From the NCBI GenBank assembly GCA_022801925.1, contig JAAWTG010000004.1, forward strand, positions 1 to 64,000: a stretch of 64,000 nt of DNA. Direction: 5' to 3'. The DNA is from Clostridia bacterium (GTDB lineage: Bacteria > Bacillota > Clostridia > RUG12999). A model generated the notes under the pieces. That model was not told where the DNA came from and made no database searches. It worked only from the letters and a program-made list of their open reading frames with translations. Positions 1-64,000 of the stretch are shown piece by piece. Each line of letters opens with the position of its first letter. The first letter of the stretch is position 1. The position numbers were made by a program, and so were the translations under genes.

Positions 1-164
1 GAAACCAGTTCGCTCGTAACTGCAAGCACTTCGGCGTACACTTCATTTTTTGCTATGTAATCCAGTTCTTGCTGCAGGCGGATTTTTGCATTTACGTCCG
101 ATGTTTTTTCGGCTAATTTGTCGCTGCAAATTTTTGATAAATTCTGCACCGGTATTTTCATCAT
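1..164 (-). CDS. PolC-like truncated protein, third copy (N-terminus only, cut by window edge)
   Basis: The reading frame begins with two Met codons (ATG at 164-162) and runs off the left edge after 54 complete residues. The peptide is nearly identical to the first 54 residues of the next gene (161-1249), with only a few substitutions (for example Pro-Val for Ser-Ala at residues 5-6). Its ATG overlaps the TGA of that gene (161-163) in an ATGA arrangement, so the two are probably translationally coupled. By analogy with the two complete copies it should be a PolC-derived protein of about 360 residues, but only the N-terminus is visible. Function unknown. Confidence 0.75.
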   Translation of the reverse strand, partial: MMKIPVQNLSKICSDKLAEKTSDVNAKIRLQQELDYIAKNEVYAEVLAVTSELV

Positions 165-1249
165 TTCACATCGCCTCCCATTGCTTGCGTCTCATGTCTG
201 CTCATTACTTCGCGAAATTCCGCCGGATAGTGCGCTTTGAACCATGCCTTACGGTATTTCGCCATTGTCGTGCCGATACAATGCGCCTTCGAGCCCAAAC
301 GACGCCACACCTGATTCAGATTATTGATATATCGCTTGGAAATGCCGGCGTTTAACATCGCCGAGATATACTCCGAGGTACACTTTTCGTCAAGACCACG
401 TATTCCGACGCATTCCATAATGTCATACGCAGTTTCTTTGTCAATGCCGCGGCGCAGCAAATCCAGAAAAATGTCGTCGCGAAACGCGGGCATGTTCGGA
501 ATATCCTTTTTCTCACACGAATAGTCACCGCGTATCCAGCCTTCCGTTCGAACAAGTTCCTCAAAGGTTTTTGGATTTACCATTTGCATAATGCTTCTGC
601 GCCAAAGTTCACTTTCATCCGATTCTTTATCATCAACTTTCATATCGGTAGTCTTCATAATCTCTATGGTTTGCTTGTCGTCAAAAGGAATACTGTAAAT
701 ATCGACTCCGGTCAACTCCGTCAATTCTTTTAACGCCGGATACCCATATGAATTGCCATAAAAACTTAACTTCACTATGCTGCCTGTATCAAATCCATAT
801 GTGTTCCAGTTTGTTGCATCCCCGCTGAAAACCAGCCAACTTGGACGTGTCCCACGGTCAACAATTGGGATATGCGGGTAGTTTTCCTGTACATATTGTT
901 TCAGTATGGGTATAAAATTCACATCAAATGTCATTTCTATATCCCACGACCTATCACCCATAAAAACTTCAACGGGCAGATTGTGTTTCAGCGGGTTTAC
1001 CTCAGTAATGCCGAGCAAAAAGGCAATCAAAGACGAACCCATAAGACCCATAAATCTGCTGTAATACCCCAATTCACGAGAGTACGAAACCAGTTCGCTC
1101 GTAACTGCAAGCACTTCGGCGTACACTTCATTTTTTGCTATGTAATCTAGTTCTTGCTGCAGGCGGCTTTTTGCATTCGCGTCCGATGTTTTTTCAGCTA
1201 ATTTGTCGCTGCAAATTTTTGATAAATTCTGTGCTGATATTTTCATCAT
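161..1249 (-). CDS. Truncated, catalytically altered PolC-like protein (copy 2)
   Basis: This 362-residue protein aligns by eye with the C-terminal polymerase part of Gram-positive DNA polymerase III PolC. Residues 30-87 match the finger/palm entry (RLQQELDYI, then GSSLIAFLLGITEVNPL at 71-87). Later blocks match VRISGLSHGT-type, RDD-IxxxLL-xGI and SKAHxxxxxMAxYRxAWFxxHY-type segments near the C-terminus. PolC (about 1,430 residues) has the exonuclease, PHP and OB domains upstream; none are present here. The catalytic PDIDLNF motif reads WDIEMTF (D103, E105), and the third Asp of the KLDILG motif is Ser162 in KLSFYG, so polymerase activity is not expected. The gene starts 13 nt after the GTPase stop with a TAGGAGG site. 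Role unknown; decoy, regulatory or defence functions are guesses. Confidence 0.85.
   Translation of the reverse strand: MMKISAQNLSKICSDKLAEKTSDANAKSRLQQELDYIAKNEVYAEVLAVTSELVSYSRELGYYSRFMGLMGSSLIAFLLGITEVNPLKHNLPVEVFMGDRSWDIEMTFDVNFIPILKQYVQENYPHIPIVDRGTRPSWLVFSGDATNWNTYGFDTGSIVKLSFYGNSYGYPALKELTELTGVDIYSIPFDDKQTIEIMKTTDMKVDDKESDESELWRRSIMQMVNPKTFEELVRTEGWIRGDYSCEKKDIPNMPAFRDDIFLDLLRRGIDKETAYDIMECVGIRGLDEKCTSEYISAMLNAGISKRYINNLNQVWRRLGSKAHCIGTTMAKYRKAWFKAHYPAEFREVMSRHETQAMGGDVK
1086..1249 (-). repeat. Near-identical direct repeat (PolC-like N-terminal segment)
   Basis: Bases 1086-1249 repeat bases 1-164 with about ten substitutions and no indels seen. Bases 3300-3463 are a third, more diverged copy. 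All three are the 5' ends of the PolC-like genes. The first two copies are much closer to each other than to the third, which points to a recent tandem duplication of the gene at 161-1249. Confidence 0.85.
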
Positions 1250-1262
1250 TTAGCGCCGCCTC

Positions 1263-2264
1263 CTATTGGTTATGCTTCGCAAACAAGCCCTTGAATACCC
1301 CTACAACCGCGCCGGTTATGCCGCCCATTACAGCGCCGACTAACGCGCCAGGCTTACCCAAAACTTCCTGACCGATGGCATAGCCTTTTGTGCCAAATTC
1401 TTCATATGTATCCCAAAAGATGTCCGCGAATGATTTTGAAATCGCTTCCCTGTAATCTTCCTCGTTATCGTCAAACTCCCACATATTCTTATCGTCGTTG
1501 AGGTTTTCGGCAATCGCCATTCTTTTTTCGGCGGGAAGGGATAACACGATGTGATACAGCAGCTTTGTCAGGTTGTAAGGCGCAGCCTGAACACCGTTCT
1601 CGTCGGTATAGCCTGCGGAATAATACATCGGTCTGAACGCAATTCCGGTACCGTCCAGTATTCTTTGCTTGACCGACGCGCATTTCTTCTCCAGAAAATC
1701 TTTCAGCGTCTCGTCGGGACAGTTGTTCTCCTTGTCCCAATGCGTGCCCTTCATAGCCATATCCGCCTGATTTATCGCAATCAGCATACGGTTTGCGTTT
1801 TCCTTTGTCATGGAAGGAATAATGACGTTGTTTATCATCTCATAGGTAGAGTGTAAATCTTTGCTTGACCCGTCAAGGACAACCATTACCAAATCAATGA
1901 TTGGCGTACCGTTTTCGTCAACCTCAGACAGCTTCTTTACAATCTGCGTTGCATAATCCTCGTCCTTTTCGGTCACATCGCCGATTCCGGGCGTGTCCCA
2001 GATTGAAAGATTTTCCAAACGGTAACACTCGATGTCCTTCGTTTCGGGGTCAACGCCTACCCCGACCTCCGCTGTTTTTGTGTTGAAAATCGCGTTGATT
2101 GTTGAACTTTTGCCGCTGCCTGTCGCGCCGACCAGCATCAGATTGATTTTTTGCCCCCGCGCCTTCAACAGCTTGGACAGCTGCCGGTTCTTTTCCTCAG
2201 CGGGAGCGTCCGTTCCCATAATCTCTTCTTCCAGTAAGTCGTAAATGTTCTTCTTTTCGCTCAT
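1263..2264 (-). CDS. P-loop GTPase with C-terminal Gly-rich hydrophobic tail
   Basis: This 333-residue protein has a complete G domain: Walker A/G1 GATGSGKSS at 46-54, G3 DTPG at 90-93 and a G4 variant NQAD at 165-168. It resembles the Era/YfjP-like GTPases often found in accessory regions and the bacterial relatives of IRG proteins. The last 30 residues hold a Gly/Val-rich hydrophobic helix (GAVMGGITGAVVGVF) that could insert in or tether to a membrane. The start at 2264 is chosen because GGAGG lies at 2273-2277; a TTG further upstream would put that site inside the gene. It sits between two PolC-like genes on the same strand and is followed after 13 nt by the second. Substrate and partner unknown; involvement in a joint system with the PolC-like proteins is inference from position. 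Confidence 0.85.
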   Translation of the reverse strand: MSEKKNIYDLLEEEIMGTDAPAEEKNRQLSKLLKARGQKINLMLVGATGSGKSSTINAIFNTKTAEVGVGVDPETKDIECYRLENLSIWDTPGIGDVTEKDEDYATQIVKKLSEVDENGTPIIDLVMVVLDGSSKDLHSTYEMINNVIIPSMTKENANRMLIAINQADMAMKGTHWDKENNCPDETLKDFLEKKCASVKQRILDGTGIAFRPMYYSAGYTDENGVQAAPYNLTKLLYHIVLSLPAEKRMAIAENLNDDKNMWEFDDNEEDYREAISKSFADIFWDTYEEFGTKGYAIGQEVLGKPGALVGAVMGGITGAVVGVFKGLFAKHNQ

Positions 2265-2318
2265 TTGTACTACCTCCAAAAAATAATTATTTCCGACAGT
2301 CCGCCTGTCTTGTCTTTA

Positions 2319-2352
2319 ATTATAATGGAGGCGATGGACAATAACTGTCCAT
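2319..2352 (-). promoter_or_regulatory. Promoter -10 and palindromic operator upstream of the GTPase gene
   Basis: On the minus strand a TATAAT -10 lies at 2324-2319. A perfect dyad, ATGGACA-ATAAC-TGTCCAT (2334-2352), covers the position of the -35 box, where no good TTGACA is present. A closely similar dyad with the same spacing to its -10 occurs at 4184-4228. This suggests a shared repressor or activator site. Confidence 0.55.
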
Positions 2353-2365
2353 TCAAAAATAAAAT

Positions 2366-3463
2366 TTAAAAAAGTTTTTCTTTTTTTCTTTTCATCACTT
2401 TTTGAAATTCCTCCGCATAGTGCGCTTCAAACCATGCCATGCGGTATTCTGCCATAGTCAAAGCAATACAGTGCGCTTTCGAGAACAAATACTTCACCTG
2501 CTTCAGATTATCTATATACTGCTTGGAAATGCCGGCGTTTGACAGCACCGAGGTATACTCTTCGGTCAACCCTTTTCCTTTTCGGACACAATCCATTATT
2601 TCATACGCCGTTACTCTGTCAATGCCGCTGTTCAGTAAGTATAGGAAAACATCATCCCGAAACGCGGGCATATTTGAAATATCCTTTGGCGCACACTGAT
2701 ACGTGCCGTGTATCCAACCTGACATTTGAATAAGGTCTTCAAATGTACCTGGATTTACAAGTTGCCTAATTTTACAACGTTCCAAATTCAATTTTTCATC
2801 GCCATAGTCTATATCGGCAGTTTTCATAACTTCTATTGTCTGCTTGTCATCAAAAGAAATACTGTAAATATCCACTCCGGTCAACTCCGACAATACATTT
2901 AACGCCGTGGTATGTGGCTGACCACCAAATGAAAGTTTGATCACATTTTTTTGGTCAAATTTATCGGTATTCCGGTTTGTTGCACCTTCCCGGAAACCTA
3001 AGCAACAATACCGAAGCGGTTCAACGGTAAGTATTGCCACAGTACACGGTATATCCTCACGCGATATTATTGCTATATGCGGGTAGTTTTCTCGCATATA
3101 GCGTTTAGCCATAGGTATAAAACGCATATCAAACTTCAATTCTATATCCAACGGCTTATCATTATGAACCCCCATAAAGACTTCAACTGGCAGATTGTAT
3201 TTCAGCGGATCTATCTCAGTAATGCCAAGCAAAAAGGCAATCAAAGACGAACCGAGGCAGCCGAAAAATCTGCTGTAATATCCCAATTCGCGAGAGTATG
3301 AAACCAGTTCGCTTGCAACTGCAAACACCTCGGCATATGTTTCATTCTTTTCTATGTAATCCAGTTCTTGTTGCAGGCGGATTTTGGCATTCGCGTCCGT
3401 CGTTTTTTCAAACAATTTGTCAGTGCAAATTTTTGATAGATTCTGTGCTGTTATTTTAATCAT
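2366..3463 (-). CDS. Truncated, catalytically altered PolC-like protein (copy 1)
   Basis: This 365-residue protein is the most PolC-like of the three. Matching blocks are GSSLIAFLLGITEIDPL (71-87), LDIELKF (105-111), LTGVDIYSISFDD (195-207, compare LSGIDPKTIPxDD), VNPGTFEDLIQMSGWIHGT (236-254), RDDVFLYLLNSGID (269-282), DCVRKGKGL (291-299) and KAHCIALTMAEYRMAWFEAHY (329-349). PolC's PDIDLNF is LDIELKF (second Asp to Glu108) and its KLDILG is KLSFGG (Asp to Ser178), so it should be inactive as a polymerase. The zinc-binding cysteine segment of PolC is missing between 88 and 104. AGGAGA precedes the ATG and a consensus promoter lies at 3489-3517. It is divergent from the XRE regulator gene, which may control it. 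Confidence 0.87.
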   Translation of the reverse strand: MIKITAQNLSKICTDKLFEKTTDANAKIRLQQELDYIEKNETYAEVFAVASELVSYSRELGYYSRFFGCLGSSLIAFLLGITEIDPLKYNLPVEVFMGVHNDKPLDIELKFDMRFIPMAKRYMRENYPHIAIISREDIPCTVAILTVEPLRYCCLGFREGATNRNTDKFDQKNVIKLSFGGQPHTTALNVLSELTGVDIYSISFDDKQTIEVMKTADIDYGDEKLNLERCKIRQLVNPGTFEDLIQMSGWIHGTYQCAPKDISNMPAFRDDVFLYLLNSGIDRVTAYEIMDCVRKGKGLTEEYTSVLSNAGISKQYIDNLKQVKYLFSKAHCIALTMAEYRMAWFEAHYAEEFQKVMKRKKEKLF

Positions 3464-3488
3464 TCAAAATATTCTCCTATCTTTTTTA

Positions 3489-3517
3489 ATCATATCACAA
3501 ACACCCCTTATTGTCAA
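3489..3517 (-). promoter_or_regulatory. Consensus sigma-A promoter for the PolC-like/GTPase genes
   Basis: On the minus strand the sequence reads TTGACA (3517-3512), a 17-bp spacer, then TATGAT (3494-3489), followed by AGGAGA and the ATG at 3463. The spacer contains an AAGGGGTGTTTG box. Similar GGGGT boxes occur at about 3523-3535 and 3571-3582. Confidence 0.8.
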
Positions 3518-3540
3518 CGCAAATACCCCGTTTAGATTTT

Positions 3541-3568
3541 TTGATTTTATATCAACTTCCTGTACAAT
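3541..3568 (+). promoter_or_regulatory. Probable promoter of the XRE regulator gene
   Basis: TTGATT (3541-3546), a 16-bp spacer and TACAAT (3563-3568). The transcript would start only about 10 nt before the ATG at 3585, so the AGGGG at 3573-3577 may be partly cut off. Transcription from this site would give a nearly leaderless message. Confidence 0.55.
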
Positions 3569-3584
3569 ATTAAGGGGTGATAAT

Positions 3585-3920
3585 ATGGACTATATGAGGT
3601 TAGGGCAACGGATTCGCGAAGAACGCCTGCGGCTAAACTTAACGCAAGCAGCTCTCGCCGAATCGGTAGATATTTCTGACACCTATATGGGTGCAATAGA
3701 ACGCGGAGAGCGCAGTCTCACACTGGGTACCCTTGTAAGAATTGTAAATCGGCTCGGCGTGACAATCGATTATTTGTTGGCCGATTCTGTTTCCGACAGC
3801 GATTTAAATATCATGGAACAGTTCAAACAGATTATAGACGGTCAGCCTTTGGAACGGAAGCAATGGGCAATCTCCGTACTGCGCTCTATGTTTTCTTACT
3901 TTGACAAAGAGGAATCTTAA
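3585..3920 (+). CDS. XRE-family HTH transcriptional regulator
   Basis: This 111-residue protein has a Cro/C1-type helix-turn-helix in its N-terminal 65 residues: LGQRIREERLRLNLTQ, then ALAESVDISDTYMGAIERG and LVRIVNRLGVTIDYLL. The short C-terminal tail could be for dimerisation. The start at 3585 is chosen because AGGGGTGA lies just upstream and the HTH begins directly after it; an in-frame ATG 201 nt upstream would run through the divergent promoter. It is divergent from the PolC-like gene and convergent with the 59-aa gene, and probably controls one or both. The three GGGGT boxes in the divergent region are candidate operators. The effector is unknown. Confidence 0.9.
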   Translation: MDYMRLGQRIREERLRLNLTQAALAESVDISDTYMGAIERGERSLTLGTLVRIVNRLGVTIDYLLADSVSDSDLNIMEQFKQIIDGQPLERKQWAISVLRSMFSYFDKEES

Positions 3921-3935
3921 AATGATTCCTCTTTT
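3906..3935. terminator. Bidirectional terminator formed by overlapping gene ends
   Basis: AAAGAGGAATC (3906-3916), loop TTAAAAT, GATTCCTCTTT (3924-3934) is a perfect 11-bp hairpin with A/T runs on both sides. It contains the last codons of both convergent genes, whose stop codons overlap at 3917-3920. Confidence 0.75.
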
Positions 3936-4096
3936 ATCTTGCCCTCACGCAGCTCTCGAATCAATGTAACATCGTCTATCAAGCGTTTTATTGCTAAATT
4001 GACAAGCAGATCGACAGACACAGAATACTCAGCTGCAAGTATATGCAGTTCGTCATAGAGCATGGGATTTGTGAGACACACCTTGAAATTTTCCAT
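3917..4096 (-). CDS. Small protein of 59 aa, possibly ribbon-helix-helix
   Basis: A 59-residue protein starting at 4096, where a perfect AAGGAGGTG lies 8 nt upstream. A longer in-frame version from 4174 lacks such a site and would use this region as coding, so I prefer the short form. It begins MENFKVCLTNPMLYDEL and continues with two predicted amphipathic helices (LHILAAEYSVSVDLLVNLAIKRLIDD), a pattern seen in Arc/MetJ-type small DNA-binding proteins, but I see no decisive motif. The promoter overlaps a large palindrome at 4184-4228. It is convergent with the XRE gene. It may be a second regulator or an antitoxin-like protein; function not known. Confidence 0.7.
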   Translation of the reverse strand: MENFKVCLTNPMLYDELHILAAEYSVSVDLLVNLAIKRLIDDVTLIRELREGKIKEESF

Positions 4097-4180
4097 TAAA
4101 TATACACCTCCTTCATGGCGTTCGGTCAAAGTATAAATCATACGTTTTTTATCTGCATCTTGGGTTACTCTCATATATTT

Positions 4181-4228
4181 ATTATAACGCAGGGGTGTGG
4201 ACAGAAATTGTCCACACCTCTGCGTTAT
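4181..4228 (-). promoter_or_regulatory. Large palindrome overlapping the promoter of the 59-aa gene
   Basis: A 20-bp arm (4184-4203) and its complement (4209-4228) are separated by GAAAT, with a single G/A difference between arms. The core is TGGACA-N5-TGTCCA (4198-4214). On the minus strand a TATAAT -10 lies at 4186-4181, so the dyad centre falls near -35, as for the dyad at 2334-2352. It could also fold as a hairpin in RNA reading through from either side. Confidence 0.65.
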
Positions 4229-4257
4229 ATAATTATTACTCCAAATAAAATAAATTT

Positions 4258-4284
4258 CCCCTCTGCCATCATGCGGCAGAGGGG
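4258..4284. other. GC-rich perfect hairpin
   Basis: CCCCTCTGCC (4258-4267), a 7-nt loop, GGCAGAGGGG (4275-4284). There is no clear U-run on either side, so a terminator role is uncertain. Confidence 0.5.
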
Positions 4285-4516
4285 ATGATTGTATTATACC
4301 ATAAGCAGAATATATAAGTTTGAGCCTTTCATATACTTTTTCAAAAATAGGTTTTGATATATGTTGATATATTGCTGCAATCTATGAAGCAGTTGGAAAG
4401 AAAGGAACTATATTTGACAAAATAAGTGGATTATGATAAACTGTATAAAAAGAAACAACCTGTTGAAAGTCGCATAAATAAAGGCGTTTATTGCAATGCG
4501 AGGGAGTAAAAGGTTT

Positions 4517-4532
4517 CCCTCCTTCTCCGCCA
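4517..4532 (+). other. tRNA-Ser 3'-end remnant, candidate attachment site
   Basis: CCCTCCTTCTCCGCCA has the form of the last T-stem bases, 7-base acceptor strand (CTTCTCC), discriminator G and CCA of a bacterial tRNA-Ser. No T-loop consensus or 5' part of a tRNA precedes it, so it is not a working tRNA. A strong terminator follows at 4539, as expected behind a tRNA gene. This is what integrase-mediated insertion of an island at a tRNA-Ser gene leaves at one end. Confidence 0.5.
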
Positions 4533-4538
4533 TTTATT

Positions 4539-4574
4539 CAATACTCTGTTTTTTTTGAAACAGAGTATTGTTTT
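4539..4574 (+). terminator. Intrinsic terminator
   Basis: CAATACTCTGTTT (4539-4551), loop TTTTTG, AAACAGAGTATTG (4558-4570), then TTTT. The 13-bp stem is perfect. Confidence 0.75.
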
Positions 4575-4594
4575 ATATTCTTACTTCTCCGCTA

Positions 4595-4637
4595 TTAAAC
4601 ATGTAAGTCGCTAAAGCGGCTTACATGTTTAATTTTT
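4595..4637 (+). terminator. Long hairpin with U-run
   Basis: TTAAACATGTAAG (4595-4607) pairs perfectly with CTTACATGTTTAA (4620-4632); the inner CGCT/AGCG extends the stem. TTTTT follows at 4633-4637. It isolates the next gene from upstream transcription. Confidence 0.65.
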
Positions 4638-4794
4638 AGAATGAAATATGAACACGAGTGCCGTAAACGCATGGGAGCGCTAAGGAGAAGAAAGAATGGC
4701 TTAAAACTATGGCTTTAGACCTATTTTTTATTTTAACATATTCATGATAGATTCCAATTGTAATTGAAAAAACAGAATAGAGAGGGACGAAACA

Positions 4795-5673
4795 ATGAAT
4801 TTACTGAAAATTGCATTGCTGCAAATAGCGCCATGCAGCACCTTGGATGAAAACCTTAAAAAAGGAATAGAATGGTGCAGGAAAGCCAAGGAGATGGGGG
4901 CTGATATTGCATTGTTTCCCGAAATGTGGAGCAATGGATATAACATTTATAACCGTCCTGTAGAAGAATGGAAAGCAGAGGCAATACCGCGAGACAGTGA
5001 TTTTGTGAATGCATTTGCCAAACTTGCAAAAGAACTGGATATGGCAATTGGAATTACGTTGCTGGAACAATTTGGAAACAATCCGCGTAATACACTTGTT
5101 TTGTTTGATAGAGTTGGGAAGCAGCAATTTTCTTATGCAAAAGTACATACTTGCGATTTTGATATAGAACGGAATTTAACGCCCGGTGAAGAATTTTATG
5201 TCACGACACTCTCCACCGCCTGCGGCGAAGTAAAAGTCGGAGCAATGATTTGCTATGACAGGGAATTTCCGGAAAGTGCGAGAATTTTAATGCTGAAGGG
5301 TGCGGAACTGATTTTGGTTCCCAATGCCTGCCCAATGGAAATCAATCGTCTTGCGCAGCTGCGCGGACGGGCGTATGAAAACATGCTAGCAATTGCTACA
5401 TGTAATTATCCTGAAACTGTTCCCGATTGTAACGGCGGTTCCAGTGTTTTTGACGGCGTGGCTTATATACCCGGAGCAGATGGTTCCCGTGACACTTGTA
5501 TTTTACAGGCAGATGAGAGAGAAGGAATTTATATGGCAGAACTTGACTTGGAACAACTTCGCCGCTATCGCAAAAGTGAAGTGCATGGTAATGCATACCG
5601 CCGCCCCGGGAAATATAAACTTTTAACGGATTTAAAAATAGAAGAACCGTTTATCAGAAAGGAACGCAGATAA
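4795..5673 (+). CDS. Carbon-nitrogen hydrolase (nitrilase superfamily amidase)
   Basis: This 292-residue protein shows the full Glu-Lys-Cys triad of the nitrilase superfamily: E43 in LFPEMWSNGYN, K116 in SYAKVHTCDFD, and nucleophile C153 in GAMICYDREFPESAR. Length and motif spacing fit cytosolic amidases such as N-carbamoylputrescine amidase, omega-amidase or beta-ureidopropionase; I cannot choose between them. The typical C-terminal REVHGNAYRRP-like block is present (KSEVHGNAYRRPGKYK). The start follows GAGAGGGACG. The gene stands alone between hairpins and a 240-bp gap, so context does not identify the substrate. Confidence 0.92.
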   Translation: MNLLKIALLQIAPCSTLDENLKKGIEWCRKAKEMGADIALFPEMWSNGYNIYNRPVEEWKAEAIPRDSDFVNAFAKLAKELDMAIGITLLEQFGNNPRNTLVLFDRVGKQQFSYAKVHTCDFDIERNLTPGEEFYVTTLSTACGEVKVGAMICYDREFPESARILMLKGAELILVPNACPMEINRLAQLRGRAYENMLAIATCNYPETVPDCNGGSSVFDGVAYIPGADGSRDTCILQADEREGIYMAELDLEQLRRYRKSEVHGNAYRRPGKYKLLTDLKIEEPFIRKERR

Positions 5674-5778
5674 AAGCGTTAGTTAATGAATCGTGTTTGC
5701 AGGATCATTCAAAATAAGTTCTTTGCCCTAGAAAAGAGCCTGTCTTATCATTTCTTATGGCAGTAAAAATGTGGGACA

Positions 5779-5814
5779 ATGTATGCAGATGATATTTTGG
5801 GCATATGCATACAT
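5779..5814. other. Inverted repeat in intergenic region
   Basis: ATGTATGCA (5779-5787) and TGCATACAT (5806-5814) are perfect 9-bp arms with an 18-nt spacer, upstream of the DUF975 gene. It may be a weak hairpin or a protein-binding dyad; no further evidence. Confidence 0.35.
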
Positions 5815-5916
5815 TAGACGGGCTTTTGCCTGCTGAATAAAGCGGTGCGGATATCGTTCCGTAGAAATTTGTTTTTCAGAACGAATATCTACAGCTGCAA
5901 GAAAAGGGGCGAAAAA

Positions 5917-6867
5917 ATGTTAACACGAAAAGAATTGAAACAAAATGCAAAAGAACAACTACGTGGGAAACGGGCGTTTGGCGTATTGATTACGTTGGTA
6001 CTGTTTGCCATTAGCTGGGGCGCAATGCTTGTTGTAATGAGCTGCTGGGGAATTGGAAATGCTTTTTCTGAAGGCGCCGGTATTGCTGCAATGTCAGTCG
6101 CCTATGTGTTGTGGATTATTTTTGCTTGCATGATATCCACAGGATATAGCTGGACATTTTTGAAGTTGCGGCGTGGTGAAAAAAACGGCGTAGGTGGATT
6201 GTTCCATCCATTCCGGCGGTTTGGCAAGGTGCTTGGTGCAAATGCACTGATGTTCTTGGTAATTCTGGGGATGTATTTTATCAGTGCAGCGATTACGGCA
6301 GTGCTGGCAGCATATGTACATCCGGCTTTGGCAGTAATTTGCGGTATTGCGGCGGTAGTATTGCTATGCTATGTCATGTTGGGATTTGCCGTGGCACCTT
6401 ATTTATTGCTGGATCAGCCGCGACTGGGCGTATGCGCCTGTATCAAACGCAGCAGAAAACTTATGAAGGGGCATAAATGGGAATTATTTGTATTAGGTCT
6501 GTCGTTCATTGGCTGGTATTTTCTTGTGGGATTGACCTGTGGTATTCTGTCTTTGTGGATAGTCCCCTATATGAATGTGGTTATGGCAAATTATTATGAT
6601 GAATTGGTACGGTTAAGCAGTGGGGAAAAAGCAGAGCCGGAAATAGAGAAAGTGGAAGCGGCAGAAGAGATAGAGAAACCGGAAATGATAGAAGCAAAAA
6701 TGGAACTAGAAGTGAAAGAAACAGAAGAAGTAGTCGAACCGGAAACTGTAGCAGAACAAGAAGTGCCGGTACCAGAAGAAACGGAAGAGCCGGAAGTGAC
6801 AGAACAGGATGCAATACAAGAGGAAATAACAGAGGAACAAGAATCGGTTGATGAACCGGAAGAATAA
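5917..6867 (+). CDS. DUF975-family integral membrane protein
   Basis: The 316-residue product starts with the family signature LTRKELKQNAKEQLRGK and then has about six hydrophobic segments (first near residues 20-42, last near 200-225), as in DUF975 membrane proteins of Firmicutes. The C-terminal 70 residues are an unusual Glu/Val/Pro-rich acidic tail (many EE, EP and VE repeats) with no membrane segment. The start at 5917 follows AAGGGGCG; an earlier in-frame ATG has no ribosome site. Function of the family is unknown. It is convergent with the AraC gene and shares its terminator. Confidence 0.85.
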   Translation: MLTRKELKQNAKEQLRGKRAFGVLITLVLFAISWGAMLVVMSCWGIGNAFSEGAGIAAMSVAYVLWIIFACMISTGYSWTFLKLRRGEKNGVGGLFHPFRRFGKVLGANALMFLVILGMYFISAAITAVLAAYVHPALAVICGIAAVVLLCYVMLGFAVAPYLLLDQPRLGVCACIKRSRKLMKGHKWELFVLGLSFIGWYFLVGLTCGILSLWIVPYMNVVMANYYDELVRLSSGEKAEPEIEKVEAAEEIEKPEMIEAKMELEVKETEEVVEPETVAEQEVPVPEETEEPEVTEQDAIQEEITEEQESVDEPEE

Positions 6868-6879
6868 ATAATAGAAAAA

Positions 6880-6916
6880 GAACGGTCGAATGCAGTAGCA
6901 TTCGACCGTTCTTTTT
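6880..6916. terminator. Bidirectional terminator
   Basis: GAACGGTCGAATGC (6880-6893), loop AGTA, GCATTCGACCGTTC (6898-6911), flanked by AAAAA and TTTTT. The perfect 14-bp stem sits between convergent genes. Confidence 0.9.
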
Positions 6917-6919
6917 CTA

Positions 6920-7756
6920 TTACTGTTTTGCAGATTTTGGCGTTGTACCATACATTTTTTTATAGGCTTTATAAAAGCTGGAATAGTCGTTAAAACCTGC
7001 CGATACACATGCGTCCAATGTGCTTGTGCCACCGGAAATCAATTTTTGGGCATATTGAACGCGTTTGCTGCTGATATATTGCTTCACAGAAAAGCCGGTT
7101 GAAGCGCTAAATAAATGGGATAAGTGGTATTTGGAAATATAGAAGCGGCTGGCAAGTGCATCCAAACTGAGGTCGGCAGTGAGATTGTGGTTGATATACT
7201 GAATGATTTCCACAATTTTTTCGTTATGGATATGGGAACCGGCGGAAAAGTCCGAAGCAGATACCAGCTTGTTAATCGTAATTAAAATTTGCAACATGAG
7301 ACATTGCAGCATGATTTGTTTTTCTGGTTTGTTCCCAAAAGAATATTCTTCCAATTGTTCTATATGGCGCAGGAGACCGGTCTGCCGCGCCGCGCCGGCA
7401 GGCAGTAAATTGCCATTACCCAGTTTTCGGAAATCCAGACCTGCATACAGATCATAGGGCGTGTGACTGAAATTTTCCAGATAATCTTTTGTGAAACCAA
7501 GAGTAGTCCGTTCATAGGGTTCCTGCAAGTTAAAACTGATGTTATGAAATTCGCGGCTGTTGAACATCATCACATCGCCCTCCGTTAATTCATAGATTTG
7601 TCCCTCTACTTTAAACGTAGCATGAGAACTGCGGAGGAGATAAATCTCATAGTGGTTATGAATGTGGTTTGGGAAGGTGGTGGGCTGACTATAGTAGGAT
7701 TTGGTACGCGAAATGCTAAAACCTTTTTCAGAGTGGTGCGAACTTGTTTCACGCAT
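6920..7756 (-). CDS. AraC-family transcriptional regulator (cupin + HTH)
   Basis: A 278-residue regulator. The N-terminal half is a cupin-type sugar-sensing domain (HIHNHYEIYLL near residues 31-41). The C-terminal 100 residues are a two-HTH AraC domain (LSLDALASRFYISKYHLSHLFSASTG, then STLDACVSAGFNDYSSFYKAYKKMYGTTP). The start at 7756 is chosen because GGAGG lies 9 nt upstream; an ATG 15 nt further upstream overlaps that site. It is divergent from the sugar-catabolic genes beginning at 7961, which it probably controls through the dyad at 7847-7871. The inducer would be a sugar or uronate; which one is not readable from sequence. Confidence 0.92.
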   Translation of the reverse strand: MRETSSHHSEKGFSISRTKSYYSQPTTFPNHIHNHYEIYLLRSSHATFKVEGQIYELTEGDVMMFNSREFHNISFNLQEPYERTTLGFTKDYLENFSHTPYDLYAGLDFRKLGNGNLLPAGAARQTGLLRHIEQLEEYSFGNKPEKQIMLQCLMLQILITINKLVSASDFSAGSHIHNEKIVEIIQYINHNLTADLSLDALASRFYISKYHLSHLFSASTGFSVKQYISSKRVQYAQKLISGGTSTLDACVSAGFNDYSSFYKAYKKMYGTTPKSAKQ

Positions 7757-7846
7757 AGGGAAAACCTCCATTTTTGTTTTTCAATATATTGCCGCTGAAT
7801 TGCCAAAGATATTTGTAAGGGGATAAAATTTAATAGCTGTATGGTA

Positions 7847-7871
7847 GTGTATACTATAGTTAGTATATCAC
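7847..7871. promoter_or_regulatory. Dyad in the divergent AraC/sugar-gene intergenic region
   Basis: ATACTA (7851-7856), TAGT, TAGTAT (7861-7866) with outer GTG and CAC (7847-7849, 7869-7871). It lies between the divergent starts at 7756 and 7961 and is the best operator candidate there. Two TATACT-like elements overlap it. Confidence 0.45.
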
Positions 7872-7960
7872 AAGATTTGCAATATTCCAAGCAAAAATAG
7901 CAAAGAAATTTGAAAAAATATGAGGTAAGATAAAGAAAAGAAATGAGAGAGGGGATATCT

Positions 7961-8812
7961 ATGGCAACATTTGTGTTATCAGGATTTGCAGACGAAATAG
8001 ACCCAATGATAGATGTGCAAATCGAACAGATGAAACGGTTTGGTATCGGGCATATTGAAATGCGCGGCGTAGACGGAAAAAATATTGCAGATTGCAGTAT
8101 GGAGGAAATCCGTGTGGTTGCAGACAAATGCCGCGCGGCGGAGATGCAGATTTCAGCGCTGGGGTCGCCGCTGGGGAAAATATCCATTACAGATGATATG
8201 GACGAACACATGGCGCGGCTGGAAAATCTGATGGAGAAAGCAAAGATTTTGGGAACCGATTCCATTCGAGTATTTAGTTTTTACCTGCCGAAAGACGAAG
8301 CGCCGGAAAAATACCGTGATGAAGTGTTGCGCCGCATGCAGCGCATGGCAAACGCGGCAGCGCAGCAGCAAATCACTTTGCTACATGAAAACGAAAAGGG
8401 AATTTACGGCGACAGCGCGGAGCGGTGTCTGGATATTTTTGAAAGTGTTGGCAGCGACCATTTATGGGCAACGTTTGACCCTGCTAATTTTGTGCAGTGT
8501 GGTTGCCAGCCATATCCGCACGCCTATGAACTTTTGAAATCCTACATACGCTATGTCCATATCAAAGATGCAAAAGCGGATGGTATTGTTGTGCCGGCAG
8601 GGCAGGGTATCGGAGAAGTGCCGAAATTGCTAGCACGACTGGGGCAAGACGGATATCGAGGATTTTTGTCCTTAGAACCGCATTTGGGCGACTTTGTTGG
8701 TTTTGCGGCACTGGAAACAGAAGAAGAAACACAGAAAAAACCTAAAAGTGGCGCGGATACGTTTGAAATTGCAGTGAATGCACTGCGTTCTATTTTGGAA
8801 GGAGTGGAATAA
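7961..8812 (+). CDS. Sugar phosphate isomerase/epimerase family (TIM barrel)
   Basis: A 283-residue xylose-isomerase-like TIM-barrel protein (AP endonuclease family 2 fold). The four expected metal ligands are in recognisable blocks: LLHENEKGIYGD, ATFDPANFVQ, YVHIKDAKADG and LSLEPHL. Such enzymes isomerise, epimerise or dehydrate sugars, inosose or keto-glycosides. The start at 7961 follows GAGAGGGG; an in-frame ATG 18 nt earlier contains this site. One base separates its stop from the next ATG, so it is co-transcribed with the Gfo/Idh/MocA dehydrogenase. The pairing suggests a redox-isomerisation step on a glycoside or inositol-like compound; substrate not known. Confidence 0.88.
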   Translation: MATFVLSGFADEIDPMIDVQIEQMKRFGIGHIEMRGVDGKNIADCSMEEIRVVADKCRAAEMQISALGSPLGKISITDDMDEHMARLENLMEKAKILGTDSIRVFSFYLPKDEAPEKYRDEVLRRMQRMANAAAQQQITLLHENEKGIYGDSAERCLDIFESVGSDHLWATFDPANFVQCGCQPYPHAYELLKSYIRYVHIKDAKADGIVVPAGQGIGEVPKLLARLGQDGYRGFLSLEPHLGDFVGFAALETEEETQKKPKSGADTFEIAVNALRSILEGVE

Positions 8813-8813
8813 A

Positions 8814-9971
8814 ATGGTTAGAATTGGTGTTGTCGGCATTGGAAACATGGGCAGAAGTCATGTGATGCATTTGATGGAAGGTAAAGTGAAAAACGGAAAG
8901 TTGACGGCTGTTTGCGATATCAAACCGGAACGTCTGAAGTGGGTGGAAGAAGAAGGATATACGGGTCTAAAACATTTCTCGAATGCGGAGGATATGATAA
9001 AGAGCGGCGAGATTGACGCGATTTTGATTGCTGTTCCGCACTATGACCATCCGGTTATTGCGAAAATGGCATTTGCACAGGGACTGCATGTGCTGGTGGA
9101 AAAACCGGCAGGGGTCTATACGGCGCAGGTGCGTGAAATGAATGAAGCGGCGGCAAAAAGTGGAAAAGTGTTTGGTATCATGTATAACCAGCGTACGAAT
9201 CCTGTCTATCAGAAGGTACGCGAGTTGGTTAAAAGCGGAGAACTCGGTACGATAACGCGCGCCATTTGGATTATTACCAATTGGTACCGTCCGCAGGCAT
9301 ATCACAATTCCAGCGATTGGCGCAGCACTTGGAAAGATGAAGGCGGCGGCGTGTTAATCAACCAGTGTCCGCATCAGTTGGATTTGTGGTGGTGGATTTT
9401 GGGAATGCCGCAGCGTATCCGCTCTTTTGTCGGATTTGGAAAACATTATAACATCGAAGTAGAAGATGATGTGACAGCATATATGGAATATGAAAATGGT
9501 ATGTCAGGACTGTTCATTACCTGTACGGCAGAGGTTCCGGGCACCAACCGGCTGGAAATTTCCGGTACGCGCGGACGGTTGATTGTGGAAAATGATACCA
9601 TTCGTTTTGACCGTCTGGTGGAAGATTTGAAAGCGTTCAATGAGAAAAATCGTGTGCCGTTTGGTACGCCGGAGGTTTGGAAATGCGAGATTCCGGTGAA
9701 ACAAAAAGGGGAAAAACAACACGTCGGTATCATGAACGATTTTGTGCAGGCGATTGAAGAGGGAACGCCGCTTTTGGCGCCGGGTGAAGAAGGTATTAAC
9801 GGTCTGTCCATTTCCAATGCGATTCATATGTCGGCGTGGGAAGACAAATGGATTAACCCTGGAGACTTAGACGAAAAACGCTTTTATGAACTGTTGCAAG
9901 ACAAAATCAAAAATTCCACTATCAAAAAAGAATTATGGGAAGCCGTAAGCGATGTGCGTGGAACGCACTAA
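8814..9971 (+). CDS. Gfo/Idh/MocA family oxidoreductase
   Basis: A 385-residue NAD(P)-dependent dehydrogenase. The N-terminal Rossmann motif is GVVGIGNMGRSH (residues 5-16); the family EKP signature is in LVEKPAGVY near residue 98; the catalytic-site block is GGGVLINQCPHQLDLWWW. The C-terminal domain is the usual alpha/beta substrate-binding fold. The start at 8814 follows GGAGTG at 8800. It is the second gene of the operon and is followed 17 nt later by another isomerase. It probably oxidises a sugar, polyol or glycoside hydroxyl; the exact substrate cannot be read. Confidence 0.93.
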   Translation: MVRIGVVGIGNMGRSHVMHLMEGKVKNGKLTAVCDIKPERLKWVEEEGYTGLKHFSNAEDMIKSGEIDAILIAVPHYDHPVIAKMAFAQGLHVLVEKPAGVYTAQVREMNEAAAKSGKVFGIMYNQRTNPVYQKVRELVKSGELGTITRAIWIITNWYRPQAYHNSSDWRSTWKDEGGGVLINQCPHQLDLWWWILGMPQRIRSFVGFGKHYNIEVEDDVTAYMEYENGMSGLFITCTAEVPGTNRLEISGTRGRLIVENDTIRFDRLVEDLKAFNEKNRVPFGTPEVWKCEIPVKQKGEKQHVGIMNDFVQAIEEGTPLLAPGEEGINGLSISNAIHMSAWEDKWINPGDLDEKRFYELLQDKIKNSTIKKELWEAVSDVRGTH

Positions 9972-9988
9972 GAAAGGAGTCAAATAAA

Positions 9989-10735
9989 ATGAAACCAATT
10001 GCAGCGCAATTATATACACTCAGAGACTATATCCAAAATTTTCAGGACATTGAAACAACCTTTAAAAGACTAAAAACAATGGGATACAACGAAGTGCAGT
10101 TTTCCGGCGCGAAAATCACGGATGCAAAAGAACTGAAACGCATTGCAGACGCTACCGGTATCCATATTATCTGCACACATATTCCGTATGACGACATGAA
10201 AAATGATTTGAAGAAGGTCATTGCTGACCATCAGACGCTGAATTGTTTGTGTGCAGGCATCGGAGGCATGCCAACTGAATATCACAATGCGGAAGGATTC
10301 CATACATTTGCAAAAGAATTCGACCAAATTGCGAAGGAACTGAAAAAAGAGGGGCTTGGCGCAACATATCACAATCATCGTTTTGAATTTGAAAAATTCG
10401 ACGGAGAGAAGACAGGTATGGACATCTTATTGGAAGAAGGCGATACCTATACCTTTATGGCGGATACCTACTGGATACAATCCGGCGGCGGAGATGTGGT
10501 AGACTGGATTTATAAACTGCGCGGACGGATTCAAATGATTCATTTCAAGGATATGATGATTCAGAACAATGAACAGCTTTATGCGGAAGTGATGGAAGGA
10601 AATTTGAACTGGAAAGGCATTTTGGACGCCTGCGAAAATACCGGTATTGAATATTATATCGTGGAACAGGACGTATGCCAGCGTGACCCGTTTGAAAGTC
10701 TGGAAATCAGCTTACGCAATTTGAAAAACGCATAA
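9989..10735 (+). CDS. Sugar phosphate isomerase/epimerase family (TIM barrel), second copy
   Basis: A 248-residue TIM-barrel protein starting IAAQLYTLRDYIQNF, a typical opening for this family. Metal-site blocks are YHNHRFEFEKF, FMADTYWIQSGG, MIHFKDMM and YYIVEQDVC. It is only distantly similar to the gene at 7961, so it is not a recent duplicate. The start at 9989 follows AAAGGAG. It lies between two Gfo/Idh/MocA genes, giving two isomerase/dehydrogenase pairs in a row. It likely acts on the product of one of those dehydrogenases. Confidence 0.88.
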   Translation: MKPIAAQLYTLRDYIQNFQDIETTFKRLKTMGYNEVQFSGAKITDAKELKRIADATGIHIICTHIPYDDMKNDLKKVIADHQTLNCLCAGIGGMPTEYHNAEGFHTFAKEFDQIAKELKKEGLGATYHNHRFEFEKFDGEKTGMDILLEEGDTYTFMADTYWIQSGGGDVVDWIYKLRGRIQMIHFKDMMIQNNEQLYAEVMEGNLNWKGILDACENTGIEYYIVEQDVCQRDPFESLEISLRNLKNA

Positions 10736-10752
10736 ATGGGAGCGTGACCGTC

Positions 10753-11766
10753 ATGGAAAAAAACAAAGGCGCTGTCGTAGTGGGCTGCGGCGCAGTAGGA
10801 CCCGTTCATGCGCAGGTGATTCAGGAATGTGAGGGCGCGCGCCTAGCCGGCGTGTGCGACATTGTTTCGGAGCGGGCGCAGCGTTTGGCTGAAGAACATG
10901 GCTGCAAAGTATATGATAGCTACACACAAGTGCTTATGGATGCGGAGGTGGACGCCGTTCACCTTTGCACGCCGCATTATCTGCACGCGCCCATGGCGCG
11001 GGAAGCTGTAAAGCATGGGAAACATATCGTGATTGAAAAACCGTTTGCCATGAACCTGAAAGAAGCGGAAGCCTTGGGCGCGGAACTGTTGGCGCAGCAA
11101 GTGAAAGTCTGTTGCATTTTGCAAAACCGCTATACACCCTGTATCCAAAAAATGAAAGAAATGATAGATAGCGGAGCATATGGCGCGGTAAAAGGCGGCA
11201 GGGGACTGCTGACGTGGCAGCGCACGCCGGAATACTATAGAAGCGAAGCGTGGCGGGGACGCTGGGATACCGAAGGCGGAGGACTGCTGATTAATCAGGC
11301 GGTGCATTTGCTGGATTTGATGACCTATCTCGGTGGAGAATGTGCCGGTTTATCAGGCACCATTGCAAACCGTACGCTGCAAGATGTCATTGAAGTGGAG
11401 GACACGGCAGAAGCAACACTTTATACTAAAACGGGACAGATACTCCACTTTTTTGCAACCAATGGATACTGTGCAAACACGCCCTTTGATTTGGAAATTA
11501 TATTGGAAAACGCGGCGCTGCGGTTTCAGGATAATAAGCTATATTTACATCAGGAAGATAGAACGGAGGAAATCGCGACTAATAAAGTGACGCAAAAAGG
11601 AAAAGCTTATTGGGGCAACGGACACTGGAACTTGATTCAGGCGTTTTATCATGCACTGCATGGAGAAGCAGACACTTATACAAGTATTGCGGACGGTATT
11701 GCCGCTGTTCGACTGGTAGATGGTATTTACCGGTCTGCCAAGACAGGAAAACATGTTTCTTTTTAA
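10753..11766 (+). CDS. Gfo/Idh/MocA family oxidoreductase, second copy
   Basis: A 337-residue dehydrogenase with Rossmann motif VVVGCGAVGPVHA, EKPFAMN signature and GGGLLINQAVHLLDLMTYLGG block. The ATG at 10753 is chosen because GGGAG lies about 10 nt upstream; a GTG at 10744 is too close to that site. It follows the isomerase stop by 17 nt. It is diverged from the copy at 8814 (different length and loop regions), so the two probably oxidise different substrates or act in different directions. Confidence 0.92.
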   Translation: MEKNKGAVVVGCGAVGPVHAQVIQECEGARLAGVCDIVSERAQRLAEEHGCKVYDSYTQVLMDAEVDAVHLCTPHYLHAPMAREAVKHGKHIVIEKPFAMNLKEAEALGAELLAQQVKVCCILQNRYTPCIQKMKEMIDSGAYGAVKGGRGLLTWQRTPEYYRSEAWRGRWDTEGGGLLINQAVHLLDLMTYLGGECAGLSGTIANRTLQDVIEVEDTAEATLYTKTGQILHFFATNGYCANTPFDLEIILENAALRFQDNKLYLHQEDRTEEIATNKVTQKGKAYWGNGHWNLIQAFYHALHGEADTYTSIADGIAAVRLVDGIYRSAKTGKHVSF

Positions 11767-11843
11767 AGAAGAATATTGACAGGGAAAACGCAGAGTCGTA
11801 TAATAGAATGCAGAATGAAACATGAATGGAGGAGAAAGAACCA

Positions 11844-12281
11844 ATGTTAAAAGGGATTCCGAAAATTTTGTCTCCCGATTTGCTGAAAATTCTGATGGAA
11901 ATGGGGCATGGTGACCAAATCGTCATTGCGGACGGCAATTTCCCATCCGCCAATTACGCACAGCGGCTGGTGCGGCTGGACGGTCACAATGTGCCGGAAA
12001 TTTTGGACGCGATTTTGCAGTTTTTCCCGCTTGACCCTTATGTGGAGCAGCCGGTTGAGTTGATGGAAGTGGTGAAAGGTGACAACGTGAAGCCGGTTAT
12101 CTGGGATACTTACAAAGACCTGATTGCCAAACATGGTGGTAAACCGGAGGAACAAATTCAATTTGTGGAACGCTTCGCGTTTTATGAAAAGGCGAAACAG
12201 GCATATGCCGTGATTGCAACAGGCGAAGAAGCCTTATACGCAAACGTGATTTTGCAAAAAGGTGTTGTTGTGGAAGATTAA
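11844..12281 (+). CDS. fucU: RbsD/FucU family sugar mutarotase
   Basis: A 145-residue protein with the FucU signature MGHGDQIVIADGNFPS (H22, D30), and length typical of L-fucose mutarotase. Such enzymes interconvert the alpha and beta anomers of L-fucose or related sugars. The start at 11844 follows GGAGGAG; an upstream ATG lies before that site. It closes the dehydrogenase/isomerase operon and precedes the uronate genes by 188 nt. An L-fucose isomerase gene lies much further right at 53784, so fucose or a similar sugar is a plausible substrate. FucU is preferred over RbsD on the GNFPSANYA block. Confidence 0.85.
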   Translation: MLKGIPKILSPDLLKILMEMGHGDQIVIADGNFPSANYAQRLVRLDGHNVPEILDAILQFFPLDPYVEQPVELMEVVKGDNVKPVIWDTYKDLIAKHGGKPEEQIQFVERFAFYEKAKQAYAVIATGEEALYANVILQKGVVVED

Positions 12282-12287
12282 CGAGAC

Positions 12288-12318
12288 AGGACAGGGCAGT
12301 AAAATGTTCTGTCCTTTT
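12288..12318 (+). terminator. Weak intrinsic terminator after fucU
   Basis: AGGACAG (12288-12294), 14-nt loop, CTGTCCT (12309-12315), then TTT. The stem is short and the loop long. Confidence 0.45.
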
Positions 12319-12421
12319 GCTATATGGGGCAAAGAAACGGTTTGCTGTGACCTTTTGATACTAAAAACGCAAGTTTTGCAATGTGAATCGCAAAAAAGAC
12401 GAAGAAGTTTGCATTTCGCTT

Positions 12422-12430
12422 TGGTATAAT
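12422..12430 (+). promoter_or_regulatory. Extended -10 promoter for the uronate genes
   Basis: TGGTATAAT (TG-N-TATAAT) lies 40 nt before the uxaC start. There is no good -35 box 17 bp upstream, which fits an extended -10 promoter or an activator-dependent one. Confidence 0.55.
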
Positions 12431-12469
12431 GGGAGCATAAAATCAACAAGGAGCAGGGAGGAATATTGT

Positions 12470-13870
12470 ATGAAAGCGTTTATGGATGAAAATTTCCTGC
12501 TGCAAACAAAAACGGCGCAGCAGTTGTTTTTTGACTATGCAAAAGAGCAGCCGATATTTGACTATCACTGCCATTTGAATCCGGCAGAGATTCAGCAGAA
12601 CAAACAGTTCAAGAATATCACCGAAGTGTGGCTGGGCGGCGACCACTATAAATGGCGCGCTATGCGGTCGCATGGTGTGGAGGAGCGGGCTGTCACCGGA
12701 GAGGCGTCCGACTGGGAGAAATTCTATGCCTATGCGGAAACCATGCCATATTTGATTGGCAATCCGCTATATCACTGGAGTCATTTGGAATTGCAGCGGT
12801 ATTTCGGCGTGCAGGAATGTCTGAGCAAAGAAACGGCGAAACAGGTGTATAAACAGGCAAATGAAGTGATAGGAAGTCCGGATTTTAACGTACATAATAT
12901 ATTGAAAAATTCTAATGTACGCATGATTGGAACAACGGACGACCCAACAGACGATTTGAAATGGCATGAGCAGATTCGCGAAAACGCCGGCGTGGAAGCA
13001 AAAGTGTTGCCAACGTTTCGTCCGGATAACGGCGTGGAAATTCAAAAGGCAGGTTTTGGGGAATGGGTACGAAAACTAGGTGAGTCCTGCGGAACAGAAA
13101 TCAAAACCTATGCGGATTTTCTGGCGGCAGTAAAAAGCAGAATGGATCATTTTGGAAAAATGGGTTGCCGCTGTGCAGATCATGGACTGTGCTATGTGCC
13201 ATATCGGGAAGCGGGCGAGGCGGAGTTGGAACGTATTTTCAGCAAAGCGCTGACAGGCGGCGCGGTGACGCGGGAGGAAGAAGAAGCCTATAAAACCCAT
13301 TTTCTGGTGTTCTGCGGACAAGAGTATGCACGTCGCGGCTGGGTGATGCAAATGCATTTGAACGTCATTCGCTGCGCCAATACGCGTATGTTTGAAAAAC
13401 TCGGGCCGGATACCGGATTTGATTCCATTGATGACAATGAAATTGCAAAACCGCTTGCGAAACTGATGGACGCCATGGATAAGGACGATTTATTGCCCAA
13501 GACCATTTTATATACGCTCAATCCCAAAGACCAATATGTGCTCGCAACCATGGCGGGAAATTTCCAGCAGAGCGGCGCGAAAAGCAAAGTACAACTGGGA
13601 AGCGGCTGGTGGTTCTGCGACCAATTGGACGGAATGGAATATCAGTTAAAGACGTGGGCGAATTTGGGCGTGCTGTCTCATTTTGTCGGTATGCTGACCG
13701 ATTCACGCAGCTTTATTTCCTATGCACGGCATGAATATTTCCGCCGTATTTTGTGTAATGTAATCGGCGGTTGGGTGGAAAACGGACTCTATCCAAACGA
13801 CCGGCAGTATTTAAAAGAAATCATAGAAGGTATTTGTTATCAAAATGCAAAAGACTATTTTGGTCTGTAA
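12470..13870 (+). CDS. uxaC: Uronate isomerase (glucuronate/galacturonate isomerase)
   Basis: A 466-residue protein, the usual length for UxaC. The metal-binding HxH is at H33/H35 ([12 protein letters not shown]); other family blocks are [37 protein letters not shown] and [17 protein letters not shown]. It converts D-glucuronate to D-fructuronate, and D-galacturonate to D-tagaturonate. The start at 12470 follows GGGAGGAA. It is the first gene of the uxaC-uxuA-uxuB operon, which takes glucuronate to 2-keto-3-deoxygluconate. Only the glucuronate branch is present here, with no tagaturonate reductase or altronate dehydratase. Confidence 0.96.
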
Positions 13871-13890
13871 TGAAAAGGGAGGGAACCGAA

Positions 13891-14943
13891 ATGGAAATGA
13901 CATTTCGATGGTATGGAAAAGATGATCCGGTAACGCTGGAAAAAATTCGGCAGATTCCGGGCGTGACAGGTATTGTCAGTGCGATTTATGACATTCCGGT
14001 AGGGGAAGCGTGGAGCAGGGAGAAAATCGCATACTTAAAAAAGACAGTAGAGGACGCAGGGCTGCGATTGAGCGTCATTGAAAGCGTGCCGGTGCATGAG
14101 GATATCAAGCTGGGCAAACCGTCCCGCGACCGCTTGATTGAAAATTATTGCCAGACGCTGCGCAACTTGGCGGCAGAGGATATCCGTGTGGTATGCTATA
14201 ATTTCATGCCGGTATTTGACTGGACGCGTTCGGAATTAGACCATCTGCTGCCGGACGGGTCAAACGCCTTGGTCTATTTTGCAGAGCAGGTGGACAAAAT
14301 GGATCCAATCAATGGGGAATTATCCCTGCCCGGCTGGGACGCAAGCTATACCAAGGAAAGCCTGAAAGAAGTCATGGACGCTTATAAAGAAATCACGGAA
14401 GAAGATTTGTGGAACAATTTGAAATATTTTCTGGAACGCGTCATCAAAGTGGCGGAAGAGGTACAGGTAAAAATGGCGATTCATCCCGATGACCCGCCCT
14501 GGCCCATTTTTGGATTGCCGCGTATTATCACGAACATGGAAAATCTGGAACGGTTTTTGAAATTGGTGGACAGTCCCTATAACGGACTGACGCTGTGCAG
14601 CGGTTCGCTTGGTGCATCGGCGGACAATGACATTGTAGAAATGGTTCGGAGGTTCGGCGGTATGGGACGGATTCATTTTGCGCATTGCCGCAACATTTTG
14701 CTGCGGGATGGGGATTCCTTTGAAGAATCGGCGCATTTGTCCGAAAAAGGGTCGCTGGACATGTATGAAATCATGAAAGCCTACCATGATGTTGGGTTTG
14801 ACGGTCCTTGCCGTCCCGACCATGGCAGAATGATTTGGGGAGAACAGGGACGCCCGGGCTATGGACTGTATGACCGTGCGCTTGGCGCGGTTTATCTGAA
14901 CGGATTGTGGGAAGCGATTGAAAAGAATGAAGCGAAAGGATGA
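13891..14943 (+). CDS. uxuA: Mannonate dehydratase
   Basis: A 350-residue protein matching UxuA in length and motifs: [33 protein letters not shown] and [10 protein letters not shown]. It dehydrates D-mannonate to 2-keto-3-deoxy-D-gluconate, with Fe2+/Mn2+ as the family cofactor. The start at 13891 follows GGGAGGG. Spacing to uxaC is 20 nt, and its TGA is 7 nt before the uxuB ATG, so translation is probably coupled. Confidence 0.96.
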
Positions 14944-14950
14944 AGACGAC

Positions 14951-15805
14951 ATGGAATTACCATTTGCATTAGATTTAAAGGGAAAAACAGCAGTTGTGAC
15001 GGGCGGCGGCGGCGTACTCTGCGGCATGTTTGCAAAAGCGTTGGGACAGTGCGGCGCGAAAGTTGCCGTTTTGGATTTGAACTTGGAGCGTGCACAGGCG
15101 GTTGCAGATGAAATTAAGGCGGACGGCGGCACGGCAAAAGGATATGCCACCAATGTGCTGGAGATTGATGAACTGCAAAAAGTCCGTGCGGCAGTGGAAG
15201 CGGATTTTGGTATTTGTGATATTTTAGTCAACGGCGCCGGCGGCAATCATCCCAAGGGAACGACCACAAAGGACTATTTAATGCCGGAGGATATCCAGGG
15301 AAACAAAGAAATTATGACGTTCTTTGATTTAGATCCTAAAGGCGTGGAATTTGTATTTAATCTTAACTTTTTAGGAACGTTGCTGCCAACACAGGTATTT
15401 GCAAAAGCAATGGCGGAACATGGCAAAGGGAACATTATTAATGTTTCGTCCATGAACGCATTTTGTCCGTTGACGCGTATTCCTGCCTATAGCGGTGCAA
15501 AAGCGGCGGTATCCAATTTCACACAGTGGCTGGCAGTGCATTTTTCCAAGGTCGGTATTCGTGTGAATGCAATCGCGCCGGGATTTTTCATTACCAACCA
15601 AAACCGCAGCTTACTGATTCAGGAGGACGGAAGCTACAGTGCGCGTGCGCAGAAAATTTTGTCGCAAACGCCCATGGATCGTTTTGGAGAAGCGGAAGAA
15701 CTGCTGGGAACGCTGCTCTTTTTGGTGAATGAGAAAGCGTCTGGCTTTGTCAATGGCGTTGTAGTTCCGGTGGACGGCGGTTTTGCTGCCTATTCCGGCG
15801 TATAA
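14951..15805 (+). CDS. uxuB: D-mannonate oxidoreductase / fructuronate reductase, SDR type
   Basis: A 284-residue short-chain dehydrogenase. The cofactor motif is TGGGGVLCG near residues 17-25; VNGAGGNHP follows the NNAG position; the catalytic Ser-Tyr-Lys lies in VSSMNAFCPLTRIPAYSGAKAA. B. subtilis and many Clostridia use an SDR of this type (YjmF/UxuB) for fructuronate to mannonate, unlike the long-chain E. coli enzyme. Position immediately after uxuA supports this. The start at 14951 follows AAAGGATG. Identification depends partly on context, since SDRs have many substrates. Confidence 0.88.
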   Translation: MELPFALDLKGKTAVVTGGGGVLCGMFAKALGQCGAKVAVLDLNLERAQAVADEIKADGGTAKGYATNVLEIDELQKVRAAVEADFGICDILVNGAGGNHPKGTTTKDYLMPEDIQGNKEIMTFFDLDPKGVEFVFNLNFLGTLLPTQVFAKAMAEHGKGNIINVSSMNAFCPLTRIPAYSGAKAAVSNFTQWLAVHFSKVGIRVNAIAPGFFITNQNRSLLIQEDGSYSARAQKILSQTPMDRFGEAEELLGTLLFLVNEKASGFVNGVVVPVDGGFAAYSGV

Positions 15806-16156
15806 GCAAAGGGGTTGCCCCCGTTGCTTGGGCATATCAGAAAAAGTACATGCATAAATATAGTGGGAGGTAGCGAATACCTCCCATTTATGTGTCAAAA
15901 CTCATTAGTAAAGCGGGGTTATGGAAGGGGTGTCCCCTTCCTGAAATGGCAAAAAGGCGCGACATGTGCGCGGCTTTTTGCACCTTGCGGGGCGGGAAAT
16001 TCGCAGTTTATGCGAATTTCATGCGAACTTGCGCCCCGAACCAGGGGGAGTTCATGAGGGGGACATAAGGCTGTTTATAGCCTTTGGAGTCCCCCTCATG
16101 TAAGTTTGTTGTAACAACAAACTTTTATAGTGGGAGGTAGCGAATACCTCCCATTT
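15804..16156 (+). other. Cluster of perfect hairpins bounded by a 31-bp direct repeat; possible ncRNA or repeat element
   Basis: This covers most of the 570-bp gap between uxuB and the mreB-like gene. Hairpins in order: 15804-15829 (AAGCAA/TTGCTT with inner GGGG/CCCC); 15864-15886 (TGGGAGGTA/TACCTCCCA); 15923-15941 (GGAAGGGG/CCCCTTCC); 15951-15979 (AAAAAGGCGCG with one mismatch); 15996-16020 (GAAATTCGCA/TGCGAATTTC), inside an outer GGGGCG/CGCCCC; 16053-16100 (CATGAGGGGGAC/GTCCCCCTCATG with inner AAGGCT/AGCCTT); 16102-16124 (AAGTTTGTTG/CAACAAACTT); 16131-16153, an exact copy of the second. An 80-codon open frame crosses it but has no coding character. Bases 16157-16211 hold nothing clear. Confidence 0.6.
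15859..15889 (+). repeat. 31-bp direct repeat containing a hairpin (copy at 16126-16156)
   Basis: The 31 bases at 15859-15889 are repeated exactly at 16126-16156, a 267-bp offset. Each contains TGGGAGGTA-GCGAA-TACCTCCCA followed by TTT, so each could end transcription. They frame the hairpin cluster. Confidence 0.85.
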
Positions 16157-16211
16157 TTCATGCCTTTTTTCAGCGCAATTCGATAAATTATTGCAGATTT
16201 AAAAAAAAGCA

Positions 16212-16240
16212 TTGCAAATTCGACAAAGATGCGCTATAAT
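16212..16240 (+). promoter_or_regulatory. Promoter for mreB-like/fabZ/HAD genes
   Basis: TTGCAA (16212-16217), 17-bp spacer, TATAAT (16235-16240). It leaves a leader of about 130 nt before the GTG at 16379. Confidence 0.75.
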
Positions 16241-16378
16241 AAAACTACATATCATAAAAAGTAAAAATCATTTTGTAATAAAAAAAAGAAAACGCCTGAT
16301 AGATGTAAGAGAAACTGTCAGAATTCATGCAAATAGAGAAAAATCACAGGAGGCTGTGTACAGAAAGGACGAATATGC

Positions 16379-17398
16379 GTGTTTGGTATCAAAGAAGTAG
16401 GAATTGATTTAGGAACGTCGTCTGTGTTGATTTATCAAAAAGGAAAGGGAATTGTGCTGCGGGAACCTGCTGTGGTGGCTGTTGATGTCAACAAGGGGAC
16501 GGCGATTGCAACCGGATATAAGGCGCAGCGTATGCTTGGAAGAACACCGGAACATATCAAAGCGGTGCGTCCCATGCGCGATGGTGTCATTTCTGATTAT
16601 GAATTAACCAGTAAAATGCTGCGGGAATTTTTGCGTAAAGCGATTAAACCTGGAATATTGGGATATAAAGCGGTTGCGTGTGTGCCCAGCGGCGTGACGG
16701 AAGTGGAAAAACGTGCGGTGATTGACGCTGTGTCACAAGCGGGAGCAAGCCGCGTGCGTATTATTGAAGAACCGATTGCGGCAGCGCTGGGGGCGGGACT
16801 GGATATTTCCAAGCCAAACGGTTCTATGGTAGTAGATATCGGCGGCGGAACAACCGATATTGCGATTTTGTCCTTAGACGGAATTGTAGTGCGCGAGTCC
16901 ATCAAAGTGGCGGGCGATAAATTTGACGAAGCAATTGTGAAATATGTCAAGAAAAAATATAATTTGCTCATTGGCGAGCGGACGGCGGAAGAAGCAAAAC
17001 TGGAAATTGGTTGTGTGCTGCCGATGGAAGAGGAACGTTCTTTTGAAGTGCGCGGACGCTGCCTGATTACGGCACTGCCCAAGACGATTGAACTAACGTC
17101 AACCGAAATGGCGGAGGCGACAATTGAAACAGCAATGCAAATTGCAGAAGCTGTTTATTCTGTTTTGGAGCGGACAAAACCGGAACTCATTTCCGATATT
17201 AGCCAGAATGGGCTTGTTTTGACCGGCGGCGGAAGCCTGATTTGGGGCATGGACATTCTGCTCAAACAGCGGACTGGTATTAACGCGCTTATTGCAGAGG
17301 ATTCCATTTCTTGTGTGGCAGAAGGAACGGGCAAGGCGCTAGACTATATTGAAAGTTTGCCCAATGAGGCGCAGCGCAAAAAAATCATTTATTCGTAG
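16379..17398 (+). CDS. MreB/Mbl-family rod-shape actin homologue
   Basis: A 339-residue actin-fold protein. Phosphate-binding loop 1 is [13 protein letters not shown] near residues 7-19, the second is [14 protein letters not shown], and the adenosine motif is [28 protein letters not shown] is the MreB connector region. Length equals MreB/Mbl. These proteins form membrane-bound filaments that guide lateral wall synthesis. The start is GTG at 16379 with AAAGGA upstream. It precedes fabZ by 10 nt. Which paralogue (MreB, Mbl or MreBH) cannot be decided here; the absence of mreC/mreD beside it fits Mbl. Confidence 0.93.
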
Positions 17399-17408
17399 GA
17401 GGCATATT

Positions 17409-17831
17409 ATGTTAGACATCAATGAAATTATGGAGCGGATTCCGCACCGGTATCCATTCCTGCTGGTTGATAAAATTCTGGAAATTGAAGAAGGAAAACG
17501 CGCGATGGGACTGAAAAATGTCACCATCAATGAACCGTTTTTTCAGGGTCATTTCCCAGGTTATCCTGTCATGCCGGGCGCGTTGATTTTGGAATCTTTG
17601 GCGCAGGTTGGCGCGGTGGCGGTGTTGTCGCTGCCGGAAAACAAAGGAAAACTGGGCATGTTTGTCGGCGTTGACAAATTTAAGTTCAAATCGCAGGTAA
17701 AACCGGGTGATACGCTCACCTTGGAAGCAGAGATGCTGCAAATGCGAATGAATATTGGCAAAGCAAAAGTAAAAGCATCGGTGGACGGAAAAATGGTTGC
17801 CGGCGGCGAAATCAGTTTTGCAATTGTATAA
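17409..17831 (+). CDS. fabZ: 3-hydroxyacyl-[ACP] dehydratase
   Basis: A 140-residue FabZ with the hot-dog fold signature: [11 protein letters not shown] near residue 11, catalytic H48 in [11 protein letters not shown] and E62 in LILESLAQ. It dehydrates 3-hydroxyacyl-ACP to trans-2-enoyl-ACP in fatty acid elongation. The start at 17409 follows TAGGAGG. It lies outside a fab cluster, downstream of the mreB-like gene, an arrangement seen in other Clostridia. Confidence 0.97.
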
Positions 17832-17839
17832 CAGATATG

Positions 17840-17871
17840 AAGGGTGGCTAGTATATAGTCATCCTTTTTTT
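17840..17871 (+). terminator. Intrinsic terminator after fabZ
   Basis: AAGGGTGGCTA (17840-17850), loop GTATA, TAGTCATCCTT (17856-17866), then TTTTT. Two G-U pairs in an 11-bp stem. Confidence 0.75.
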
Positions 17872-17884
17872 ATGGGAGGGGCTT

Positions 17885-18697
17885 ATGAAATTTGAAGGAT
17901 ATGTATTGGTGAGTGATATTGACGGAACGTTAGTCAACCGGAAGTGGGAAGTCACGCCGGAGAACCGGGAGGCAATTGCCTATTTTCAGCGTGAAGGAGG
18001 CAAATTCACTTTAGCAACCGGACGGATTGCGGGCAGAGTGAAGCAAATTCAGCGCCAGGTGCGCGTTGATTTGCCTGTGATTTGTTATAATGGCGCGTGC
18101 ATTTATCATCTGGATACGGGAGAAACGCATTGGCAGCATTTGCTGAATCAAACAGTTACAGCGGTTGCGGATGAAGTGCTGGCGAATGTGTCGGACGTCA
18201 GCATCCAGATTTATGCGAACCATCATATCTATTTATATCAGCAGAACCCCCAGGCAGTCTATACAACGTTTTTGCTGGACGAACATGTGATTCGGGTGGA
18301 CGACTATAAAATGACGCCGGAGCCGTGGGCAAAGCTGATGTTTATTGTATCGGCGGATAAAATGCAGCAGGTGCGTGATTGTGTCAGATACAGTCCGCAG
18401 CGAAAGCAGTTCAATTTCGTGCAAAGCGCACCAGAATATTATGAGGTACTGCACCCATTTACCAGCAAAGGCAATGCGCTGGAGCGTCTGGCGGCAATGC
18501 AGGGGCTTTCCATGGATAAAATGATTGCGGTGGGAGATAATGAAAATGATATAGATATGGTAAAAAAGGCAGGATATGGATTTATGACAGAGAACGCGGA
18601 GCCGGAATACCAAAAAGAAGCCGATTTTATTTGCGGAAGCTGCGAATTAGATTCCATTGCAACAGTGATTGAGAAGATGGAGAAAATAGTGTTGTGA
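17885..18697 (+). CDS. HAD-superfamily phosphatase, Cof type
   Basis: A 270-residue HAD hydrolase with motif I DIDGTL (D11, D13), motif II in FTLATGR, and motif III/IV KGNALERLA...VGDNENDIDMVKKAGYG. The mid-length C2-type cap puts it in the Cof/YxeH/YidA group, which dephosphorylates sugar phosphates and other small phosphomonoesters in the cytosol. It starts directly after a terminator with GGGAGGGG upstream. Substrate not identifiable. Confidence 0.93.
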   Translation: MKFEGYVLVSDIDGTLVNRKWEVTPENREAIAYFQREGGKFTLATGRIAGRVKQIQRQVRVDLPVICYNGACIYHLDTGETHWQHLLNQTVTAVADEVLANVSDVSIQIYANHHIYLYQQNPQAVYTTFLLDEHVIRVDDYKMTPEPWAKLMFIVSADKMQQVRDCVRYSPQRKQFNFVQSAPEYYEVLHPFTSKGNALERLAAMQGLSMDKMIAVGDNENDIDMVKKAGYGFMTENAEPEYQKEADFICGSCELDSIATVIEKMEKIVL

Positions 18698-18916
18698 AAC
18701 TGCATAAAAATGGAAGCGGATAAAAAATATATTTGACGTGTAAGTACAAAATATATTTTTAAGAAGGAAAAAAGGAGTTTATGTAGAATATTGAAAGTGG
18801 GCAGGATTTGTATTATTCTTATTTGTTAAATTTCTGTCCAGAACCATAGCGTAATATATACTTGTTACTATTTAGCGGTAATTGGTATTGGATATTACTT
18901 TAGAGGAGGGAATGAA

Positions 18917-20470
18917 ATGTCGACTATCGACAAAATCGCAAACTTAAGAGACCGCAGACAAACCCTGGAACAGGGCGGCGGAAAAGACAAGCAGGACAAA
19001 CAGCACGCGTCCGGCAAAAAAACAGCGCGTGAGAGAATTGCAATGCTGCTTGACGAAGGTAGTTTCATTGAAGTGGATGCATTTGTAGAACACCGCGGCA
19101 CAAAATTCGGCATGGAAAATATGCAGGCACCGGCAGAAGGCGTTGTGACCGGATATGGTACTGTGGACGGACGATTGGTATTCGTCTATGCGCAGGATTT
19201 CACGGTTATTGGTGGTTCTCTGGGAGAAATGCATGCAAAGAAAATTTGCAAAGTGATGGACATGGCAGTCAAAATGGGCGCGCCTATTATTGGCATCAAT
19301 GATTCCGGCGGTGCTAGAATTCAAGAAGGAATTGACGCTTTGGCAGGTTTTGGGGAAATCTTTTTCCGCAACACCGCCGCTTCCGGCGTAATTCCACAGA
19401 TTTCTGTTATTATGGGACCTTGCGCGGGCGGCGCAGTATATTCGCCGGCGATTCAGGATTTCATTTTTATGGTGGACAAAACCAGCCAAATGTTTATTAC
19501 CGGTCCGCAGGTGATTAAAGCTGTTACCGGCGAAGATGTGACAGCAGATGAACTGGGCGGCGCGGCGGCGCACAATGCCAAAAGCGGCGTAGCGCATTTT
19601 GAATATGCGCAGGAAGAAGCTTGTATTGCCGGTATCAAACAGCTTCTGAGTTACTTACCGTCCAACAATCTGGAAGACGCACCGGAATATGCCTGCGATG
19701 AAGCGGACCTCAACCGTATCAGTGAAAAACTGATGACGATTGTACCGGATGATGCAGGCAAGGCATATGACATGAAAGAAGTGATTGCAGAAATCGTAGA
19801 TGCAAACAGTTTCATGGAAATTCAGGAAGCGTTTGCGAAAAATATTATTGTTGGATTTGCGCGCATGAACGGACGCACGGTTGGTATCGTGGCAAACCAG
19901 CCTAAGGTGGCGGCAGGTTCTTTGGACGTGGACTCCTCCGACAAAGCGGCGCGGTTTATCCGGTTCTGCGATGCGTTTAATATTCCGCTGGTGACTTTGA
20001 CAGACGTGCCGGGCTATCTGCCGGGCGTAGACCAGGAGCACCACGGTATTATCCGTCACGGTGCAAAACTGCTGTATGCATACAGCGAAGCAACTGTGCC
20101 GAAAATCAATGTGATTGTACGCAAAGCATACGGCGGTGCGTATATTGCAATGAGTTCCAAACATGTCGGCGCAGACATGGTGTTTGCATGGCCGACCTCT
20201 GAAATTGCTGTGATGGGACCGGACGGCGCGGCAAATATTGTATTCAAAAAAGACATTGCAGCGGCGGACGACCCGATGGCAATGCGCCAGGCGAAAATTG
20301 AAGAATACAGAAATGAATTTGCCAATCCGTATGAAGCGGCAAAACGCGGTTATGTTGACGATGTGATTGAACCTGATTCCACGCGTCCACGTATCATCAG
20401 CGCATTGGAAATGTTGATGAGTAAACGCGAAACGCGTCCGTCCAAAAAGCATGGAAACATCCCGCTATAA
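18917..20470 (+). CDS. mmdA: Methylmalonyl-CoA/propionyl-CoA carboxyltransferase alpha subunit
   Basis: A 517-residue carboxyltransferase of the MmdA/PccB/12S family with both crotonase-like halves. Oxyanion-hole blocks are GINDSGGARIQEG and GPCAGGAVYSPA in the first half, and RKAYGGAYIAMSSKHVGAD in the second. It transfers the carboxyl group of methylmalonyl-CoA to biotin. It opens a cluster with gamma, biotin carrier and beta subunits, so methylmalonyl-CoA decarboxylase is the best call over an ATP-dependent propionyl-CoA carboxylase (no biotin carboxylase nearby). The start at 18917 follows GGAGGG. The 219 nt upstream show no clear promoter to me. Confidence 0.93.
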   Translation: MSTIDKIANLRDRRQTLEQGGGKDKQDKQHASGKKTARERIAMLLDEGSFIEVDAFVEHRGTKFGMENMQAPAEGVVTGYGTVDGRLVFVYAQDFTVIGGSLGEMHAKKICKVMDMAVKMGAPIIGINDSGGARIQEGIDALAGFGEIFFRNTAASGVIPQISVIMGPCAGGAVYSPAIQDFIFMVDKTSQMFITGPQVIKAVTGEDVTADELGGAAAHNAKSGVAHFEYAQEEACIAGIKQLLSYLPSNNLEDAPEYACDEADLNRISEKLMTIVPDDAGKAYDMKEVIAEIVDANSFMEIQEAFAKNIIVGFARMNGRTVGIVANQPKVAAGSLDVDSSDKAARFIRFCDAFNIPLVTLTDVPGYLPGVDQEHHGIIRHGAKLLYAYSEATVPKINVIVRKAYGGAYIAMSSKHVGADMVFAWPTSEIAVMGPDGAANIVFKKDIAAADDPMAMRQAKIEEYRNEFANPYEAAKRGYVDDVIEPDSTRPRIISALEMLMSKRETRPSKKHGNIPL

Positions 20471-20516
20471 TGCGAAAAGAAAAGCATTTAGATGAAAGGC
20501 GAATGGAGGGAATGGA

Positions 20517-20885
20517 ATGAGTTCAGAACAACTGATGGAAATGCTGGTTATTTGCGTACAGGGAATCTTGACTGTTTTTGCAGTTTTGATTATTCTCTGG
20601 GTAGCAATTATCATCATGCATAAATGTGCTGTGCTGGGGCAGGGAAAAGAAAAGAAACAGGAGAAGCCGGCAGCAGCACCCGCACCGGCAGCAGTTCCCA
20701 AAGCCGCTCCGGTGGCAGCGGAAACAGATGACGATGAACTGATTGCTGTTTTGACAGCGGCAGTGGCAGCGTCATTGAATACATCAACATATAATTTGAG
20801 AATTAAATCTTTCCGGCGAATCGGACAAAATGCTCCGGCATGGAACGCTGTTTCGCGGAAAGAACAACTTGAAAATCAATTATAA
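20517..20885 (+). CDS. mmdD: Na+-pump decarboxylase gamma/delta subunit (OadG family)
   Basis: A 122-residue protein with one N-terminal membrane helix (about residues 9-34, IVCVQG-type then long Ile/Leu/Val run), an Ala/Pro-rich linker (about 50-65) and a short C-terminal segment (SLNTSTYNLRIKSFRRIGQNAPAWNAVSR). This fits the OadG/MmdD subunit that holds the complex together at the membrane. It lies between the carboxyltransferase and biotin-carrier genes, in the usual order. The ATG follows GGAGGGAATG. Confidence 0.85.
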   Translation: MSSEQLMEMLVICVQGILTVFAVLIILWVAIIIMHKCAVLGQGKEKKQEKPAAAPAPAAVPKAAPVAAETDDDELIAVLTAAVAASLNTSTYNLRIKSFRRIGQNAPAWNAVSRKEQLENQL

Positions 20886-20905
20886 GATAGAGGAGGAAAA
20901 GAGAC

Positions 20906-21301
20906 ATGAGAAAATTTAAAATTAACGTAAACAATAAATCCTATGAGGTTGAAGTAGAAGAAATCGGCGGCACACCCGTAGCAACTCCTGCACCTGTGGC
21001 AGCACCGGCAGCTCCGGCTGCGGCGGCTGCGGCTCCCGCACCTGCGTCGGCTCCGGCTGCAAAACCGGCAGCAGCGGCACCGGCGGGCGCAACAAAAGTG
21101 AATGCGCCAATGCCCGGTACCATTGTAAGTGTGAATGTGTCCAATGGTCAGAGCGTGAAAAAAGGCGATGTTCTCTGCATCCTGGAAGCAATGAAAATGG
21201 AAAACGAAATCGTAGCGCCAAGTGACGGTACGGTTGCGGCAGTTCTGGTGGACAAAGGCGCGTCTGTCAACAGCGGCGATGCACTGATTGCGCTGGGCTG
21301 A
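20906..21301 (+). CDS. mmdC: Biotin carboxyl carrier subunit
   Basis: A 131-residue protein: a short N-terminal beta segment (1-22), an Ala/Pro-rich flexible linker (23-62) and a biotinyl domain (63-131) with the biotinylation motif AMKM at 95-98 (Lys97). It carries CO2 from the carboxyltransferase to the membrane decarboxylase. It follows the gamma gene by 20 nt with AGAGGAGG upstream. It is the only biotin domain in the cluster, so both carboxyltransferases (18917 and 22588) would have to use it. Confidence 0.95.
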   Translation: MRKFKINVNNKSYEVEVEEIGGTPVATPAPVAAPAAPAAAAAAPAPASAPAAKPAAAAPAGATKVNAPMPGTIVSVNVSNGQSVKKGDVLCILEAMKMENEIVAPSDGTVAAVLVDKGASVNSGDALIALG

Positions 21302-21348
21302 TAGTGGACTGCGAATCCGAAAAATAAACACAGAAAGGGTGTAGAGGT

Positions 21349-22557
21349 TTGAACGATTTTTTGATGGGGATTCAAAACTTTGCTGCCAAATCAGGAATCG
21401 CACAAATCCTGGCGGGAGACTGGAAAGTGCTGATTATGATTGCAATTGCCTGTGTGCTGCTCTATTTGGCAATTGTGAAAAAGTTTGAACCATTACTGTT
21501 GCTGCCCATTGCGTTTGGTATGCTGATTGCCAATCTGCCGCTGGGCGGTGTGATGCATAAAGAATATTTTACGGCGGAAGGCATTAATTTTGCCAAAATG
21601 ATAAAAGAAGGCGGGCTGATTGACTGGCTCTATTTAGGCGTTAAGCTTGGCATTTATCCGCCGCTGATTTTTCTTGGTGTGGGCGCAATGACGGATTTCG
21701 GTCCGTTGATTGCAAACCCCAAAAGTATTTTGCTGGGCGCGGCAGCGCAGCTTGGTATTTTTATTGCTTTTATCGGCGCAATGCTGCTGGGCGGATTCTT
21801 TCCGGAACAGTTCGCGCAGTTTGATATCAACGGCGCGGCGGCAATCGGTATCATTGGCGGTGCCGACGGGCCGACAGCAATTTACGTAACCAAAACGCTG
21901 AAACCGGAACTGCTGAGTATGATTGCGATTGCAGCATATTCCTATATGGCGTTGATTCCGATTATCCAGCCGCCGATTATGAAGTTGTTGACAACGAAAA
22001 AAGAGCGCGTTATTGTGATGGAACAGCTCCGTCCGGTATCCAAAACGGAAAAAATCATTTTCCCGATTGTGGTAACGCTGGTTGTGGCGTTGATTATTCC
22101 GGACGCGGTTCCGTTGGTCGGTATGCTGATGTTAGGTAATTTGATGAAGGAAAGCGGCGTTGTATCGCGTATTTCCAACACAGCGCAAAATGAACTGATG
22201 AACATTATCACCATTTTCTTAGGGATTTCCGTTGGCGCAACGGCAGACGCAGAAACGTTCCTGACGCCCGCAACGCTTGGTATTGTGGTGCTGGGACTAT
22301 GTGCGTTCTGCTTGAGTACGGCGGGCGGCGTTCTGTTTGGAAAAATCATGTGCAAACTCAGCGGCGGCAAAATCAATCCGCTGATTGGTTCCGCCGGCGT
22401 ATCTGCCGTACCGATGGCGGCGCGTGTGTCTCAAGTGGTGGGACAAAAAGAAAATCCGGCAAACTTTTTGCTCATGCACGCAATGGGGCCGAATGTGGCG
22501 GGCGTTATCGGTTCCGCTGTGGCGGCGGGCGTGTTCTTGTCAATGCTGGCAAACTAA
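21349..22557 (+). CDS. mmdB: Na+-transporting decarboxylase beta subunit (OadB/MmdB)
   Basis: A 402-residue polytopic membrane protein with about nine to eleven hydrophobic segments. The family's conserved Asp block is [15 protein letters not shown] and the Ser block is [16 protein letters not shown], both implicated in Na+/H+ handling in OadB. It decarboxylates carboxybiotin and exports Na+. The start is TTG at 21349, behind AAAGGGTG; an ATG at 21364 is the alternative. Length is a little above the roughly 375-residue MmdB norm. Confidence 0.94.
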
Positions 22558-22587
22558 TAAACTGACGATGAATGGAGGGAAATCATC

Positions 22588-24015
22588 ATGGCGAATGAAG
22601 CTAAGAAAAAAGTCGGTATCACCGAAACCGTCCTGCGTGACGCGCATCAATCACTGATTGCAACACGTATGACAACGGAAGAAATGCTGCCGATTATTGA
22701 TAAAATGGATGAAATCGGATATCACTCTCTGGAAGCGTGGGGCGGCGCAACGTTTGATTCCTGCCTGCGTTTCTTAAACGAGGACCCGTGGGAAAGACTG
22801 CGGAAAATCAAAGATAAAGCGAAGAAAACACCGCTGCAAATGCTGTTCCGTGGACAGAATATTCTGGGATACAAGCATTACGCAGATGATGTTGTGGAAT
22901 ATTTTGTGCAGAAATCTTTGGCAAACGGAATGGATATCATTCGTATTTTTGATGCGCTTAATGATATCAGAAACTTGAGAACAGCCATTGAGGCAACGAA
23001 AAAATATGCAAAACAAGAGGGGCGCGGACATGTACAGGCAACCCTGTGTTACACGACCAGCCCAGTGCATAATGTGGAATCTTTCACAAAATTGGCAAAA
23101 GAACTGGAAAGCATGGGCGCAGATTCTATCTGTATCAAAGATATGGCTGCATTACTCACACCATATACGGCGTATGATTTAGTGAAAGCAATTAAGAGTG
23201 AAGTGAAAGTGCCGGTACAACTGCATACGCATTTCACCAGCGGCGTAGGCGATATGACCTATTTGAAAGCGATTGAAGCGGGTGTTGACGTGATTGATAC
23301 GGCAATTTCACCCATGGCAATGGGAACCTCCCAGCCGGCAACAGAGCCGATTGTGGCAACGCTGCAGGGAACAGAATATGATACCGGTCTGGATTTGGTG
23401 AAACTGAATGAAATTGCAAACTATTTTAAACCGCTGAGACAGAAATATCTGGATTCCGGACTGATGAAACAGAAAATGTTGGAAGTGGATATCAACGCAT
23501 TGATGTATCAGGTGCCGGGCGGAATGCTGTCCAACCTGTATTCTCAGTTGGAACAGCAGGGTAAAACTGATAAATTTGAAGAAGTGTTGCAGGAAGTGCC
23601 GCGCGTGAGAGAAGATTTCGGTTATCCGCCGCTGGTAACACCATCTAGCCAGATTGTTGGTACGCAGGCGGTTCTGAACGTATTGGCGGGCGAACGCTAT
23701 AAAATGATTAGTAAAGAATCCAAAGGCGTTGTCCGTGGGGAATACGGAAAAACACCGGTGCCGATTAGCGATGAAATCCGCAAAAAAATCATTGGGGACG
23801 AGGAACCTATCACTTGCCGTCCGGCAGATTTAATCAAACCGGAACTGCAACAGATGGAAAGCGAAATGAAAGAATGGAAAGAACAGGATGAAGACGTTTT
23901 GTCCTATGCACTGTTTGGTCAGGTCGCTGAGAAATATTTTGAATTCAGACGGGCACAGAAATATAAAATTGACGGCGATATGGTCGACATGGAAAACATG
24001 ACGCACCCCATCTAA
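22588..24015 (+). CDS. Oxaloacetate decarboxylase/pyruvate carboxyltransferase subunit without biotin domain
   Basis: A 475-residue member of the OadA/PycB/5S transcarboxylase family: ITETVLRDAHQS (Asp18), LFRGQNILGYKHYADDVV, CIKDMAALLTPY and metal ligands in LHTHFTSGVGD. Full-length OadA is near 590 residues with a C-terminal biotinyl domain; this protein ends before it, like the 5S subunit of Propionibacterium transcarboxylase. It carboxylates pyruvate or decarboxylates oxaloacetate using carboxybiotin on the separate carrier at 20906. GGAGGG precedes the ATG, 30 nt after mmdB. A terminator follows. Confidence 0.92.
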   Translation: MANEAKKKVGITETVLRDAHQSLIATRMTTEEMLPIIDKMDEIGYHSLEAWGGATFDSCLRFLNEDPWERLRKIKDKAKKTPLQMLFRGQNILGYKHYADDVVEYFVQKSLANGMDIIRIFDALNDIRNLRTAIEATKKYAKQEGRGHVQATLCYTTSPVHNVESFTKLAKELESMGADSICIKDMAALLTPYTAYDLVKAIKSEVKVPVQLHTHFTSGVGDMTYLKAIEAGVDVIDTAISPMAMGTSQPATEPIVATLQGTEYDTGLDLVKLNEIANYFKPLRQKYLDSGLMKQKMLEVDINALMYQVPGGMLSNLYSQLEQQGKTDKFEEVLQEVPRVREDFGYPPLVTPSSQIVGTQAVLNVLAGERYKMISKESKGVVRGEYGKTPVPISDEIRKKIIGDEEPITCRPADLIKPELQQMESEMKEWKEQDEDVLSYALFGQVAEKYFEFRRAQKYKIDGDMVDMENMTHPI

Positions 24016-24028
24016 TAAGAAATAGAAT

Positions 24029-24056
24029 AAAAGGCAGGAATTCATTCCTGCCTTTT
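24029..24056 (+). terminator. Intrinsic terminator of the decarboxylase cluster
   Basis: AAAAGGCAGGAAT and ATTCCTGCCTTTT around a 2-nt centre, followed by more T. Strong stem. Confidence 0.9.
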
Positions 24057-24113
24057 TTGTATATTGGCAGAAAAAAATATGGAACAAAGGAATATGTTGG
24101 AACAGTAGATTTC

Positions 24114-24142
24114 TTGACAATTTGTTTTTCTTGTGTTATCAT
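24114..24142 (+). promoter_or_regulatory. Promoter of the membrane AraC regulator gene
   Basis: TTGACA (24114-24119), 17-bp spacer, TATCAT (24137-24142). Confidence 0.8.
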
Positions 24143-24208
24143 ATTTGAATAGCAGGGGTGTATATTGGAAATTTTCGCCAGCGAGCAACAAGATTGGGGG
24201 CTACTGAC

Positions 24209-26047
24209 ATGCAGCGGTTTATCAGCAATATTTGGACAAACATAAAATATAAAAAGCAATTTAGAAATTGGGTAGCCAGTTATGTGTTGGTCGTTTTGGC
24301 AATTGTGCTCGTGACAATCATCGGACAGGGGATTACGGCTTCCATCTTGCGGCGCGAGGTGGTAAAAGCGAATAGCAGTCTGGTGGCACAGGTGCAATTA
24401 TTGTGTGATGGTTATTTGAAAGATATGGAGATTGCCACAAGGAGACTGATTAATACTTCGGCAGTAAAAACAATATATAACCGGTATTTTGATTCCAAGC
24501 CGGACAAAGGAGCCTACTATACAACGGTAATGACGGAAGCAAAAATGGTGATGGAATCTAATAAAATGTTGTCGGAAGTCTATGTCATTTTTCGTGATAG
24601 AGATATTTGTATTTCAAATGATTCTGTGTTTGACAAACGAATTTTGCAGGAAGCCTATTTCGGAAATTATTTCAATTCTGTGGAGGAATGTGTGAACACG
24701 ATTTTTGATACAAATGTCCGGCAATTTAAATTGCTACAAGATGGGCAGGGTGGAACAAAGTTTCTATTTATTTATACCTTTATATCTGCGGCGTCTTATG
24801 TGGAGAATGACAAGCCTGTTGCGGTGATGTTTGAAATTGATCCCAGTAAATTGTTGGGCGTTTTGCAGGAGGGGACAGACGGACAATTTATATTATTAGA
24901 CCAGGCGGATAATGTTATCTATGCAGATAAAGGGCAGACAGGATATTATGAATTGATTATGGGCGCCCAGCCACAGACGGAATTTCGGTTTGAAAAAGTG
25001 GATTATATCGCAAACTATCTGCCATCTACCCAATTTGGTGGAAAATATGTTCATGTGATTCCCAAAACAATTTATGCGAAAAGCATCACCCGCAGCTATC
25101 GAATCATTGTCATCATTTGTTTTCTATGTCTGTTGTTTGGAGTTTTGCTGTCGCTTTTCTTTGCAAGCTATCACTATGTGCCGATGAAAAAGTTGCTTGA
25201 CAAAATTAAACTGGATCAGGTAGAAGCCAAAAAGCGAGAGAAACAAATCAGTGAAATGTATCTGGCAAATTATCTGTTGGGACAACATGACTATGATAAA
25301 CAGCAATTTGAAAACCATTCAATTCGGTTGGAACAGGATTATTTTGCATTGGCAGTGTTTAATATTACAGAGTTTGGTTTGGATGATGATGTGCAGCACG
25401 AAACGACACTGTTTAGCATTGAAAATATATTCAGTGAGTTAATGCACGACAGCGCTGCAACCTATTATTGTGTGGCAGGTGGTTTTTTTGTCTGTCTTAT
25501 TAATTTTAATGACAAGGCTCTGGAAGAAATAGACATTCATGAAAAAGCAATATTTACCAACGAGTTTCTCAATCGGCATATGGGAATCAACTTTGTCAGT
25601 GCGATTAGCACGATTACAGAAGATGCCGCTATGCTGCCGAAACTCTATCAGCAATGCGTTGAGATTCTTGCTCATAAATTTATTTTTAATGAAATAACGG
25701 CGGTAAACAGTGAAGAAGTGGATGAGCGGTGTGTCAAAATTAAGAATTATATTGAACAAAATTATAGCGATGGGAATTTAAGCGTGAAAGCGATTGCAGA
25801 TGAATTTCAAATGTCTTTTAACTATATCTCTAAATATTTTAAGGAGCATACCGGAGAGGGCATGGCGAAATATATTATTGATATTAGAATTGAAAAAGCA
25901 AAAGAATTGTTACTGGATACTCATGAAACAGTTGCAAAAATCGCCGGAAAAACAGGATTTTATAGTTCTAATGTATTTATCCGCACATTCAAGAAAGTGG
26001 TTGGCGTCACACCGGGACAATATCGGGAGCAAAATAAGTCTTTTTAA
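24209..26047 (+). CDS. Membrane-anchored AraC-family regulator with extracellular sensor
   Basis: A 612-residue protein. It has a first membrane helix at about 25-47 (SYVLVVLAIVLVTIIG), an extracellular sensor region of about 240 residues, a second helix near 290-315 (IIVIICFLCLLFGVLLSLFF), a cytosolic linker, and a C-terminal AraC HTH pair (NLSVKAIADEFQMSFNYISKYFKEHTGEG, then TVAKIAGKTGFYSSNVFIRTFKKVVGVTPGQYR). Regulators of this layout sit beside LplB/YtcP-type oligosaccharide importers, as here. The ATG at 24209 with GGGGG upstream is my choice; a GTG at 24158 would add 17 residues. It probably activates the promoter at 26223-26250 through the boxes at 26167-26213. Confidence 0.9.
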   Translation: MQRFISNIWTNIKYKKQFRNWVASYVLVVLAIVLVTIIGQGITASILRREVVKANSSLVAQVQLLCDGYLKDMEIATRRLINTSAVKTIYNRYFDSKPDKGAYYTTVMTEAKMVMESNKMLSEVYVIFRDRDICISNDSVFDKRILQEAYFGNYFNSVEECVNTIFDTNVRQFKLLQDGQGGTKFLFIYTFISAASYVENDKPVAVMFEIDPSKLLGVLQEGTDGQFILLDQADNVIYADKGQTGYYELIMGAQPQTEFRFEKVDYIANYLPSTQFGGKYVHVIPKTIYAKSITRSYRIIVIICFLCLLFGVLLSLFFASYHYVPMKKLLDKIKLDQVEAKKREKQISEMYLANYLLGQHDYDKQQFENHSIRLEQDYFALAVFNITEFGLDDDVQHETTLFSIENIFSELMHDSAATYYCVAGGFFVCLINFNDKALEEIDIHEKAIFTNEFLNRHMGINFVSAISTITEDAAMLPKLYQQCVEILAHKFIFNEITAVNSEEVDERCVKIKNYIEQNYSDGNLSVKAIADEFQMSFNYISKYFKEHTGEGMAKYIIDIRIEKAKELLLDTHETVAKIAGKTGFYSSNVFIRTFKKVVGVTPGQYREQNKSF

Positions 26048-26118
26048 TGGACATGCTCTATAGAAAGTAGTAGACATAAATAATAGAATACCATTTTTAA
26101 TTTCATAGAACAACAAGG

Positions 26119-26145
26119 CGCAGGACAAAGTTCCTGCGTTTTTTT
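26119..26145 (+). terminator. Intrinsic terminator
   Basis: CGCAGGA (26119-26125), loop CAAAGT, TCCTGCG (26132-26138), then TTTTTTT. Confidence 0.85.
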
Positions 26146-26166
26146 ATGTGTAGAAACTATGCACTA

Positions 26167-26250
26167 TTTTCGCTATTCATGCGGGATAGCGAAAATGGTA
26201 TATCAATAGCGAACATAGGCGATTGCCAAAAACGAACCCTCTTGTTATAC
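26167..26250 (+). promoter_or_regulatory. AraC-type operator boxes and promoter of the importer/surface operon
   Basis: Three copies of an ATAGCGAA box: inverted at 26169-26176 (TTTTCGCTAT, 26167-26176), direct at 26186-26195 (ATAGCGAAAA) and direct at 26206-26213. The two direct copies are 20 bp apart, about two helical turns, as AraC proteins prefer. The promoter follows: TTGCCA (26223-26228), 16-bp spacer, TTATAC (26245-26250). The weak -10 fits an activated promoter. Confidence 0.7.
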
Positions 26251-26293
26251 TGAGATTGTATCAAACGAATCTAAATATGAAGGAGGGAGAACG

Positions 26294-27247
26294 ATGGAAC
26301 GAGTACTTATGGCGACCAAACTGGAAACACCGGGACTGGGTGCGAGAATTAAACGGGAACTGGTAAAAAATAAGTATATTTATCTTTTAGCACTTCCGGT
26401 AATTGCTTACTATATTATTTTCTGTTATTGGCCGATGTTTGGACTTGTCATCGCATTCAAACAGTATGAACTAGGGAAAGGCATTTTTGACAGTAAATGG
26501 GTGGGCTTAAAATATTTTATGGAATTTTTTAAAAGCCGTAATTGTTTGAGGTTGATTGGTAATACGCTGGGCATCAGTTTATATGACCTAATTGCAGGAT
26601 TCCCGGCACCTATTATTTTTGCACTATTGCTCAATGAAATCAGAAGTTCTAAATTTAAACGGACTGTGCAAACCATTACCTATTTACCACATTTTATTTC
26701 TTTGGTTGTTTTGTGTGGGATGATAACAGATTTTTTTGCGGCAGAGGGAATTATTACAAAGATACTGATGAAATTCGGCGGTTCGCAAATTAATTATTTA
26801 GGCGCGCCGAAATATTTCAAAACAATTTATGTCACAACAAATATTTGGCAGGGCGTAGGCTGGGGCAGTATTATCTATTTAGCAGCGCTGTCGGGAATTA
26901 GTCCAGAACTTTATGAAGCAGCGACTGTAGACGGCGCCGGGCGTTTCCGGCAACTCCTTGCTGTTACACTTCCTGGAATTGCGCCTACGATTGTAATTAT
27001 GCTAATCCTGCGGATGGGGCAGCTCATGAGCGTGGGATTTGAAAAAATCATTTTGCTCTATAATCCAGGCACCTATGAAACGGCGGATGTGATTTCCAGC
27101 TTTGTTTACCGGCGTGGTATTGGCGAATCTGCACAGTATAGCTTTTCATCGGCGGTCGGTATGTTTCAGTCCGTTATCAATCTGATACTGCTACTGGGTG
27201 CAAACTTTTTAAGTAAACGTTTTAGTGGAAACAGCTTATTTAAATAA
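26294..27247 (+). CDS. ABC sugar transporter permease (LplB/YteP type)
   Basis: A 317-residue MalF-like permease with six predicted membrane helices. The cytosolic EAA-type loop is YEAATVDGAGRFRQLLAVTLPGI. The N-terminal ALPVIAYYIIFCYWPMFGLVIAFKQY is typical of LplB/YteP proteins that import oligosaccharides such as unsaturated rhamnogalacturonan or other uronic acid products. GGAGGGAG precedes the start. It heads the operon to 40304. No ATPase gene is in the window; a shared MsmX-like ATPase elsewhere is the usual arrangement. Confidence 0.93.
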   Translation: MERVLMATKLETPGLGARIKRELVKNKYIYLLALPVIAYYIIFCYWPMFGLVIAFKQYELGKGIFDSKWVGLKYFMEFFKSRNCLRLIGNTLGISLYDLIAGFPAPIIFALLLNEIRSSKFKRTVQTITYLPHFISLVVLCGMITDFFAAEGIITKILMKFGGSQINYLGAPKYFKTIYVTTNIWQGVGWGSIIYLAALSGISPELYEAATVDGAGRFRQLLAVTLPGIAPTIVIMLILRMGQLMSVGFEKIILLYNPGTYETADVISSFVYRRGIGESAQYSFSSAVGMFQSVINLILLLGANFLSKRFSGNSLFK

Positions 27248-27266
27248 GAGGAAAGGAGTGAAAGTG

Positions 27267-28151
27267 ATGAAAATACGGAAAAGCAAGGGAGAAGTCATTT
27301 TTGATATTTTGATTGTATTGTTTATGTTATTGATGATTGTAATCACGCTATATCCTTTTTGGTATGTCATTACCTGTTCACTTTCTGACAGTAACCATTT
27401 GATTGGGGACAAGGGATTGATGCTGCTGCCACAAGGATTTAGTTTTTCGGCATATCAATCGGTGTTGAAAAATCCTAACATTGCAGTGGGATACCGCAAT
27501 ACGTTGTTTATTGTGGTAGTTGGAACGACAGTGAATGTATTTATGTCATCGTTGGCGGCTTTTGTGCTGACAAGAAGACAATTTGCCATAAAAAAAGTGA
27601 TGATGACGATGATTATTATCACGATGTATTTTGGCGGCGGATTGGTGCCGACCTATTTGGTGGTTTACAAATATTTAGGACTTGGTAACACATTATGGGC
27701 ATTGATTTTACCAGGTGCAATCAATACATATAACATGATTATTATGAAAACCAATTTTGCCAGTATTCCAAGCAGCATTGAAGAATCTGCTCAAATAGAC
27801 GGTGCAAATGAAATTGTGCTGTTGTTTCGTATCGTATTGCCGCTGTCCATACCGATTATTGCAGTCATGGTATTGTTCTACGGCGTGGCACACTGGAATT
27901 CCTGGTTTAATGCAATGATTTATATTCGCAAACCGACGCTCTATCCGCTTCAGCTTCGGCTGCGGGAAATTCTCTTAATTAATGATACGTCCACAATGAC
28001 AGCCGGCTCGGATGCCAGCGATAAATATAACATTGGGGAAAGCATCAAGTATGCAACCATTATGGTGGCAACCGTTCCCATTCTTGTGGTTTATCCATTT
28101 ATTCAGAAATATTTTGTGAAAGGCATGATGATTGGGGCGGTAAAAGGTTAA
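27267..28151 (+). CDS. ABC sugar transporter permease (LplC/YtcP type)
   Basis: A 294-residue MalG-like permease: VITLYPFWYVITCSLSD near the N-terminus, six membrane helices, EAA loop EESAQIDGANEIVLLFRIVLPLSIP. It pairs with the permease at 26294. The start at 27267 is chosen for the AAAGGAGTG 6-8 nt upstream; an earlier in-frame ATG lies inside the preceding gene. The C-terminal KGMMIGAVKG is the usual family ending. Confidence 0.93.
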   Translation: MKIRKSKGEVIFDILIVLFMLLMIVITLYPFWYVITCSLSDSNHLIGDKGLMLLPQGFSFSAYQSVLKNPNIAVGYRNTLFIVVVGTTVNVFMSSLAAFVLTRRQFAIKKVMMTMIIITMYFGGGLVPTYLVVYKYLGLGNTLWALILPGAINTYNMIIMKTNFASIPSSIEESAQIDGANEIVLLFRIVLPLSIPIIAVMVLFYGVAHWNSWFNAMIYIRKPTLYPLQLRLREILLINDTSTMTAGSDASDKYNIGESIKYATIMVATVPILVVYPFIQKYFVKGMMIGAVKG

Positions 28152-28180
28152 TAACAAAGGTGAAAAAGGGAGGTAGTATT

Positions 28181-29740
28181 ATGAAAAAAGGGTTTATGAT
28201 GATTCTGGCGATGGCGCTGCTATGTACCGCATTAGGAGGATGCGGAGAAAAACAGGTATCAGAAGGCGGACAAAAAGAGTTTACGTATTGGGCGGATTTA
28301 CCCACGAGCGGTGCGTCCCAAATACAGTCCATGAACGACATGACAATGTATCAGGAATTGGAAAAACGGACGGGTGTGAAAATATCTTTTATTCATCCGC
28401 CGGTAGGACAGGGAAAAGAGCAGTTTAATCTGCTGGTTGCATCCGGCGCTTCGGAGCTGCCTGACATGGTGGAATTTGCTTGGCCGGACTATCCGGGCGG
28501 ACCGGATAAGGCGGTAAGTGACGGCATTATTTTGGATTTGACGGATCCCATTGATAAACATGCGCCAAATTTGAAAAAACTGCTGGCAGAAAATGAAATC
28601 TATCAAAAGCAGTCCGTAACAGACTCCGGTATACTTTATGGATTCCCATCTTTGAATGTCGGCAAGTACCGCACCTTTGGCGGACTTATTATCCGTAAGG
28701 ACTGGCTGGACGATTTGGGACTGGGAATGCCGGAAACGTTAGATGAGTGGGAAAATGTGCTGCGTCAGTTTAAAGAAAAGAAAGGCGCCAAAGCGCCGCT
28801 GACTTTTATGAGCAACAACATGAATACATCATTTCATTTTAACAACATCTATGACGTCGGAGTTTCCATGTATGTAGATAACAAGACCATTAAATTTCCG
28901 CAAATGGAACCGGGCTACCGCGACTATTTGGAACGGATGCATAAATGGTATGAAGAAGGACTTTTGGATGCGGAATATGACACCAACAACCAAACCGTGG
29001 TAGACGCGAAAATGACAAACGGTACGTCGGGTGTTACCTATGGATTCATCGGCGGAACCATTGGACGGTATGTCAATGCGATGAAAGAAAAAGACCCCAA
29101 ATATAAATTGGCAGCAGCACAGTTTCCGGTAAAAAATAAAGGCGACGAGCCGCGTTTTCTGGAATGCCAGAAAGAAGCAAATACACCGTTTGTTGCAGTG
29201 ACTACAAATTGTAAAGACCCGGAAGCAGCGGTCAAATGGCTGGACTATCTCTATTCTGAAGAAGGTATGATTCTGAAGAATTTTGGTGTAGAAGGTGTGA
29301 CTTACAACGAAGTAGACGGACACTATGTATATACCGATGAAATTCTGCACAATCCGAACGGGCTGAGCATTGCGGAAGCGATGGGAATTAACTTCAGAGC
29401 AAACCAGCCGTCGCCGGGATTCAATCAGCATGAAGATTATTTGAAACAATACTATGAATTGCCGGAACAACTGGAAGCGCTGGACGTTTGGACAAAATAT
29501 ACGGATAATGCCAAAGAAACCGTATTGCCGCCCATTACGCCGACAATGGAAGAAAACGAAGAACTGATTGCATTAAAGAGTGAAATTGATACCTATACAC
29601 AGGAAATGACATTGAAATTCATCAAAGGGATTGAACCGTTGTCAGGCTATGACAAATTTATAGAAGAATTGAAACGTATGGGCGTGGAACGATACATTGA
29701 AATTCATCAGGCAGCATTAGACCGTTACTATCAGCGGTAA
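28181..29740 (+). CDS. Extracellular sugar-binding lipoprotein of the ABC importer
   Basis: A 519-residue solute-binding protein. It has a lipoprotein signal peptide (residues 1-20) with lipobox LGGC and lipid-anchored Cys21. The mature part follows the LplA/YtcQ family pattern (TYWADLPTSGASQIQSMNDM at the start; FGGLIIRKDWLDDLGLGMPETLDEW, typical of this group). It captures oligosaccharides outside the membrane for the two permeases. The start at 28181 follows GGGAGG; a GTG at 28160 would lengthen the signal peptide without a better site. Confidence 0.93.
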   Translation: MKKGFMMILAMALLCTALGGCGEKQVSEGGQKEFTYWADLPTSGASQIQSMNDMTMYQELEKRTGVKISFIHPPVGQGKEQFNLLVASGASELPDMVEFAWPDYPGGPDKAVSDGIILDLTDPIDKHAPNLKKLLAENEIYQKQSVTDSGILYGFPSLNVGKYRTFGGLIIRKDWLDDLGLGMPETLDEWENVLRQFKEKKGAKAPLTFMSNNMNTSFHFNNIYDVGVSMYVDNKTIKFPQMEPGYRDYLERMHKWYEEGLLDAEYDTNNQTVVDAKMTNGTSGVTYGFIGGTIGRYVNAMKEKDPKYKLAAAQFPVKNKGDEPRFLECQKEANTPFVAVTTNCKDPEAAVKWLDYLYSEEGMILKNFGVEGVTYNEVDGHYVYTDEILHNPNGLSIAEAMGINFRANQPSPGFNQHEDYLKQYYELPEQLEALDVWTKYTDNAKETVLPPITPTMEENEELIALKSEIDTYTQEMTLKFIKGIEPLSGYDKFIEELKRMGVERYIEIHQAALDRYYQR

Positions 29741-29798
29741 GAAAATAAGAGTGAACATGAAGACGACCGGATAGGACAAACAAAAGGGGGGGAAAGAT

Positions 29799-32700
29799 AT
29801 GTGGAAAAAATGGGTCTGTTTTACATTGGTTTTCAGTGCAATGCTGCTTTGTCTGACAGGAGTTTTTGCCGCAGGAGCAGCAGAAGATACAAATGACATT
29901 GTATTTGAACGGGATTTTGAAGATGGATATAACTATCCTTGGAGTTATTCTGAGGCTGCTACCGGGCAATCGGCAAGCAACTCTCCATGGTATAAAAATA
30001 TAGATGGAAAACTTGTTTTTGATACGGAGGAATACAAAGGGCAAGAATATCCGATAAAGAAAGCAGGTACACCATCTTATGCCAGAGCAAATTTTGGCGA
30101 TAAAATTCAGGACGCCGAACAATATCAATATTTATATCAAGCGGAATTGAAATTTGAACGGGGATTTTCGCAAGTAGTTTACCAGCTTCGTTATGGAGCC
30201 TCCAATTGGGATGGTAACAAGACGAGAGATGTGACGCTGTTTGACACTACGGCAGACGGGAAACTTCGTTTCGGAAATTATTCTCAGCAGTTAGAACTTG
30301 GTGAGACTTATGGAATCAGTGTGCTGGTAGATGTGCGCGGAGAAACACGAAGCCGGACGTTATATATTGACGGAGAAGCTGTGTCAGAAAATCAGAGTAC
30401 GGACGTAGGATTGAATCCGGATACGCAGCCGGACGCCAAAACTGTTTTTTCACAGGCATTGGTGATTCGACCCTATCAAGGTTCCGGTGAGAGCTATACA
30501 TATTTGGATACTAAGATAACAGTGGATAATCAAAGATTGATAAGGATTCGGAATATAGACGCCATGATGGTGCAGGGAAAGAACCATTTGATTATTCCGC
30601 GCGGCGGCGAAGTGACAGAACAATATCAGGCAAACACTGTTTTTGCTAATAATATAGCTGCACAGTGGGAAGTAACACCGCAGGGGCAAGGCGTATCAAT
30701 TAATGAAAACGGACTGCTGACCATATCTACAGAAGCGGTGGAAGGGAACTATCAAGTCACGGCAACAGAAGGCACAAAGAGTGCAGCACTTGCAATTCAT
30801 GTGGAAGCAATCAAACTATTCATCAGCGGCGAAAGTCGAATTATGCTGCCGCAGGGTGGAATCTACAGCATGATGCAATATGCGGTGCAGGACACGCTTG
30901 GGACGGACTATCCGGCGGAATTTGCTTTAGCAGCGGAACGTGATGGCATTTATATGTCACAGGACGGCACGCTGAGAATTTATAAACCGGATCTTTCCAA
31001 TATGGATCCTATTCAGATAACAGCACAGGCTGAGGGTGAAACGATGACCCAAACGGTAACGCTTGCTACAGGATTTTTTGAGGATTTTTCTACGACTAAC
31101 AGTTGGGGCAGCGTGCAGGTGGCAACGGAAGAAAACGGCAATCGGTATCTGAATGCAAACGGAACACGGTGCGATTCGCCTACGATTTCCGAAGCGGCTG
31201 ATTTGGACGTCATCACAATGGAATACCGTTATCGGGTAGGCGAGGTGGCACGCGATGTTTCGCTGGGCGGCGCTTCGGCTTATAAACCGGACGGAACTGT
31301 GGATAACGGGAAATGGTGGCTTGCTTTTAATGCGCTGCAAAACGGCGATAAAGCGACGGTAACGCTGAAAGCAGATGCGAATAAAATTTATAATAATGAT
31401 GTTCCGCTGCAAGACGGAAATTGGATGAAGGTAAAATATGTTATTTCATGTCTTAATAAAACGATAGACTTATATCTGGATGACAAACCGATGCTGCAAG
31501 ACGGCTCCTTGAATAACGATTTTTTCAATTATCGTATTCGCAGTATTATTAATACTGCACCGATAGATGACATTAAAATTTATTCAGGGAAAAAATTTGA
31601 AGCAAAAAAAGATGTTAAGGTTCAGATAGACACAGCGTCTAATCAGCCCAAAGCCGGCGTAGGCGGACAAACTACCGTGGAATTGGCAGCCAAAGTGCTG
31701 GATGCAGACGATAATGAGCTTAGCGGACATGATATCACATGGAGCGTTGCAGGCGCACCGGAAGGGGTTACGCTTTCAGGACAAAAGCTGCTGATTAACG
31801 AAAACGCACCGTCGGCATTTTTGCTTGGCGCTGAGATTAAAACGGCGCCGGATACATTGGTGCAAAAAGAAATCTGCCTGGTAGAAGCGGATGTATACAT
31901 CGCGCAAAAAGACAATGTATTGACATTTACAGGGCAGCCGAATGCGAACTTTATTGTAACGGTATTCAGACCGAAGGATACCAGCAGTATGACAACGTCT
32001 TTCTTGGCAAGTTATGATAAAGACGACGCCGGTGACAGCACGACTTTCTTTAAGCAGACACTACAAGCTGATGGAAGCGGAAAAGCGACATTAGATATGT
32101 CCAGCCATGCGCCGGGACTATATAAAGTTTATGCAAAAGATTCAGAAGATGGTGTAGATAATGCAATGAATATCTATCATCGAATGCAGGAATTGTTTAC
32201 GACAAATGCGGCAGAAAACATAGCAGACCCGGCGTTTAAAACATTGCTGCTTGACTGTACAAATCAGCCAAAAGCGACAGTGGATGCGGCATGGGATACC
32301 TATCAGGGATTGAGCCGTAAAGAAGAGGCAGCAATGCTATGTGCTAAAGATATCAATGATTTTTATATCGCATGTGCGCTGATGGAGGCACTGGACGGTA
32401 GTGCGTATAACAAAAATAAAACAGAAGCGTTGGCACAGACGTATTCCCAATATGATTTTGCAGGCGTTAAGCTGCTGGAAAAGAATATTGATTTCGGCGA
32501 AGTGGTTGATGCGGCAGCAGGAAAAAAAGCAAATAATGTGGCACAATTTTTAGAGGATATCAAAGAGCAGTCTATCTTGATAGGACTGAAAAAGCTGCCC
32601 AATGTGAACAATGCGAAAGTATTTTTAGCAGAATTGGATAATGCAAAATATAACGGTGCAACACCGGAACAAAAGAGTTATATTGCGGAGCAGGTGGGCA

Positions 32701-33485
32701 ATAAAACATATGATTCCCTAGCGGAGGTAAATGCGGCAATTGACGCACTCACGTTGCCGACGGGTGGCAACACAGGGGATAACACAGGCGGCAATACGGG
32801 TGGAAATACAGGTGGCTCAGGCAGCGGCGGCGGAAGCGGCAGCCGACCGGGCGGCACAGGAGGAACTGCTTCCGGACGGCCCATAACTTCCGGAACGATT
32901 TATCCGGTCAATCCAGGTACCATGCCTCCAAGCCAAGGAACATCTCAAGGCGTACAGTTTACGGATGTAGGGCAAGTACACTGGGCATATCCCTATATTC
33001 AAGGATTGGCAAAGAAAAGCATTGTCAATGGAGAAGGCGGTCGGTTTCGGCCGGAAGATAACTTGACAAGAGCGGAATTTGTAAAGATATTGATGAGCGC
33101 ATTTGCTCTGCCCACAGGCGGAACAGCCAATTTTGACGATGTATCGCAAGCAGATTGGTTTGCGCCCTATGTAGCGGGCGCACAGCAGGCGCAGCTTGTC
33201 AACGGCACCGGAAGTAATTTCCTGCCAAATGCCGCAATTTCACGGCAGGATGCAGTGGTGATGGCATACCGGTTTGCACAGGCGGCAGGTCGGTCATGGC
33301 AGTCTACAGCAGTGAACTTTGCAGATAGTGCGCAAATTGCAGATTATGCCAAGGAAGCAGTGTCAGCATTTGCATCAAATGGTATTGTGCAAGGTGTAGG
33401 TGAGGGAATGTTTATGCCGGAAGCAGCGGTGACGCGTGCGGAGGCGGCAAAAATTGTTTGTGGGATCATAGAAGGAGGCGTATAA
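29799..33485 (+). CDS. Large secreted S-layer-homology protein with beta-sandwich and Ig-like regions
   Basis: A 1,228-residue protein with signal peptide (about 1-26, ending GVFAAGA). Residues about 30-240 look like a LamG/concanavalin-type sandwich (VFERDFEDGYNYPWSY..., YIDGEAVSENQ), and a second similar block lies near 425-600 (FFEDFSTTNSWGSVQ..., LYLDDKPMLQDGS). Ig-like segments lie between and after (MVQGKNHLIIPRGGEV; VDTASNQPKAGVGGQTTVELAA). A Gly/Asn/Thr/Ser-rich linker (about 988-1030) leads to three C-terminal SLH domains (about 1050-1225; VHWAYPYIQGLAKKSIVNG and two more), which bind pyruvylated wall polymers. No catalytic motif recognised; probably a glycan-binding or scaffold protein. 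Confidence 0.88.
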   Translation: MWKKWVCFTLVFSAMLLCLTGVFAAGAAEDTNDIVFERDFEDGYNYPWSYSEAATGQSASNSPWYKNIDGKLVFDTEEYKGQEYPIKKAGTPSYARANFGDKIQDAEQYQYLYQAELKFERGFSQVVYQLRYGASNWDGNKTRDVTLFDTTADGKLRFGNYSQQLELGETYGISVLVDVRGETRSRTLYIDGEAVSENQSTDVGLNPDTQPDAKTVFSQALVIRPYQGSGESYTYLDTKITVDNQRLIRIRNIDAMMVQGKNHLIIPRGGEVTEQYQANTVFANNIAAQWEVTPQGQGVSINENGLLTISTEAVEGNYQVTATEGTKSAALAIHVEAIKLFISGESRIMLPQGGIYSMMQYAVQDTLGTDYPAEFALAAERDGIYMSQDGTLRIYKPDLSNMDPIQITAQAEGETMTQTVTLATGFFEDFSTTNSWGSVQVATEENGNRYLNANGTRCDSPTISEAADLDVITMEYRYRVGEVARDVSLGGASAYKPDGTVDNGKWWLAFNALQNGDKATVTLKADANKIYNNDVPLQDGNWMKVKYVISCLNKTIDLYLDDKPMLQDGSLNNDFFNYRIRSIINTAPIDDIKIYSGKKFEAKKDVKVQIDTASNQPKAGVGGQTTVELAAKVLDADDNELSGHDITWSVAGAPEGVTLSGQKLLINENAPSAFLLGAEIKTAPDTLVQKEICLVEADVYIAQKDNVLTFTGQPNANFIVTVFRPKDTSSMTTSFLASYDKDDAGDSTTFFKQTLQADGSGKATLDMSSHAPGLYKVYAKDSEDGVDNAMNIYHRMQELFTTNAAENIADPAFKTLLLDCTNQPKATVDAAWDTYQGLSRKEEAAMLCAKDINDFYIACALMEALDGSAYNKNKTEALAQTYSQYDFAGVKLLEKNIDFGEVVDAAAGKKANNVAQFLEDIKEQSILIGLKKLPNVNNAKVFLAELDNAKYNGATPEQKSYIAEQVGNKTYDSLAEVNAAIDALTLPTGGNTGDNTGGNTGGNTGGSGSGGGSGSRPGGTGGTASGRPITSGTIYPVNPGTMPPSQGTSQGVQFTDVGQVHWAYPYIQGLAKKSIVNGEGGRFRPEDNLTRAEFVKILMSAFALPTGGTANFDDVSQADWFAPYVAGAQQAQLVNGTGSNFLPNAAISRQDAVVMAYRFAQAAGRSWQSTAVNFADSAQIADYAKEAVSAFASNGIVQGVGEGMFMPEAAVTRAEAAKIVCGIIEGGV

Positions 33486-33486
33486 A

Positions 33487-36159
33487 ATGAAAAAGAGAGT
33501 CTTCTCTATCATTCTGTGCGTCGTCATGGCAATTTCGATTGCCATGACGTCCGGTGCAGAAGATTCATTTGAAGCGGCTCCCTATGGTCAGGAAATACAG
33601 GTATTGCAAGATTTAGGTATCGTTGTAGCCGGAGAAGGTCAGGAGAATGGCAATAGTATCACGCGCGCTGAATTTGCGGCCGTTGTCATGCGTGCGGTAG
33701 GTTATGGAGAATTAGCGTCAGCCGGCACAGCGGACACGGTGGCATATACGGATGTGCCGGAAAATCACTGGGCATATTCCTATATTATGTATGGCACAAA
33801 ATTTGGATTTTTCAGAGGCGTTTCGGAAACGGAATTTGCACCGGACGAAGAGGTGCGGATGGATCAGGCAGTTTCCGTTTGTGTGAATATGATTGGATAT
33901 GGCAGAATGGCGGAAGCGCAAGGAGGGTATCCTGCCGGACACCTCTCTGTAGCAAGCAGCAAAAAACTTTTGAACGGTGTGCGTTCGACAGACAGCAGCA
34001 AACCGGCGCGGCGCTCTGATGTATACCGTATGATTTATAATACGATACATGCCGATATGTTAATCTATACCAGCATAGGCAGCGAACTGACTTATGAGGT
34101 ATATCGGGACAGAAATCTGCTCACGGAAAACCATGGAATTTATCAGATGAATGGCGTTGTAACAGCAGATGATACGCTGGCGATTGAGGGCAGTAAAACG
34201 GATAAAGCCGGCACATTTCGTTTGCAGGGAATAGAGATTGATTCTGAACTGCCGCAGTCGAAAGGAAAAGTTGGACGCAATGTTAAATGTTACTATAAGA
34301 CAGACGGCAACGAATTATATCAGGCGGTTGCCATATATGATAGGGACAACAACATTGTAACGCTCACACCGGACAATGTTTTGCAGTTTGACTATGGAAA
34401 TGGTATTTATCAAGTAAATGACGGCAGCAGAAAAACGAATTTGTATATTGGGTCTCATTATGCGCTTGTCTATAACGGCGACCGGATAGAAATTAGCGAT
34501 AAGACAATGATGCAGCCGTCTACCGGCAGCATTACGTTGATTGACAACAATACCGATGGTACCTATGATGTCATTTTTGTAGAGGAATACTATAATTTGC
34601 TTGTTGGTTCTTATGACGCTTATAAGAATATTCTCTATGATAAAAAACCGGAAGAACCTGTGCCGGGTGAAAAATTTGAACGCAACGCGGTATTGGAACG
34701 CTATAGAACGATAGAAGGGAATGTGAATCCTGAAAAATTGGCGACCGGAACCATTGTTTCTGTGTATAAAAGCCCCAGTAAAGAAAAAATACGGATGGAG
34801 GCTTCGTCCCAAACGGTAACAGGGTGTATCACGAGTACCTATTCCGATGCGAACGGGAATTTTCTGGAAATTGACGGCACTGCGTATAAAGTGTCCGGCG
34901 ATGCACGATTTGCCTATGAAAGTTTGTCCGCAGGTAGCGATGTGAAATTGGTATTGGACGCAATGGGGCTTGCGGCATATGCAGAATTGTCAGTAGGACA
35001 AAAACAGGGATATTTTATTGAATTTAAGGCTTCGGCGGGTATGGAACCGTGCTGGACAAATGTCCTGCTGTCATCAGGTAAAGTGCGCGATTATGCACTA
35101 CGCTCCAAAGTGCGGCTGGAAACCAGTCAGGGAAGCGAATCTATTGCGGATAAAGAAGTTGCCAGACGTATAGGACAGTATGGAAGAGGGCTTATGCTAT
35201 TTGAAACAGACGACCAGCAGCAAATCAGCAAAATTATTTTGCCGTGGGAAATCAATACGGCAGAGGAATATGCCAATTTGCCGCAGTATCCGATTTTGAA
35301 AATGAACTATCTACTGGAAGCATGGCCAAATAAAACAAGTCAAAAAACATTCAAACGGTATATCAATGGGTTTGAAAACTGGTTGATTTTTGACCAGAAT
35401 GCTATGATTTATACCGTGCCGGGTGAGCAAGAATCCTATGATAAAGACAATGTTTCTGTAACGGGAATTGATACATTTGAAGATAATGCAAGAGTTTCCG
35501 TGCCGGTGAGTACAACGGCGGCAAGAGTGGTGAATAACATTGACGTCTATAAAGTGGGAAATAGCAGTCCACTGCCTAATATTATGATTCATTATGCAAA
35601 AGCCACTGCAGCTATTGTAGAAGATAGAGAACCGGCGGTGGTGTCAAAGATAACAAAAGTAGTGGATGAGAAAGAGGGCGTTCCAACTACGGCATTGACG
35701 CTGATTGCAGGTGGTAGGGAAGCGCAATACCAGATGATAGATAGCGGACTGCTTGTGCAAAATGGCGTCACAGTGCAAGTAGGAGACATCGTGAAATATG
35801 GTCTGGACAGTAACGGAAAAATTACGTCGCTTCAGCTTCATTATTCCAGCAAAATACATGAAAATCTCTATAATGCGGCAACCAGCTTTAATAGTTCCGA
35901 TATCATATACAGACTGGCGTGCGGAACTGTTACACGGGCGGAAGGAACCTATTTTGAAGTGGAGTTGCAAAACGGTGCGAACAAAAAAGTGGAACGCTAT
36001 TTGTTTAACAATATGCGTGCAGTCGTTTGCGACATGCGGTGGGATAAAACGATAAAAACAGGTTCAACCGCAGATATTGCGGTGGGAGACAAGGTTGTTC
36101 TATATTCCCGCTATCTACAGCATAAAATGGCAGTCATCTATAAGGAGGGAAATGAATGA
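33487..36159 (+). CDS. Secreted S-layer-homology protein, SLH domains at the N-terminus
   Basis: An 890-residue protein with signal peptide (about 1-24) followed by SLH domains at roughly 30-165 (YGQEIQVLQDLGIVVAGEG..., NHWAYSYIMYGTKFGFFRG...). The remaining 700 residues are beta-rich with no family I recognise (for example ENHGIYQMNGVVTADDTLAIEG, and a repeat-like GYFIEFKASAGMEPCWTNVLL). It starts one base after the stop of the previous gene and its stop overlaps the next start (ATGA), so the three SLH genes are translated together. Probably a wall-anchored partner of the lyase that follows. Confidence 0.85.
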   Translation: MKKRVFSIILCVVMAISIAMTSGAEDSFEAAPYGQEIQVLQDLGIVVAGEGQENGNSITRAEFAAVVMRAVGYGELASAGTADTVAYTDVPENHWAYSYIMYGTKFGFFRGVSETEFAPDEEVRMDQAVSVCVNMIGYGRMAEAQGGYPAGHLSVASSKKLLNGVRSTDSSKPARRSDVYRMIYNTIHADMLIYTSIGSELTYEVYRDRNLLTENHGIYQMNGVVTADDTLAIEGSKTDKAGTFRLQGIEIDSELPQSKGKVGRNVKCYYKTDGNELYQAVAIYDRDNNIVTLTPDNVLQFDYGNGIYQVNDGSRKTNLYIGSHYALVYNGDRIEISDKTMMQPSTGSITLIDNNTDGTYDVIFVEEYYNLLVGSYDAYKNILYDKKPEEPVPGEKFERNAVLERYRTIEGNVNPEKLATGTIVSVYKSPSKEKIRMEASSQTVTGCITSTYSDANGNFLEIDGTAYKVSGDARFAYESLSAGSDVKLVLDAMGLAAYAELSVGQKQGYFIEFKASAGMEPCWTNVLLSSGKVRDYALRSKVRLETSQGSESIADKEVARRIGQYGRGLMLFETDDQQQISKIILPWEINTAEEYANLPQYPILKMNYLLEAWPNKTSQKTFKRYINGFENWLIFDQNAMIYTVPGEQESYDKDNVSVTGIDTFEDNARVSVPVSTTAARVVNNIDVYKVGNSSPLPNIMIHYAKATAAIVEDREPAVVSKITKVVDEKEGVPTTALTLIAGGREAQYQMIDSGLLVQNGVTVQVGDIVKYGLDSNGKITSLQLHYSSKIHENLYNAATSFNSSDIIYRLACGTVTRAEGTYFEVELQNGANKKVERYLFNNMRAVVCDMRWDKTIKTGSTADIAVGDKVVLYSRYLQHKMAVIYKEGNE

Positions 36160-39100
36160 TGAAAAAATGGATTGTATTCGGTGTTCTGATATGCATGTTG
36201 CTGGGCTGCCTGCCATCTGCTGCCGCGGCGGGAAATATGGTAGTGGCTGATTTGACACAGATGACAGTATGCCAAGATGCCGGACTTCCGGCATCGGGAG
36301 AATATGTCAAATCAGGAAACTATACCATGAAATGGGCGGGAAGCGATTTGTTTCGCAATATTAGCATCAAAACGCAAAGACAAGACTTATCTGCCGGTAA
36401 TTATCTGGAAGTTTGGGTCTATTCCAAAACAAAAAGTGATGGCAGATTTACCATTGCGATGATAAGTGATGACAGCAGTACGGTATGTACGGACTACTAT
36501 TATACGACTGTTACTGCCAATTGGGCAGGATGGAAGCTGTTGTCCCTCAAATATACGGGGGAGGACAGCGATTTTCAGGTGGAAAGCAAACCGGTCGGTT
36601 TAGAAAATATCAGTGAAATCCGGTTATGGCCTAACTACGGCGGCGCTTCTATGAAGGAAGATGCGGCGTTGTATTTTGACAAAATCACCTGTTCTGCTGA
36701 AAAAGGGGAGTCAGGTTCAGCGGGAGAGACGACCGGCAACATCTATATGATTGGAGATTTTTCCAAAGAAGAGAATGTGGCAAAAACAGGTTTTCCATCG
36801 TCAAGTGAACAAACACTGTCCGGTGAAGTGACGCTGAAATGGGCGGGCGCTTTCTTGGAAAAAGCGCCGAAAATGACCGCTCCTACAGATTGGACGCCCT
36901 ATACAACGCTTGTAATGGATATCTACTCAGAAAAAAATACAGGGTCAACATTTCGGATAGCCGCTATTTCCGACAATCCCGAAACAGACGGTCAGGACTA
37001 CTATATGTCGTCTTTTGCAGTGGACTGGACAGGGTGGAAAAAGCTTGTCTTGGTGACAGGAGAAGAGGCGAGTGATTTCACAAAAAGCCGTACGCCGCTT
37101 GGCTGGAATCAGATATCAGACGTTATTTTTTGGCCGGTATATGGCGGTGTTGGTCCGGACCCATCAACGGTATTGTATATAGATAAAATCTATTTGACAG
37201 ATCAGGAGGTAGAAAAACCGGTGTTTAATAATGATACAGACTATATTTTGCCAAGTCAGACAAAACCGGATTTTGAAGATGCGGTTGGACTGATAAAGCA
37301 AAATCATCCAAACCAGTCGCATCCACGGCTGCTGCTGAATGCGCAGGACTTTGAAAATTTAAAAGAATTGGTGAAAACAGAACCGTATCTCATGCGCACC
37401 TATCAAAGCGTTATGGCAACGGCGGATGCGGCGCTAAAAGCGGACGTATTAACGTATGGAACGCCTGACGGCAAGCGGTTGCCCAGAACAGCGCCAAATA
37501 TGATGCCGCCGCTGGCAATGGCATATAAGCTGACGGGAGAAACAAAATATAAAGACCGTCTATGGCAGGAACTGGAAGCAGTTAGCGCCTTTCCGGACTG
37601 GAATCCCAGCCATTTCCTAGATGTGGGAGACTTTGCACGTGGTATGGCATATGCCTATGACTGGTTATATGATGACTGGACACCGCAGCAGCGGCGGATT
37701 ATGCGTAATGCAATGGTGCGGCACGGCTTTGGACCGTCCATCAATTTGCTGCGTGGTAAAAGCGGATTTGCAGGACAGGTCAACAACTGGAACGAAGTCA
37801 TCAATTCGGGACTGGGACTTGCGGCATTGGCATTTGGTGATGAGCCGGGTTATGAAGAATTGTGTAATGAAGTGATTAATTTAACGGTGGATAGTCTGCC
37901 GATTGGTTTGGCGCCTTTTGCGCCGGACGGCGCTTGTCCGGAGGGTCCGGGATATTGGAACTATGCAATGGAAACTTTTTTCCAATATAATAGCGCTATG
38001 TTTACAGCTATGGAAACAGACTTTGGATTGACACAAATGGAAGGGATTGGGAAGACAGGATATTTTCCAGTATCGTTAATGGGACCAACCGGACAAACAT
38101 TCAATTTTGCAGACGGTGGTGCTGGAGCAGTACGCAATGGCGTGTTTTTCTGGATTGCGCAGTTGTTTGATCAACCGGAACTCGGCGGTTATCAGATGGA
38201 AACAGGTACGACAGGCACTTGGGCGGATTTGGCAATGTATCGACCGGATGAACGTCAAAAGGATTTTAGTAAAAATATGCCGCTGGACAACATTTTCCGC
38301 GGAGAACAGGAAATTGCGACATTGCGCAATTCTTGGGCGGACAAGAATGCGCTGTATGTTGCTTTCAAAGGCGGTTCCAACCAAGCAAGCCATTGCGACT
38401 TAGATATGGGAGATTTTGTCATTGACGCGTTGGGCGTCCGTTGGATTTGTGAAATGGGTGCGGAATATTATGAAGCGCCCGGCATGTGGGATTTTGGAGC
38501 AGACGGCGGACGGTGGCTCTACTACAGAAAAAATCCGGAAGGACAGAACACGCTGGTGATTAACCCAACTGATAAGGTGGCGCAGAATGTTTATGCAACA
38601 GCACCCATTGAGACGTATGAAACCAGCGATGCCGCAGCATATGGCATTGTTGATTTGACAGAGGCATATAAGGACTATGCTAGGGAAGTGAAACGTGGCG
38701 TGGGACTGGTGAATAACCGCGGTACCGTTTTGGTACAAGATGAAATTAAAACTATGTCGCCATCGGAAATCTATTCGTTCTTCCATACGACAGCAGATAT
38801 TGAAATTGCAAATAGCAAAACAGCGTTTTTGAAAATCAATAATAAAAAAATGCGGGTAGATTTGTTGTCTAAAGACGGAAGCTTTGAAGCAATGGACGCA
38901 GCGCCGCTGCCGACCTCCAAACAACCGGATTATCCGCAGATGGACAATTCCGGCACACGGAAACTGGCAGTGCATCTGTTGAATGCAGTCAATCCTACGA
39001 TTTCCGTGATGTTTACGCCTGTTGTGGAAGGACAGCCGGAAGGACAACTCCCGACGGTGCTGCCACTGTCAAACTGGGAACAGTATAAAAACGGCAGCGC

Positions 39101-40304
39101 GGCTTTGACCTCGCTGGCAGTAGACGGAATACCGGTGAATGGATTCTCACCGTATAATTTGCTGTACCGTGTTAGCACAGGAATTTCGGGGAAAGTTACC
39201 GCAACGGCAGATGCGGACATTGCCATTGATATCCGGCAGGCGGAAGGCGATGAATCGGCGGCGTTTGTAACGGCGAAATCCAAAAGCACCGGACTGCAAT
39301 CCATCTATTCGGTTTCGTTTGAAGCATATGAACCCTCTTTGTTTACAAAAGGGGTAAGAAAATATGAAATCAAGTCTGTCAAAGCGTCGGCAGTGCCGGA
39401 GGCGGTGAATATACCGGACAATACTATAGACGGAGACTATGATACTAAATGGGCGGCAGAAGGAGAAGAATGGATTGAATGGGATCTTGGGGAACCAAAA
39501 CAAATTGATACGGTATCGCTTGCATTTATGAATGGTGACACACGTATTGCAAAATTCCGTTTGGAAACTTCGCAGGACGGCAGCATGTTTACGCCGGTGT
39601 TTGAAGGAACTTCCAGCGGAACCACCAATTATTTGGAACCATATTCCTTCCCGAAAACAACTGCCCGCTATATCAGATTTGTGAACCTAGGAAACAGCGT
39701 AAACAATTGGGTATCGCTCACAGAAGTGAACATTCCGGAAATCGTGGAGAGGTTTGCGGACGCGGCAAACCACTGGGCAAGCGAAGATATTCAACTGTTC
39801 AATACATTAGGTATTGTCAATGGTGTAAGCGCAACAGAATTTGCGCCGGAAAATCCGGTGACGCGTGCAGAATTTTTGGCGATGGTAACGAGGATTGCTT
39901 CCATGTCGCCCGGAAGTACATATCAGAATCAATTTAGTGACGTAGCAGCAGATGCATGGTATGCAGGAAATGTTCAGGCAGCAATGGAACAAGGTATTCT
40001 GCCGGCAGAAATGGTGCAGGATGGAATGTTTAAACCAGAACAGAGTATCACCAGAGAAGAGATGGTTTCTATTATTGTTAAGACATATGCGGCAATAACA
40101 GGTCTAAACACTGCATCTGCTTCGCTGGATGGATTTACTGATGCAGCTTCCATCAGCGACTATGCGAAACCCTATGTACAACAGGCGTTAGCGTTGCATA
40201 TTGTCAAAGGGCTTTCAGAAAATATGTTTGGACCAAAAGAACACGCAACGCGTGCGGAAACTGTTGTGATTGTCAAACGTCTGGCGACACAAATATTAGA
40301 GTAG
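36156..40304 (+). CDS. Wall-anchored heparinase II/III-like polysaccharide lyase with CBM-like, F5/8-type and SLH domains
   Basis: A 1,382-residue multidomain enzyme. Signal peptide about 1-25; two tandem CBM11/CIA30-like sandwiches (about 28-178 and 190-348, each with a DYYY/DYYM...W-GWKxL pattern and ending YxDKI); a heparinase II/III or alginate-lyase-like region (about 380-960) with HPRLLLNAQDFENLK, QVNNWNEVINSGLGL, GACPEGPGYWNYAMETFFQYN, FADGGAGAVRNG and SHCDLDMGDFVIDALGVRW; an F5/8 type C-like domain (about 1068-1195); and three C-terminal SLH domains (about 1200-1380). Such enzymes cleave uronic-acid polysaccharides by beta-elimination. The uxaC-uxuA-uxuB genes nearby fit this. The specific polymer is not readable. 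Confidence 0.87.
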   Translation: MMKKWIVFGVLICMLLGCLPSAAAAGNMVVADLTQMTVCQDAGLPASGEYVKSGNYTMKWAGSDLFRNISIKTQRQDLSAGNYLEVWVYSKTKSDGRFTIAMISDDSSTVCTDYYYTTVTANWAGWKLLSLKYTGEDSDFQVESKPVGLENISEIRLWPNYGGASMKEDAALYFDKITCSAEKGESGSAGETTGNIYMIGDFSKEENVAKTGFPSSSEQTLSGEVTLKWAGAFLEKAPKMTAPTDWTPYTTLVMDIYSEKNTGSTFRIAAISDNPETDGQDYYMSSFAVDWTGWKKLVLVTGEEASDFTKSRTPLGWNQISDVIFWPVYGGVGPDPSTVLYIDKIYLTDQEVEKPVFNNDTDYILPSQTKPDFEDAVGLIKQNHPNQSHPRLLLNAQDFENLKELVKTEPYLMRTYQSVMATADAALKADVLTYGTPDGKRLPRTAPNMMPPLAMAYKLTGETKYKDRLWQELEAVSAFPDWNPSHFLDVGDFARGMAYAYDWLYDDWTPQQRRIMRNAMVRHGFGPSINLLRGKSGFAGQVNNWNEVINSGLGLAALAFGDEPGYEELCNEVINLTVDSLPIGLAPFAPDGACPEGPGYWNYAMETFFQYNSAMFTAMETDFGLTQMEGIGKTGYFPVSLMGPTGQTFNFADGGAGAVRNGVFFWIAQLFDQPELGGYQMETGTTGTWADLAMYRPDERQKDFSKNMPLDNIFRGEQEIATLRNSWADKNALYVAFKGGSNQASHCDLDMGDFVIDALGVRWICEMGAEYYEAPGMWDFGADGGRWLYYRKNPEGQNTLVINPTDKVAQNVYATAPIETYETSDAAAYGIVDLTEAYKDYAREVKRGVGLVNNRGTVLVQDEIKTMSPSEIYSFFHTTADIEIANSKTAFLKINNKKMRVDLLSKDGSFEAMDAAPLPTSKQPDYPQMDNSGTRKLAVHLLNAVNPTISVMFTPVVEGQPEGQLPTVLPLSNWEQYKNGSAALTSLAVDGIPVNGFSPYNLLYRVSTGISGKVTATADADIAIDIRQAEGDESAAFVTAKSKSTGLQSIYSVSFEAYEPSLFTKGVRKYEIKSVKASAVPEAVNIPDNTIDGDYDTKWAAEGEEWIEWDLGEPKQIDTVSLAFMNGDTRIAKFRLETSQDGSMFTPVFEGTSSGTTNYLEPYSFPKTTARYIRFVNLGNSVNNWVSLTEVNIPEIVERFADAANHWASEDIQLFNTLGIVNGVSATEFAPENPVTRAEFLAMVTRIASMSPGSTYQNQFSDVAADAWYAGNVQAAMEQGILPAEMVQDGMFKPEQSITREEMVSIIVKTYAAITGLNTASASLDGFTDAASISDYAKPYVQQALALHIVKGLSENMFGPKEHATRAETVVIVKRLATQILE

Positions 40305-40321
40305 AGAGAATAAAAAAACAG

Positions 40322-40352
40322 AAAAGGCTTGGGAGTTTCCCGAGCCTTTTTT
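40322..40352. terminator. Terminator between convergent genes
   Basis: AAAAGGCTTGGG (40322-40333), loop AGTTT, CCCGAGCCTTTT (40339-40350), then TT. One G-U pair. A/T flanks on both sides could serve both strands. Confidence 0.85.
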
Positions 40353-40362
40353 CGATTCATAA

Positions 40363-41154
40363 TTATCGGCGTTTATCATGATATACGCTTTTGATTTTAT
40401 TTTTCGATTTCACCCATGTTTCCAATGATTTTCGCAGCCGTGCAGCTTCCTCATGATAGCGCGTCGATTTCAAATACGGAAATGCGTGCAAAAGGCGGCG
40501 GTGGGAAAATGCATGATGATGTTCCAAGGCAAACTGCCGCTCGCGCAGCTGTGCCAGACGTTCCGCAAATTCCTGATGACGCAGCGCAGATTTTTCATGG
40601 ATTTCCTCCAACACACCATGTAGTTGTTTGAGTTTTCCGTTGAACTGCAAAGTAGCATGTACAGAAACAATCAAATCTAACAGTAAAATGCCGCATAGTG
40701 CACATGCGGCAATAAACAGAGTAGCAGGAGAGAGCATGTTCACCAACTGCCGGACGGGCGGGTGAATGCCGCGCATAAGCAGGACAGATAACATACCAAA
40801 CAAAACGGAGTTCAGCAGACAAACGCGTCCGTGAATGTTGCAGTGTTTGGCAGAATAGTCCCACCATTTCATGTGGAACAGTTTTTCCAGCAAAAGACTG
40901 GTGATATATTCTAGGGCAGACGTCACCAGCAGTCCAAAGAGAAACAACATACCAACATCGCCGGATACCGGCGTCAATATCCAAATGACAAGCAACGCGC
41001 CAAAGCCATAGACAGGGCAGAGCGGCCCCGTCAGAAAGCCGCGGTTGATAAATTTTCGCGCGGGAATGGAGCAATAGACGCACTCACAAACCCAGCCCAT
41101 GAAACTATAGATGAAAAAGAACAAAATCGTTTTACAAAGGACGCCTGAATCCAT
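40363..41154 (-). CDS. Putative ABC_trans_CmpB-family membrane protein
   Basis: A 263-residue protein with about five N-terminal membrane helices and the family-type blocks FFIYSFMGWVCECVY, FINRGFLTGPLCPVYGFGA and KWWDYSAKHCNIHGRVCLLNS. The last 90 residues are a charged, helical cytosolic tail (HEKSALRHQEFAERLAQLRERQFALEHH-type), possibly coiled coil. The family is annotated as putative ABC-transporter type IV permease, but its function is unproven and no ATPase is adjacent. A shorter relative is encoded at 45772. It lies 24 nt downstream of the activase gene at 41179 and is probably in the same transcript. Confidence 0.85.
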   Translation of the reverse strand: MDSGVLCKTILFFFIYSFMGWVCECVYCSIPARKFINRGFLTGPLCPVYGFGALLVIWILTPVSGDVGMLFLFGLLVTSALEYITSLLLEKLFHMKWWDYSAKHCNIHGRVCLLNSVLFGMLSVLLMRGIHPPVRQLVNMLSPATLFIAACALCGILLLDLIVSVHATLQFNGKLKQLHGVLEEIHEKSALRHQEFAERLAQLRERQFALEHHHAFSHRRLLHAFPYLKSTRYHEEAARLRKSLETWVKSKNKIKSVYHDKRR

Positions 41155-41178
41155 AGGGAGTCCTCCTTTTTTCTTGTG

Positions 41179-42510
41179 TTAGTGTGCAGCCTGCGCCGGT
41201 TTGTGGTCGCGTTTTTTGGCAGGCTGTGCAGGATAGGAGGTGACGGACTGAAATTCGGAATCCTGCGCCCGTGCGTTTGCCAGCATTAGTTTGATACGGT
41301 TTTGCTGGTTGACTTCGCTTGCGCCAGGGTCATAGTCAATTGCCACAATGTTTGCTTCCGGATGCACCGCTTTGATTTTATGTATCATGCCTTTGCCTGC
41401 AATGTGGTTGGGCAGACAGCCGAATGGCTGCGTGCATACGACATTGTGTACGCCGCTTTCGATGAGCTCCGCCATTTCTACCGTGAGCAGCCAGCCTTCG
41501 CCCATTTTCATACCTTTACCGATATATTGCTCCGCCAAATCTTTTGTGCGTGAGAACAGCATAGCAGGACGAAATACGCCATGTTGACGTACTGCACGAA
41601 TCGCGTCTTTTTGTTTTTTCAGAAAAAAGCGGTAAGCGGTCTGGCTGCCCAGATACCGCATGAGGCCGCCGCCATAAAGTTTACGGTCTACAATACCGTT
41701 ATAGATACAATACATGCAAAAATCCAGCAGTCCCGGGACGACAACTTCCGCGCCTTCGGAAAGCAGGAAATCTTCCAGATGATTGTTTCCCATGGGAGAA
41801 TATTTTACATAGATTTCGCCAACAATGCCTACTTTGATTTTATGGGAGTTGCGCTGTTCAATCTGTGCAAAATCGTGCAATATCTCTTTGTACCATTTGC
41901 GAATCGTGCGGTAACGCACTAATTTTTTGCCGTTCCAGCTTTTCACAATACGTTGTGTCCACTGCCACACTAACCGGTCTGTGTTGCCGGCATTGCATTC
42001 ATAGGGACGGCATTGGTTTGATACCAGCATGAGAAAATCGCCCACAATCGCGGCATAGAGCATTTTAATTGCCAACGGTACCGTGATTTGAAAACCGGGA
42101 TTTTCTTCCAAGCCCAATGTGTTGAGAGAAATGACCGGAACATATCCATAGCCGCTTTTTTCTAATGCTTTACGCAACAGGAAAATGTAGTTAGAAGCGC
42201 GGCAGCCACCGCCAGTTTGTGTGATGATAAGTGCGACTTTATGTGGGTCATATTTGCCGCTGCGCAGCGCATCAAGAAATTGTCCAATGACCAGCAGTGC
42301 AGGATAGCAAGCATCATTATGAACGCTGCGCAGTCCTTCGTCTACAACACCGTGACCGTCGTTGGTTAAAATATCAACGTTGTACCCTTCTTGCCGCAGG
42401 ATTTCCGCCATCAGCGCCATGTGGATAGGCAACATCATTGGCACTAAAATAGTGTGTGTTTTTTTCATTTCCTTAGTGAATACCGGATATTCAGTTTGCT
42501 TTTGATTCAT
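41179..42510 (-). CDS. Acyl-CoA dehydratase activase-related protein (COG3581-like)
   Basis: A 443-residue protein matching the C-terminal third of the large Clostridial activase proteins: KKTHTILVPMMLPIHMALMAEILRQEGYNVDIL, DACYPALLVIGQFLDALRSGKYD, QTGGGCRASNYIFLLRKALE and CTQPFGCLPNHIAGKGMIHKI. The cysteines in DACYPAL, GGGCRASNY and FGCLPNH could hold a cluster. The start at 42510 follows AAGGAAGG and lies inside the last 20 nt of the upstream gene, so translation is coupled. Together with that gene (989 residues) it makes up what is usually one protein of about 1,430 residues. Its substrate enzyme is not in the window. Confidence 0.85.
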   Translation of the reverse strand: MNQKQTEYPVFTKEMKKTHTILVPMMLPIHMALMAEILRQEGYNVDILTNDGHGVVDEGLRSVHNDACYPALLVIGQFLDALRSGKYDPHKVALIITQTGGGCRASNYIFLLRKALEKSGYGYVPVISLNTLGLEENPGFQITVPLAIKMLYAAIVGDFLMLVSNQCRPYECNAGNTDRLVWQWTQRIVKSWNGKKLVRYRTIRKWYKEILHDFAQIEQRNSHKIKVGIVGEIYVKYSPMGNNHLEDFLLSEGAEVVVPGLLDFCMYCIYNGIVDRKLYGGGLMRYLGSQTAYRFFLKKQKDAIRAVRQHGVFRPAMLFSRTKDLAEQYIGKGMKMGEGWLLTVEMAELIESGVHNVVCTQPFGCLPNHIAGKGMIHKIKAVHPEANIVAIDYDPGASEVNQQNRIKLMLANARAQDSEFQSVTSYPAQPAKKRDHKPAQAAH

Positions 42511-45460
42511 AAGCAGCAGCCTTCCTTTCGCGCGTTCTGTTCCGTTCGTCAATTGCACCAAGCAAACTGCGAATACGGATTTTAACCGTGCCTAAATTAC
42601 TGATTTCGTCTATTTTAAGCTGTGTGTACAGTTTGCCTTTCTGTTCTAGGATACTGCGGACTTCATCTGTTGTGATAGCGTCCAGCCCGCAGCCGAAGGA
42701 TACCAACTGAATGAGTTCGATATCATCGTGCTGCGTGGCATATTTTGCCGCATTGTAAAGCCTTGCATGATACGTCCATTGGTTGAGTACGTTGACTTTT
42801 TGCGGTTCCACCAAATCCGCAACGCTGTCCTCTGTCAAAATGACAATACCAAAAGAATGAATCAGCTTGTCAATACCGTGATTGATTTCAGGGTCAACAT
42901 GATAGGGGCGACCTGCCAAAATGACCATCTGTGCGCCATGTTCTTTGGCGTAGGCAATTGCCCGCGAGCCTTCCGCTTTGACGTCCTCGTGCCATTGACG
43001 ATAGACGGCATACGCTTTGTTTGCCGCGCGTTTCACTTCGCCGCGGGAGATACCGCCAAACTCTCTCAAGAAAAATGCCGCCGCTTTTTTCACAAAATCG
43101 TTCGGACGGTGCAGCCCCAAATAAGGATAGAGAAAACGCACGTCTTTTAACTTGGAAATATTCGCCTGAAGCAGTTCAGGATAATAGGCGACAACAGGAC
43201 AATTGTAGTGGTTATCGCCTTTCTTTTCATCAAAATTATAGGTCAGACACGGATAGAAGATAGTAGTAACGCCTTTTTCCAGCAAATCTTCAATATGCCC
43301 GTGTATCAGTTTCGCAGGATAGCAGACCGTATCGGAAGGGATGGAATAACGCCCTTTCCGATAGAGGTCAACAGAGGAAATCTCAGAAGTGACAACCTCA
43401 AATCCCAATTCACTGAGAAAAGTGTGCCAAAAGGGGAGATTCTCATACATGTTCAGCCCCAGCGGCAAACCGATTTTGCCGCGCGTTCCCGGAATTGGTT
43501 TGAGCGCGTTGAGTCGGTTCAGTTTATATTCATATAAATTCGGCGCGTCGTTTTTTGCCATGCGCCCCAGCGGACGTTCACATTTGTTGCCGGAGATGTG
43601 TTTTTCGCCATTTGCAAATGTGTTGATAGTCAAACTGCAGCGATTGGTACACATGCCGCAATTTGCCGCCTTGGAAGTGTGCGTAAATGTTTTTAATTCA
43701 TTTGCCGGAAGTGTGGCGGATTGTTTCAGTCCCAGACCGCGCCCGTACAACGCCGCGCCATAAGCGCCCATCAGTCCCGCAATAGAGGGACGAATGACGT
43801 CATGCCCCAGCAATTGTTCAAAACTACGCAGCACTGCGTCATTATAGAAAGTGCCGCCTTGCACGACAATATGTTCTCCCAGTTCCGCCGCGCTGTGGGC
43901 GCGAATCACTTTATAAATTGCATTTTTAACAACGCTCATGGAAAGTCCGGCGGAGATATCTTCCACGCTTGCGCCTTCTTTTTGCGCTTGCTTCACGGAA
44001 GAATTCATAAAGACGGTGCAACGGGAACCTAAATCGACAGGCGCTTTGGAGAACAAACCGCGGCGGGCAAATTCTTCAATTTCGTAGCCCATGGATTTTG
44101 CAAAGGTTTCGATAAACGACCCGCAGCCGGAGGAACAAGCTTCGTTGAGCATAATGCTGTCAATGGAATTGTTTTTCACATGAAAGCATTTGATATCCTG
44201 ACCGCCAATATCCAAAATAAAATCTACCTCAGGGCAGAAAAACTGCGTTGCCTTGAAATGCGCAACGGTTTCCACAATACCTTCGTCAATGTGGAATGCA
44301 CTTTTAATAAGCTCTTCGCCATAGCCTGTGACAACGCTGGCACGCAAGGTAATATGGTCGCCGCAAATTTCCCAGACCTTTTGTAACTGCTCGTGAATGA
44401 CGTCCACAGGATTCCCTTTGTTGGAACTGTAATACTGATATAAAATTTCAGCGTTTTCGCCAATCAGCACCAGCTTGGTCGTGGTGCTGCCGCAGTCAAT
44501 GCCGAGATAGGCGCCGCCGTGATAATTGTGCGGGTCGGCTTGCTGTACAGAGGCTTTGGCGTGGCGTGCGCGAAATGCTTCATATTTTGCTTCGGAAGTG
44601 AACAACGGCGGATTTTTATGGCAAACAGCGGATTGGTCTGCTGCGTTTTCCAGCCGCGTGAGCAGTTCACGGTAGGAAAATGTTTCTGCATTTGAAACGG
44701 AGAGCATTGCCGCGCCATAGGCAACAGCAAATTGGCTGAGTTCCGGAAAAACAGCGTGTTCCGAATCCAATTCCAGCGTGTCCACAAACCGTTCCTGCAA
44801 ACCATGGAAAAAATAGAGTGGTCCGCCCAAAAACGCGATTTTGCCTTCCAAGCGGCGACCTTGCGCCAAACCGGTGATGGTTTGGTCAACCACTGCCTGA
44901 AAAATACTAGCGGCAATATCCGCCTTGTCCGCGTCTTGATTGAGAAGCGGTTGAATATCTGATTTTGCAAACACGCCGCAGCGGGAAGCAATGGGATAAA
45001 TTTTATTGTGCCCAAGACTCAGCGTGTCCAGTTCTTCCAAAGAAACGCCCAGCAGCATTGCCATTTGGTCAATGAACGCACCGGTACCGCCGGCACAGCT
45101 GCCGTTCATGCGTTCCTCCAAACCGCCTGTCAAAAATAAGATTTTGGCGTCCTCGCCGCCCAGTTCAATCACGATATCAATGGAATCATCCCAACGTTTG
45201 ACGGCTTCACCCGTTGCAAAAACTTCCTGCACAAATTCCAGCCCTGCCGCCTTGGCAATGCCCAGTCCGGCAGAACCGGATATGGAAACCGTACAATTTC
45301 GTCCGCCAATAACGTCTTTTGCCATCGAAAGAACCTCAATGGTTTTTTGACGCACTTTGGACATGTGCCGCTCATAGTGTTTGAATAATAATATATCTTG
45401 GTCATATACCACCACTTTCACAGTGGTAGAACCGACGTCTATTCCAATATGTAAAGACAA
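42491..45460 (-). CDS. 2-hydroxyacyl-CoA dehydratase-type activase with two BadF/BcrA ATPase domains
   Basis: A 989-residue protein. The first BadF/BadG/BcrA/BcrD ATPase domain spans about 4-250 (GIDVGSTTVKVVVYD; SAGLGIAKAAG; GGEDAKILFLTGG), the second about 315-575 (LGIDCGSTTTKLVLIGE; LDIGGQDIKCF; NEACSSGCGSFIETFA). A Cys-rich NCGMCTNRCSLTI lies near 625, then a DUF2229-type region (about 650-870; PSDTVCYPAKLIHGHIEDLL). The Cys in SGCGS and in CAGGTGAFI are the usual [4Fe-4S] ligand positions. Activases donate electrons at ATP cost to acyl-CoA dehydratases or reductases. The start is TTG at 45460 with AGAAGAAGGTG upstream. Confidence 0.88.
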   Translation of the reverse strand: MSLHIGIDVGSTTVKVVVYDQDILLFKHYERHMSKVRQKTIEVLSMAKDVIGGRNCTVSISGSAGLGIAKAAGLEFVQEVFATGEAVKRWDDSIDIVIELGGEDAKILFLTGGLEERMNGSCAGGTGAFIDQMAMLLGVSLEELDTLSLGHNKIYPIASRCGVFAKSDIQPLLNQDADKADIAASIFQAVVDQTITGLAQGRRLEGKIAFLGGPLYFFHGLQERFVDTLELDSEHAVFPELSQFAVAYGAAMLSVSNAETFSYRELLTRLENAADQSAVCHKNPPLFTSEAKYEAFRARHAKASVQQADPHNYHGGAYLGIDCGSTTTKLVLIGENAEILYQYYSSNKGNPVDVIHEQLQKVWEICGDHITLRASVVTGYGEELIKSAFHIDEGIVETVAHFKATQFFCPEVDFILDIGGQDIKCFHVKNNSIDSIMLNEACSSGCGSFIETFAKSMGYEIEEFARRGLFSKAPVDLGSRCTVFMNSSVKQAQKEGASVEDISAGLSMSVVKNAIYKVIRAHSAAELGEHIVVQGGTFYNDAVLRSFEQLLGHDVIRPSIAGLMGAYGAALYGRGLGLKQSATLPANELKTFTHTSKAANCGMCTNRCSLTINTFANGEKHISGNKCERPLGRMAKNDAPNLYEYKLNRLNALKPIPGTRGKIGLPLGLNMYENLPFWHTFLSELGFEVVTSEISSVDLYRKGRYSIPSDTVCYPAKLIHGHIEDLLEKGVTTIFYPCLTYNFDEKKGDNHYNCPVVAYYPELLQANISKLKDVRFLYPYLGLHRPNDFVKKAAAFFLREFGGISRGEVKRAANKAYAVYRQWHEDVKAEGSRAIAYAKEHGAQMVILAGRPYHVDPEINHGIDKLIHSFGIVILTEDSVADLVEPQKVNVLNQWTYHARLYNAAKYATQHDDIELIQLVSFGCGLDAITTDEVRSILEQKGKLYTQLKIDEISNLGTVKIRIRSLLGAIDERNRTRERKAAAYESKAN

Positions 45461-45526
45461 TTTGACACCTTCTTCTCATTACATCCATACGAAATATGAA
45501 TGGATGGAAAATGTTTCTTCCTATTT

Positions 45527-45578
45527 CGTATAGCATGCTATACGTTTTCATTATAGCATATTTCAAAAAAAGTGTCCA
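45527..45578 (-). promoter_or_regulatory. Promoter and palindromic operator of the activase operon
   Basis: On the minus strand: TGGACA (45578-45573), 17-bp spacer, TATAAT (45555-45550), then the perfect 18-bp palindrome CGTATAGCATGCTATACG (45544-45527) at about the transcription start. A repressor there would block initiation. In the leader, ATACGAAAT and ATTTCGTAT (plus 45523-45531 and 45488-45496) could form a further hairpin. Confidence 0.75.
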
Positions 45579-45771
45579 GAGTTTGACACGCAAAAAAATG
45601 CCATAAAGGAACGAAATAATTGGAAGAATAGGGAAAATGGTCTAATAATGCGCGCTGCAAAGGAAACAAGCCCTCCACTATTTTATGTGTTCAGGGCGTG
45701 ATTTATGATGGAACGCACATAAATTGAATCGATTTGGAAATGCTATGATTTGGGTGACAAGGAAAGTGAAA

Positions 45772-46146
45772 ATGAAAGAATTTTTAATTGTGTTTTGCAT
45801 TGGTGCGGTGGGGTATAGTTTGCTGGAAATTTTGTGGCGCGGATTTACCCACTGGACTATGGCGCTGACGGGCGGTATTTGTTTCTGGTTTATCTATTCC
45901 ATCTGTATGCGCTATCCGAATATGCCGCTGCTGGGAAAATGTCTCTGGGGAGCGCTGGTAATAACGGCGGTGGAATTTATTGTCGGTTGTATTGTCAACA
46001 GGGGACTGCATATGCAGGTATGGGATTATTCTAATCAACCACTGAACCTATATGGACAGATTTGTTTGACCTATTCCGCGCTTTGGTTTTTGCTGTGTAT
46101 TCCAATCACATACCTCAGCCAAGGCATCAAAAAGTTTATTTTTTAA
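45772..46146 (+). CDS. Short CmpB-family membrane protein
   Basis: A 124-residue protein with about four membrane helices (FLIVFCIGAVGYSLLEILW; TGGICFWFIYSICM; ALVITAVEFIVGCIVN; YSALWFLLCIPITYL). The block QVWDYSNQPLNLYGQICLTYS matches WWDYSAKHCNIHGRVCLLNS of the 263-residue protein at 40363, so the two are relatives. The start at 45772 follows AAGGAAAG. It is divergent from the activase and convergent with the Mn catalase. Function unknown. Confidence 0.8.
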   Translation: MKEFLIVFCIGAVGYSLLEILWRGFTHWTMALTGGICFWFIYSICMRYPNMPLLGKCLWGALVITAVEFIVGCIVNRGLHMQVWDYSNQPLNLYGQICLTYSALWFLLCIPITYLSQGIKKFIF

Positions 46147-46181
46147 AAAGACCGGAAATTTTTTCAGAAATCCGGTCTTTT
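46147..46181. terminator. Terminator between convergent genes
   Basis: AAAGACCGGA (46147-46156), 14-nt loop, TCCGGTCTTT (46171-46180), T-rich flank. Perfect 10-bp stem. Confidence 0.8.
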
Positions 46182-46195
46182 GTGCGTCCAAAGTG

Positions 46196-46864
46196 TTAGG
46201 AAAGATTAAAACTCGGCGGCTGTGTTTTGGCAGGGTCAAACGATTGTCCGCCGGGTGTGGAAAGGTCAAAATAAATGCGTGAATCGCCGGTAACGCCCCA
46301 ATCCTGCTGAGAACCGGAATCCTGAATACGGTTAAATGCTTCGCGGAACATGGTATTATGCGCCTCTTCACGGTTGAGCAAAAAGTCAATGGTTTCTTTC
46401 ACACCTTTGTCGTCAATCTGACGGTACAAATATTGATAAACCACTTTTGCACGTTGCTCTGAAGCAATGTCGGAAAGTAAATCAGCGGCAAGGTCGCCGG
46501 TTTCATTAACGTAGGCGGCTGTCCAAAGCTGTCCCGAGGCATTTGCCAGCATAGGCGTCAGTCCGGTGAGAACATGTGCTTCAATGGTGCCGACCGTGGC
46601 ATGTTCAGCGTCCAGTTCATCACCGTTAAGCAGATTGATGGTGGTTGCCACCATTTCCATATGCCCCAATTCTTCGGCGGCGATATCCAAAAACAAGTCT
46701 TTGATTTCTTTGTCGCGAATGCGCATACTTTGAGACAAATATTGCATGGCGGCCTTGAGTTCTCCCTGTGGTCCGCCAAGTTGCTCTTGGAGCATTGCGG
46801 CGTAAGTCGGATTGGGTTTATCAACTTTCACGCCTCTGAGAAGCTGTTTTTCATGTTTAAACAA
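46196..46864 (-). CDS. Manganese catalase-family protein (CotJC-like)
   Basis: A 222-residue ferritin-like four-helix protein with the dinuclear manganese ligand pattern: E35 (GELKAAMQYL), E65 and H68 (EELGHMEM), E136 (SEQRAKVVYQYL) and H169 (NREEAHN). It disproportionates hydrogen peroxide. In spore-formers the same family includes the spore-coat protein CotJC, which it matches in length and in the N-terminal VKVDKPNPTYAAMLQEQLGGPQGEL block. The start is TTG at 46864 behind AAAGGAGA. cotJA and cotJB are not next to it, so a vegetative role in oxidative stress is equally possible. Confidence 0.92.
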   Translation of the reverse strand: MFKHEKQLLRGVKVDKPNPTYAAMLQEQLGGPQGELKAAMQYLSQSMRIRDKEIKDLFLDIAAEELGHMEMVATTINLLNGDELDAEHATVGTIEAHVLTGLTPMLANASGQLWTAAYVNETGDLAADLLSDIASEQRAKVVYQYLYRQIDDKGVKETIDFLLNREEAHNTMFREAFNRIQDSGSQQDWGVTGDSRIYFDLSTPGGQSFDPAKTQPPSFNLS

Positions 46865-46965
46865 AATGTGTATCTCCTTTCAAAATTGAAGTCAGGGTTA
46901 GTATGTACAAAAGAAATAGGTGTTATGTTGGAAATGCTTCTTGAATTGAAACAGCGGACATGAAA

Positions 46966-46999
46966 AAAAGAACAAACGCCTTATGCTGTTTGTTCTTTT
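46966..46999 (-). terminator. Terminator of the aromatic amino acid operon
   Basis: AAAAGAACAAAC (46966-46977) and GTTTGTTCTTTT (46988-46999), a perfect 12-bp stem with a 10-nt loop. It lies just past the nucleotidyltransferase stop at 47007. Confidence 0.85.
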
Positions 47000-47006
47000 G
47001 GAAAAA

Positions 47007-47678
47007 TTATGAAATTGTAAGAAGCCCACTGCACCAAGCAATCAATTTTTGATAAGCCGCCTCTGTCTCGGCAGGGGAATAACAAGCAGTTTTATGCCGG
47101 TTGATACATAACACTAAAATATCCGCGTCCGTGCCGGAAAGCAGAGCAAGCAGTTCCTGTTTTTGAGAAATATATTGCTGTGTCCGGTAAAAGTGAAGCG
47201 CCTGTAAAATAAAAAAGGTGCCTTTATAGAGCGAAGGCAGTTTTACTGCGGGCGCTTTGTCATATAGATAACTATGACATGCCGCATGGTAGAGGTTCGC
47301 CGCGCCGATATGAATGGCGTCCTGCACGTCTTGCGGTTGGAGCGGCGGAAAAAGACCGGCGGTCGAGCCGTAGAGTACATGCGTGTCATGCAGCAATTGA
47401 AACAAGTCGTATCGGGGCCAATGCAGCAGTTCCTGTTTGCCGCAGCAAAACCCGCAAGCCTTTTCGGATTCGGGCATGGAAGAGGCGATTTCGCGGTAAA
47501 CCTTCAGGTCGTTGGTATCCAGCGTATCCAAAATAACGACCATATCAATGTCGCTGTCCGCTGTCGCTTCACCGCGTCCATAACTGCCTTGCAGACCAAT
47601 CAGGCATAGGCGGTCTGAAAAAGCAGCCGTACATTTTTGAATGAATTGATTTAACCAGTTTTCTATCCCCAAATTCAT
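47007..47678 (-). CDS. Nucleotidyltransferase-fold protein in the aro operon
   Basis: A 223-residue protein. The N-terminal NT domain has G31-S32 and the paired aspartates D43 and D45 (GSYGRGEATADSDIDMVVILD), the metal-binding core of the Pol beta superfamily. The C-terminal half is helical and resembles substrate-binding or HEPN-type domains attached to such proteins (LYHAACHSYLYDKAPAVKLPSLYKGTFFILQALHFYRT). It starts 2 nt after the pheA stop, and its AAAGGAG lies inside pheA, so it is the last gene of the operon. Substrate unknown; an aminoglycoside-type or regulatory nucleotidyl transfer is possible. Confidence 0.85.
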   Translation of the reverse strand: MNLGIENWLNQFIQKCTAAFSDRLCLIGLQGSYGRGEATADSDIDMVVILDTLDTNDLKVYREIASSMPESEKACGFCCGKQELLHWPRYDLFQLLHDTHVLYGSTAGLFPPLQPQDVQDAIHIGAANLYHAACHSYLYDKAPAVKLPSLYKGTFFILQALHFYRTQQYISQKQELLALLSGTDADILVLCINRHKTACYSPAETEAAYQKLIAWCSGLLTIS

Positions 47679-47680
47679 GA

Positions 47681-48823
47681 TTATTCTCCTTTGAAAGTGG
47701 AAGAAACGCCTGTATAATTGCCCAGCAAAAAGAAATCCTGCGTTTGCGTTTGCAGTAGGGAAATGGTCTGTGCAATACGGGACTCGGAAAGATGTCCTTC
47801 AAAATCTGCATAGAATAAATATTTCCATTTGCTGGCAGGATAGGGGCGTGACTCCAATTTTATGAGATTCAAATTATGTTTTGCAAAGACGCTTAAAGTA
47901 TGATATAAACTGCCGCTTTCGTTGTTCAAAGAAAATGCAATGCTGACCTTGGACGCGCCGGGACAAATCAAAAGGTCTTTTGACACAATCGCAAAGCGCG
48001 TATAATTATTGGGATTATCCTCAATTTCAGATTGTAAAATTTCAAGACCATAGAACGCCGCGCTGCTGGCGCTGCCGATGACGCCGCGCGTTTTATCGCC
48101 GGAGGCCGCCACCATTTTTGCGCTGGCGGCAGTGTTATAATAGGGCGTCAGCTTCACATCTAACGAGGATAAAAAGTTTTCACACTGCATGAACGGTTGG
48201 GGATGGGAGTAGATTTCCTTTAAATTCGCGGTTTTAGCGCCCGGCAGTCCCATTAAATTATGACTGATACGCAAATTGGTCTCACCCACGATATGGTAAC
48301 CGTATTCACAAAACAATTCGTAAGAGTCAAAAATAGAACCGGTGGATGAATTTTCAATGGGGACGATACCATAGTCCGCTTTACCTTGTTTCAAAGTTTC
48401 AAAAACATCGCGGAAGGTAGCGGCGGGAAGTGTAGAGATGCCATCGAAACAGGACTTCATGGCTTCCCAGGTATAGGAACCTTCCGCGCCGTAGAATACC
48501 ACTTGTTTTGCACTCGGCAGTACCGGCGGATACGCCGCGTCCGGCTGCATAGGTGAGTCGGCCGTGACAATATTCAGTTGATACATTTTGCTTAGGTTCA
48601 TCAACGTGCGGAACATTTCCACTGTTTCAAAACGGTAGTTTTCGTTCGCGCCCGCTGCGACATTTTGCAGAATTTCCGCTTCACGCGTTTCGTCCAGTAT
48701 CGGCAGCTCGTGTGCCGCCTTATAACGCGCAATATCGGCAGAAACCTCCATTCGCTGACTGAACAAGTCCAGCATTTGCTGGTTGATTCTGTTGATTTGT
48801 TCCCGTAACTCTTTCAACTCCAT
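47681..48823 (-). CDS. pheA: Bifunctional chorismate mutase/prephenate dehydratase
   Basis: A 380-residue protein with three parts: AroQ chorismate mutase (about 1-85; LREQINRINQQMLDLFSQRMEVSADIARYK), prephenate dehydratase (about 103-285; FYGAEGSYTWEAM, PIENSSTGSI, NNYTRFAIVSKD) and an ACT domain (about 295-370) with the Phe-binding ESRP motif (IKLESRPYPASKWKY). It makes phenylpyruvate from chorismate and should be feedback-inhibited by Phe. I prefer the ATG at 48823, 11 nt after AGGAG; an ATG at 48832 is only 2 nt from it. Confidence 0.96.
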   Translation of the reverse strand: MELKELREQINRINQQMLDLFSQRMEVSADIARYKAAHELPILDETREAEILQNVAAGANENYRFETVEMFRTLMNLSKMYQLNIVTADSPMQPDAAYPPVLPSAKQVVFYGAEGSYTWEAMKSCFDGISTLPAATFRDVFETLKQGKADYGIVPIENSSTGSIFDSYELFCEYGYHIVGETNLRISHNLMGLPGAKTANLKEIYSHPQPFMQCENFLSSLDVKLTPYYNTAASAKMVAASGDKTRGVIGSASSAAFYGLEILQSEIEDNPNNYTRFAIVSKDLLICPGASKVSIAFSLNNESGSLYHTLSVFAKHNLNLIKLESRPYPASKWKYLFYADFEGHLSESRIAQTISLLQTQTQDFFLLGNYTGVSSTFKGE

Positions 48824-48841
48824 AGTTTGCATATCTCCTAT

Positions 48842-49933
48842 CTATATTGACTCAGGATATTCGTCCAGCCATAAATCCATCAGGGAAATTGCCAGCGCTG
48901 ATTCGACAACGACAACAGCGCGCGGAACAATACATGGGTCGTGCCGCCCTTTGCCTGCCAAAACACCCTCCTGCATGGTGTGAATATCGAATGTCCGTTG
49001 TTCCTTGCCAATGGTTGGCGTGGGTTTAAAAGCGGTGTGCACCACAATCGGCATACCGTTTGTGATACCGCCCAGAATGCCGCCGCAGTGATTGGTGTGC
49101 GTTTTCACGCCGCCGTCCAGATAATAGGTGTCGTTGTTTTCTTCTCCGGTCATGCATGTGCAGTCAAATCCGCTGCCGAAAGAAACGCCTTTGACTGCCG
49201 GAACGGCATAAAGAAATGAAGAAACCACGCTTTCTGCATTGCGGAACATGGGGGAACCCAGACCGGCAGGAACGCCTACCGCAATGCATTCCACTGTTCC
49301 GCCGACTGAATTGAGATTTTGTTTTGCGTCCAGAATAGCAGTTTTCATTTTTTTGCCTTGAGTATCGCTTAAAGCAGCGAACTCTTTTTGCCGCAAAACA
49401 GCCAAAGCGGCCAGGTCAGGCTGTACCCAGTCGGTTGGCGCGTCATTGATTCCTGCAATGGCGGAAATATGCGCATAGACTTCAATGCCTTTTTGCCGCA
49501 GAAACTGGCGGCAGATGCTTCCTGCCGCCACCATAGGCGCAGTGAGCCGACCGGAAAAGTGACCGCCGCCGCGGATGTCGTTATGCCCGTTATATTTCAC
49601 CTGCGCCGGATAATCACTGTGTCCAGGGCGCATAAGCGATGCCATTTCATTGTAGTGATGCGACTTGGTATCAGTGTTTTTGAAACAGATACAAAGCGGC
49701 GCGCCGGTGGTGATATCGTTTAAAATGCCGCTCTTGAAAATGGGTTCGTCTGCCTCTTTGCGCGGTGTGGACAGAGCAGATTGTCCAGGTGCGCGGCGGG
49801 ACAAGTGATGACGGATTTCCGCCATATCAAGTTTCAATCCTGCCGGAAGTCCGCTGATAATTACGCCGATTTCAGGACCATGGGATTCACCGAAGATAGA
49901 TAACTGAATGTTTTTTCCCCAGGTAGAACTCAT
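48842..49933 (-). CDS. aroC: Chorismate synthase
   Basis: A 363-residue AroC with signatures GESHGPEIGVIISGLPAG near the start, the RPGHSDYPAQVKY and RGGGHFSGRLTAPMVAAG blocks and DPCIVPRAVVVVES near the end. It converts EPSP to chorismate with reduced flavin. The start at 49933 overlaps the aroA stop (ATGA), which signals translational coupling; a start 30 nt upstream would lie inside aroA. Confidence 0.97.
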   Translation of the reverse strand: MSSTWGKNIQLSIFGESHGPEIGVIISGLPAGLKLDMAEIRHHLSRRAPGQSALSTPRKEADEPIFKSGILNDITTGAPLCICFKNTDTKSHHYNEMASLMRPGHSDYPAQVKYNGHNDIRGGGHFSGRLTAPMVAAGSICRQFLRQKGIEVYAHISAIAGINDAPTDWVQPDLAALAVLRQKEFAALSDTQGKKMKTAILDAKQNLNSVGGTVECIAVGVPAGLGSPMFRNAESVVSSFLYAVPAVKGVSFGSGFDCTCMTGEENNDTYYLDGGVKTHTNHCGGILGGITNGMPIVVHTAFKPTPTIGKEQRTFDIHTMQEGVLAGKGRHDPCIVPRAVVVVESALAISLMDLWLDEYPESI

Positions 49934-51174
49934 TGTTTCTTCAACCTTTCTAATTCCTGCCAAAAGGCGGGATAGGATTTTTGTACGGCGTCCGCGCCGT
50001 CAATGACAATGGGTGCGGTGCTTTTTTGCGCTGCGATAGCAAGCGCCATGGCAATACGGTGGTCGTTATGGGAGGAAACCTGTCCGCCGTGCAGTGTGTC
50101 CACATGACGAATGACAAGACCGTCCTCCAGTTCCGTGATGTCTGCGCCCAGCCGGTTTAATTCGCCGGCAGTTGCTGAGAGCCGGTCGCTTTCTTTCAGC
50201 CGCAGCCGCGCTGCGCCGGTGAGATGCATTTCAGAGCAGCAAAAACTGCCCAAAACGGCAAGAATGGGCACCAAATCGGGAATATCAGAGACGTCAATGC
50301 ATAATTTTTCCGTACCGATTTTTCTGGTAGGGCGTACCAAATACTGTTCTGACACAGAAAAGCCGCATTGTTTCAAAATGGCGATAATTTGACTGTCACC
50401 CTGCGCTGTTGTGGGGGAGAGATTGGAGACGGAAATTTCGCCCCCCAAGGCGTTTGCCACCAGCCAAAAAGCAGCATTAGACCAGTCGCCTTCACACATA
50501 AATTTGCCGGGCGAATGATAGGTTCCGCTGACAGAAAAAGTGCGGTAATTTTCGTGCGAACAGGTGATACCAAACTGTTTCATAATGTCTAGAGTAATAT
50601 CCACATAGGGACGGGATTCCAAAGGCGTAGTCACTTCCAAAACGGAATCGCCGAGCAGCGGCAAAGCAAGCAGCAGTCCGGTGATAAATTGGGAACTGAC
50701 GTTACCACGAATGCGAAGCGTTCCGGACGCCAGTTTGTCTTGCAGCGTAACCGGAAGATTGCCCTGCGCCATATAAGAAAAGCCGTTTTGGTCAAATAGT
50801 TCAAATAAAGGTGTAAGAGGGCGCTGCGGCAGCCGCCCTTCGCCTGTGAAGGTCACATGTGCACCAAGCGCTGCGGCAACGGGCAGGAAAAAACGAATGG
50901 TGGAGCCGGATTCGCGGCAGTTTACCGCCGCCTGTTCCGGCAAGGAGTGCCGCCCTGTAACCGTGATAGAATCACCGATATGAATGTTGGAAAGCAGCGT
51001 TTGGCAAGCGGAAAGCGTTGCCTGAATGTCCTCGGAGAGCAGCAGGGGAGACAGTTCTGTCACGCCACCCGCCAAAGATGCACAAATCAGCGCGCGGTGC
51101 ATGACGCTTTTGGAGGGCAGCATAGAAACTTCTCCGCGCAGCGATGCAGCGCTGACTGTCGTTGAAGTTGCCAT
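49930..51174 (-). CDS. aroA: EPSP synthase (3-phosphoshikimate 1-carboxyvinyltransferase)
   Basis: A 414-residue EPSP synthase: LPSKSVMHRALICASLA (phosphate-binding Lys), ESGSTIRFFLPVAAALG (compare the conserved GNAGTxxR region, variant here), GRLPQRPLTPLFELF and DHRIAMALAIAA near the C-terminus. It joins shikimate-3-phosphate and phosphoenolpyruvate. The ATG at 51174 shares one base with the aroB TGA (TGATG) and has AAAGGCGGG upstream. The SGSTIRF wording, instead of NAGTAxR, is of the kind seen in class II, glyphosate-tolerant enzymes, but this is a motif-level impression. Confidence 0.96.
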   Translation of the reverse strand: MATSTTVSAASLRGEVSMLPSKSVMHRALICASLAGGVTELSPLLLSEDIQATLSACQTLLSNIHIGDSITVTGRHSLPEQAAVNCRESGSTIRFFLPVAAALGAHVTFTGEGRLPQRPLTPLFELFDQNGFSYMAQGNLPVTLQDKLASGTLRIRGNVSSQFITGLLLALPLLGDSVLEVTTPLESRPYVDITLDIMKQFGITCSHENYRTFSVSGTYHSPGKFMCEGDWSNAAFWLVANALGGEISVSNLSPTTAQGDSQIIAILKQCGFSVSEQYLVRPTRKIGTEKLCIDVSDIPDLVPILAVLGSFCCSEMHLTGAARLRLKESDRLSATAGELNRLGADITELEDGLVIRHVDTLHGGQVSSHNDHRIAMALAIAAQKSTAPIVIDGADAVQKSYPAFWQELERLKKQ

Positions 51175-52235
51175 CACATACCCGCCTTTCCCAGCGCTGC
51201 ACAGATGTCGGAAACAAAGTCCGTTGTCGGGACAATGACCCCGTTGCCGATTTCATCTAACATGACAACATGCAGCGTTTTGCCGATGTTCTTTTTGTCG
51301 TTTTGTATCAGCGGTAGCAGTTCCAGCAAATCCGCTTGCGCAATTTGATGAGGAAGATGATAGGCTTCCACCGCGTCCAGCACTTTTTGCGCCGTTCCCG
51401 CTTTTGACGGTCCTATCTGTTCGCTGAACTGTGTCATGAGCACCATACCTAACGCTACCGCTTCGCCATGTGTGAACTTGGTGAATTGATAATATTTTTC
51501 AATGGCATGTCCAATGGTATGCCCGAAATTCAGCAGCATACGCAGACCGGTGTCGTTCGCGTCCACTGCCACGACGTCGCGTTTGATGGAAACGCATTCA
51601 TAAATCAAATCTTCGCGGCTGATAGAGTGGTTTAAAATGGCGTCAAACAACGCTTTGTTGCGGATACAGCCATATTTAATCGCCTCCGCCATGCCGTCAT
51701 AATAAAACCGCTGCGGCAGCGTGTCCAGACAGGTGGGGTCAATCAAAACCAGCTTGGGGTGATAGAAAGCGCCGACCATGTTTTTGCCAAACGGCATATC
51801 GATTGCCACTTTGCCGCCGACAGAGGAATCAATCTGCGCCAAAAGGGAAGTCGGCACCTGCACCAGTCCGATGCCGCGCAGGTAAGAGGCTGCGGCAAAG
51901 CCGGCAAGGTCGCCGGTAACGCCGCCGCCAAGCGCGATGATGAAATCGCCGCGGTTAATATGCTGCTCCGCCAGAAATGCATATATTTTTTGCAGCGTAT
52001 CATTGCATTTGCTCTGTTCACCGTGAGGAAAGACATATTTACATGTTTCCACACCGGCGCGCTGCAAAGACTGCATCACGGTTTCGCCATAAAATTTGTC
52101 CACATTGTCGTCGGTGATGACGGCAGCTTTGCCGTGATAAATGGTACGGACAAATTCACCCAGCCGCGCTAAACAGCCATCCTCAATATGAATGGGGTAT
52201 GAAATGGAATCAAAAGCCACTGTTAATGTTTTCAT
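51174..52235 (-). CDS. aroB: 3-dehydroquinate synthase
   Basis: A 353-residue AroB: NAD-binding GGGVTGDLAGFAAASYLRGIGLVQVPTSLLAQIDSSVGGK-type region (about 100-140), DxxxLRMLLNFGHTIGHAIEKYY with the zinc-ligand His, and HGEAVALGMV. It cyclises DAHP to 3-dehydroquinate. GGGAGG precedes the ATG. It lies 27 nt downstream of aroF. The next pathway genes (aroD, aroE, aroK) are not in the window. Confidence 0.97.
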   Translation of the reverse strand: MKTLTVAFDSISYPIHIEDGCLARLGEFVRTIYHGKAAVITDDNVDKFYGETVMQSLQRAGVETCKYVFPHGEQSKCNDTLQKIYAFLAEQHINRGDFIIALGGGVTGDLAGFAAASYLRGIGLVQVPTSLLAQIDSSVGGKVAIDMPFGKNMVGAFYHPKLVLIDPTCLDTLPQRFYYDGMAEAIKYGCIRNKALFDAILNHSISREDLIYECVSIKRDVVAVDANDTGLRMLLNFGHTIGHAIEKYYQFTKFTHGEAVALGMVLMTQFSEQIGPSKAGTAQKVLDAVEAYHLPHQIAQADLLELLPLIQNDKKNIGKTLHVVMLDEIGNGVIVPTTDFVSDICAALGKAGM

Positions 52236-52261
52236 GCTGCGCCTCCCACTGCGTTATTTTT

Positions 52262-53281
52262 TTATATCGTACGGTCTTCCACTGCCGCGACTTTGCGCAG
52301 ACGTTCCATGGTACCTGCAAATTCGGCAGGAGTAATGGACTGTGCGCCGTCTGACAACGCTTTTTTCGGATTGTTATGCACTTCAATCATCAGACCATCT
52401 GCACCAGCCACAATTGCTGATTTTGCCAGCGGTTCCACCATCCAGTTAATGCCTGCCGCATGGCTGGGGTCAATGACAATGGGAAGGTGGGACAATTTTT
52501 TCAGTGCCGGAACTGCACTGATGTCAAGCGTGTTGCGCGTATATGGCTCAAAAGTACGGATACCGCGTTCGCACAGAATAACCTGTTCATTGCCGCCCGC
52601 CATGATATATTCCGCGCTCATGAGCAGTTCCTCCAGTGTGTTTGCAAGTCCGCGTTTGAGCAAAATAGGACGGTTGATTCTGCCGAGTTCCTTCAGCAAT
52701 TCAAAGTTTTGCATGTTGCGCGCACCCACTTGAATCACGTCCACATCAAATTTCTCGAAAATTTCAATATGAGCAATATCCATCAATTCTGTCACAATGG
52801 GCAGTCCTGTTTCTTTTTTTGCAATGTCCAGAAGTTTCAGTCCGTCGTTGTGCAGCCCCTGGAAAGAGTAGGGGGAAGTGCGTGGTTTGAATGCGCCGCC
52901 GCGTAAAAACGTTGCGCCTGCTTTTTTGATGTCCTGCGCGATTCCTACAATCTGTTCCTCGGATTCCACGGAACAGGGTCCTGCCATGACTACTAATTTC
53001 TGTTTGTCGCCGATTTTGATACCTTTCACATCATAGACGGAATTTTCAGGATGAAATTTCCGGTTTGCTTTTTTGAACGGTTCTTGTACGCGCGTCACTT
53101 TTTCCACTGCGTCATTGGCATTCAGCGCGTCAATATCGACCGCGGAAGTATCGCCGACCAAGCCCAATATACGGGCGCCCACGCCGGAAATACCCTGCAC
53201 ATCCAAACCTAAATCCTGCACATCAGCGATAAGCTTTTGTACCGCTTCCTCCGTTGCTCCTTGATTGATTACAATAATCAT
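52262..53281 (-). CDS. aroF: DAHP synthase (3-deoxy-7-phosphoheptulonate synthase)
   Basis: A 339-residue enzyme of the beta class (AroF/KDO8P-synthase-like): an N-terminal ferredoxin-like regulatory domain (about 1-70; MIIVINQGATEEAVQKLI) and a TIM barrel with VMAGPCSVESEEQI, FLRGGAFKPRTSPYSFQGL, QVGARNMQNFELLKELG and PIVIDPSHAAGI. It joins phosphoenolpyruvate and erythrose-4-phosphate, the first step of the shikimate pathway. AAGGAG precedes the ATG. Expression is probably set by the attenuator upstream (53329-53516). Confidence 0.97.
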   Translation of the reverse strand: MIIVINQGATEEAVQKLIADVQDLGLDVQGISGVGARILGLVGDTSAVDIDALNANDAVEKVTRVQEPFKKANRKFHPENSVYDVKGIKIGDKQKLVVMAGPCSVESEEQIVGIAQDIKKAGATFLRGGAFKPRTSPYSFQGLHNDGLKLLDIAKKETGLPIVTELMDIAHIEIFEKFDVDVIQVGARNMQNFELLKELGRINRPILLKRGLANTLEELLMSAEYIMAGGNEQVILCERGIRTFEPYTRNTLDISAVPALKKLSHLPIVIDPSHAAGINWMVEPLAKSAIVAGADGLMIEVHNNPKKALSDGAQSITPAEFAGTMERLRKVAAVEDRTI

Positions 53282-53328
53282 AATCCTTCACTCCTTCATA
53301 TCCTACAAAATTTTTTTATATCAAAAAA

Positions 53329-53354
53329 AGCGGCTCGTGATACCACGAACCGCT
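53329..53354 (-). terminator. Attenuator terminator of the aro operon, with competing antiterminator
   Basis: In the minus-strand transcript, AGCGGTTCGTG (53354-53344) pairs with CACGAGCCGCT (53339-53329) around a GTAT loop, followed by a U-run (53329-53323). One U-G pair. The terminator's TGGTATCAC (plus 53337-53345) is exactly complementary to GTGATACCA in the leader coding region (plus 53417-53425). Pairing of these would break the terminator. The latter lies just behind the Phe/Tyr codons, so a stalled ribosome would leave it free to pair. Confidence 0.8.
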
Positions 53355-53387
53355 TGATTTGCAACTATACCGAACTCACAGGGCAAA

Positions 53388-53516
53388 TTAGCCCAGAGCC
53401 GGACGCTTCAAACGCATGGTATCACTTTTTTTGCAGCAAAAATAGCCAGTGCTAAAGTAATAATAGCCTGGAAAGTAAAAGAAAAATTCTTTTGCTGTCA
53501 TGCTGCGAGACGCCAT
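53388..53516 (-). CDS. Phe/Tyr-rich leader peptide (attenuation)
   Basis: A 42-codon frame starting at 53516 with AAGGAG at 53530-53525 (8-nt spacing) and ending TAA at 53388-53390. Residues 11-26 read FFFYFPGYYYFSTGYF, with 6 Phe and 5 Tyr, followed by Cys-Cys-Lys-Lys. A U-run terminator follows before aroF, and an alternative pairing that disrupts it begins right behind the aromatic codons. These are the parts of ribosome-mediated attenuation as in enteric phe/trp leaders. Low charged tRNA-Phe or tRNA-Tyr would stall the ribosome and let the aro/pheA genes be transcribed. No T-box sequence is visible. Mechanism is inferred. Confidence 0.85.
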   Translation of the reverse strand: MASRSMTAKEFFFYFPGYYYFSTGYFCCKKSDTMRLKRPALG

Positions 53517-53549
53517 GGTAAAAACTCCTTATCAATAATGATTGTTACT

Positions 53550-53579
53550 ATTTTATCATAGGACGGGTTTTTATGTCAA
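53550..53579 (-). promoter_or_regulatory. Promoter of the aro operon leader
   Basis: On the minus strand: TTGACA (53579-53574), 18-bp spacer, TAAAAT (53555-53550), 20 nt before the leader ribosome site. Confidence 0.75.
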
Positions 53580-53721
53580 GGGAAATCTGCACAAAATTTG
53601 AAATGCCGGAAGGAAAATTTTTATATGTGCTGGTGTTGATTTAACATGGGAACCTATGTTACATGCTCAAAAATATGCATTCTATCCAAATACTGAAGGG
53701 GGAAAATATGGAATATTACTA

Positions 53722-53750
53722 TTGCATAAAAAAAACTACGGATTTATAAT
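53722..53750 (+). promoter_or_regulatory. Promoter of the L-fucose isomerase gene
   Basis: TTGCAT (53722-53727), 17-bp spacer, TATAAT (53745-53750). AGGAGG follows at about 53772. Confidence 0.75.
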
Positions 53751-53783
53751 AGAAATGTAAGAAACTATAATAGGAGGTCATGT

Positions 53784-55568
53784 ATGATGATAGATGAATT
53801 GATTGGAAGATTGCCCAAAGTGGGAATCCGTCCTGCGATTGACGGACGCCGAATGGGCGTGCGGGAGTCGCTGGAAGAAAAAACAATGGAAATGGCGAAG
53901 GCAGCGGCAAAATTGATTGCAGACAATTTGAAATATCCAAACGGTAAGCCGGTGGAAGTTGTTATTTCTGATTGCACCATTGCGTGTGCGGCGGAATCTG
54001 CAAAATGCCAGGAGAAATTTGACAGAGAAGGCGTGAAAGTGTCTCTGACGGTTACGCCGTGCTGGTGCTACGGAACAGAGACCATGGATCTTACGCCCAA
54101 CACCCCCAAAGCAGTTTGGGGATTTAATGGAACAGAACGTCCCGGAGCAGTATATCTGGCGGCGGCGTTGGCAGCGTATAGTCAGAAAGGACTACCGGCG
54201 TTTGGTATCTATGGAAAAGACGTGCAAGATGTAGATGATAACAGTATTCCGGAAGATGTGCAGGAAAAAATCCTGCGCTTTGCCAAAGCAGGTATTGCGG
54301 TGGCATTGATGGAAGGAAAATCCTATCTGTCTTTTGGTAACGTTGCAATGGGTATCGGCGGTTCTGTTGTGGACAACAATTTCTTCTATGACTATCTGGG
54401 TATCCGCAATGAATATGTAGATATGGTGGAATTCATGCGCCGCATGGATTTGGGTATCTATGATAAAGAAGAATTTGAAAAAGCGCTTGCTTGGGCAAAA
54501 GAAAACTGCAAAGAAGGATTTGACAAAAATCCGCAGCCGCACAGCCGTGAGCAGAAAGACCAGGAATGGGAAACCGTTGTAAAAATGACAATGATTATGC
54601 GCGACATGATGATTGGCAATCCCAAACTGGCGGAAATGGGATATGTGGAAGAAAGCAACGGCAGAAATGCAATCGCTGCCGGATTCCAGGGACAGCGTCA
54701 ATGGACGGACTATATGCCCAACGGCGATTTCTCGGAAGCAATTTTGAACTCTTCTTTTGACTGGACAGGAAAACGCGAACCCATGACAGTTGCGACAGAA
54801 AACGACAGCCTTAACGGCGTGGCAATGCTGTTTGGAAAATTGTTGACAAACACGGCGCAGGTGTTCTGCGATGTGCGTACATATTGGAGTCCCGACGCGA
54901 TTGAACGCGTTTCCGGAAAACTGCCGGAATCCGCGAAAGATGGCGTGATTCATTTGATTAACTCCGGTGCGGCGGCGCTGGACGGTTCGGGACAGGCGGA
55001 AATTGACGGAAAACCGGCAATCAAACCGTTCTGGGAACTGGACGACAAAGAAGTGGATAAATGCCTCAAAGCAACAGATTGGTGTCCGGCTGATTTGTGC
55101 TATTTCCGCGGCGGCGGATTCTCTTCGCATTTCTTCACACGCGGCGGTATGCCGATGACAATGATTCGTTTGAACCTGGTGAAAGGATTGGGACCGGTGC
55201 TGCAAATTGCAGAAGGCTACAGTGTAGATTTGCCGCAAGATGTGTGCGAAATATTGGATAAGAGAACAGACCCGACATGGCCGACCACTTGGTTTGTACC
55301 GCGTCTGAACGGAAAGAATGCGTTTACCGATACTTACCATGTGATGGCAAACTGGGGCGCAAACCATTGTGCACTGTCCTATGGACATATTGGTGCAGAC
55401 CTCATTACCATGGCATCCATGCTGCGTATTCCGGTTAGTATGCACAACGTGGAAGAAACGGATATTTTCCGTCCGAGTGCATGGAGCGCATTTGGCACCA
55501 AAGATTTGGAAGGCGCTGATTACCGCGCTTGCATGAACTTTGGTCCGGTTTATAATAAATATAAATAA
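53784..55568 (+). CDS. fucI: L-fucose isomerase
   Basis: A 594-residue protein with the FucI pattern from the first residues ([30 protein letters not shown]) and the expected length of about 590. Metal-site blocks include LVIAL-type [32 protein letters not shown] and [19 protein letters not shown]. It interconverts L-fucose and L-fuculose, and often D-arabinose/D-ribulose, with Mn2+. AGGAGG lies upstream; ATG at 53787 is an equal alternative. It stands alone with its own promoter and terminator; fuculokinase and fuculose-phosphate aldolase are not here, and fucU lies far left at 11844. Confidence 0.95.
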
Positions 55569-55583
55569 TGCATGACAACAAAG

Positions 55584-55615
55584 GCGGCAGAGAAGTTCTC
55601 TGCCGCTATTTTTTT
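55584..55615 (+). terminator. Intrinsic terminator after fucI
   Basis: GCGGCAGAG (55584-55592), loop AAGTT, CTCTGCCGC (55598-55606), then a run of seven T from 55609. Confidence 0.9.
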
Positions 55616-55682
55616 GCAGGAAATTTCTTGTCATATAAGAGGAATTTTGTTATAATGGAAAACAAGGGAAGGGGGGAGCTAT

Positions 55683-57419
55683 ATGAGACAAAAACGGGAA
55701 ACGCATGGGGTGCTTTGGGCAATGCTGCGCTATGTGGGAAATGGGAAACTAATAGCAGCAATGATGGTGAGTTCGGTGCTGCAAAATGCGCGTGACTTGG
55801 CTTGTATTGTCGCTTTAGCCTATGCAACAGACCAAGTGCTGCTGGGCGGGAATATTGGTCTGGCGGTGCTGCTGATGTTGATTACCATGTTTTGCGGCGC
55901 GCCTACTTGTGCATTGAGAAAGTATTTGGGAGCAACATATCATTTGAAAAGCCAGAAAAAGTTGCAACGCGGTATGGCGCAGCGGATAGCAGGGCTTCCT
56001 TTGGGGTGGGTGGAATCGCATAAATCAGGAGAGATATTAAGTACCTATACGGCGGACATGGAACTGATATGCGGCTGGATGAGCGGCACATTTCCGGCAG
56101 AGGTGCATTTTGTGACTTATATGATTGGAGCATTGGCATATTCTCTGTCGCAAAGTGTTTTGCTGACCATAGCAGTGTTTCCGGTGATTATTTTGATTGT
56201 GCCGTTTTTGACGAAATTGGCGAAACCGCTTCAAAAAACGTCTGACGTACAGCGGACGGCAGCAGCGGATTCCATTGCGGACATGCAGGAAGTATTGGCA
56301 GACCCTGCGTATTTGAAGGCATATTGTCTGGAAAATGCAATGGAACAACGGATAGAAACAGCGCTGGAGACCAAAAAGCGGGCGGAACAAAAAGGCGGTT
56401 TCTATTTCGGCATGGTACAGGCATTGGGGATTTTGGGCAGTTATCTGCCCGGATTTGTAGCCGCGGCAGTCGGCGTACTTTTTCTCAGAAAGGGTATGAT
56501 TACAGCAGGTTTTTTGGTCGGATTTGTTCAGATGGTAGTGCAGCGGTTTGGACAAACGCTGCCGCAGGTTGGTGAATTTGCAACTGCGAACAACAAAGCG
56601 GGAGCCAGTGCAAAACGGGTTATGGAATTGCTGAACTTGCCGCAGGAACGAAAAGATGGAGAAAAAAACATACCGTCAGCGAACATCGTTTTGGCACTGG
56701 AGGACGTTACATTTTGCTATCAAGAAGAAAAATCTCCGGCGCTGCGTCATGTGAATTTGAAGGTGGAGCAAGGGGAGACGGTCGCATTGGTCGGCAGCAG
56801 CGGCAGTGGAAAGTCAACGGTGATAAAACTGCTCATGGGGCTATATGAAGTGCAGCAGGGCAGCGTGAACGTGTTGGGACGCGACGTGAAACAATGGAAA
56901 TTGGAGACGCTGCGTGGATTGATGGCGCCGGTGTTTCAGGAAGCGGCACTGTTCCCTGCGTCAGTCCGTGACAATATTGCGGGGGAGACGGTAGCTGATG
57001 AACAGATTTGGGCGGCGCTGCAACATGCGGACTTGAAGGAATTTGTCGCATCATTGCCGGAGGGATTGGATACGCCGGTGGGAGAACGCGGCGTAACGTT
57101 GTCAGGAGGACAGCAGCAGCGATTGACAATTGCGAGAGCGCTGGTAAAAGATGCACCGGTGATTTTGCTGGATGAGCCGACCAGTGCGCTGGATACGGTG
57201 ACAGAAAATGAATTCCAAAAAGCGTTTGAACAGTTAAAGCAGGGGAAAACAACTGTGGTGGTGGCGCACCGGCTGCAAACCATTCGCAGTGCAGACAGAA
57301 TATATGTGTTTGACCATGGAATGGTTGTGCAGGAGGGGACGCACGCGTCTTTGATTGCACAGCCGGGCGCATACCGCCGATTGTACCAGTCTCAGCTGGA
57401 AGAAAGCGGGGTGCGGTGA
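55683..57419 (+). CDS. ABC exporter half-transporter A (TMD-NBD)
   Basis: A 578-residue fused permease/ATPase: about six membrane helices in residues 20-300, then a nucleotide-binding domain with Walker A GSSGSGKST, signature LSGGQQQ and Walker B/D-loop VILLDEPTSALD. Catalytic Glu and switch His (VVAHRLQTI) are present. Its start follows GGGGGAG. It is followed after one base by a second half-transporter, so the pair probably forms a heterodimeric exporter of the peptide/lipid/drug type. Substrate unknown. Confidence 0.93.
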   Translation: MRQKRETHGVLWAMLRYVGNGKLIAAMMVSSVLQNARDLACIVALAYATDQVLLGGNIGLAVLLMLITMFCGAPTCALRKYLGATYHLKSQKKLQRGMAQRIAGLPLGWVESHKSGEILSTYTADMELICGWMSGTFPAEVHFVTYMIGALAYSLSQSVLLTIAVFPVIILIVPFLTKLAKPLQKTSDVQRTAAADSIADMQEVLADPAYLKAYCLENAMEQRIETALETKKRAEQKGGFYFGMVQALGILGSYLPGFVAAAVGVLFLRKGMITAGFLVGFVQMVVQRFGQTLPQVGEFATANNKAGASAKRVMELLNLPQERKDGEKNIPSANIVLALEDVTFCYQEEKSPALRHVNLKVEQGETVALVGSSGSGKSTVIKLLMGLYEVQQGSVNVLGRDVKQWKLETLRGLMAPVFQEAALFPASVRDNIAGETVADEQIWAALQHADLKEFVASLPEGLDTPVGERGVTLSGGQQQRLTIARALVKDAPVILLDEPTSALDTVTENEFQKAFEQLKQGKTTVVVAHRLQTIRSADRIYVFDHGMVVQEGTHASLIAQPGAYRRLYQSQLEESGVR

Positions 57420-57420
57420 C

Positions 57421-59160
57421 ATGGAAAAAAGAAAACAAGGACGCTTTGGATTTGAGAGTATCGCATTCATGATGCAGTTTTTGAAAGGTCACCGTCTGGT
57501 ATTTTGGATAGGCACGTTGATGACAGCGAGTTTTGCATTTTTGCAGAATATCTTTACAGGTCAATTATATCGCGTCGTTGCCATGATAGGACAAGGTGGA
57601 AACGCGTTTTTCGGGCAACTGCTGCAAGTGTTTGGGCTGTTGCTTTTGATAGTTGCGGTAGTTGGTATTGGTTTTTGGATTTTTACCTGTGCGGCGGCTT
57701 GTGGTGACAAGGCGCTTTGGCAGCAATTGGCGCATAAGATGAGTCATATGCCCATGAAAAACTGGTATGAAAAGCACAGCGGAGAATGGTTGACCATGCT
57801 GGGAAAAGATGCAGAAAACGCCGCCAATAGCTATAAACAATTGGTGACGCGGTTTGTGTCTCTGTTCATAGAATTGGCGGGCGGCGGTTTGGTTTTAAGT
57901 TTTGGATCGCCTGTTTTGCTACTATATGCAGCAATCAGCGGAATTGTGTATTTTGGTATCGGCGTACTGCTGCGCAAAAGAAACAAAAAGTATGCGGCAG
58001 GAAATCAACAGGCGGTGGGGGCCGCCGCGTCGTATGTTGCAGATATTTTCAATGGATTCATTGTGATGCGGCTGTATCATTTGCTGCGACTGCTCATGAA
58101 AAAGCAGCAAGCGGCGATTGAAGAAGGCTATGACTATGGAAAAAAGCTGGCGCGCGTCAGTGTTTTCAATGGCGCATTAGGGCAAATTGGCTATACATTA
58201 GCCTATTCCGGTGCGTTTGTGGTGGGGCTTTTGCTGGTATATGCCGGAAAGCTGGAACTTCCCATGATGCTGGCATTATGGCCCATTTCTATGGGCGTGT
58301 CGTTTAGTATCATGGAATTTGGATTTTTTGTAACGGATATGCAGCCGACGGTTGTAGCTGTGGAACGTATCCGCACGGTGTTGGAATTGCCGGAGGAAAC
58401 AGGCGGTGAAGAAAAAAGAGTGCCGGAAAGCGACGTGGTGTTGGAACTGCGCAATGTGACGTTTGCGTATGAACAGGGAAAAAACGTTTTGCAGGACGTT
58501 AATTTACAAATTCGCAAAGGAGAAAAAATAGCGTTTGTAGGAGAAAGCGGCAGCGGGAAAAGTACGATTGTTAAACTCTTGCTGCGTTTTTATGATGTGC
58601 AGCAGGGGCAAGTGCTGCTGCACGGACAGCCTGTGCAGAACTATGCCTTGGAACCCTTGCGCAGCCAGTTTGCCTATGTGCCGCAAAATGCCTGTTTGCT
58701 CAGCGGAAGCATTTATCAAAATATTGCAATGGTGAAACCGGAAGCGGCGGAACATCAGATAAAAACGGCGGCAGAAAATGCCTATGCTGATGAATTTATC
58801 CGCACCTTGTCACAAGGCTATGAAACGCAGGTAGGAGAACGCGGCGCACAGCTCTCCGGCGGACAGCGTCAGCGGGTTGCAATTGCCAGAGCATTTTTAA
58901 AAGACGCGCCTATTATGATATTTGATGAAATCACAGCGGCGCTGGACGGCGAATCGGAAGCAAAAGTACAGTGGGCGGTGGAGCGTGCGCCGGAGGGAAA
59001 AACGTTGCTGATGATTACGCACCGTTTGTCGGCGGCTGCCCAGGCAGAACGCATTGTGGTGATGGAAAACGGAAAAATCGCAGAAATCGGAAGCCATAAC
59101 GAATTGTTAGCACATGGAACGGTTTATAAAAGAATGTGGGATATGCAGTTTCAAAAATAA
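57421..59160 (+). CDS. ABC exporter half-transporter B (TMD-NBD)
   Basis: A 579-residue partner of the preceding gene, with membrane domain (about 20-310) and ATPase domain: Walker A GESGSGKST, signature LSGGQRQ, Walker B IMIFDEITAALDG and H-loop MITHRLS. The D-loop region reads EITAALDG where the first subunit has EPTSALD, a mild departure but the catalytic Glu is kept. The ATG at 57421 comes one base after the first gene's TGA. A terminator follows. Confidence 0.93.
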   Translation: MEKRKQGRFGFESIAFMMQFLKGHRLVFWIGTLMTASFAFLQNIFTGQLYRVVAMIGQGGNAFFGQLLQVFGLLLLIVAVVGIGFWIFTCAAACGDKALWQQLAHKMSHMPMKNWYEKHSGEWLTMLGKDAENAANSYKQLVTRFVSLFIELAGGGLVLSFGSPVLLLYAAISGIVYFGIGVLLRKRNKKYAAGNQQAVGAAASYVADIFNGFIVMRLYHLLRLLMKKQQAAIEEGYDYGKKLARVSVFNGALGQIGYTLAYSGAFVVGLLLVYAGKLELPMMLALWPISMGVSFSIMEFGFFVTDMQPTVVAVERIRTVLELPEETGGEEKRVPESDVVLELRNVTFAYEQGKNVLQDVNLQIRKGEKIAFVGESGSGKSTIVKLLLRFYDVQQGQVLLHGQPVQNYALEPLRSQFAYVPQNACLLSGSIYQNIAMVKPEAAEHQIKTAAENAYADEFIRTLSQGYETQVGERGAQLSGGQRQRVAIARAFLKDAPIMIFDEITAALDGESEAKVQWAVERAPEGKTLLMITHRLSAAAQAERIVVMENGKIAEIGSHNELLAHGTVYKRMWDMQFQK

Positions 59161-59166
59161 AAAGAG

Positions 59167-59198
59167 CAGCCGCTGCCGAAAGGCAGCGGTTGTTTTTC
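59167..59198 (+). terminator. Intrinsic terminator after the ABC exporter
   Basis: CCGCTGCC (59170-59177), loop GAAA, GGCAGCGG (59182-59189), then TTGTTTTT. Confidence 0.88.
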
Positions 59199-59301
59199 TA
59201 TTCTCCTCTTTTTTTGCAAACATAAATAGGAAATGGTCTGGGAAAAAGAGTAATTTCCTAAAAAATGGGGAAACTAAGACAAAAAAGTAGGGGTGAAACA
59301 G

Positions 59302-60714
59302 ATGAAATTAAGCGGAAATATTGAGCAGGATAAACAGCAAATGCACACACTACTGCAAGTGGAGAAAAGCTTCGATTTGATTGAACGTCCGCTATTATTT
59401 GGCGGCAAAAAAAGCTGCCTTTATTTTGTGGATGGATTTATCAAAGACGAAGTGATGCAGCGTATTTTACAGGCATTTTTTGAGATAACCCCAGAGGATA
59501 TGAAGGATGTCAAATCCGCGCAGGAGTTTATGGAGGCAAAACTGTCCTATGTGGAAGTGACAATAGAGCATCATGTGGAGATTTTAGCGACAAATGTTCT
59601 ATCGGGTCCTAGTGTGCTGCTGATTGACGGCTTTGACGCCGCGATTGTCATTGATATTAGAACCTATCCTGTTCGCGGCATAGAGGAGCCGGAGAAAGAA
59701 AAAGTACTGCGCGGCTCGCGGGACGGATTTGTGGAAACGATTGTGTTTAACACGGCGCTTATCCGACGGCGTATTCGTGACCCGCATTTGGTGTTTGAAA
59801 TGTATTCCGTGGGAGCAAGGTCGAAAACAGATGTATCCATTGGATATATTTCTGATTTTGCAGATGAAAAATTGGTGAAAGAACTGCGAAAGCGGATTCA
59901 GGAGCTGCGGGTCAAAGCGCTGGATATGGGCGAGGAAAGCCTTGCGGAATGCATTATCCGCGGGAAATGGCTGAATCCGTTTCCAAAGGTGCGCTACACC
60001 GAACGACCAGACGTTGCCTCCGCCTCATTGCTGGACGGGAAAATCATTGTCATGGTGGACAACAGCCCGTCCGTCATGGTGCTGCCCACAACATTGTTCG
60101 ATTTTGTGCAGGAACCGGATGACTATTATTATCCGCCGCTGGTGGGCGGATATCTGCGGTTTGTGCGTAATGCCATTTTTTTATCGACCTTAATTTTAAC
60201 GCCGCTTTGGTTTTTGTTGATTCAAAACAGCGCCGCGCTGCCTGATTGGCTTTCCTTTATCCAAGTGAAAGACGCTGTATATGTGCCGATCCTATTGCAA
60301 CTGTTGATTTTGGAATTGGCAACGGACGGGCTTAAATTAGCGTCGCTGAATACCCCTTCGGCGCTCAGCAATTCCCTTAGTATTATTGGCGCTTTGTTGC
60401 TGGGAGATTTTGCCGTACAGGTCGGTTGGTTTGTACCGCAGACTATTTTATACATGGCATATGTTGCGATTGCAGGATTTGCACAGCCCAGCGTAGAGCT
60501 GAATTATGCTGTAAAATTCATGCGGGTGTTATTGCTATTGCTCACGGCATGGTTAGGCATTTGGGGATTTTTCGGTGGTCTGGTTTTGATTGCGTGCATT
60601 GTTGCTATGAACAAAACAATAGCTGGGAAAGGGTATCTGTATCCGCTGATTCCGTTTAACTGGAAAGAATTTAAAGTCCGTGTGCTGCGTATGAAAATTC
60701 GTTCTAAATTATAA
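59302..60714 (+). CDS. GerA/SpoVAF-family spore protein
   Basis: A 470-residue protein with a soluble N-terminal half (LFFVDGFIKDEVMQRIL-type block: LYFVDGFIKDEVMQRILQAFFEI) and PRGSRDGFVET-like VLRGSRDGFVETIVFNTALIRRRIRDPHL, then four to six membrane helices from about residue 285 (FLSTLILTPLWFLLI). This is the GerA germinant-receptor A-subunit/SpoVAF family. The N-terminal wording (IEQDKQQMHTLL..., FDLIERPLLFGGKKSCLYFVDGF) fits SpoVAF better than GerAA. It would act in the spore inner membrane. The other spoVA genes are not beside it. AGGGGTG precedes the ATG at 59302; a GTG at 59293 is too close to it. Confidence 0.88.
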   Translation: MKLSGNIEQDKQQMHTLLQVEKSFDLIERPLLFGGKKSCLYFVDGFIKDEVMQRILQAFFEITPEDMKDVKSAQEFMEAKLSYVEVTIEHHVEILATNVLSGPSVLLIDGFDAAIVIDIRTYPVRGIEEPEKEKVLRGSRDGFVETIVFNTALIRRRIRDPHLVFEMYSVGARSKTDVSIGYISDFADEKLVKELRKRIQELRVKALDMGEESLAECIIRGKWLNPFPKVRYTERPDVASASLLDGKIIVMVDNSPSVMVLPTTLFDFVQEPDDYYYPPLVGGYLRFVRNAIFLSTLILTPLWFLLIQNSAALPDWLSFIQVKDAVYVPILLQLLILELATDGLKLASLNTPSALSNSLSIIGALLLGDFAVQVGWFVPQTILYMAYVAIAGFAQPSVELNYAVKFMRVLLLLLTAWLGIWGFFGGLVLIACIVAMNKTIAGKGYLYPLIPFNWKEFKVRVLRMKIRSKL

Positions 60715-60818
60715 TCTGAAAGGCAGTTCATGTGCAGGGTGTTAAGAGTGAATTTAAAATGAAGATGCGGCATAGTTAGAATCCTACAAATGCGGTTTTG
60801 CTTTGTTGTTATAAAAGA

Positions 60819-60850
60819 AACGGCGCCGATGCAAACCAGCGCCGTTTTGT
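60819..60850. terminator. Terminator between convergent genes
   Basis: AACGGCGC (60819-60826), 12-nt loop, GCGCCGTT (60839-60846), then TTGTTTT. Confidence 0.75.
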
Positions 60851-60890
60851 TTTGCATAGGCATATTCGACTCTCTTATGCCTATGCGTAT

Positions 60891-62345
60891 TTACTGTCCG
60901 TCTGCCACGCAAATCGGATGCATTCCAATGAAGCTGTCCCACAGCATCACTTTAACCGTTCCGTTTGCGTCAAAGTTTTTCGGGGATATCGGTGGATTTT
61001 CTCCTGTTACAAGCGGTATTGACTCTGCGCTGACGCCTGTTAATTTATTGCCGTCATACGCTGTAAATAATACCGTATAGATACCATCCTGCGGAACCGT
61101 TATGGTAGCTTTTCCGTTTTCGTATTTTAGAATATAATCATCTTTTTCAGTGCCTGTTGCAGGGAGTATATCTGTTTCCACTGCCCCGCAATTGTTGCGG
61201 CAACTACGCGTTCTTTCTCCTGCTTCCGTTGCGGTTGCAGGTTTGGTTACTGTCCATGCGTCCCAATTATGTCCTTTTGGGGGGATTATTATATCTGCAA
61301 TTTCAGTTGTTGCACTTTCGTCTGAGAAATTTTTATGACAACATGCATAAGTCCAATGTGCTATATTTCCCGCTTCCGTACAAGTTGCCGCTTGCGCCCC
61401 ACGATAAACCGGTTTATGTTCAAAGGTATAGGGTTTTTGAAATGTGCCGTCGCCGCATATAAATTCAGAGGACGGATTGAGATAGAACGCCGGGCGTACA
61501 CCGACATTGCTCGCGTAAGCAGGATAGCTAACAACTTCGCCCGAGCAGAAAGCAATACGGACGAGATAGTCGTGCGTGGACATAGGGGTACGAAGCCAGT
61601 GGTAAAGTATATGTCCGAGCGGTTCATAATAATCTCCTAAATTACGATACACCGTTTTTAACTGCTGTACATCCAAAAGAAACATGGTATCTGTAACCAG
61701 TTCAGAATAAGCGTAGTGATAGTTCTGCGCAACTTCTGAAATAGAATCATTATAACGAAGTGTCTCAGAGCCTGCGGCGTCTGTAAAGTCTTTATCAATG
61801 TTCGTTAAAATTGATTTTTGGGTGGCAGTTTTCATGGCTGATTTTTCCGTATCGGTAAAATTGCTTAAAAAGCCTGCTTCGTCTGCATATGTCGGCTCGT
61901 TGCCGCAAGTGTAGACGACATTGCCCGCTGCTGCGGACGAATTCAGCCAGTCACGGATATTACTGTCCGCCCAATAATTTGAGCCGTTGGTTGATCTGGT
62001 GCTTTCTCTGCCATGAGAGCCGCTGGTGTTGCTGCCGATTGCATCAAAGGGTTTTTGGTCGATAGCATTATCAGCAAGCATAAGCGGCAGATAGCCGTCC
62101 CGATATTCGATTGTGGTATCCGATGAGTCCGTGATAGGATTGCCGTTATCGTCCGTACCTATGATTTTCTCGAATGCCACACAACGCCACAGAATAGGGC
62201 GTCCATTGTAGGTGCCCATTTGTACATAGCTGCCGCATTGAATGGTTGCGGCAGATGTTGCTGCTTTTGACGTGATAGGTGTTGCACCGAACAGAATCGT
62301 TATCATTGCAGCCGCTATAAACAGCGATGTGATTTTTTGTTTCAT
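60891..62345 (-). CDS. Secreted DUF6273-type protein
   Basis: A 484-residue protein with a signal peptide (about 1-28, ending TPITSKAA). A DUF6273-like domain follows (about 30-330): VQMGTYNGRPILWRCVAFE, SNYWADSNIRDWLNS, DTMFLLDVQQL and SNVGVRPAFYLNP are its hallmarks. The rest holds a Cys-containing repeat of the GHNWDAWTVTKPATATEAGERTRSCRNNCG type found in gut Clostridial surface proteins, and a final beta domain. No wall anchor is seen. Function unknown, probably extracellular binding. The start at 62345 follows GGGAGG; an upstream frame start has no such site. Confidence 0.85.
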   Translation of the reverse strand: MKQKITSLFIAAAMITILFGATPITSKAATSAATIQCGSYVQMGTYNGRPILWRCVAFEKIIGTDDNGNPITDSSDTTIEYRDGYLPLMLADNAIDQKPFDAIGSNTSGSHGRESTRSTNGSNYWADSNIRDWLNSSAAAGNVVYTCGNEPTYADEAGFLSNFTDTEKSAMKTATQKSILTNIDKDFTDAAGSETLRYNDSISEVAQNYHYAYSELVTDTMFLLDVQQLKTVYRNLGDYYEPLGHILYHWLRTPMSTHDYLVRIAFCSGEVVSYPAYASNVGVRPAFYLNPSSEFICGDGTFQKPYTFEHKPVYRGAQAATCTEAGNIAHWTYACCHKNFSDESATTEIADIIIPPKGHNWDAWTVTKPATATEAGERTRSCRNNCGAVETDILPATGTEKDDYILKYENGKATITVPQDGIYTVLFTAYDGNKLTGVSAESIPLVTGENPPISPKNFDANGTVKVMLWDSFIGMHPICVADGQ

Positions 62346-62455
62346 TTTGAAATCCTCCCATAATATAGAATTTTTACGCACATTTTCTGTCATAAACAAA
62401 ATGTGAGAGCGCCTAATTGTCCTTTTTCCATAGGCTAAACTATATTGTGCTGCAA

Positions 62456-62488
62456 ATGGATAGGAAACTATCCATTATCTATTATAAT
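62456..62488 (+). promoter_or_regulatory. Palindrome next to a TATAAT element
   Basis: ATGGATAGGAAACTATCCAT (62456-62475) has perfect 8-bp arms; a TATAAT lies at 62483-62488. It is in the divergent region between the genes at 62345 and 62701. The layout resembles the dyads at 2334-2352 and 4184-4228, but the arm sequence differs (ATGGATA versus ATGGACA). No clear gene starts just behind it. Confidence 0.45.
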
Positions 62489-62635
62489 ATAAATAGTAAA
62501 AAATTGCAAGTATTTGGGAGGTGTTCATTTGCTGTTTGGCTGTCCGGCAGACAATTTTTGTTTTTGAAACAAGAAAAAATGGCGCTTTGCGCTGATAAGA
62601 AAACTGTTTTGTGAGTAGGTTTCATAAAATAGCAC

Positions 62636-62664
62636 TTGCATGATGATGAAAAAAATGGTATGAT
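62636..62664 (+). promoter_or_regulatory. Promoter of the 404-aa secreted protein gene
   Basis: TTGCAT (62636-62641), 17-bp spacer, TATGAT (62659-62664) with an extended TGG in front. Confidence 0.75.
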
Positions 62665-62700
62665 AGAGCGGTAAAACATGCATAAGGCGGAGGACAACAA

Positions 62701-63915
62701 ATGAAGAAATTATTGACGATAGCGCTTATCATAGGATTGGTGGCAGTGGCTGTGTCGGCGATAGCGGAACAGGGTGAAATAGGTTCTGCCGCCGGCAGTG
62801 CACAGGCGGAATTGGAAATTGGATTTGAAACGCAGGAGGACGGCGCGCCGGAAGCGGCACAATTTTTAGCAGAACTGAGACAGTCAGCAGTTACGGCGGA
62901 ACTCACATTGCAGCAACTGAATGGCGGACGCATTCTGCGGGCGGAGGTGATACTTCATGCGAAGTTATTCGTGCGGGAGATAGAAACGATAGAATGCTGG
63001 TATGAAATCGAACGGATGGCAGAGGTGCCGCATATTACCGTCATTGAGAAAAATAAAAAGAAGGATACCTACTATGAACTGGATATTCATAAATTGCCGG
63101 GAGGCATGGAAGCGGCAAAGGCATTGAACCGTGCTTTGGAAGCGGTCTGGAATCAGAGTACGGCACAAAATGGAGAGGCGCAAAAGATACAGGTACCGCC
63201 TGAACGTACGGCGGAGTTGCTGGCAGCATGGGTAAATGTAAACCGACCGGGAGAAGGGCAACGAGCAGCGGCGGACTTTGGCGGAGCGCGCCTGTCCGTA
63301 GAATGGAACACCGATGGCAATATCTATAAAATCAATGGTACCTTGGAACTGTCAGCGCAGCAAACGGCAATACTGCTGGGGATGCAGAGCCGGACGGCAG
63401 GAGAAAGCCGTGTCCATATCAATGCAAATATGAAGTTATACGGCAGCGGCAGTGCGGCGGTGAACATGCCGCAAATACCGCAGGAACAATGGATAGACGC
63501 CAATTTGTTGATTGATAAAAAGCTGTTTGACAGCGACCGCGTTACGGTATTATACAATGGAACTGTTTTGCAATTTGACGCACAGCCACGTTTGGAAAAC
63601 GGTACGACTATGGTGCCAATCCGCGGTATTATGGAAGCGGCGGGCGTGCCACCTGAACAAATTGCATTTGACGGTACACGGGGGACAGTGACAATCCAAG
63701 ATGGAAAAAAAGCGATTCTGTTGACGCTAGGCAGCACTACTGCATTCGTAAATGGAAAAGAAGTGCAATTATTGTGCGCGGCATATGAGGCGGAGGGTCG
63801 CACATTTGTGCCGCTGCGGTTTGTATCGGAGGAACTCGGATTTCAGGTAGCGTGGACCGGATTAGACCAGCCCAATGGCATTTGTAATGGCGGTGTGGTG
63901 CGTTTGGAAAGGTGA
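62701..63915 (+). CDS. Secreted protein with C-terminal copper-amine-oxidase-N-like (stalk) domain
   Basis: A 404-residue protein with a signal peptide (about 1-22, LLTIALIIGLVAVAVSAIA). The central region has no family I recognise. The C-terminal 120 residues (about 280-402) form a Cu_amine_oxidN1-like domain: VTVLYNGTVLQFDAQPRLENG, TMVPIRGIMEAAGV, GTVTIQDGKKAILLTLGS and RTFVPLRFVSEELGFQVAW. This domain is common in Clostridial wall or spore-envelope proteins, usually with no catalytic role. AGGCGGAGG precedes the ATG. The next gene begins 4 nt after its stop. Confidence 0.87.
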   Translation: MKKLLTIALIIGLVAVAVSAIAEQGEIGSAAGSAQAELEIGFETQEDGAPEAAQFLAELRQSAVTAELTLQQLNGGRILRAEVILHAKLFVREIETIECWYEIERMAEVPHITVIEKNKKKDTYYELDIHKLPGGMEAAKALNRALEAVWNQSTAQNGEAQKIQVPPERTAELLAAWVNVNRPGEGQRAAADFGGARLSVEWNTDGNIYKINGTLELSAQQTAILLGMQSRTAGESRVHINANMKLYGSGSAAVNMPQIPQEQWIDANLLIDKKLFDSDRVTVLYNGTVLQFDAQPRLENGTTMVPIRGIMEAAGVPPEQIAFDGTRGTVTIQDGKKAILLTLGSTTAFVNGKEVQLLCAAYEAEGRTFVPLRFVSEELGFQVAWTGLDQPNGICNGGVVRLER

Positions 63916-63919
63916 GACA

Positions 63920-64000
63920 ATGAATTGTGAAGTATATGAAGCAGGAAAGCTGCGTGACTGTGTCTTGCAGGCTGTGCAGCAAGATATAGCAGTCAGCGGT
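63920..64000 (+). CDS. Partial gene at right edge, unidentified
   Basis: An ATG at 63920 with GGAAAGG upstream opens a frame of 27 codons to the window end (begins MNCEVYEAGKLRDCVLQA). Its spacing to the preceding stop suggests one transcript. Too short to identify. Confidence 0.6.
   Translation, partial: MNCEVYEAGKLRDCVLQAVQQDIAVSG

What the first reader, a model, noticed from the sequence alone, without database searches (positions are those of the whole stretch)
1..3463. Tandem array of catalytically dead, truncated PolC paralogues with an intervening GTPase
Three minus-strand genes (one cut off) encode proteins of about 360 residues that keep many blocks of the PolC C-terminal polymerase region but lack exonuclease, PHP and OB domains. 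Both complete copies changed PolC's PDIDLNF to xDIExxF and KLDILG to KLSFxG, so two of three catalytic aspartates are gone in the same way. The frames are intact with good ribosome sites and a consensus promoter, so these are not decaying pseudogenes. A GTPase is placed between copies and an XRE regulator is divergent. I know of no described system of this kind. Possible roles: binding replication forks, clamp or primer-template ends, or decoy/sensor against phages that use PolC-type replication.
Basis: partly seen in the sequence, partly recalled or inferred. Interest (0 to 1): 0.9.

Follow-up and report, generated by a model that had tools for sequence, protein, structure and literature searches.

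The report
Array of dead PolC polymerase fragments
A mobile DNA island in a gut Clostridia bacterium carries at least three tandem copies of a shrunken, catalytically dead version of the replication enzyme PolC, next to a membrane-tailed GTPase; I found no earlier description of such proteins, they are kept by selection but change fast, and a role in conflict with phages or other mobile DNA is the best (unproven) guess.

Summary
Window 161-1249 and 2366-3463 (minus) encode intact ~360-residue proteins that match the PolC palm plus fingers by sequence and by predicted fold (Z 30-32 against Geobacillus PolC). A third copy (1-164) is cut by the contig end. All copies lack the exonuclease, PHP, OB and thumb domains and carry the same active-site losses (D-x-E and KLS). 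A GTPase lies between copies A and B. The same locus occurs in one other contig (L053). There copy A has diverged under purifying selection (omega 0.27) about 5 times faster than its neighbours and about 50 times faster than true PolC at equal dS, so these are not dying pseudogenes.

The locus is cargo of an integrative element in tRNA-Ser(GCU). The GTPase is a GIMAP/IRG-like family with a glycine-zipper tail. Elsewhere it occurs without PolC-like genes, so the pairing is local. My best guess is a replication-targeting decoy, sensor or dominant-negative module of the island, possibly signalling through the GTPase; this is inference. The family is known here from two loci only; 390 other class genomes and an 85,000-species pattern scan gave no further relative.

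The parts
1..164 (-). copy C: 5' end (54 codons) of a third PolC-like gene, cut by the contig end; start codon overlaps the stop of copy B (ATGA)
   Evidence: L053 4085-4297 shows the same start
161..1249 (-). copy B: 362-aa PolC-derived dead palm+fingers protein
1263..2264 (-). GIMAP/IRG/septin-like GTPase, 333 aa, with C-terminal glycine-zipper tail
2336..2350 (.). operator-like palindrome GGACA-N5-TGTCC, 11 nt upstream of the GTPase's TATAAT
   Evidence: only 2 in the 64-kb window, 0.03 expected; both conserved in L053
2366..3463 (-). copy A: 365-aa PolC-derived dead palm+fingers protein
3489..3517 (-). promoter-like site of copy A (TTGACA-17-TATGAT)
   Evidence: consensus match only
3585..3920 (+). 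XRE/HTH_3 regulator, divergent from copy A
3917..4174 (-). 85-aa ribbon-helix-helix-like small protein, tail to tail with XRE
   Evidence: sequence shape only; no Pfam match; conserved in L053
4199..4213 (.). second GGACA-N5-TGTCC, 12 nt upstream of the TATAAT of the 85-aa gene
4517..4532 (+). attachment-site-like copy of the tRNA-Ser(GCU) 3' end, right end of the integrative element
   Evidence: second copy is inside intact tRNA-Ser at C8:22733-22824; G002 has the tRNA-Ser next to the same flank

Best explanation
Shown: this is a tandem array of pseudopolymerases derived from PolC, each reduced to the palm and fingers scaffold, without thumb or catalytic aspartate set, carried as cargo by a mobile element integrated in tRNA-Ser(GCU), and kept under purifying selection while evolving fast. 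GTPase, copy B and copy C are closely spaced (13-nt gap, then ATGA overlap). Copy A and the GTPase have their own promoter-like sites; an XRE and a small RHH-like protein are encoded at the 5' end, and one operator-like palindrome is shared by the GTPase and RHH-like promoters. Inferred: the proteins no longer copy DNA but still look like the working face of PolC, so they most likely act on replication by mimicry. They would bind a partner or substrate of PolC-type replisomes of incoming phages or plasmids, or a factor that attacks PolC, as decoys, sensors or dominant negatives. The membrane-tailed GTPase is the likeliest effector or switch of the locus when induced.
For: Sequence and fold. 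Dead active site and lost thumb. Purifying but fast: omega 0.27 (0.19-0.37) for copy A against 0.055 (0.03-0.09) for the neighbouring genes and 0.005-0.006 for true PolC of the same genus. Copies recombine or convert: dS between L053 copy A and window copy B falls to 0.16-0.18 over codons 211-300 against about 0.5 or more over most of the gene. Mobile island. The other island arm carries WYL, AAA, Ubl-JAB-E1-RT and a recombinase. GTPase nearest solved relatives are immunity-related GTPases, GIMAP and septins; the glycine-zipper tail is present in all 10 homologues, and relatives sit beside cas1/cas2/csm6 or restriction genes on plasmids.
Against: No functional data. No known defence-system model matches the PolC-like proteins at a meaningful score. 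The GTPase elsewhere has no PolC-like partner, so the two may act apart. The locus is known from two contigs only, possibly both mouse-gut assemblies. Fast evolution can also mean relaxed constraint. The middle of the protein (136-171 in copy A) is poorly predicted.
Confidence: 0.35

Rival explanations
1. The pseudopolymerases act alone as dominant negatives or decoys on PolC-type replication, and the GTPase is an unrelated cargo gene that happens to sit among them.
For: GTPase homologues lack PolC-like neighbours in all other genomes examined; copy A has its own promoter-like site and the GTPase has another.
Against: GTPase, copy B and copy C look like one transcript (13-nt gap, ATGA overlap), and the order is kept in L053.
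Confidence: 0.25
2. Housekeeping of the integrative element: the proteins regulate replication, excision or copy number of the island itself by binding the host PolC replisome.
For: Location at one end of an element integrated in tRNA-Ser with a serine recombinase at the other end; XRE and RHH-like regulators are typical of element control regions (general knowledge).
Against: No replication initiator was identified among the genes annotated; the GTPase family occurs on unrelated plasmids and islands; element control genes are not usually multiplied and fast-evolving.
Confidence: 0.15
3. Relics: a truncated phage or plasmid PolC that duplicated and is decaying.
For: Long stem branch (about 7 changes per site between copies and true PolCs); omega far above that of true PolC.
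Against: Three intact frames in two loci, omega 0.27-0.43, N-terminal region conserved (dN 0.06-0.11 between the two copy A genes), conserved promoter-like and operator-like sites.
Confidence: 0.07
4. The reduced palm is a new nucleotidyltransferase-like enzyme or nucleotide sensor that still uses the GSS, RD and KAH residues of the triphosphate site.
For: G-GSS, RD, K and H are kept in all three copies; the palm resembles beta-type nucleotidyltransferases at Z 5-7.
Against: Two of three metal ligands changed (E, S); nucleobase-pocket residues H1185, F1276 and Y1284 (numbering of PMC12592400) are not kept across copies; Z 5-7 is the common background.
Confidence: 0.08

Closest known systems
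PolC (C-family DNA polymerase III alpha, Gram-positive type; Geobacillus 3F2B/3F2C, Enterococcus 9QPC)
   Same: Palm and fingers fold, Z 30-32 over 342-346 residues; G-GSS, RD and KAH motifs kept.
   Different: About 360 instead of about 1,450 residues; no OB, exonuclease, PHP, Zn thumb or C-terminal DNA-binding part; catalytic D-x-D became D-x-E and KLD became KLS.
Inactivated polymerase homologues of other families (ImuB of the Y family; PolX1 proteins with substituted polymerase site; PMC12926913)
   Same: A polymerase fold kept after loss of catalysis.
   Different: Different family (C), far smaller, arranged in a tandem array on a mobile island. In the passages I read, the 2026 survey describes inactive groups in Y and X, lists four C-family groups without an inactive one, and says truncated sequences were discarded before tree building.
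Bacterial AIG1/GIMAP/IRG-like GTPases with a glycine-zipper tail (40-61% identical proteins annotated 'GTPase' on Photobacterium, Acinetobacter, Comamonas and Proteus plasmids and in Clostridia)
   Same: The window GTPase is a plain member: same G motifs and tail.
   Different: Relatives usually precede a second, ~230-aa GTPase; here that place is taken by PolC-like copies.

Membership tests
PolC DNA polymerase | palm and fingers fold of the C family | tested here: met
   (the models used an alignment that includes PolCs, no templates)
PolC DNA polymerase | three catalytic aspartates (D-x-D and KLD) | tested here: not met
   D kept, D to E, D to S in all three copies
PolC DNA polymerase | OB, DnaQ-type exonuclease, PHP, thumb and C-terminal domains | tested here: not met
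   protein length and alignment; only positions matching 826-1314 of 3F2B present, thumb insert missing
AIG1/GIMAP-like GTPase family (window GTPase) | G1 GxxGxGKS, G3 DTPG, G4 NQxD | tested here: met
Known anti-phage defence systems (PADLOC 2.0) | match to a system protein model | tested here: not met
   P0001 no hit; P0002 only RT_UG13a at E 0.015; GTPase only partial LeoA/LeoBC G-domain hits
Anti-phage defence system (general) | protection against phage | not testable with these tools
   needs a bench test
Integrative element cargo | attachment site repeats at both ends and a recombinase | tested here: met
   16-nt tRNA-Ser 3' end at 4517-4532 and in intact tRNA-Ser at C8:22733; recombinase C8:21032-22630. 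That C5 and C8 join across the gap is inferred.
PolC-like/GTPase two-part system | linkage conserved across genomes | tested here: inconclusive
   kept in L053, absent around GTPase homologues elsewhere; several of those contigs end near the GTPase

The most novel reading that the evidence does not exclude
A new kind of replication-targeting immunity on a mobile island: a multiplying, fast-changing set of dead PolC look-alikes serves as decoy or bait for phage replication factors or anti-PolC proteins, and a GIMAP/IRG-like membrane GTPase carries out the response.
Probability: 0.2. Interest if true: 0.9.

Novelty: new variant of a known kind. Interest (0 to 1): 0.66.

Why it matters
I found no earlier report of a catalytically dead, minimal C-family polymerase kept as a gene family. 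It would show that PolC, an essential replicase and antibiotic target, has been recycled into non-polymerase proteins, and the small size makes them easy to test as PolC or replisome binders. If they act against phages, they would be a first case of immunity by replicase mimicry, paired with a bacterial relative of animal immunity GTPases.

Tried and rejected
Phage origin of the copies: their LSKICxDK start resembles PolCs of mobile elements (LRKICYDK in L040/L041), but the tree gives a stem of about 7 changes per site and cannot place them; dropped. Hypervariable copy A: at first copy A looked uniquely diverged against L053, but XRE (dS 0.48) and the 5' half of the GTPase (dS 0.55) are diverged too, and the identical stretch starts inside the GTPase (3' half dS 0.03), so it is a recombination or assembly breakpoint; only the dN of copy A is exceptional. 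More relatives: searches of 391 class genomes, 398 phylum genomes, viral contigs, phages and plasmids returned only true PolC or DnaE, apart from a 914-aa Cetobacterium plasmid protein (23% identity) that I did not resolve. Similarity to cGAS/Cid1-type nucleotidyltransferases (Z 5-7) is at background. RT_UG13a hit (E 0.015) not followed. Continuation of copy C was not found in the assembly.
Full report
What is there. The window is G000:C5:1-64000, so its first base is the end of a contig. On the minus strand lie copy A (2366-3463), a GTPase (1263-2264), copy B (161-1249) and the first 54 codons of copy C (1-164). Divergent from copy A is an XRE regulator (3585-3920), tail to tail with an 85-aa small protein (3917-4174). 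GTPase and copy B are 13 nt apart with a ribosome-binding site; copies B and C overlap by ATGA. Copies A and B are 65% identical.

PolC relation. Copies A and B hit PF07733 (8.8e-19 and 1.8e-14) and the PolC models of NCBIfam (2.3e-43 and 8.3e-29). A profile of the two copies hits Geobacillus PolC 3f2b at 2.7e-29. AlphaFold2 models (pLDDT 80, pTM 0.84; alignments include four PolCs from viral contigs, no templates) match PolC residues 826-1314 at Z 30-32, rmsd 2.7-3.0 over 342-346 residues. The host's own PolC is on C61 and its DnaE on C65; the host PolC is only about 30% identical to the copies.

What was lost. In the alignment with host, clostridial and plasmid/phage PolCs all three complete copies (A, B and copy A of L053) lack the Zn-binding thumb insert and the RAGTIGT and PEFGT motifs; TGQHPGG is degenerate. 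The active-site D-x-D is D-x-E and KLD is KLS. Of the nucleobase-pocket residues named in PMC12592400, H1280 is kept in all copies, F1276 in two of three, H1185 in one, Y1284 in none. G-GSS, RD and KAH are kept. The protein is a scaffold without thumb or metal site; it cannot be a polymerase by the known mechanism.

A second locus. A pattern scan of 84,980 species genomes found one further locus, L053, a 4.3-kb Clostridia contig titled iMGMC, with the same order: 85-aa gene, XRE, copy A, GTPase, copy B, copy C start. It also ends inside copy C, as expected if the assembler breaks at the repeats. From the middle of the GTPase through copy B the two sequences are identical or nearly so; upstream they differ. 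dS is 0.55 in the 5' half of the GTPase, 0.48 in XRE, 0.63 in copy A, and 0.03 in the 3' half of the GTPase. The breakpoint may be recombination or a chimeric assembly.

Selection. Omega for copy A between the two loci is 0.27 (bootstrap 0.19-0.37); for the neighbours with comparable dS it is 0.055 (0.03-0.09). Between paralogues it is 0.39-0.43. True PolC, same region, same genus, at dS 0.15 and 0.70, has omega 0.005-0.006. So the genes are under purifying selection and are real, but evolve about fifty times faster at the protein level than the enzyme they derive from. The N-terminal region (dN 0.06-0.11 over codons 1-120) is the most constrained, the palm remnant (codons 121-210) the least. 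A drop of dS to 0.16-0.18 over codons 211-300 between L053 copy A and window copy B suggests gene conversion.

Setting. The right flank (from 4731 on) is collinear with two other genomes of the genus at 94% and 84% identity, without the array. In G002 the flank is preceded by tRNA-Ser(GCU). In this genome 16 nt of that tRNA's 3' end stand at 4517-4532, and the intact tRNA is at C8:22733-22824, beside a large serine recombinase. C8 begins inside a WYL gene whose direction matches the array. The simplest reading is one element of at least 27 kb, with the array at one end and an unassembled gap between C5:1 and C8:1; the join is inferred. The C8 arm carries WYL, a 292-aa protein, an AAA ATPase, a glycine-zipper protein, and a Ubl-like/JAB-like/ThiF/retron-like RT cluster.

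GTPase. It is a TRAFAC-type GTPase nearest in solved structures to immunity-related GTPases, GIMAP4 and septins. Relatives (61-46% identity) occur in 4 of 390 other class genomes and on proteobacterial plasmids at 40-47%, often followed by a second ~230-aa GTPase and in places beside cas1/cas2/csm6 or restriction genes. All ten examined end in a glycine-zipper tail, which suggests membrane insertion. None outside the window and L053 has a PolC-like neighbour, so the GTPase does not require one.

Regulation. GGACA-N5-TGTCC occurs twice in the 64-kb window against 0.03 expected, 11 and 12 nt upstream of a perfect TATAAT in front of the GTPase and of the 85-aa gene, and both sites recur in L053. 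The GTPase and the 85-aa gene are thus likely co-regulated; which protein binds is unknown.

How it may work. Shown: dead palm-fingers proteins, multiplied, selected, fast-evolving, on a mobile element, arranged with a membrane-tailed GTPase and two small regulators. Inferred: mimicry of PolC as decoy, sensor or dominant negative in conflict with phages or plasmids, with the GTPase as possible effector. I give 0.35 to this functional reading and about 0.95 to the identity of the proteins.

Known or new. A 2026 survey of 3,070 genomes (PMC12926913, read by search for passages) lists four C-family groups and describes inactive groups in the Y and X families; it discarded strongly diverged or truncated sequences before tree building. 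I found no paper on inactive truncated PolC. It is a new family of pseudopolymerases; that it forms a new system is not shown.

Noticed in passing
L064 (G000:C8) 6101-10717: Cluster of an apparent ubiquitin-like 79-aa protein, a 483-aa protein, a JAB-like 257-aa protein, a ThiF/E1 protein and a retron St85-like reverse transcriptase on the other arm of the same island; possibly a defence system of its own. The Ubl and JAB calls are by eye.
   Followed up: partly
L064 1-4819 and L080 9625-14500: WYL regulator, 292-aa protein, AAA ATPase and a ~500-aa glycine-zipper protein form a conserved module; in G101 it is followed by two dynamin-like GTPases.
   Followed up: partly
window 2336-2350 and 4199-4213: Shared palindrome GGACA-N5-TGTCC upstream of the GTPase and of an RHH-like 85-aa gene, conserved in L053.
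   Followed up: yes
L053 about 2400 / window about 1860: Sharp change from about 90% to 100% identity inside the GTPase between two assemblies: recombination or chimeric contig.
   Followed up: partly
L070 6001-12990: Paired GIMAP-like GTPases next to csm6, cas1 and cas2 on a Photobacterium plasmid, with a further GTPase downstream.
   Followed up: no
L038 3768-6512: 914-aa hypothetical protein on a Cetobacterium plasmid weakly similar (23%) to the PolC-like proteins over 90% of their length; probably a diverged C-family polymerase.
   Followed up: no

Follow-up and report, generated by a model that had tools for sequence, protein, structure and literature searches.

The aroF operon of the Clostridia bacterium analyzed here is very probably preceded by a ribosome-mediated transcription attenuator, which would make expression of aroF-aroB-aroA-aroC-pheA depend on how much charged tRNA-Phe and tRNA-Tyr is available. 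The window (the whole stretch of DNA that was analyzed, 64,000 nucleotides) contains the leader ORF, its control codons, a terminator, and a predicted alternative fold that excludes the terminator. The following parts of such an attenuator are in place: a promoter, a Shine-Dalgarno site and a short ORF; an excess of conserved Phe and Tyr codons ahead of an operon that includes pheA; an intrinsic terminator between the ORF and aroF; and an antiterminator that covaries with the terminator and is mutually exclusive with it. The leader belongs to a class-wide family that marks an aromatic-amino-acid regulon.

The aroF operon and its leader

The features of the operon and its upstream region are as follows.

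47681..48832, minus strand: pheA, chorismate mutase-prephenate dehydratase (the best-matching models, which score under their curated cut-offs)
48842..49963, minus strand: aroC, chorismate synthase, gene of the aroF operon
49930..51177, minus strand: aroA, EPSP synthase, gene of the aroF operon
51174..52235, minus strand: aroB, 3-dehydroquinate synthase, gene of the aroF operon
52262..53281, minus strand: aroF, DAHP synthase, first gene of the operon (PRK08673/TIGR01361)
53328..53355, minus strand: intrinsic terminator, a 12-bp stem with a 4-nt loop GUAU, then U7
53337..53365, minus strand: antiterminator partner, which shares bases with the terminator in its 5' arm, in the loop, and where the 3' arm begins
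53388..53516, minus strand: leader peptide ORF, 42 codons (ATG at 53516, stop at 53388)
53405..53425, minus strand: antiterminator strand GUGAUACCAUGCGUUUGAAGC, 21 nt, codons 31-38 (from folding; the core is an 11-mer)
53439..53486, minus strand: control region, codons 11-26, 11/16 Phe/Tyr (from translation and shuffle comparison)
53446..53471, minus strand: P1 hairpin, inside the leader ORF (fold of -9.1 kcal/mol; covariation in relatives)
53525..53530, minus strand: Shine-Dalgarno AAGGAG, 8 nt ahead of the ATG (from sequence)
53550..53579, minus strand: putative sigma-70-type promoter (consensus match only, 11/12 positions)

The operon is ordered aroF-aroB-aroA-aroC-pheA with pheA as its last gene, and the leader and terminator lie upstream on the same strand; the other flank of the leader region is a divergent L-fucose isomerase gene that begins at 53784. 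The aroB and aroA frames overlap by 4 nt (51174-51177) and the aroA and aroC frames by 34 nt (49930-49963), with aroC called from a TTG start; these overlaps probably reflect translational coupling, or an aroC start that lies further in. Directly 3' of pheA there is a gene with weak similarity to MntA/nucleotidyltransferases (47007-47678, minus strand), which possibly shares the pheA transcript.

A sequence-only reading of this region had proposed a 42-codon frame with its own promoter and AAGGAG, containing 11 Phe/Tyr in 16 residues and followed by a Rho-independent terminator ahead of aroF. All of these are present on the minus strand, the terminator spanning 53355-53328 with 12 bp, a 4-nt loop and T7. 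The promoter consists of TTGACA (53579-53574) and TAAAAT (53555-53550) separated by an 18-nt spacer, with TG ahead of the second hexamer, and the ORF encodes the peptide MASRSMTAKEFFFYFPGYYYFSTGYFCCKKSDTMRLKRPALG. Its score of 11 aromatic residues in 16 was attained by none of the dinucleotide shuffles. Conservation was examined with nine genomes of the window's order in the comparison set, one of which (G002) is a genus mate. Its leader ORF differs from that of the window at 1 of 129 nt and its aroF at 104 of 1020 nt (95 synonymous codons), so the leader is held at the nucleotide level within the genus. The stretch between the stop codon and the terminator has diverged in G002, and the terminator stem is preserved there, with U-G/U-A swapped for U-A/U-G.

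A leader family across the Clostridia

Among 168 non-identical aroF upstream regions, collected mostly from Clostridia, 51% contain an ORF in which 8 or more of 16 residues are aromatic, a figure that falls to 4% for the reverse strand and to 1% for dinucleotide shuffles; with at least 10 in 16 the figure is 25%, and both the reverse strand and the shuffles give none. The aromatic codons, on whose conservation in relatives the sequence-only reading had staked its proposal, are thus found in leaders ahead of roughly every second aroF gene in this set, the remainder having no leader at the lower threshold. A Shine-Dalgarno-like site precedes a start at 80 of the 90 leader loci. Changes at aromatic positions comprise 72 that are synonymous, 101 swaps among F, Y and W, and 74 losses; at the sequence level, the codons are kept aromatic while their third positions and F/Y/W identity drift.

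A profile built from 26 leaders finds members (E <= 1e-3) in 63 of 391 sampled Clostridia genomes, representing 20 families, with some of the profile rows themselves coming from these genomes; the window leader scores E 1.3e-12 and is one of the 26 rows. Further members occur elsewhere in the phylum, outside the Clostridia. Carriers include Clostridium species, a cryptic strain of Clostridioides difficile, Sedimentibacter, Acetobacterium, Blautia, Sporomusa, and a Phascolarctobacterium MAG. We note that a second type of leader is found ahead of aroF at loci L078, L079, L095, L099, L137, L161 and L175; its peptide, T-[RK]-F-[TI]-x-F-x-x-P-[RG]-[YF]-F, is more conserved than that of the main type. 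These leaders also keep CGA as an Arg codon and have a terminator of the form CGGAGC...

Most leaders lie upstream of aroF, and others precede aroB (L186), tyrA (L210, L213), pheA or prephenate dehydratase genes (L226, L227, L229, L230), an AroFGH-type DAHP synthase gene (L228), and an SSS-family sodium symporter gene (L223 and L225, in genomes G116 and G160). All of the classified downstream genes function in aromatic biosynthesis, bar this one type of transporter, for which the nearest NCBIfam model is PutP, under its cut-off. If the leader works as proposed, the symporter that it precedes probably imports aromatic amino acids, and this uncharacterised transporter illustrates how the leader can be used to find members of the regulon.

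Accounts of how Clostridia regulate the shikimate/Phe/Tyr pathway usually centre on T-boxes. The window leader has no Rfam match to the T-box family RF00230, and a T-box reading of it was rejected for that reason. The genome from which the window comes does have eight T-boxes elsewhere, six of them over the cut-off (L176-L183); these (L181 and seven others) lie upstream of genes that ORF reading identifies as pheS-like, aspS-like and leuA-like. This genome therefore probably senses tRNA-Phe charging by a T-box at pheS and by a leader peptide at aroF. At other loci a T-box stands upstream of aroF instead of the leader (L090, L106, L113, L120, L123, L128 and L007), mostly within one Clostridia family (f7), so that the sensor is exchanged at one and the same gene and aroF provides a natural series of sensor swaps. 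A T-box at aroF resembles the leader in responding to tRNA charging and in the gene that it controls, but differs in that the RNA reads the tRNA directly and translation is not involved.

Pairing of the leader tail with the terminator

A 9-base segment just behind the aromatic codons had been noted as perfectly complementary to the loop and 3' arm of the terminator. The two 9-mers are present and their pairing is perfect, GTGATACCA (53425-53417) with TGGTATCAC (53345-53337), within a helix of 11 bp that includes one G-U pair. The description of their setting needs amendment: TGGTATCAC runs from the last bases of the 5' arm through the loop into the first bases of the 3' arm, and the 9-mer is only the core of a larger, 21-nt antiterminator strand (53425-53405), which is predicted to form 11 bp with 53347-53337, 7 bp with 53357-53351, and 3 bp with 53365-53363. 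In this fold the terminator 5' arm is occupied by the antiterminator except for a bulged GUU. A different pairing, between CCGGCUC (53402-53396) and GAGCCG of the terminator 3' arm, was rejected, as inspection shows GGACCG in G002.

When compared with single-locus shuffles, the complementarity of the window's own leader and terminator is not significant alone (p 0.21); a cross-locus swap test was therefore used, and the significance comes from the family. Leader tails pair with their own terminators 4.2 kcal/mol better on average than with those of other loci (0/5000 permutations), and a contiguous helix of -11 kcal/mol or lower is found with 78% of own terminators and 32% of swapped ones. Leader AAUGAGU is matched by terminator ACUCAUU in Clostridium, UGAUGAGUU by GGCUCAUCA in L138, AAAGCUCGCUU by AGGCGAGCUUU in L136, and CUGCUGUA together with AAACAUU by GGUGUUU..UACAGCAG in L068. 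Conservation of the complementary segments in relatives, the second property on which the earlier proposal had hung and for which it had suggested a covariance search, thus takes the form of a pairing that is kept while its sequences covary wholesale.

A terminator lies in the last 250 nt of 80 of the 90 leader loci, 39 of the 78 other aroF loci, and 2 of 168 shuffles. Because half of the leaderless aroF genes are also preceded by terminators, it might be supposed that the terminator is a fixed one that merely lowers aroF transcription, independently of amino acids; such a device would have no role for the aromatic codons or for the locus-by-locus covariation of leader tail and terminator, and we consider it barely credible.

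Ribosome-mediated attenuation would operate as follows. A shortage of Phe or Tyr would stall the ribosome at codons 11-26, and even at the last of these its front edge would remain just short of the antiterminator strand in codons 31-38; the free strand would pair with the terminator 5' arm during transcription, and RNA polymerase would read into aroF. Given ample Phe and Tyr, the ribosome would instead reach the stop codon and hide or clear the antiterminator strand while the polymerase makes the terminator, and transcription would stop. The P1 hairpin would form behind the polymerase.

Folding of the window RNA is consistent with much of this scheme. The antiterminator and terminator states are nearly isoenergetic (-39.9 and -40.8 kcal/mol). 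To represent the stalled state, the RNA not covered by a ribosome on the last control codon, Phe26, was folded with the polymerase at a series of positions between 53344 and 53330; the antiterminator came out best at every position tested, and the terminator overtook it only once its own last bases were made. The terminator wins if there is no ribosome on the leader, and is the sole fold able to form if the RNA is hidden up to and past the stop codon. With a ribosome on the stop codon alone and the 5' end free, the antiterminator keeps the lowest energy, and it yields to the terminator only when the 5' end is hidden too. The stop codon lies 24 nt past the core antiterminator strand and approximately 14 nt past the extended strand, so that a ribosome resting on it would hide little of the antiterminator; since the antiterminator then stays best, the terminating state in the window would need a following ribosome, folding of the 5' end, or kinetics. 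The terminating step is the weakest part of the attenuation model, and is least clear in the window itself. Across the leader loci, the median distance from the end of the antiterminator helix to the leader stop codon is 10 nt, which, given the size of a ribosome, suggests that the antiterminator of most relatives would be covered directly once a ribosome rests on the stop codon; the geometry fits about 60% of loci, and not clearly the window, and own-terminator helices are only modestly closer to the stop codon than swapped ones. Direct cover by the stop-codon ribosome is simpler than the four-segment arrangement of E. coli.

The P1 hairpin and comparison with known systems

Leader peptides from different families share the motif G-[FY]n-S-x-G, in which 60 of 61 Ser codons are AGC. 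Elsewhere in these leaders Ser is encoded by all six codons, and AGC makes up 77 of 275. The hairpin P1, of the form NNNN-R-GCU, a loop of Phe/Tyr codons, then AGC-N-NNGG, accounts for the fixed AGC. In the window it reads CCAG GCUA (9-nt loop of Tyr/Phe codons) UAGC A CUGG, with a bulged A where relatives usually have a 1x1 mismatch. The inner GCU:AGC is paired in 98% of loci, against 16% expected from random synonymous codons, and over 21 distinct stems pairing is seen in 93.9% of cells, where slid registers give 26-45%. For covariation the score is 0.42, compared with 0.27 for shuffles (0/500), related rows not being independent, and covariation of the outer stem exceeds that of all 5000 shuffles, with six pair types at one position. 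An AGC-NNNN-GCU tetraloop was also considered as the source of the codon conservation and rejected; it pairs in 92% of loci and fails in L134, L114 and L068, where P1 survives, and it is the outer stem of P1 that covaries.

That a longer pattern, G-[FY]n-S-x-G-[FY]-x-C, is common to several families raises the alternative of nascent-peptide arrest, in which the leader peptide itself would stall the ribosome according to free Phe/Tyr or their lack, as the TnaC peptide stalls it in response to free Trp. We regard this as very unlikely: F, Y and W interchange, the Ser codon and the hairpin covariation show that RNA constraint accounts for the invariant residues that are not aromatic, and conserved residues beyond these, as expected of a TnaC-type peptide, are not found in the leader. 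Locus L010 retains the AGC..GCU bases even though its residues have become FSMAL. Moreover, the presence of the free amino acid should turn biosynthesis genes off, not on. No better are the prospects of an RNA-only element, whether a riboswitch or a P1 that binds a protein, with the ORF incidental; P1 is a real, conserved and covarying hairpin and the leader is conserved at the nucleotide level within the genus, but the aromatic content, Shine-Dalgarno sites and in-frame conservation are unnecessary for such an element, P1 is presumably too small for a typical metabolite aptamer, and the leader has no match to an Rfam family.

Within ribosome-mediated attenuation, P1 is by analogy most likely a pause hairpin that lets the ribosome catch up and synchronise with the polymerase, a role that is a guess and for which it may be likened to the 1:2 hairpin of the trp leader. 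We put at roughly even the chances that these leaders constitute a Clostridia-wide subclass of attenuators in which the control codons form the P1 loop, the position of the ribosome there opens or closes P1, and P1 acts as a pause or timing gate within the sensor, the peptide motif being a by-product. P1 and the motif provide a clear case of a 'conserved small peptide' that is conserved because of RNA structure, and the codon-loop hairpin was matched to no described system.

No curated model in Rfam 15, Pfam or NCBIfam matches the leader RNA or peptide, the peptide is recorded in none of the annotation libraries searched, and no report of an aromatic (Phe/Tyr) leader in Clostridia was found in the open-access literature. 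A study of C. difficile transcript starts lists T-boxes among its long leaders, and a search of its text showed no aromatic leader element (PMC7438776). Phe/Tyr attenuation of a DAHP-synthase operon had been thought new for this group; this stands as far as the searched databases and open-access papers go, with the qualification that Firmicutes attenuators are known for other amino acids and that a Phe uORF has been predicted upstream of aroF in Acholeplasma (RNA Biol 2021; PMC8632094). The latter motif, uORFC-13-1, comprises 24 sequences with at least one Phe codon, found only in Acholeplasma and unknown environmental organisms (PMC8632094). Like the Clostridia leader, it places a Phe-codon uORF and a terminator before a DAHP-synthase gene, with sensing of Phe incorporation proposed; compared by description only, the Clostridia leader differs in its class-wide spread, in its runs of both Phe and Tyr, in its hairpin with a loop of control codons, and in a regulon of several genes. 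Leader-peptide attenuators have also been predicted within the Clostridia for the his operon of C. difficile and other Peptostreptococcaceae (PMC9413887), although these use His codons and are found in few genera. Elsewhere in the Firmicutes, leader-peptide attenuation has experimental support for the S. aureus ilv-leu peptide (PMC5794164) and is described for Bacillus hisS/hisZ (PMC2965389), but these concern other amino acids and operons.

Leader-peptide attenuation is thus a known kind of regulation that is no longer confined to the Proteobacteria, and the Phe/Tyr leader is a new and apparently undescribed family within it. If this is correct, many gut and industrial Clostridia, including Clostridioides and relatives of Blautia, would regulate the entry enzyme of the pathway by a leader peptide. 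The Yanofsky-type attenuators of E. coli pheA and trp likewise have control codons for the product amino acid, a terminator, an alternative antiterminator, and a hairpin near the control codons. The Clostridia leader differs from them in that its conserved hairpin has the control codons as its loop, in having no match to an Rfam leader family, and in the location of its antiterminator strand, which is within the last codons of the leader here and beyond the ORF in E. coli.
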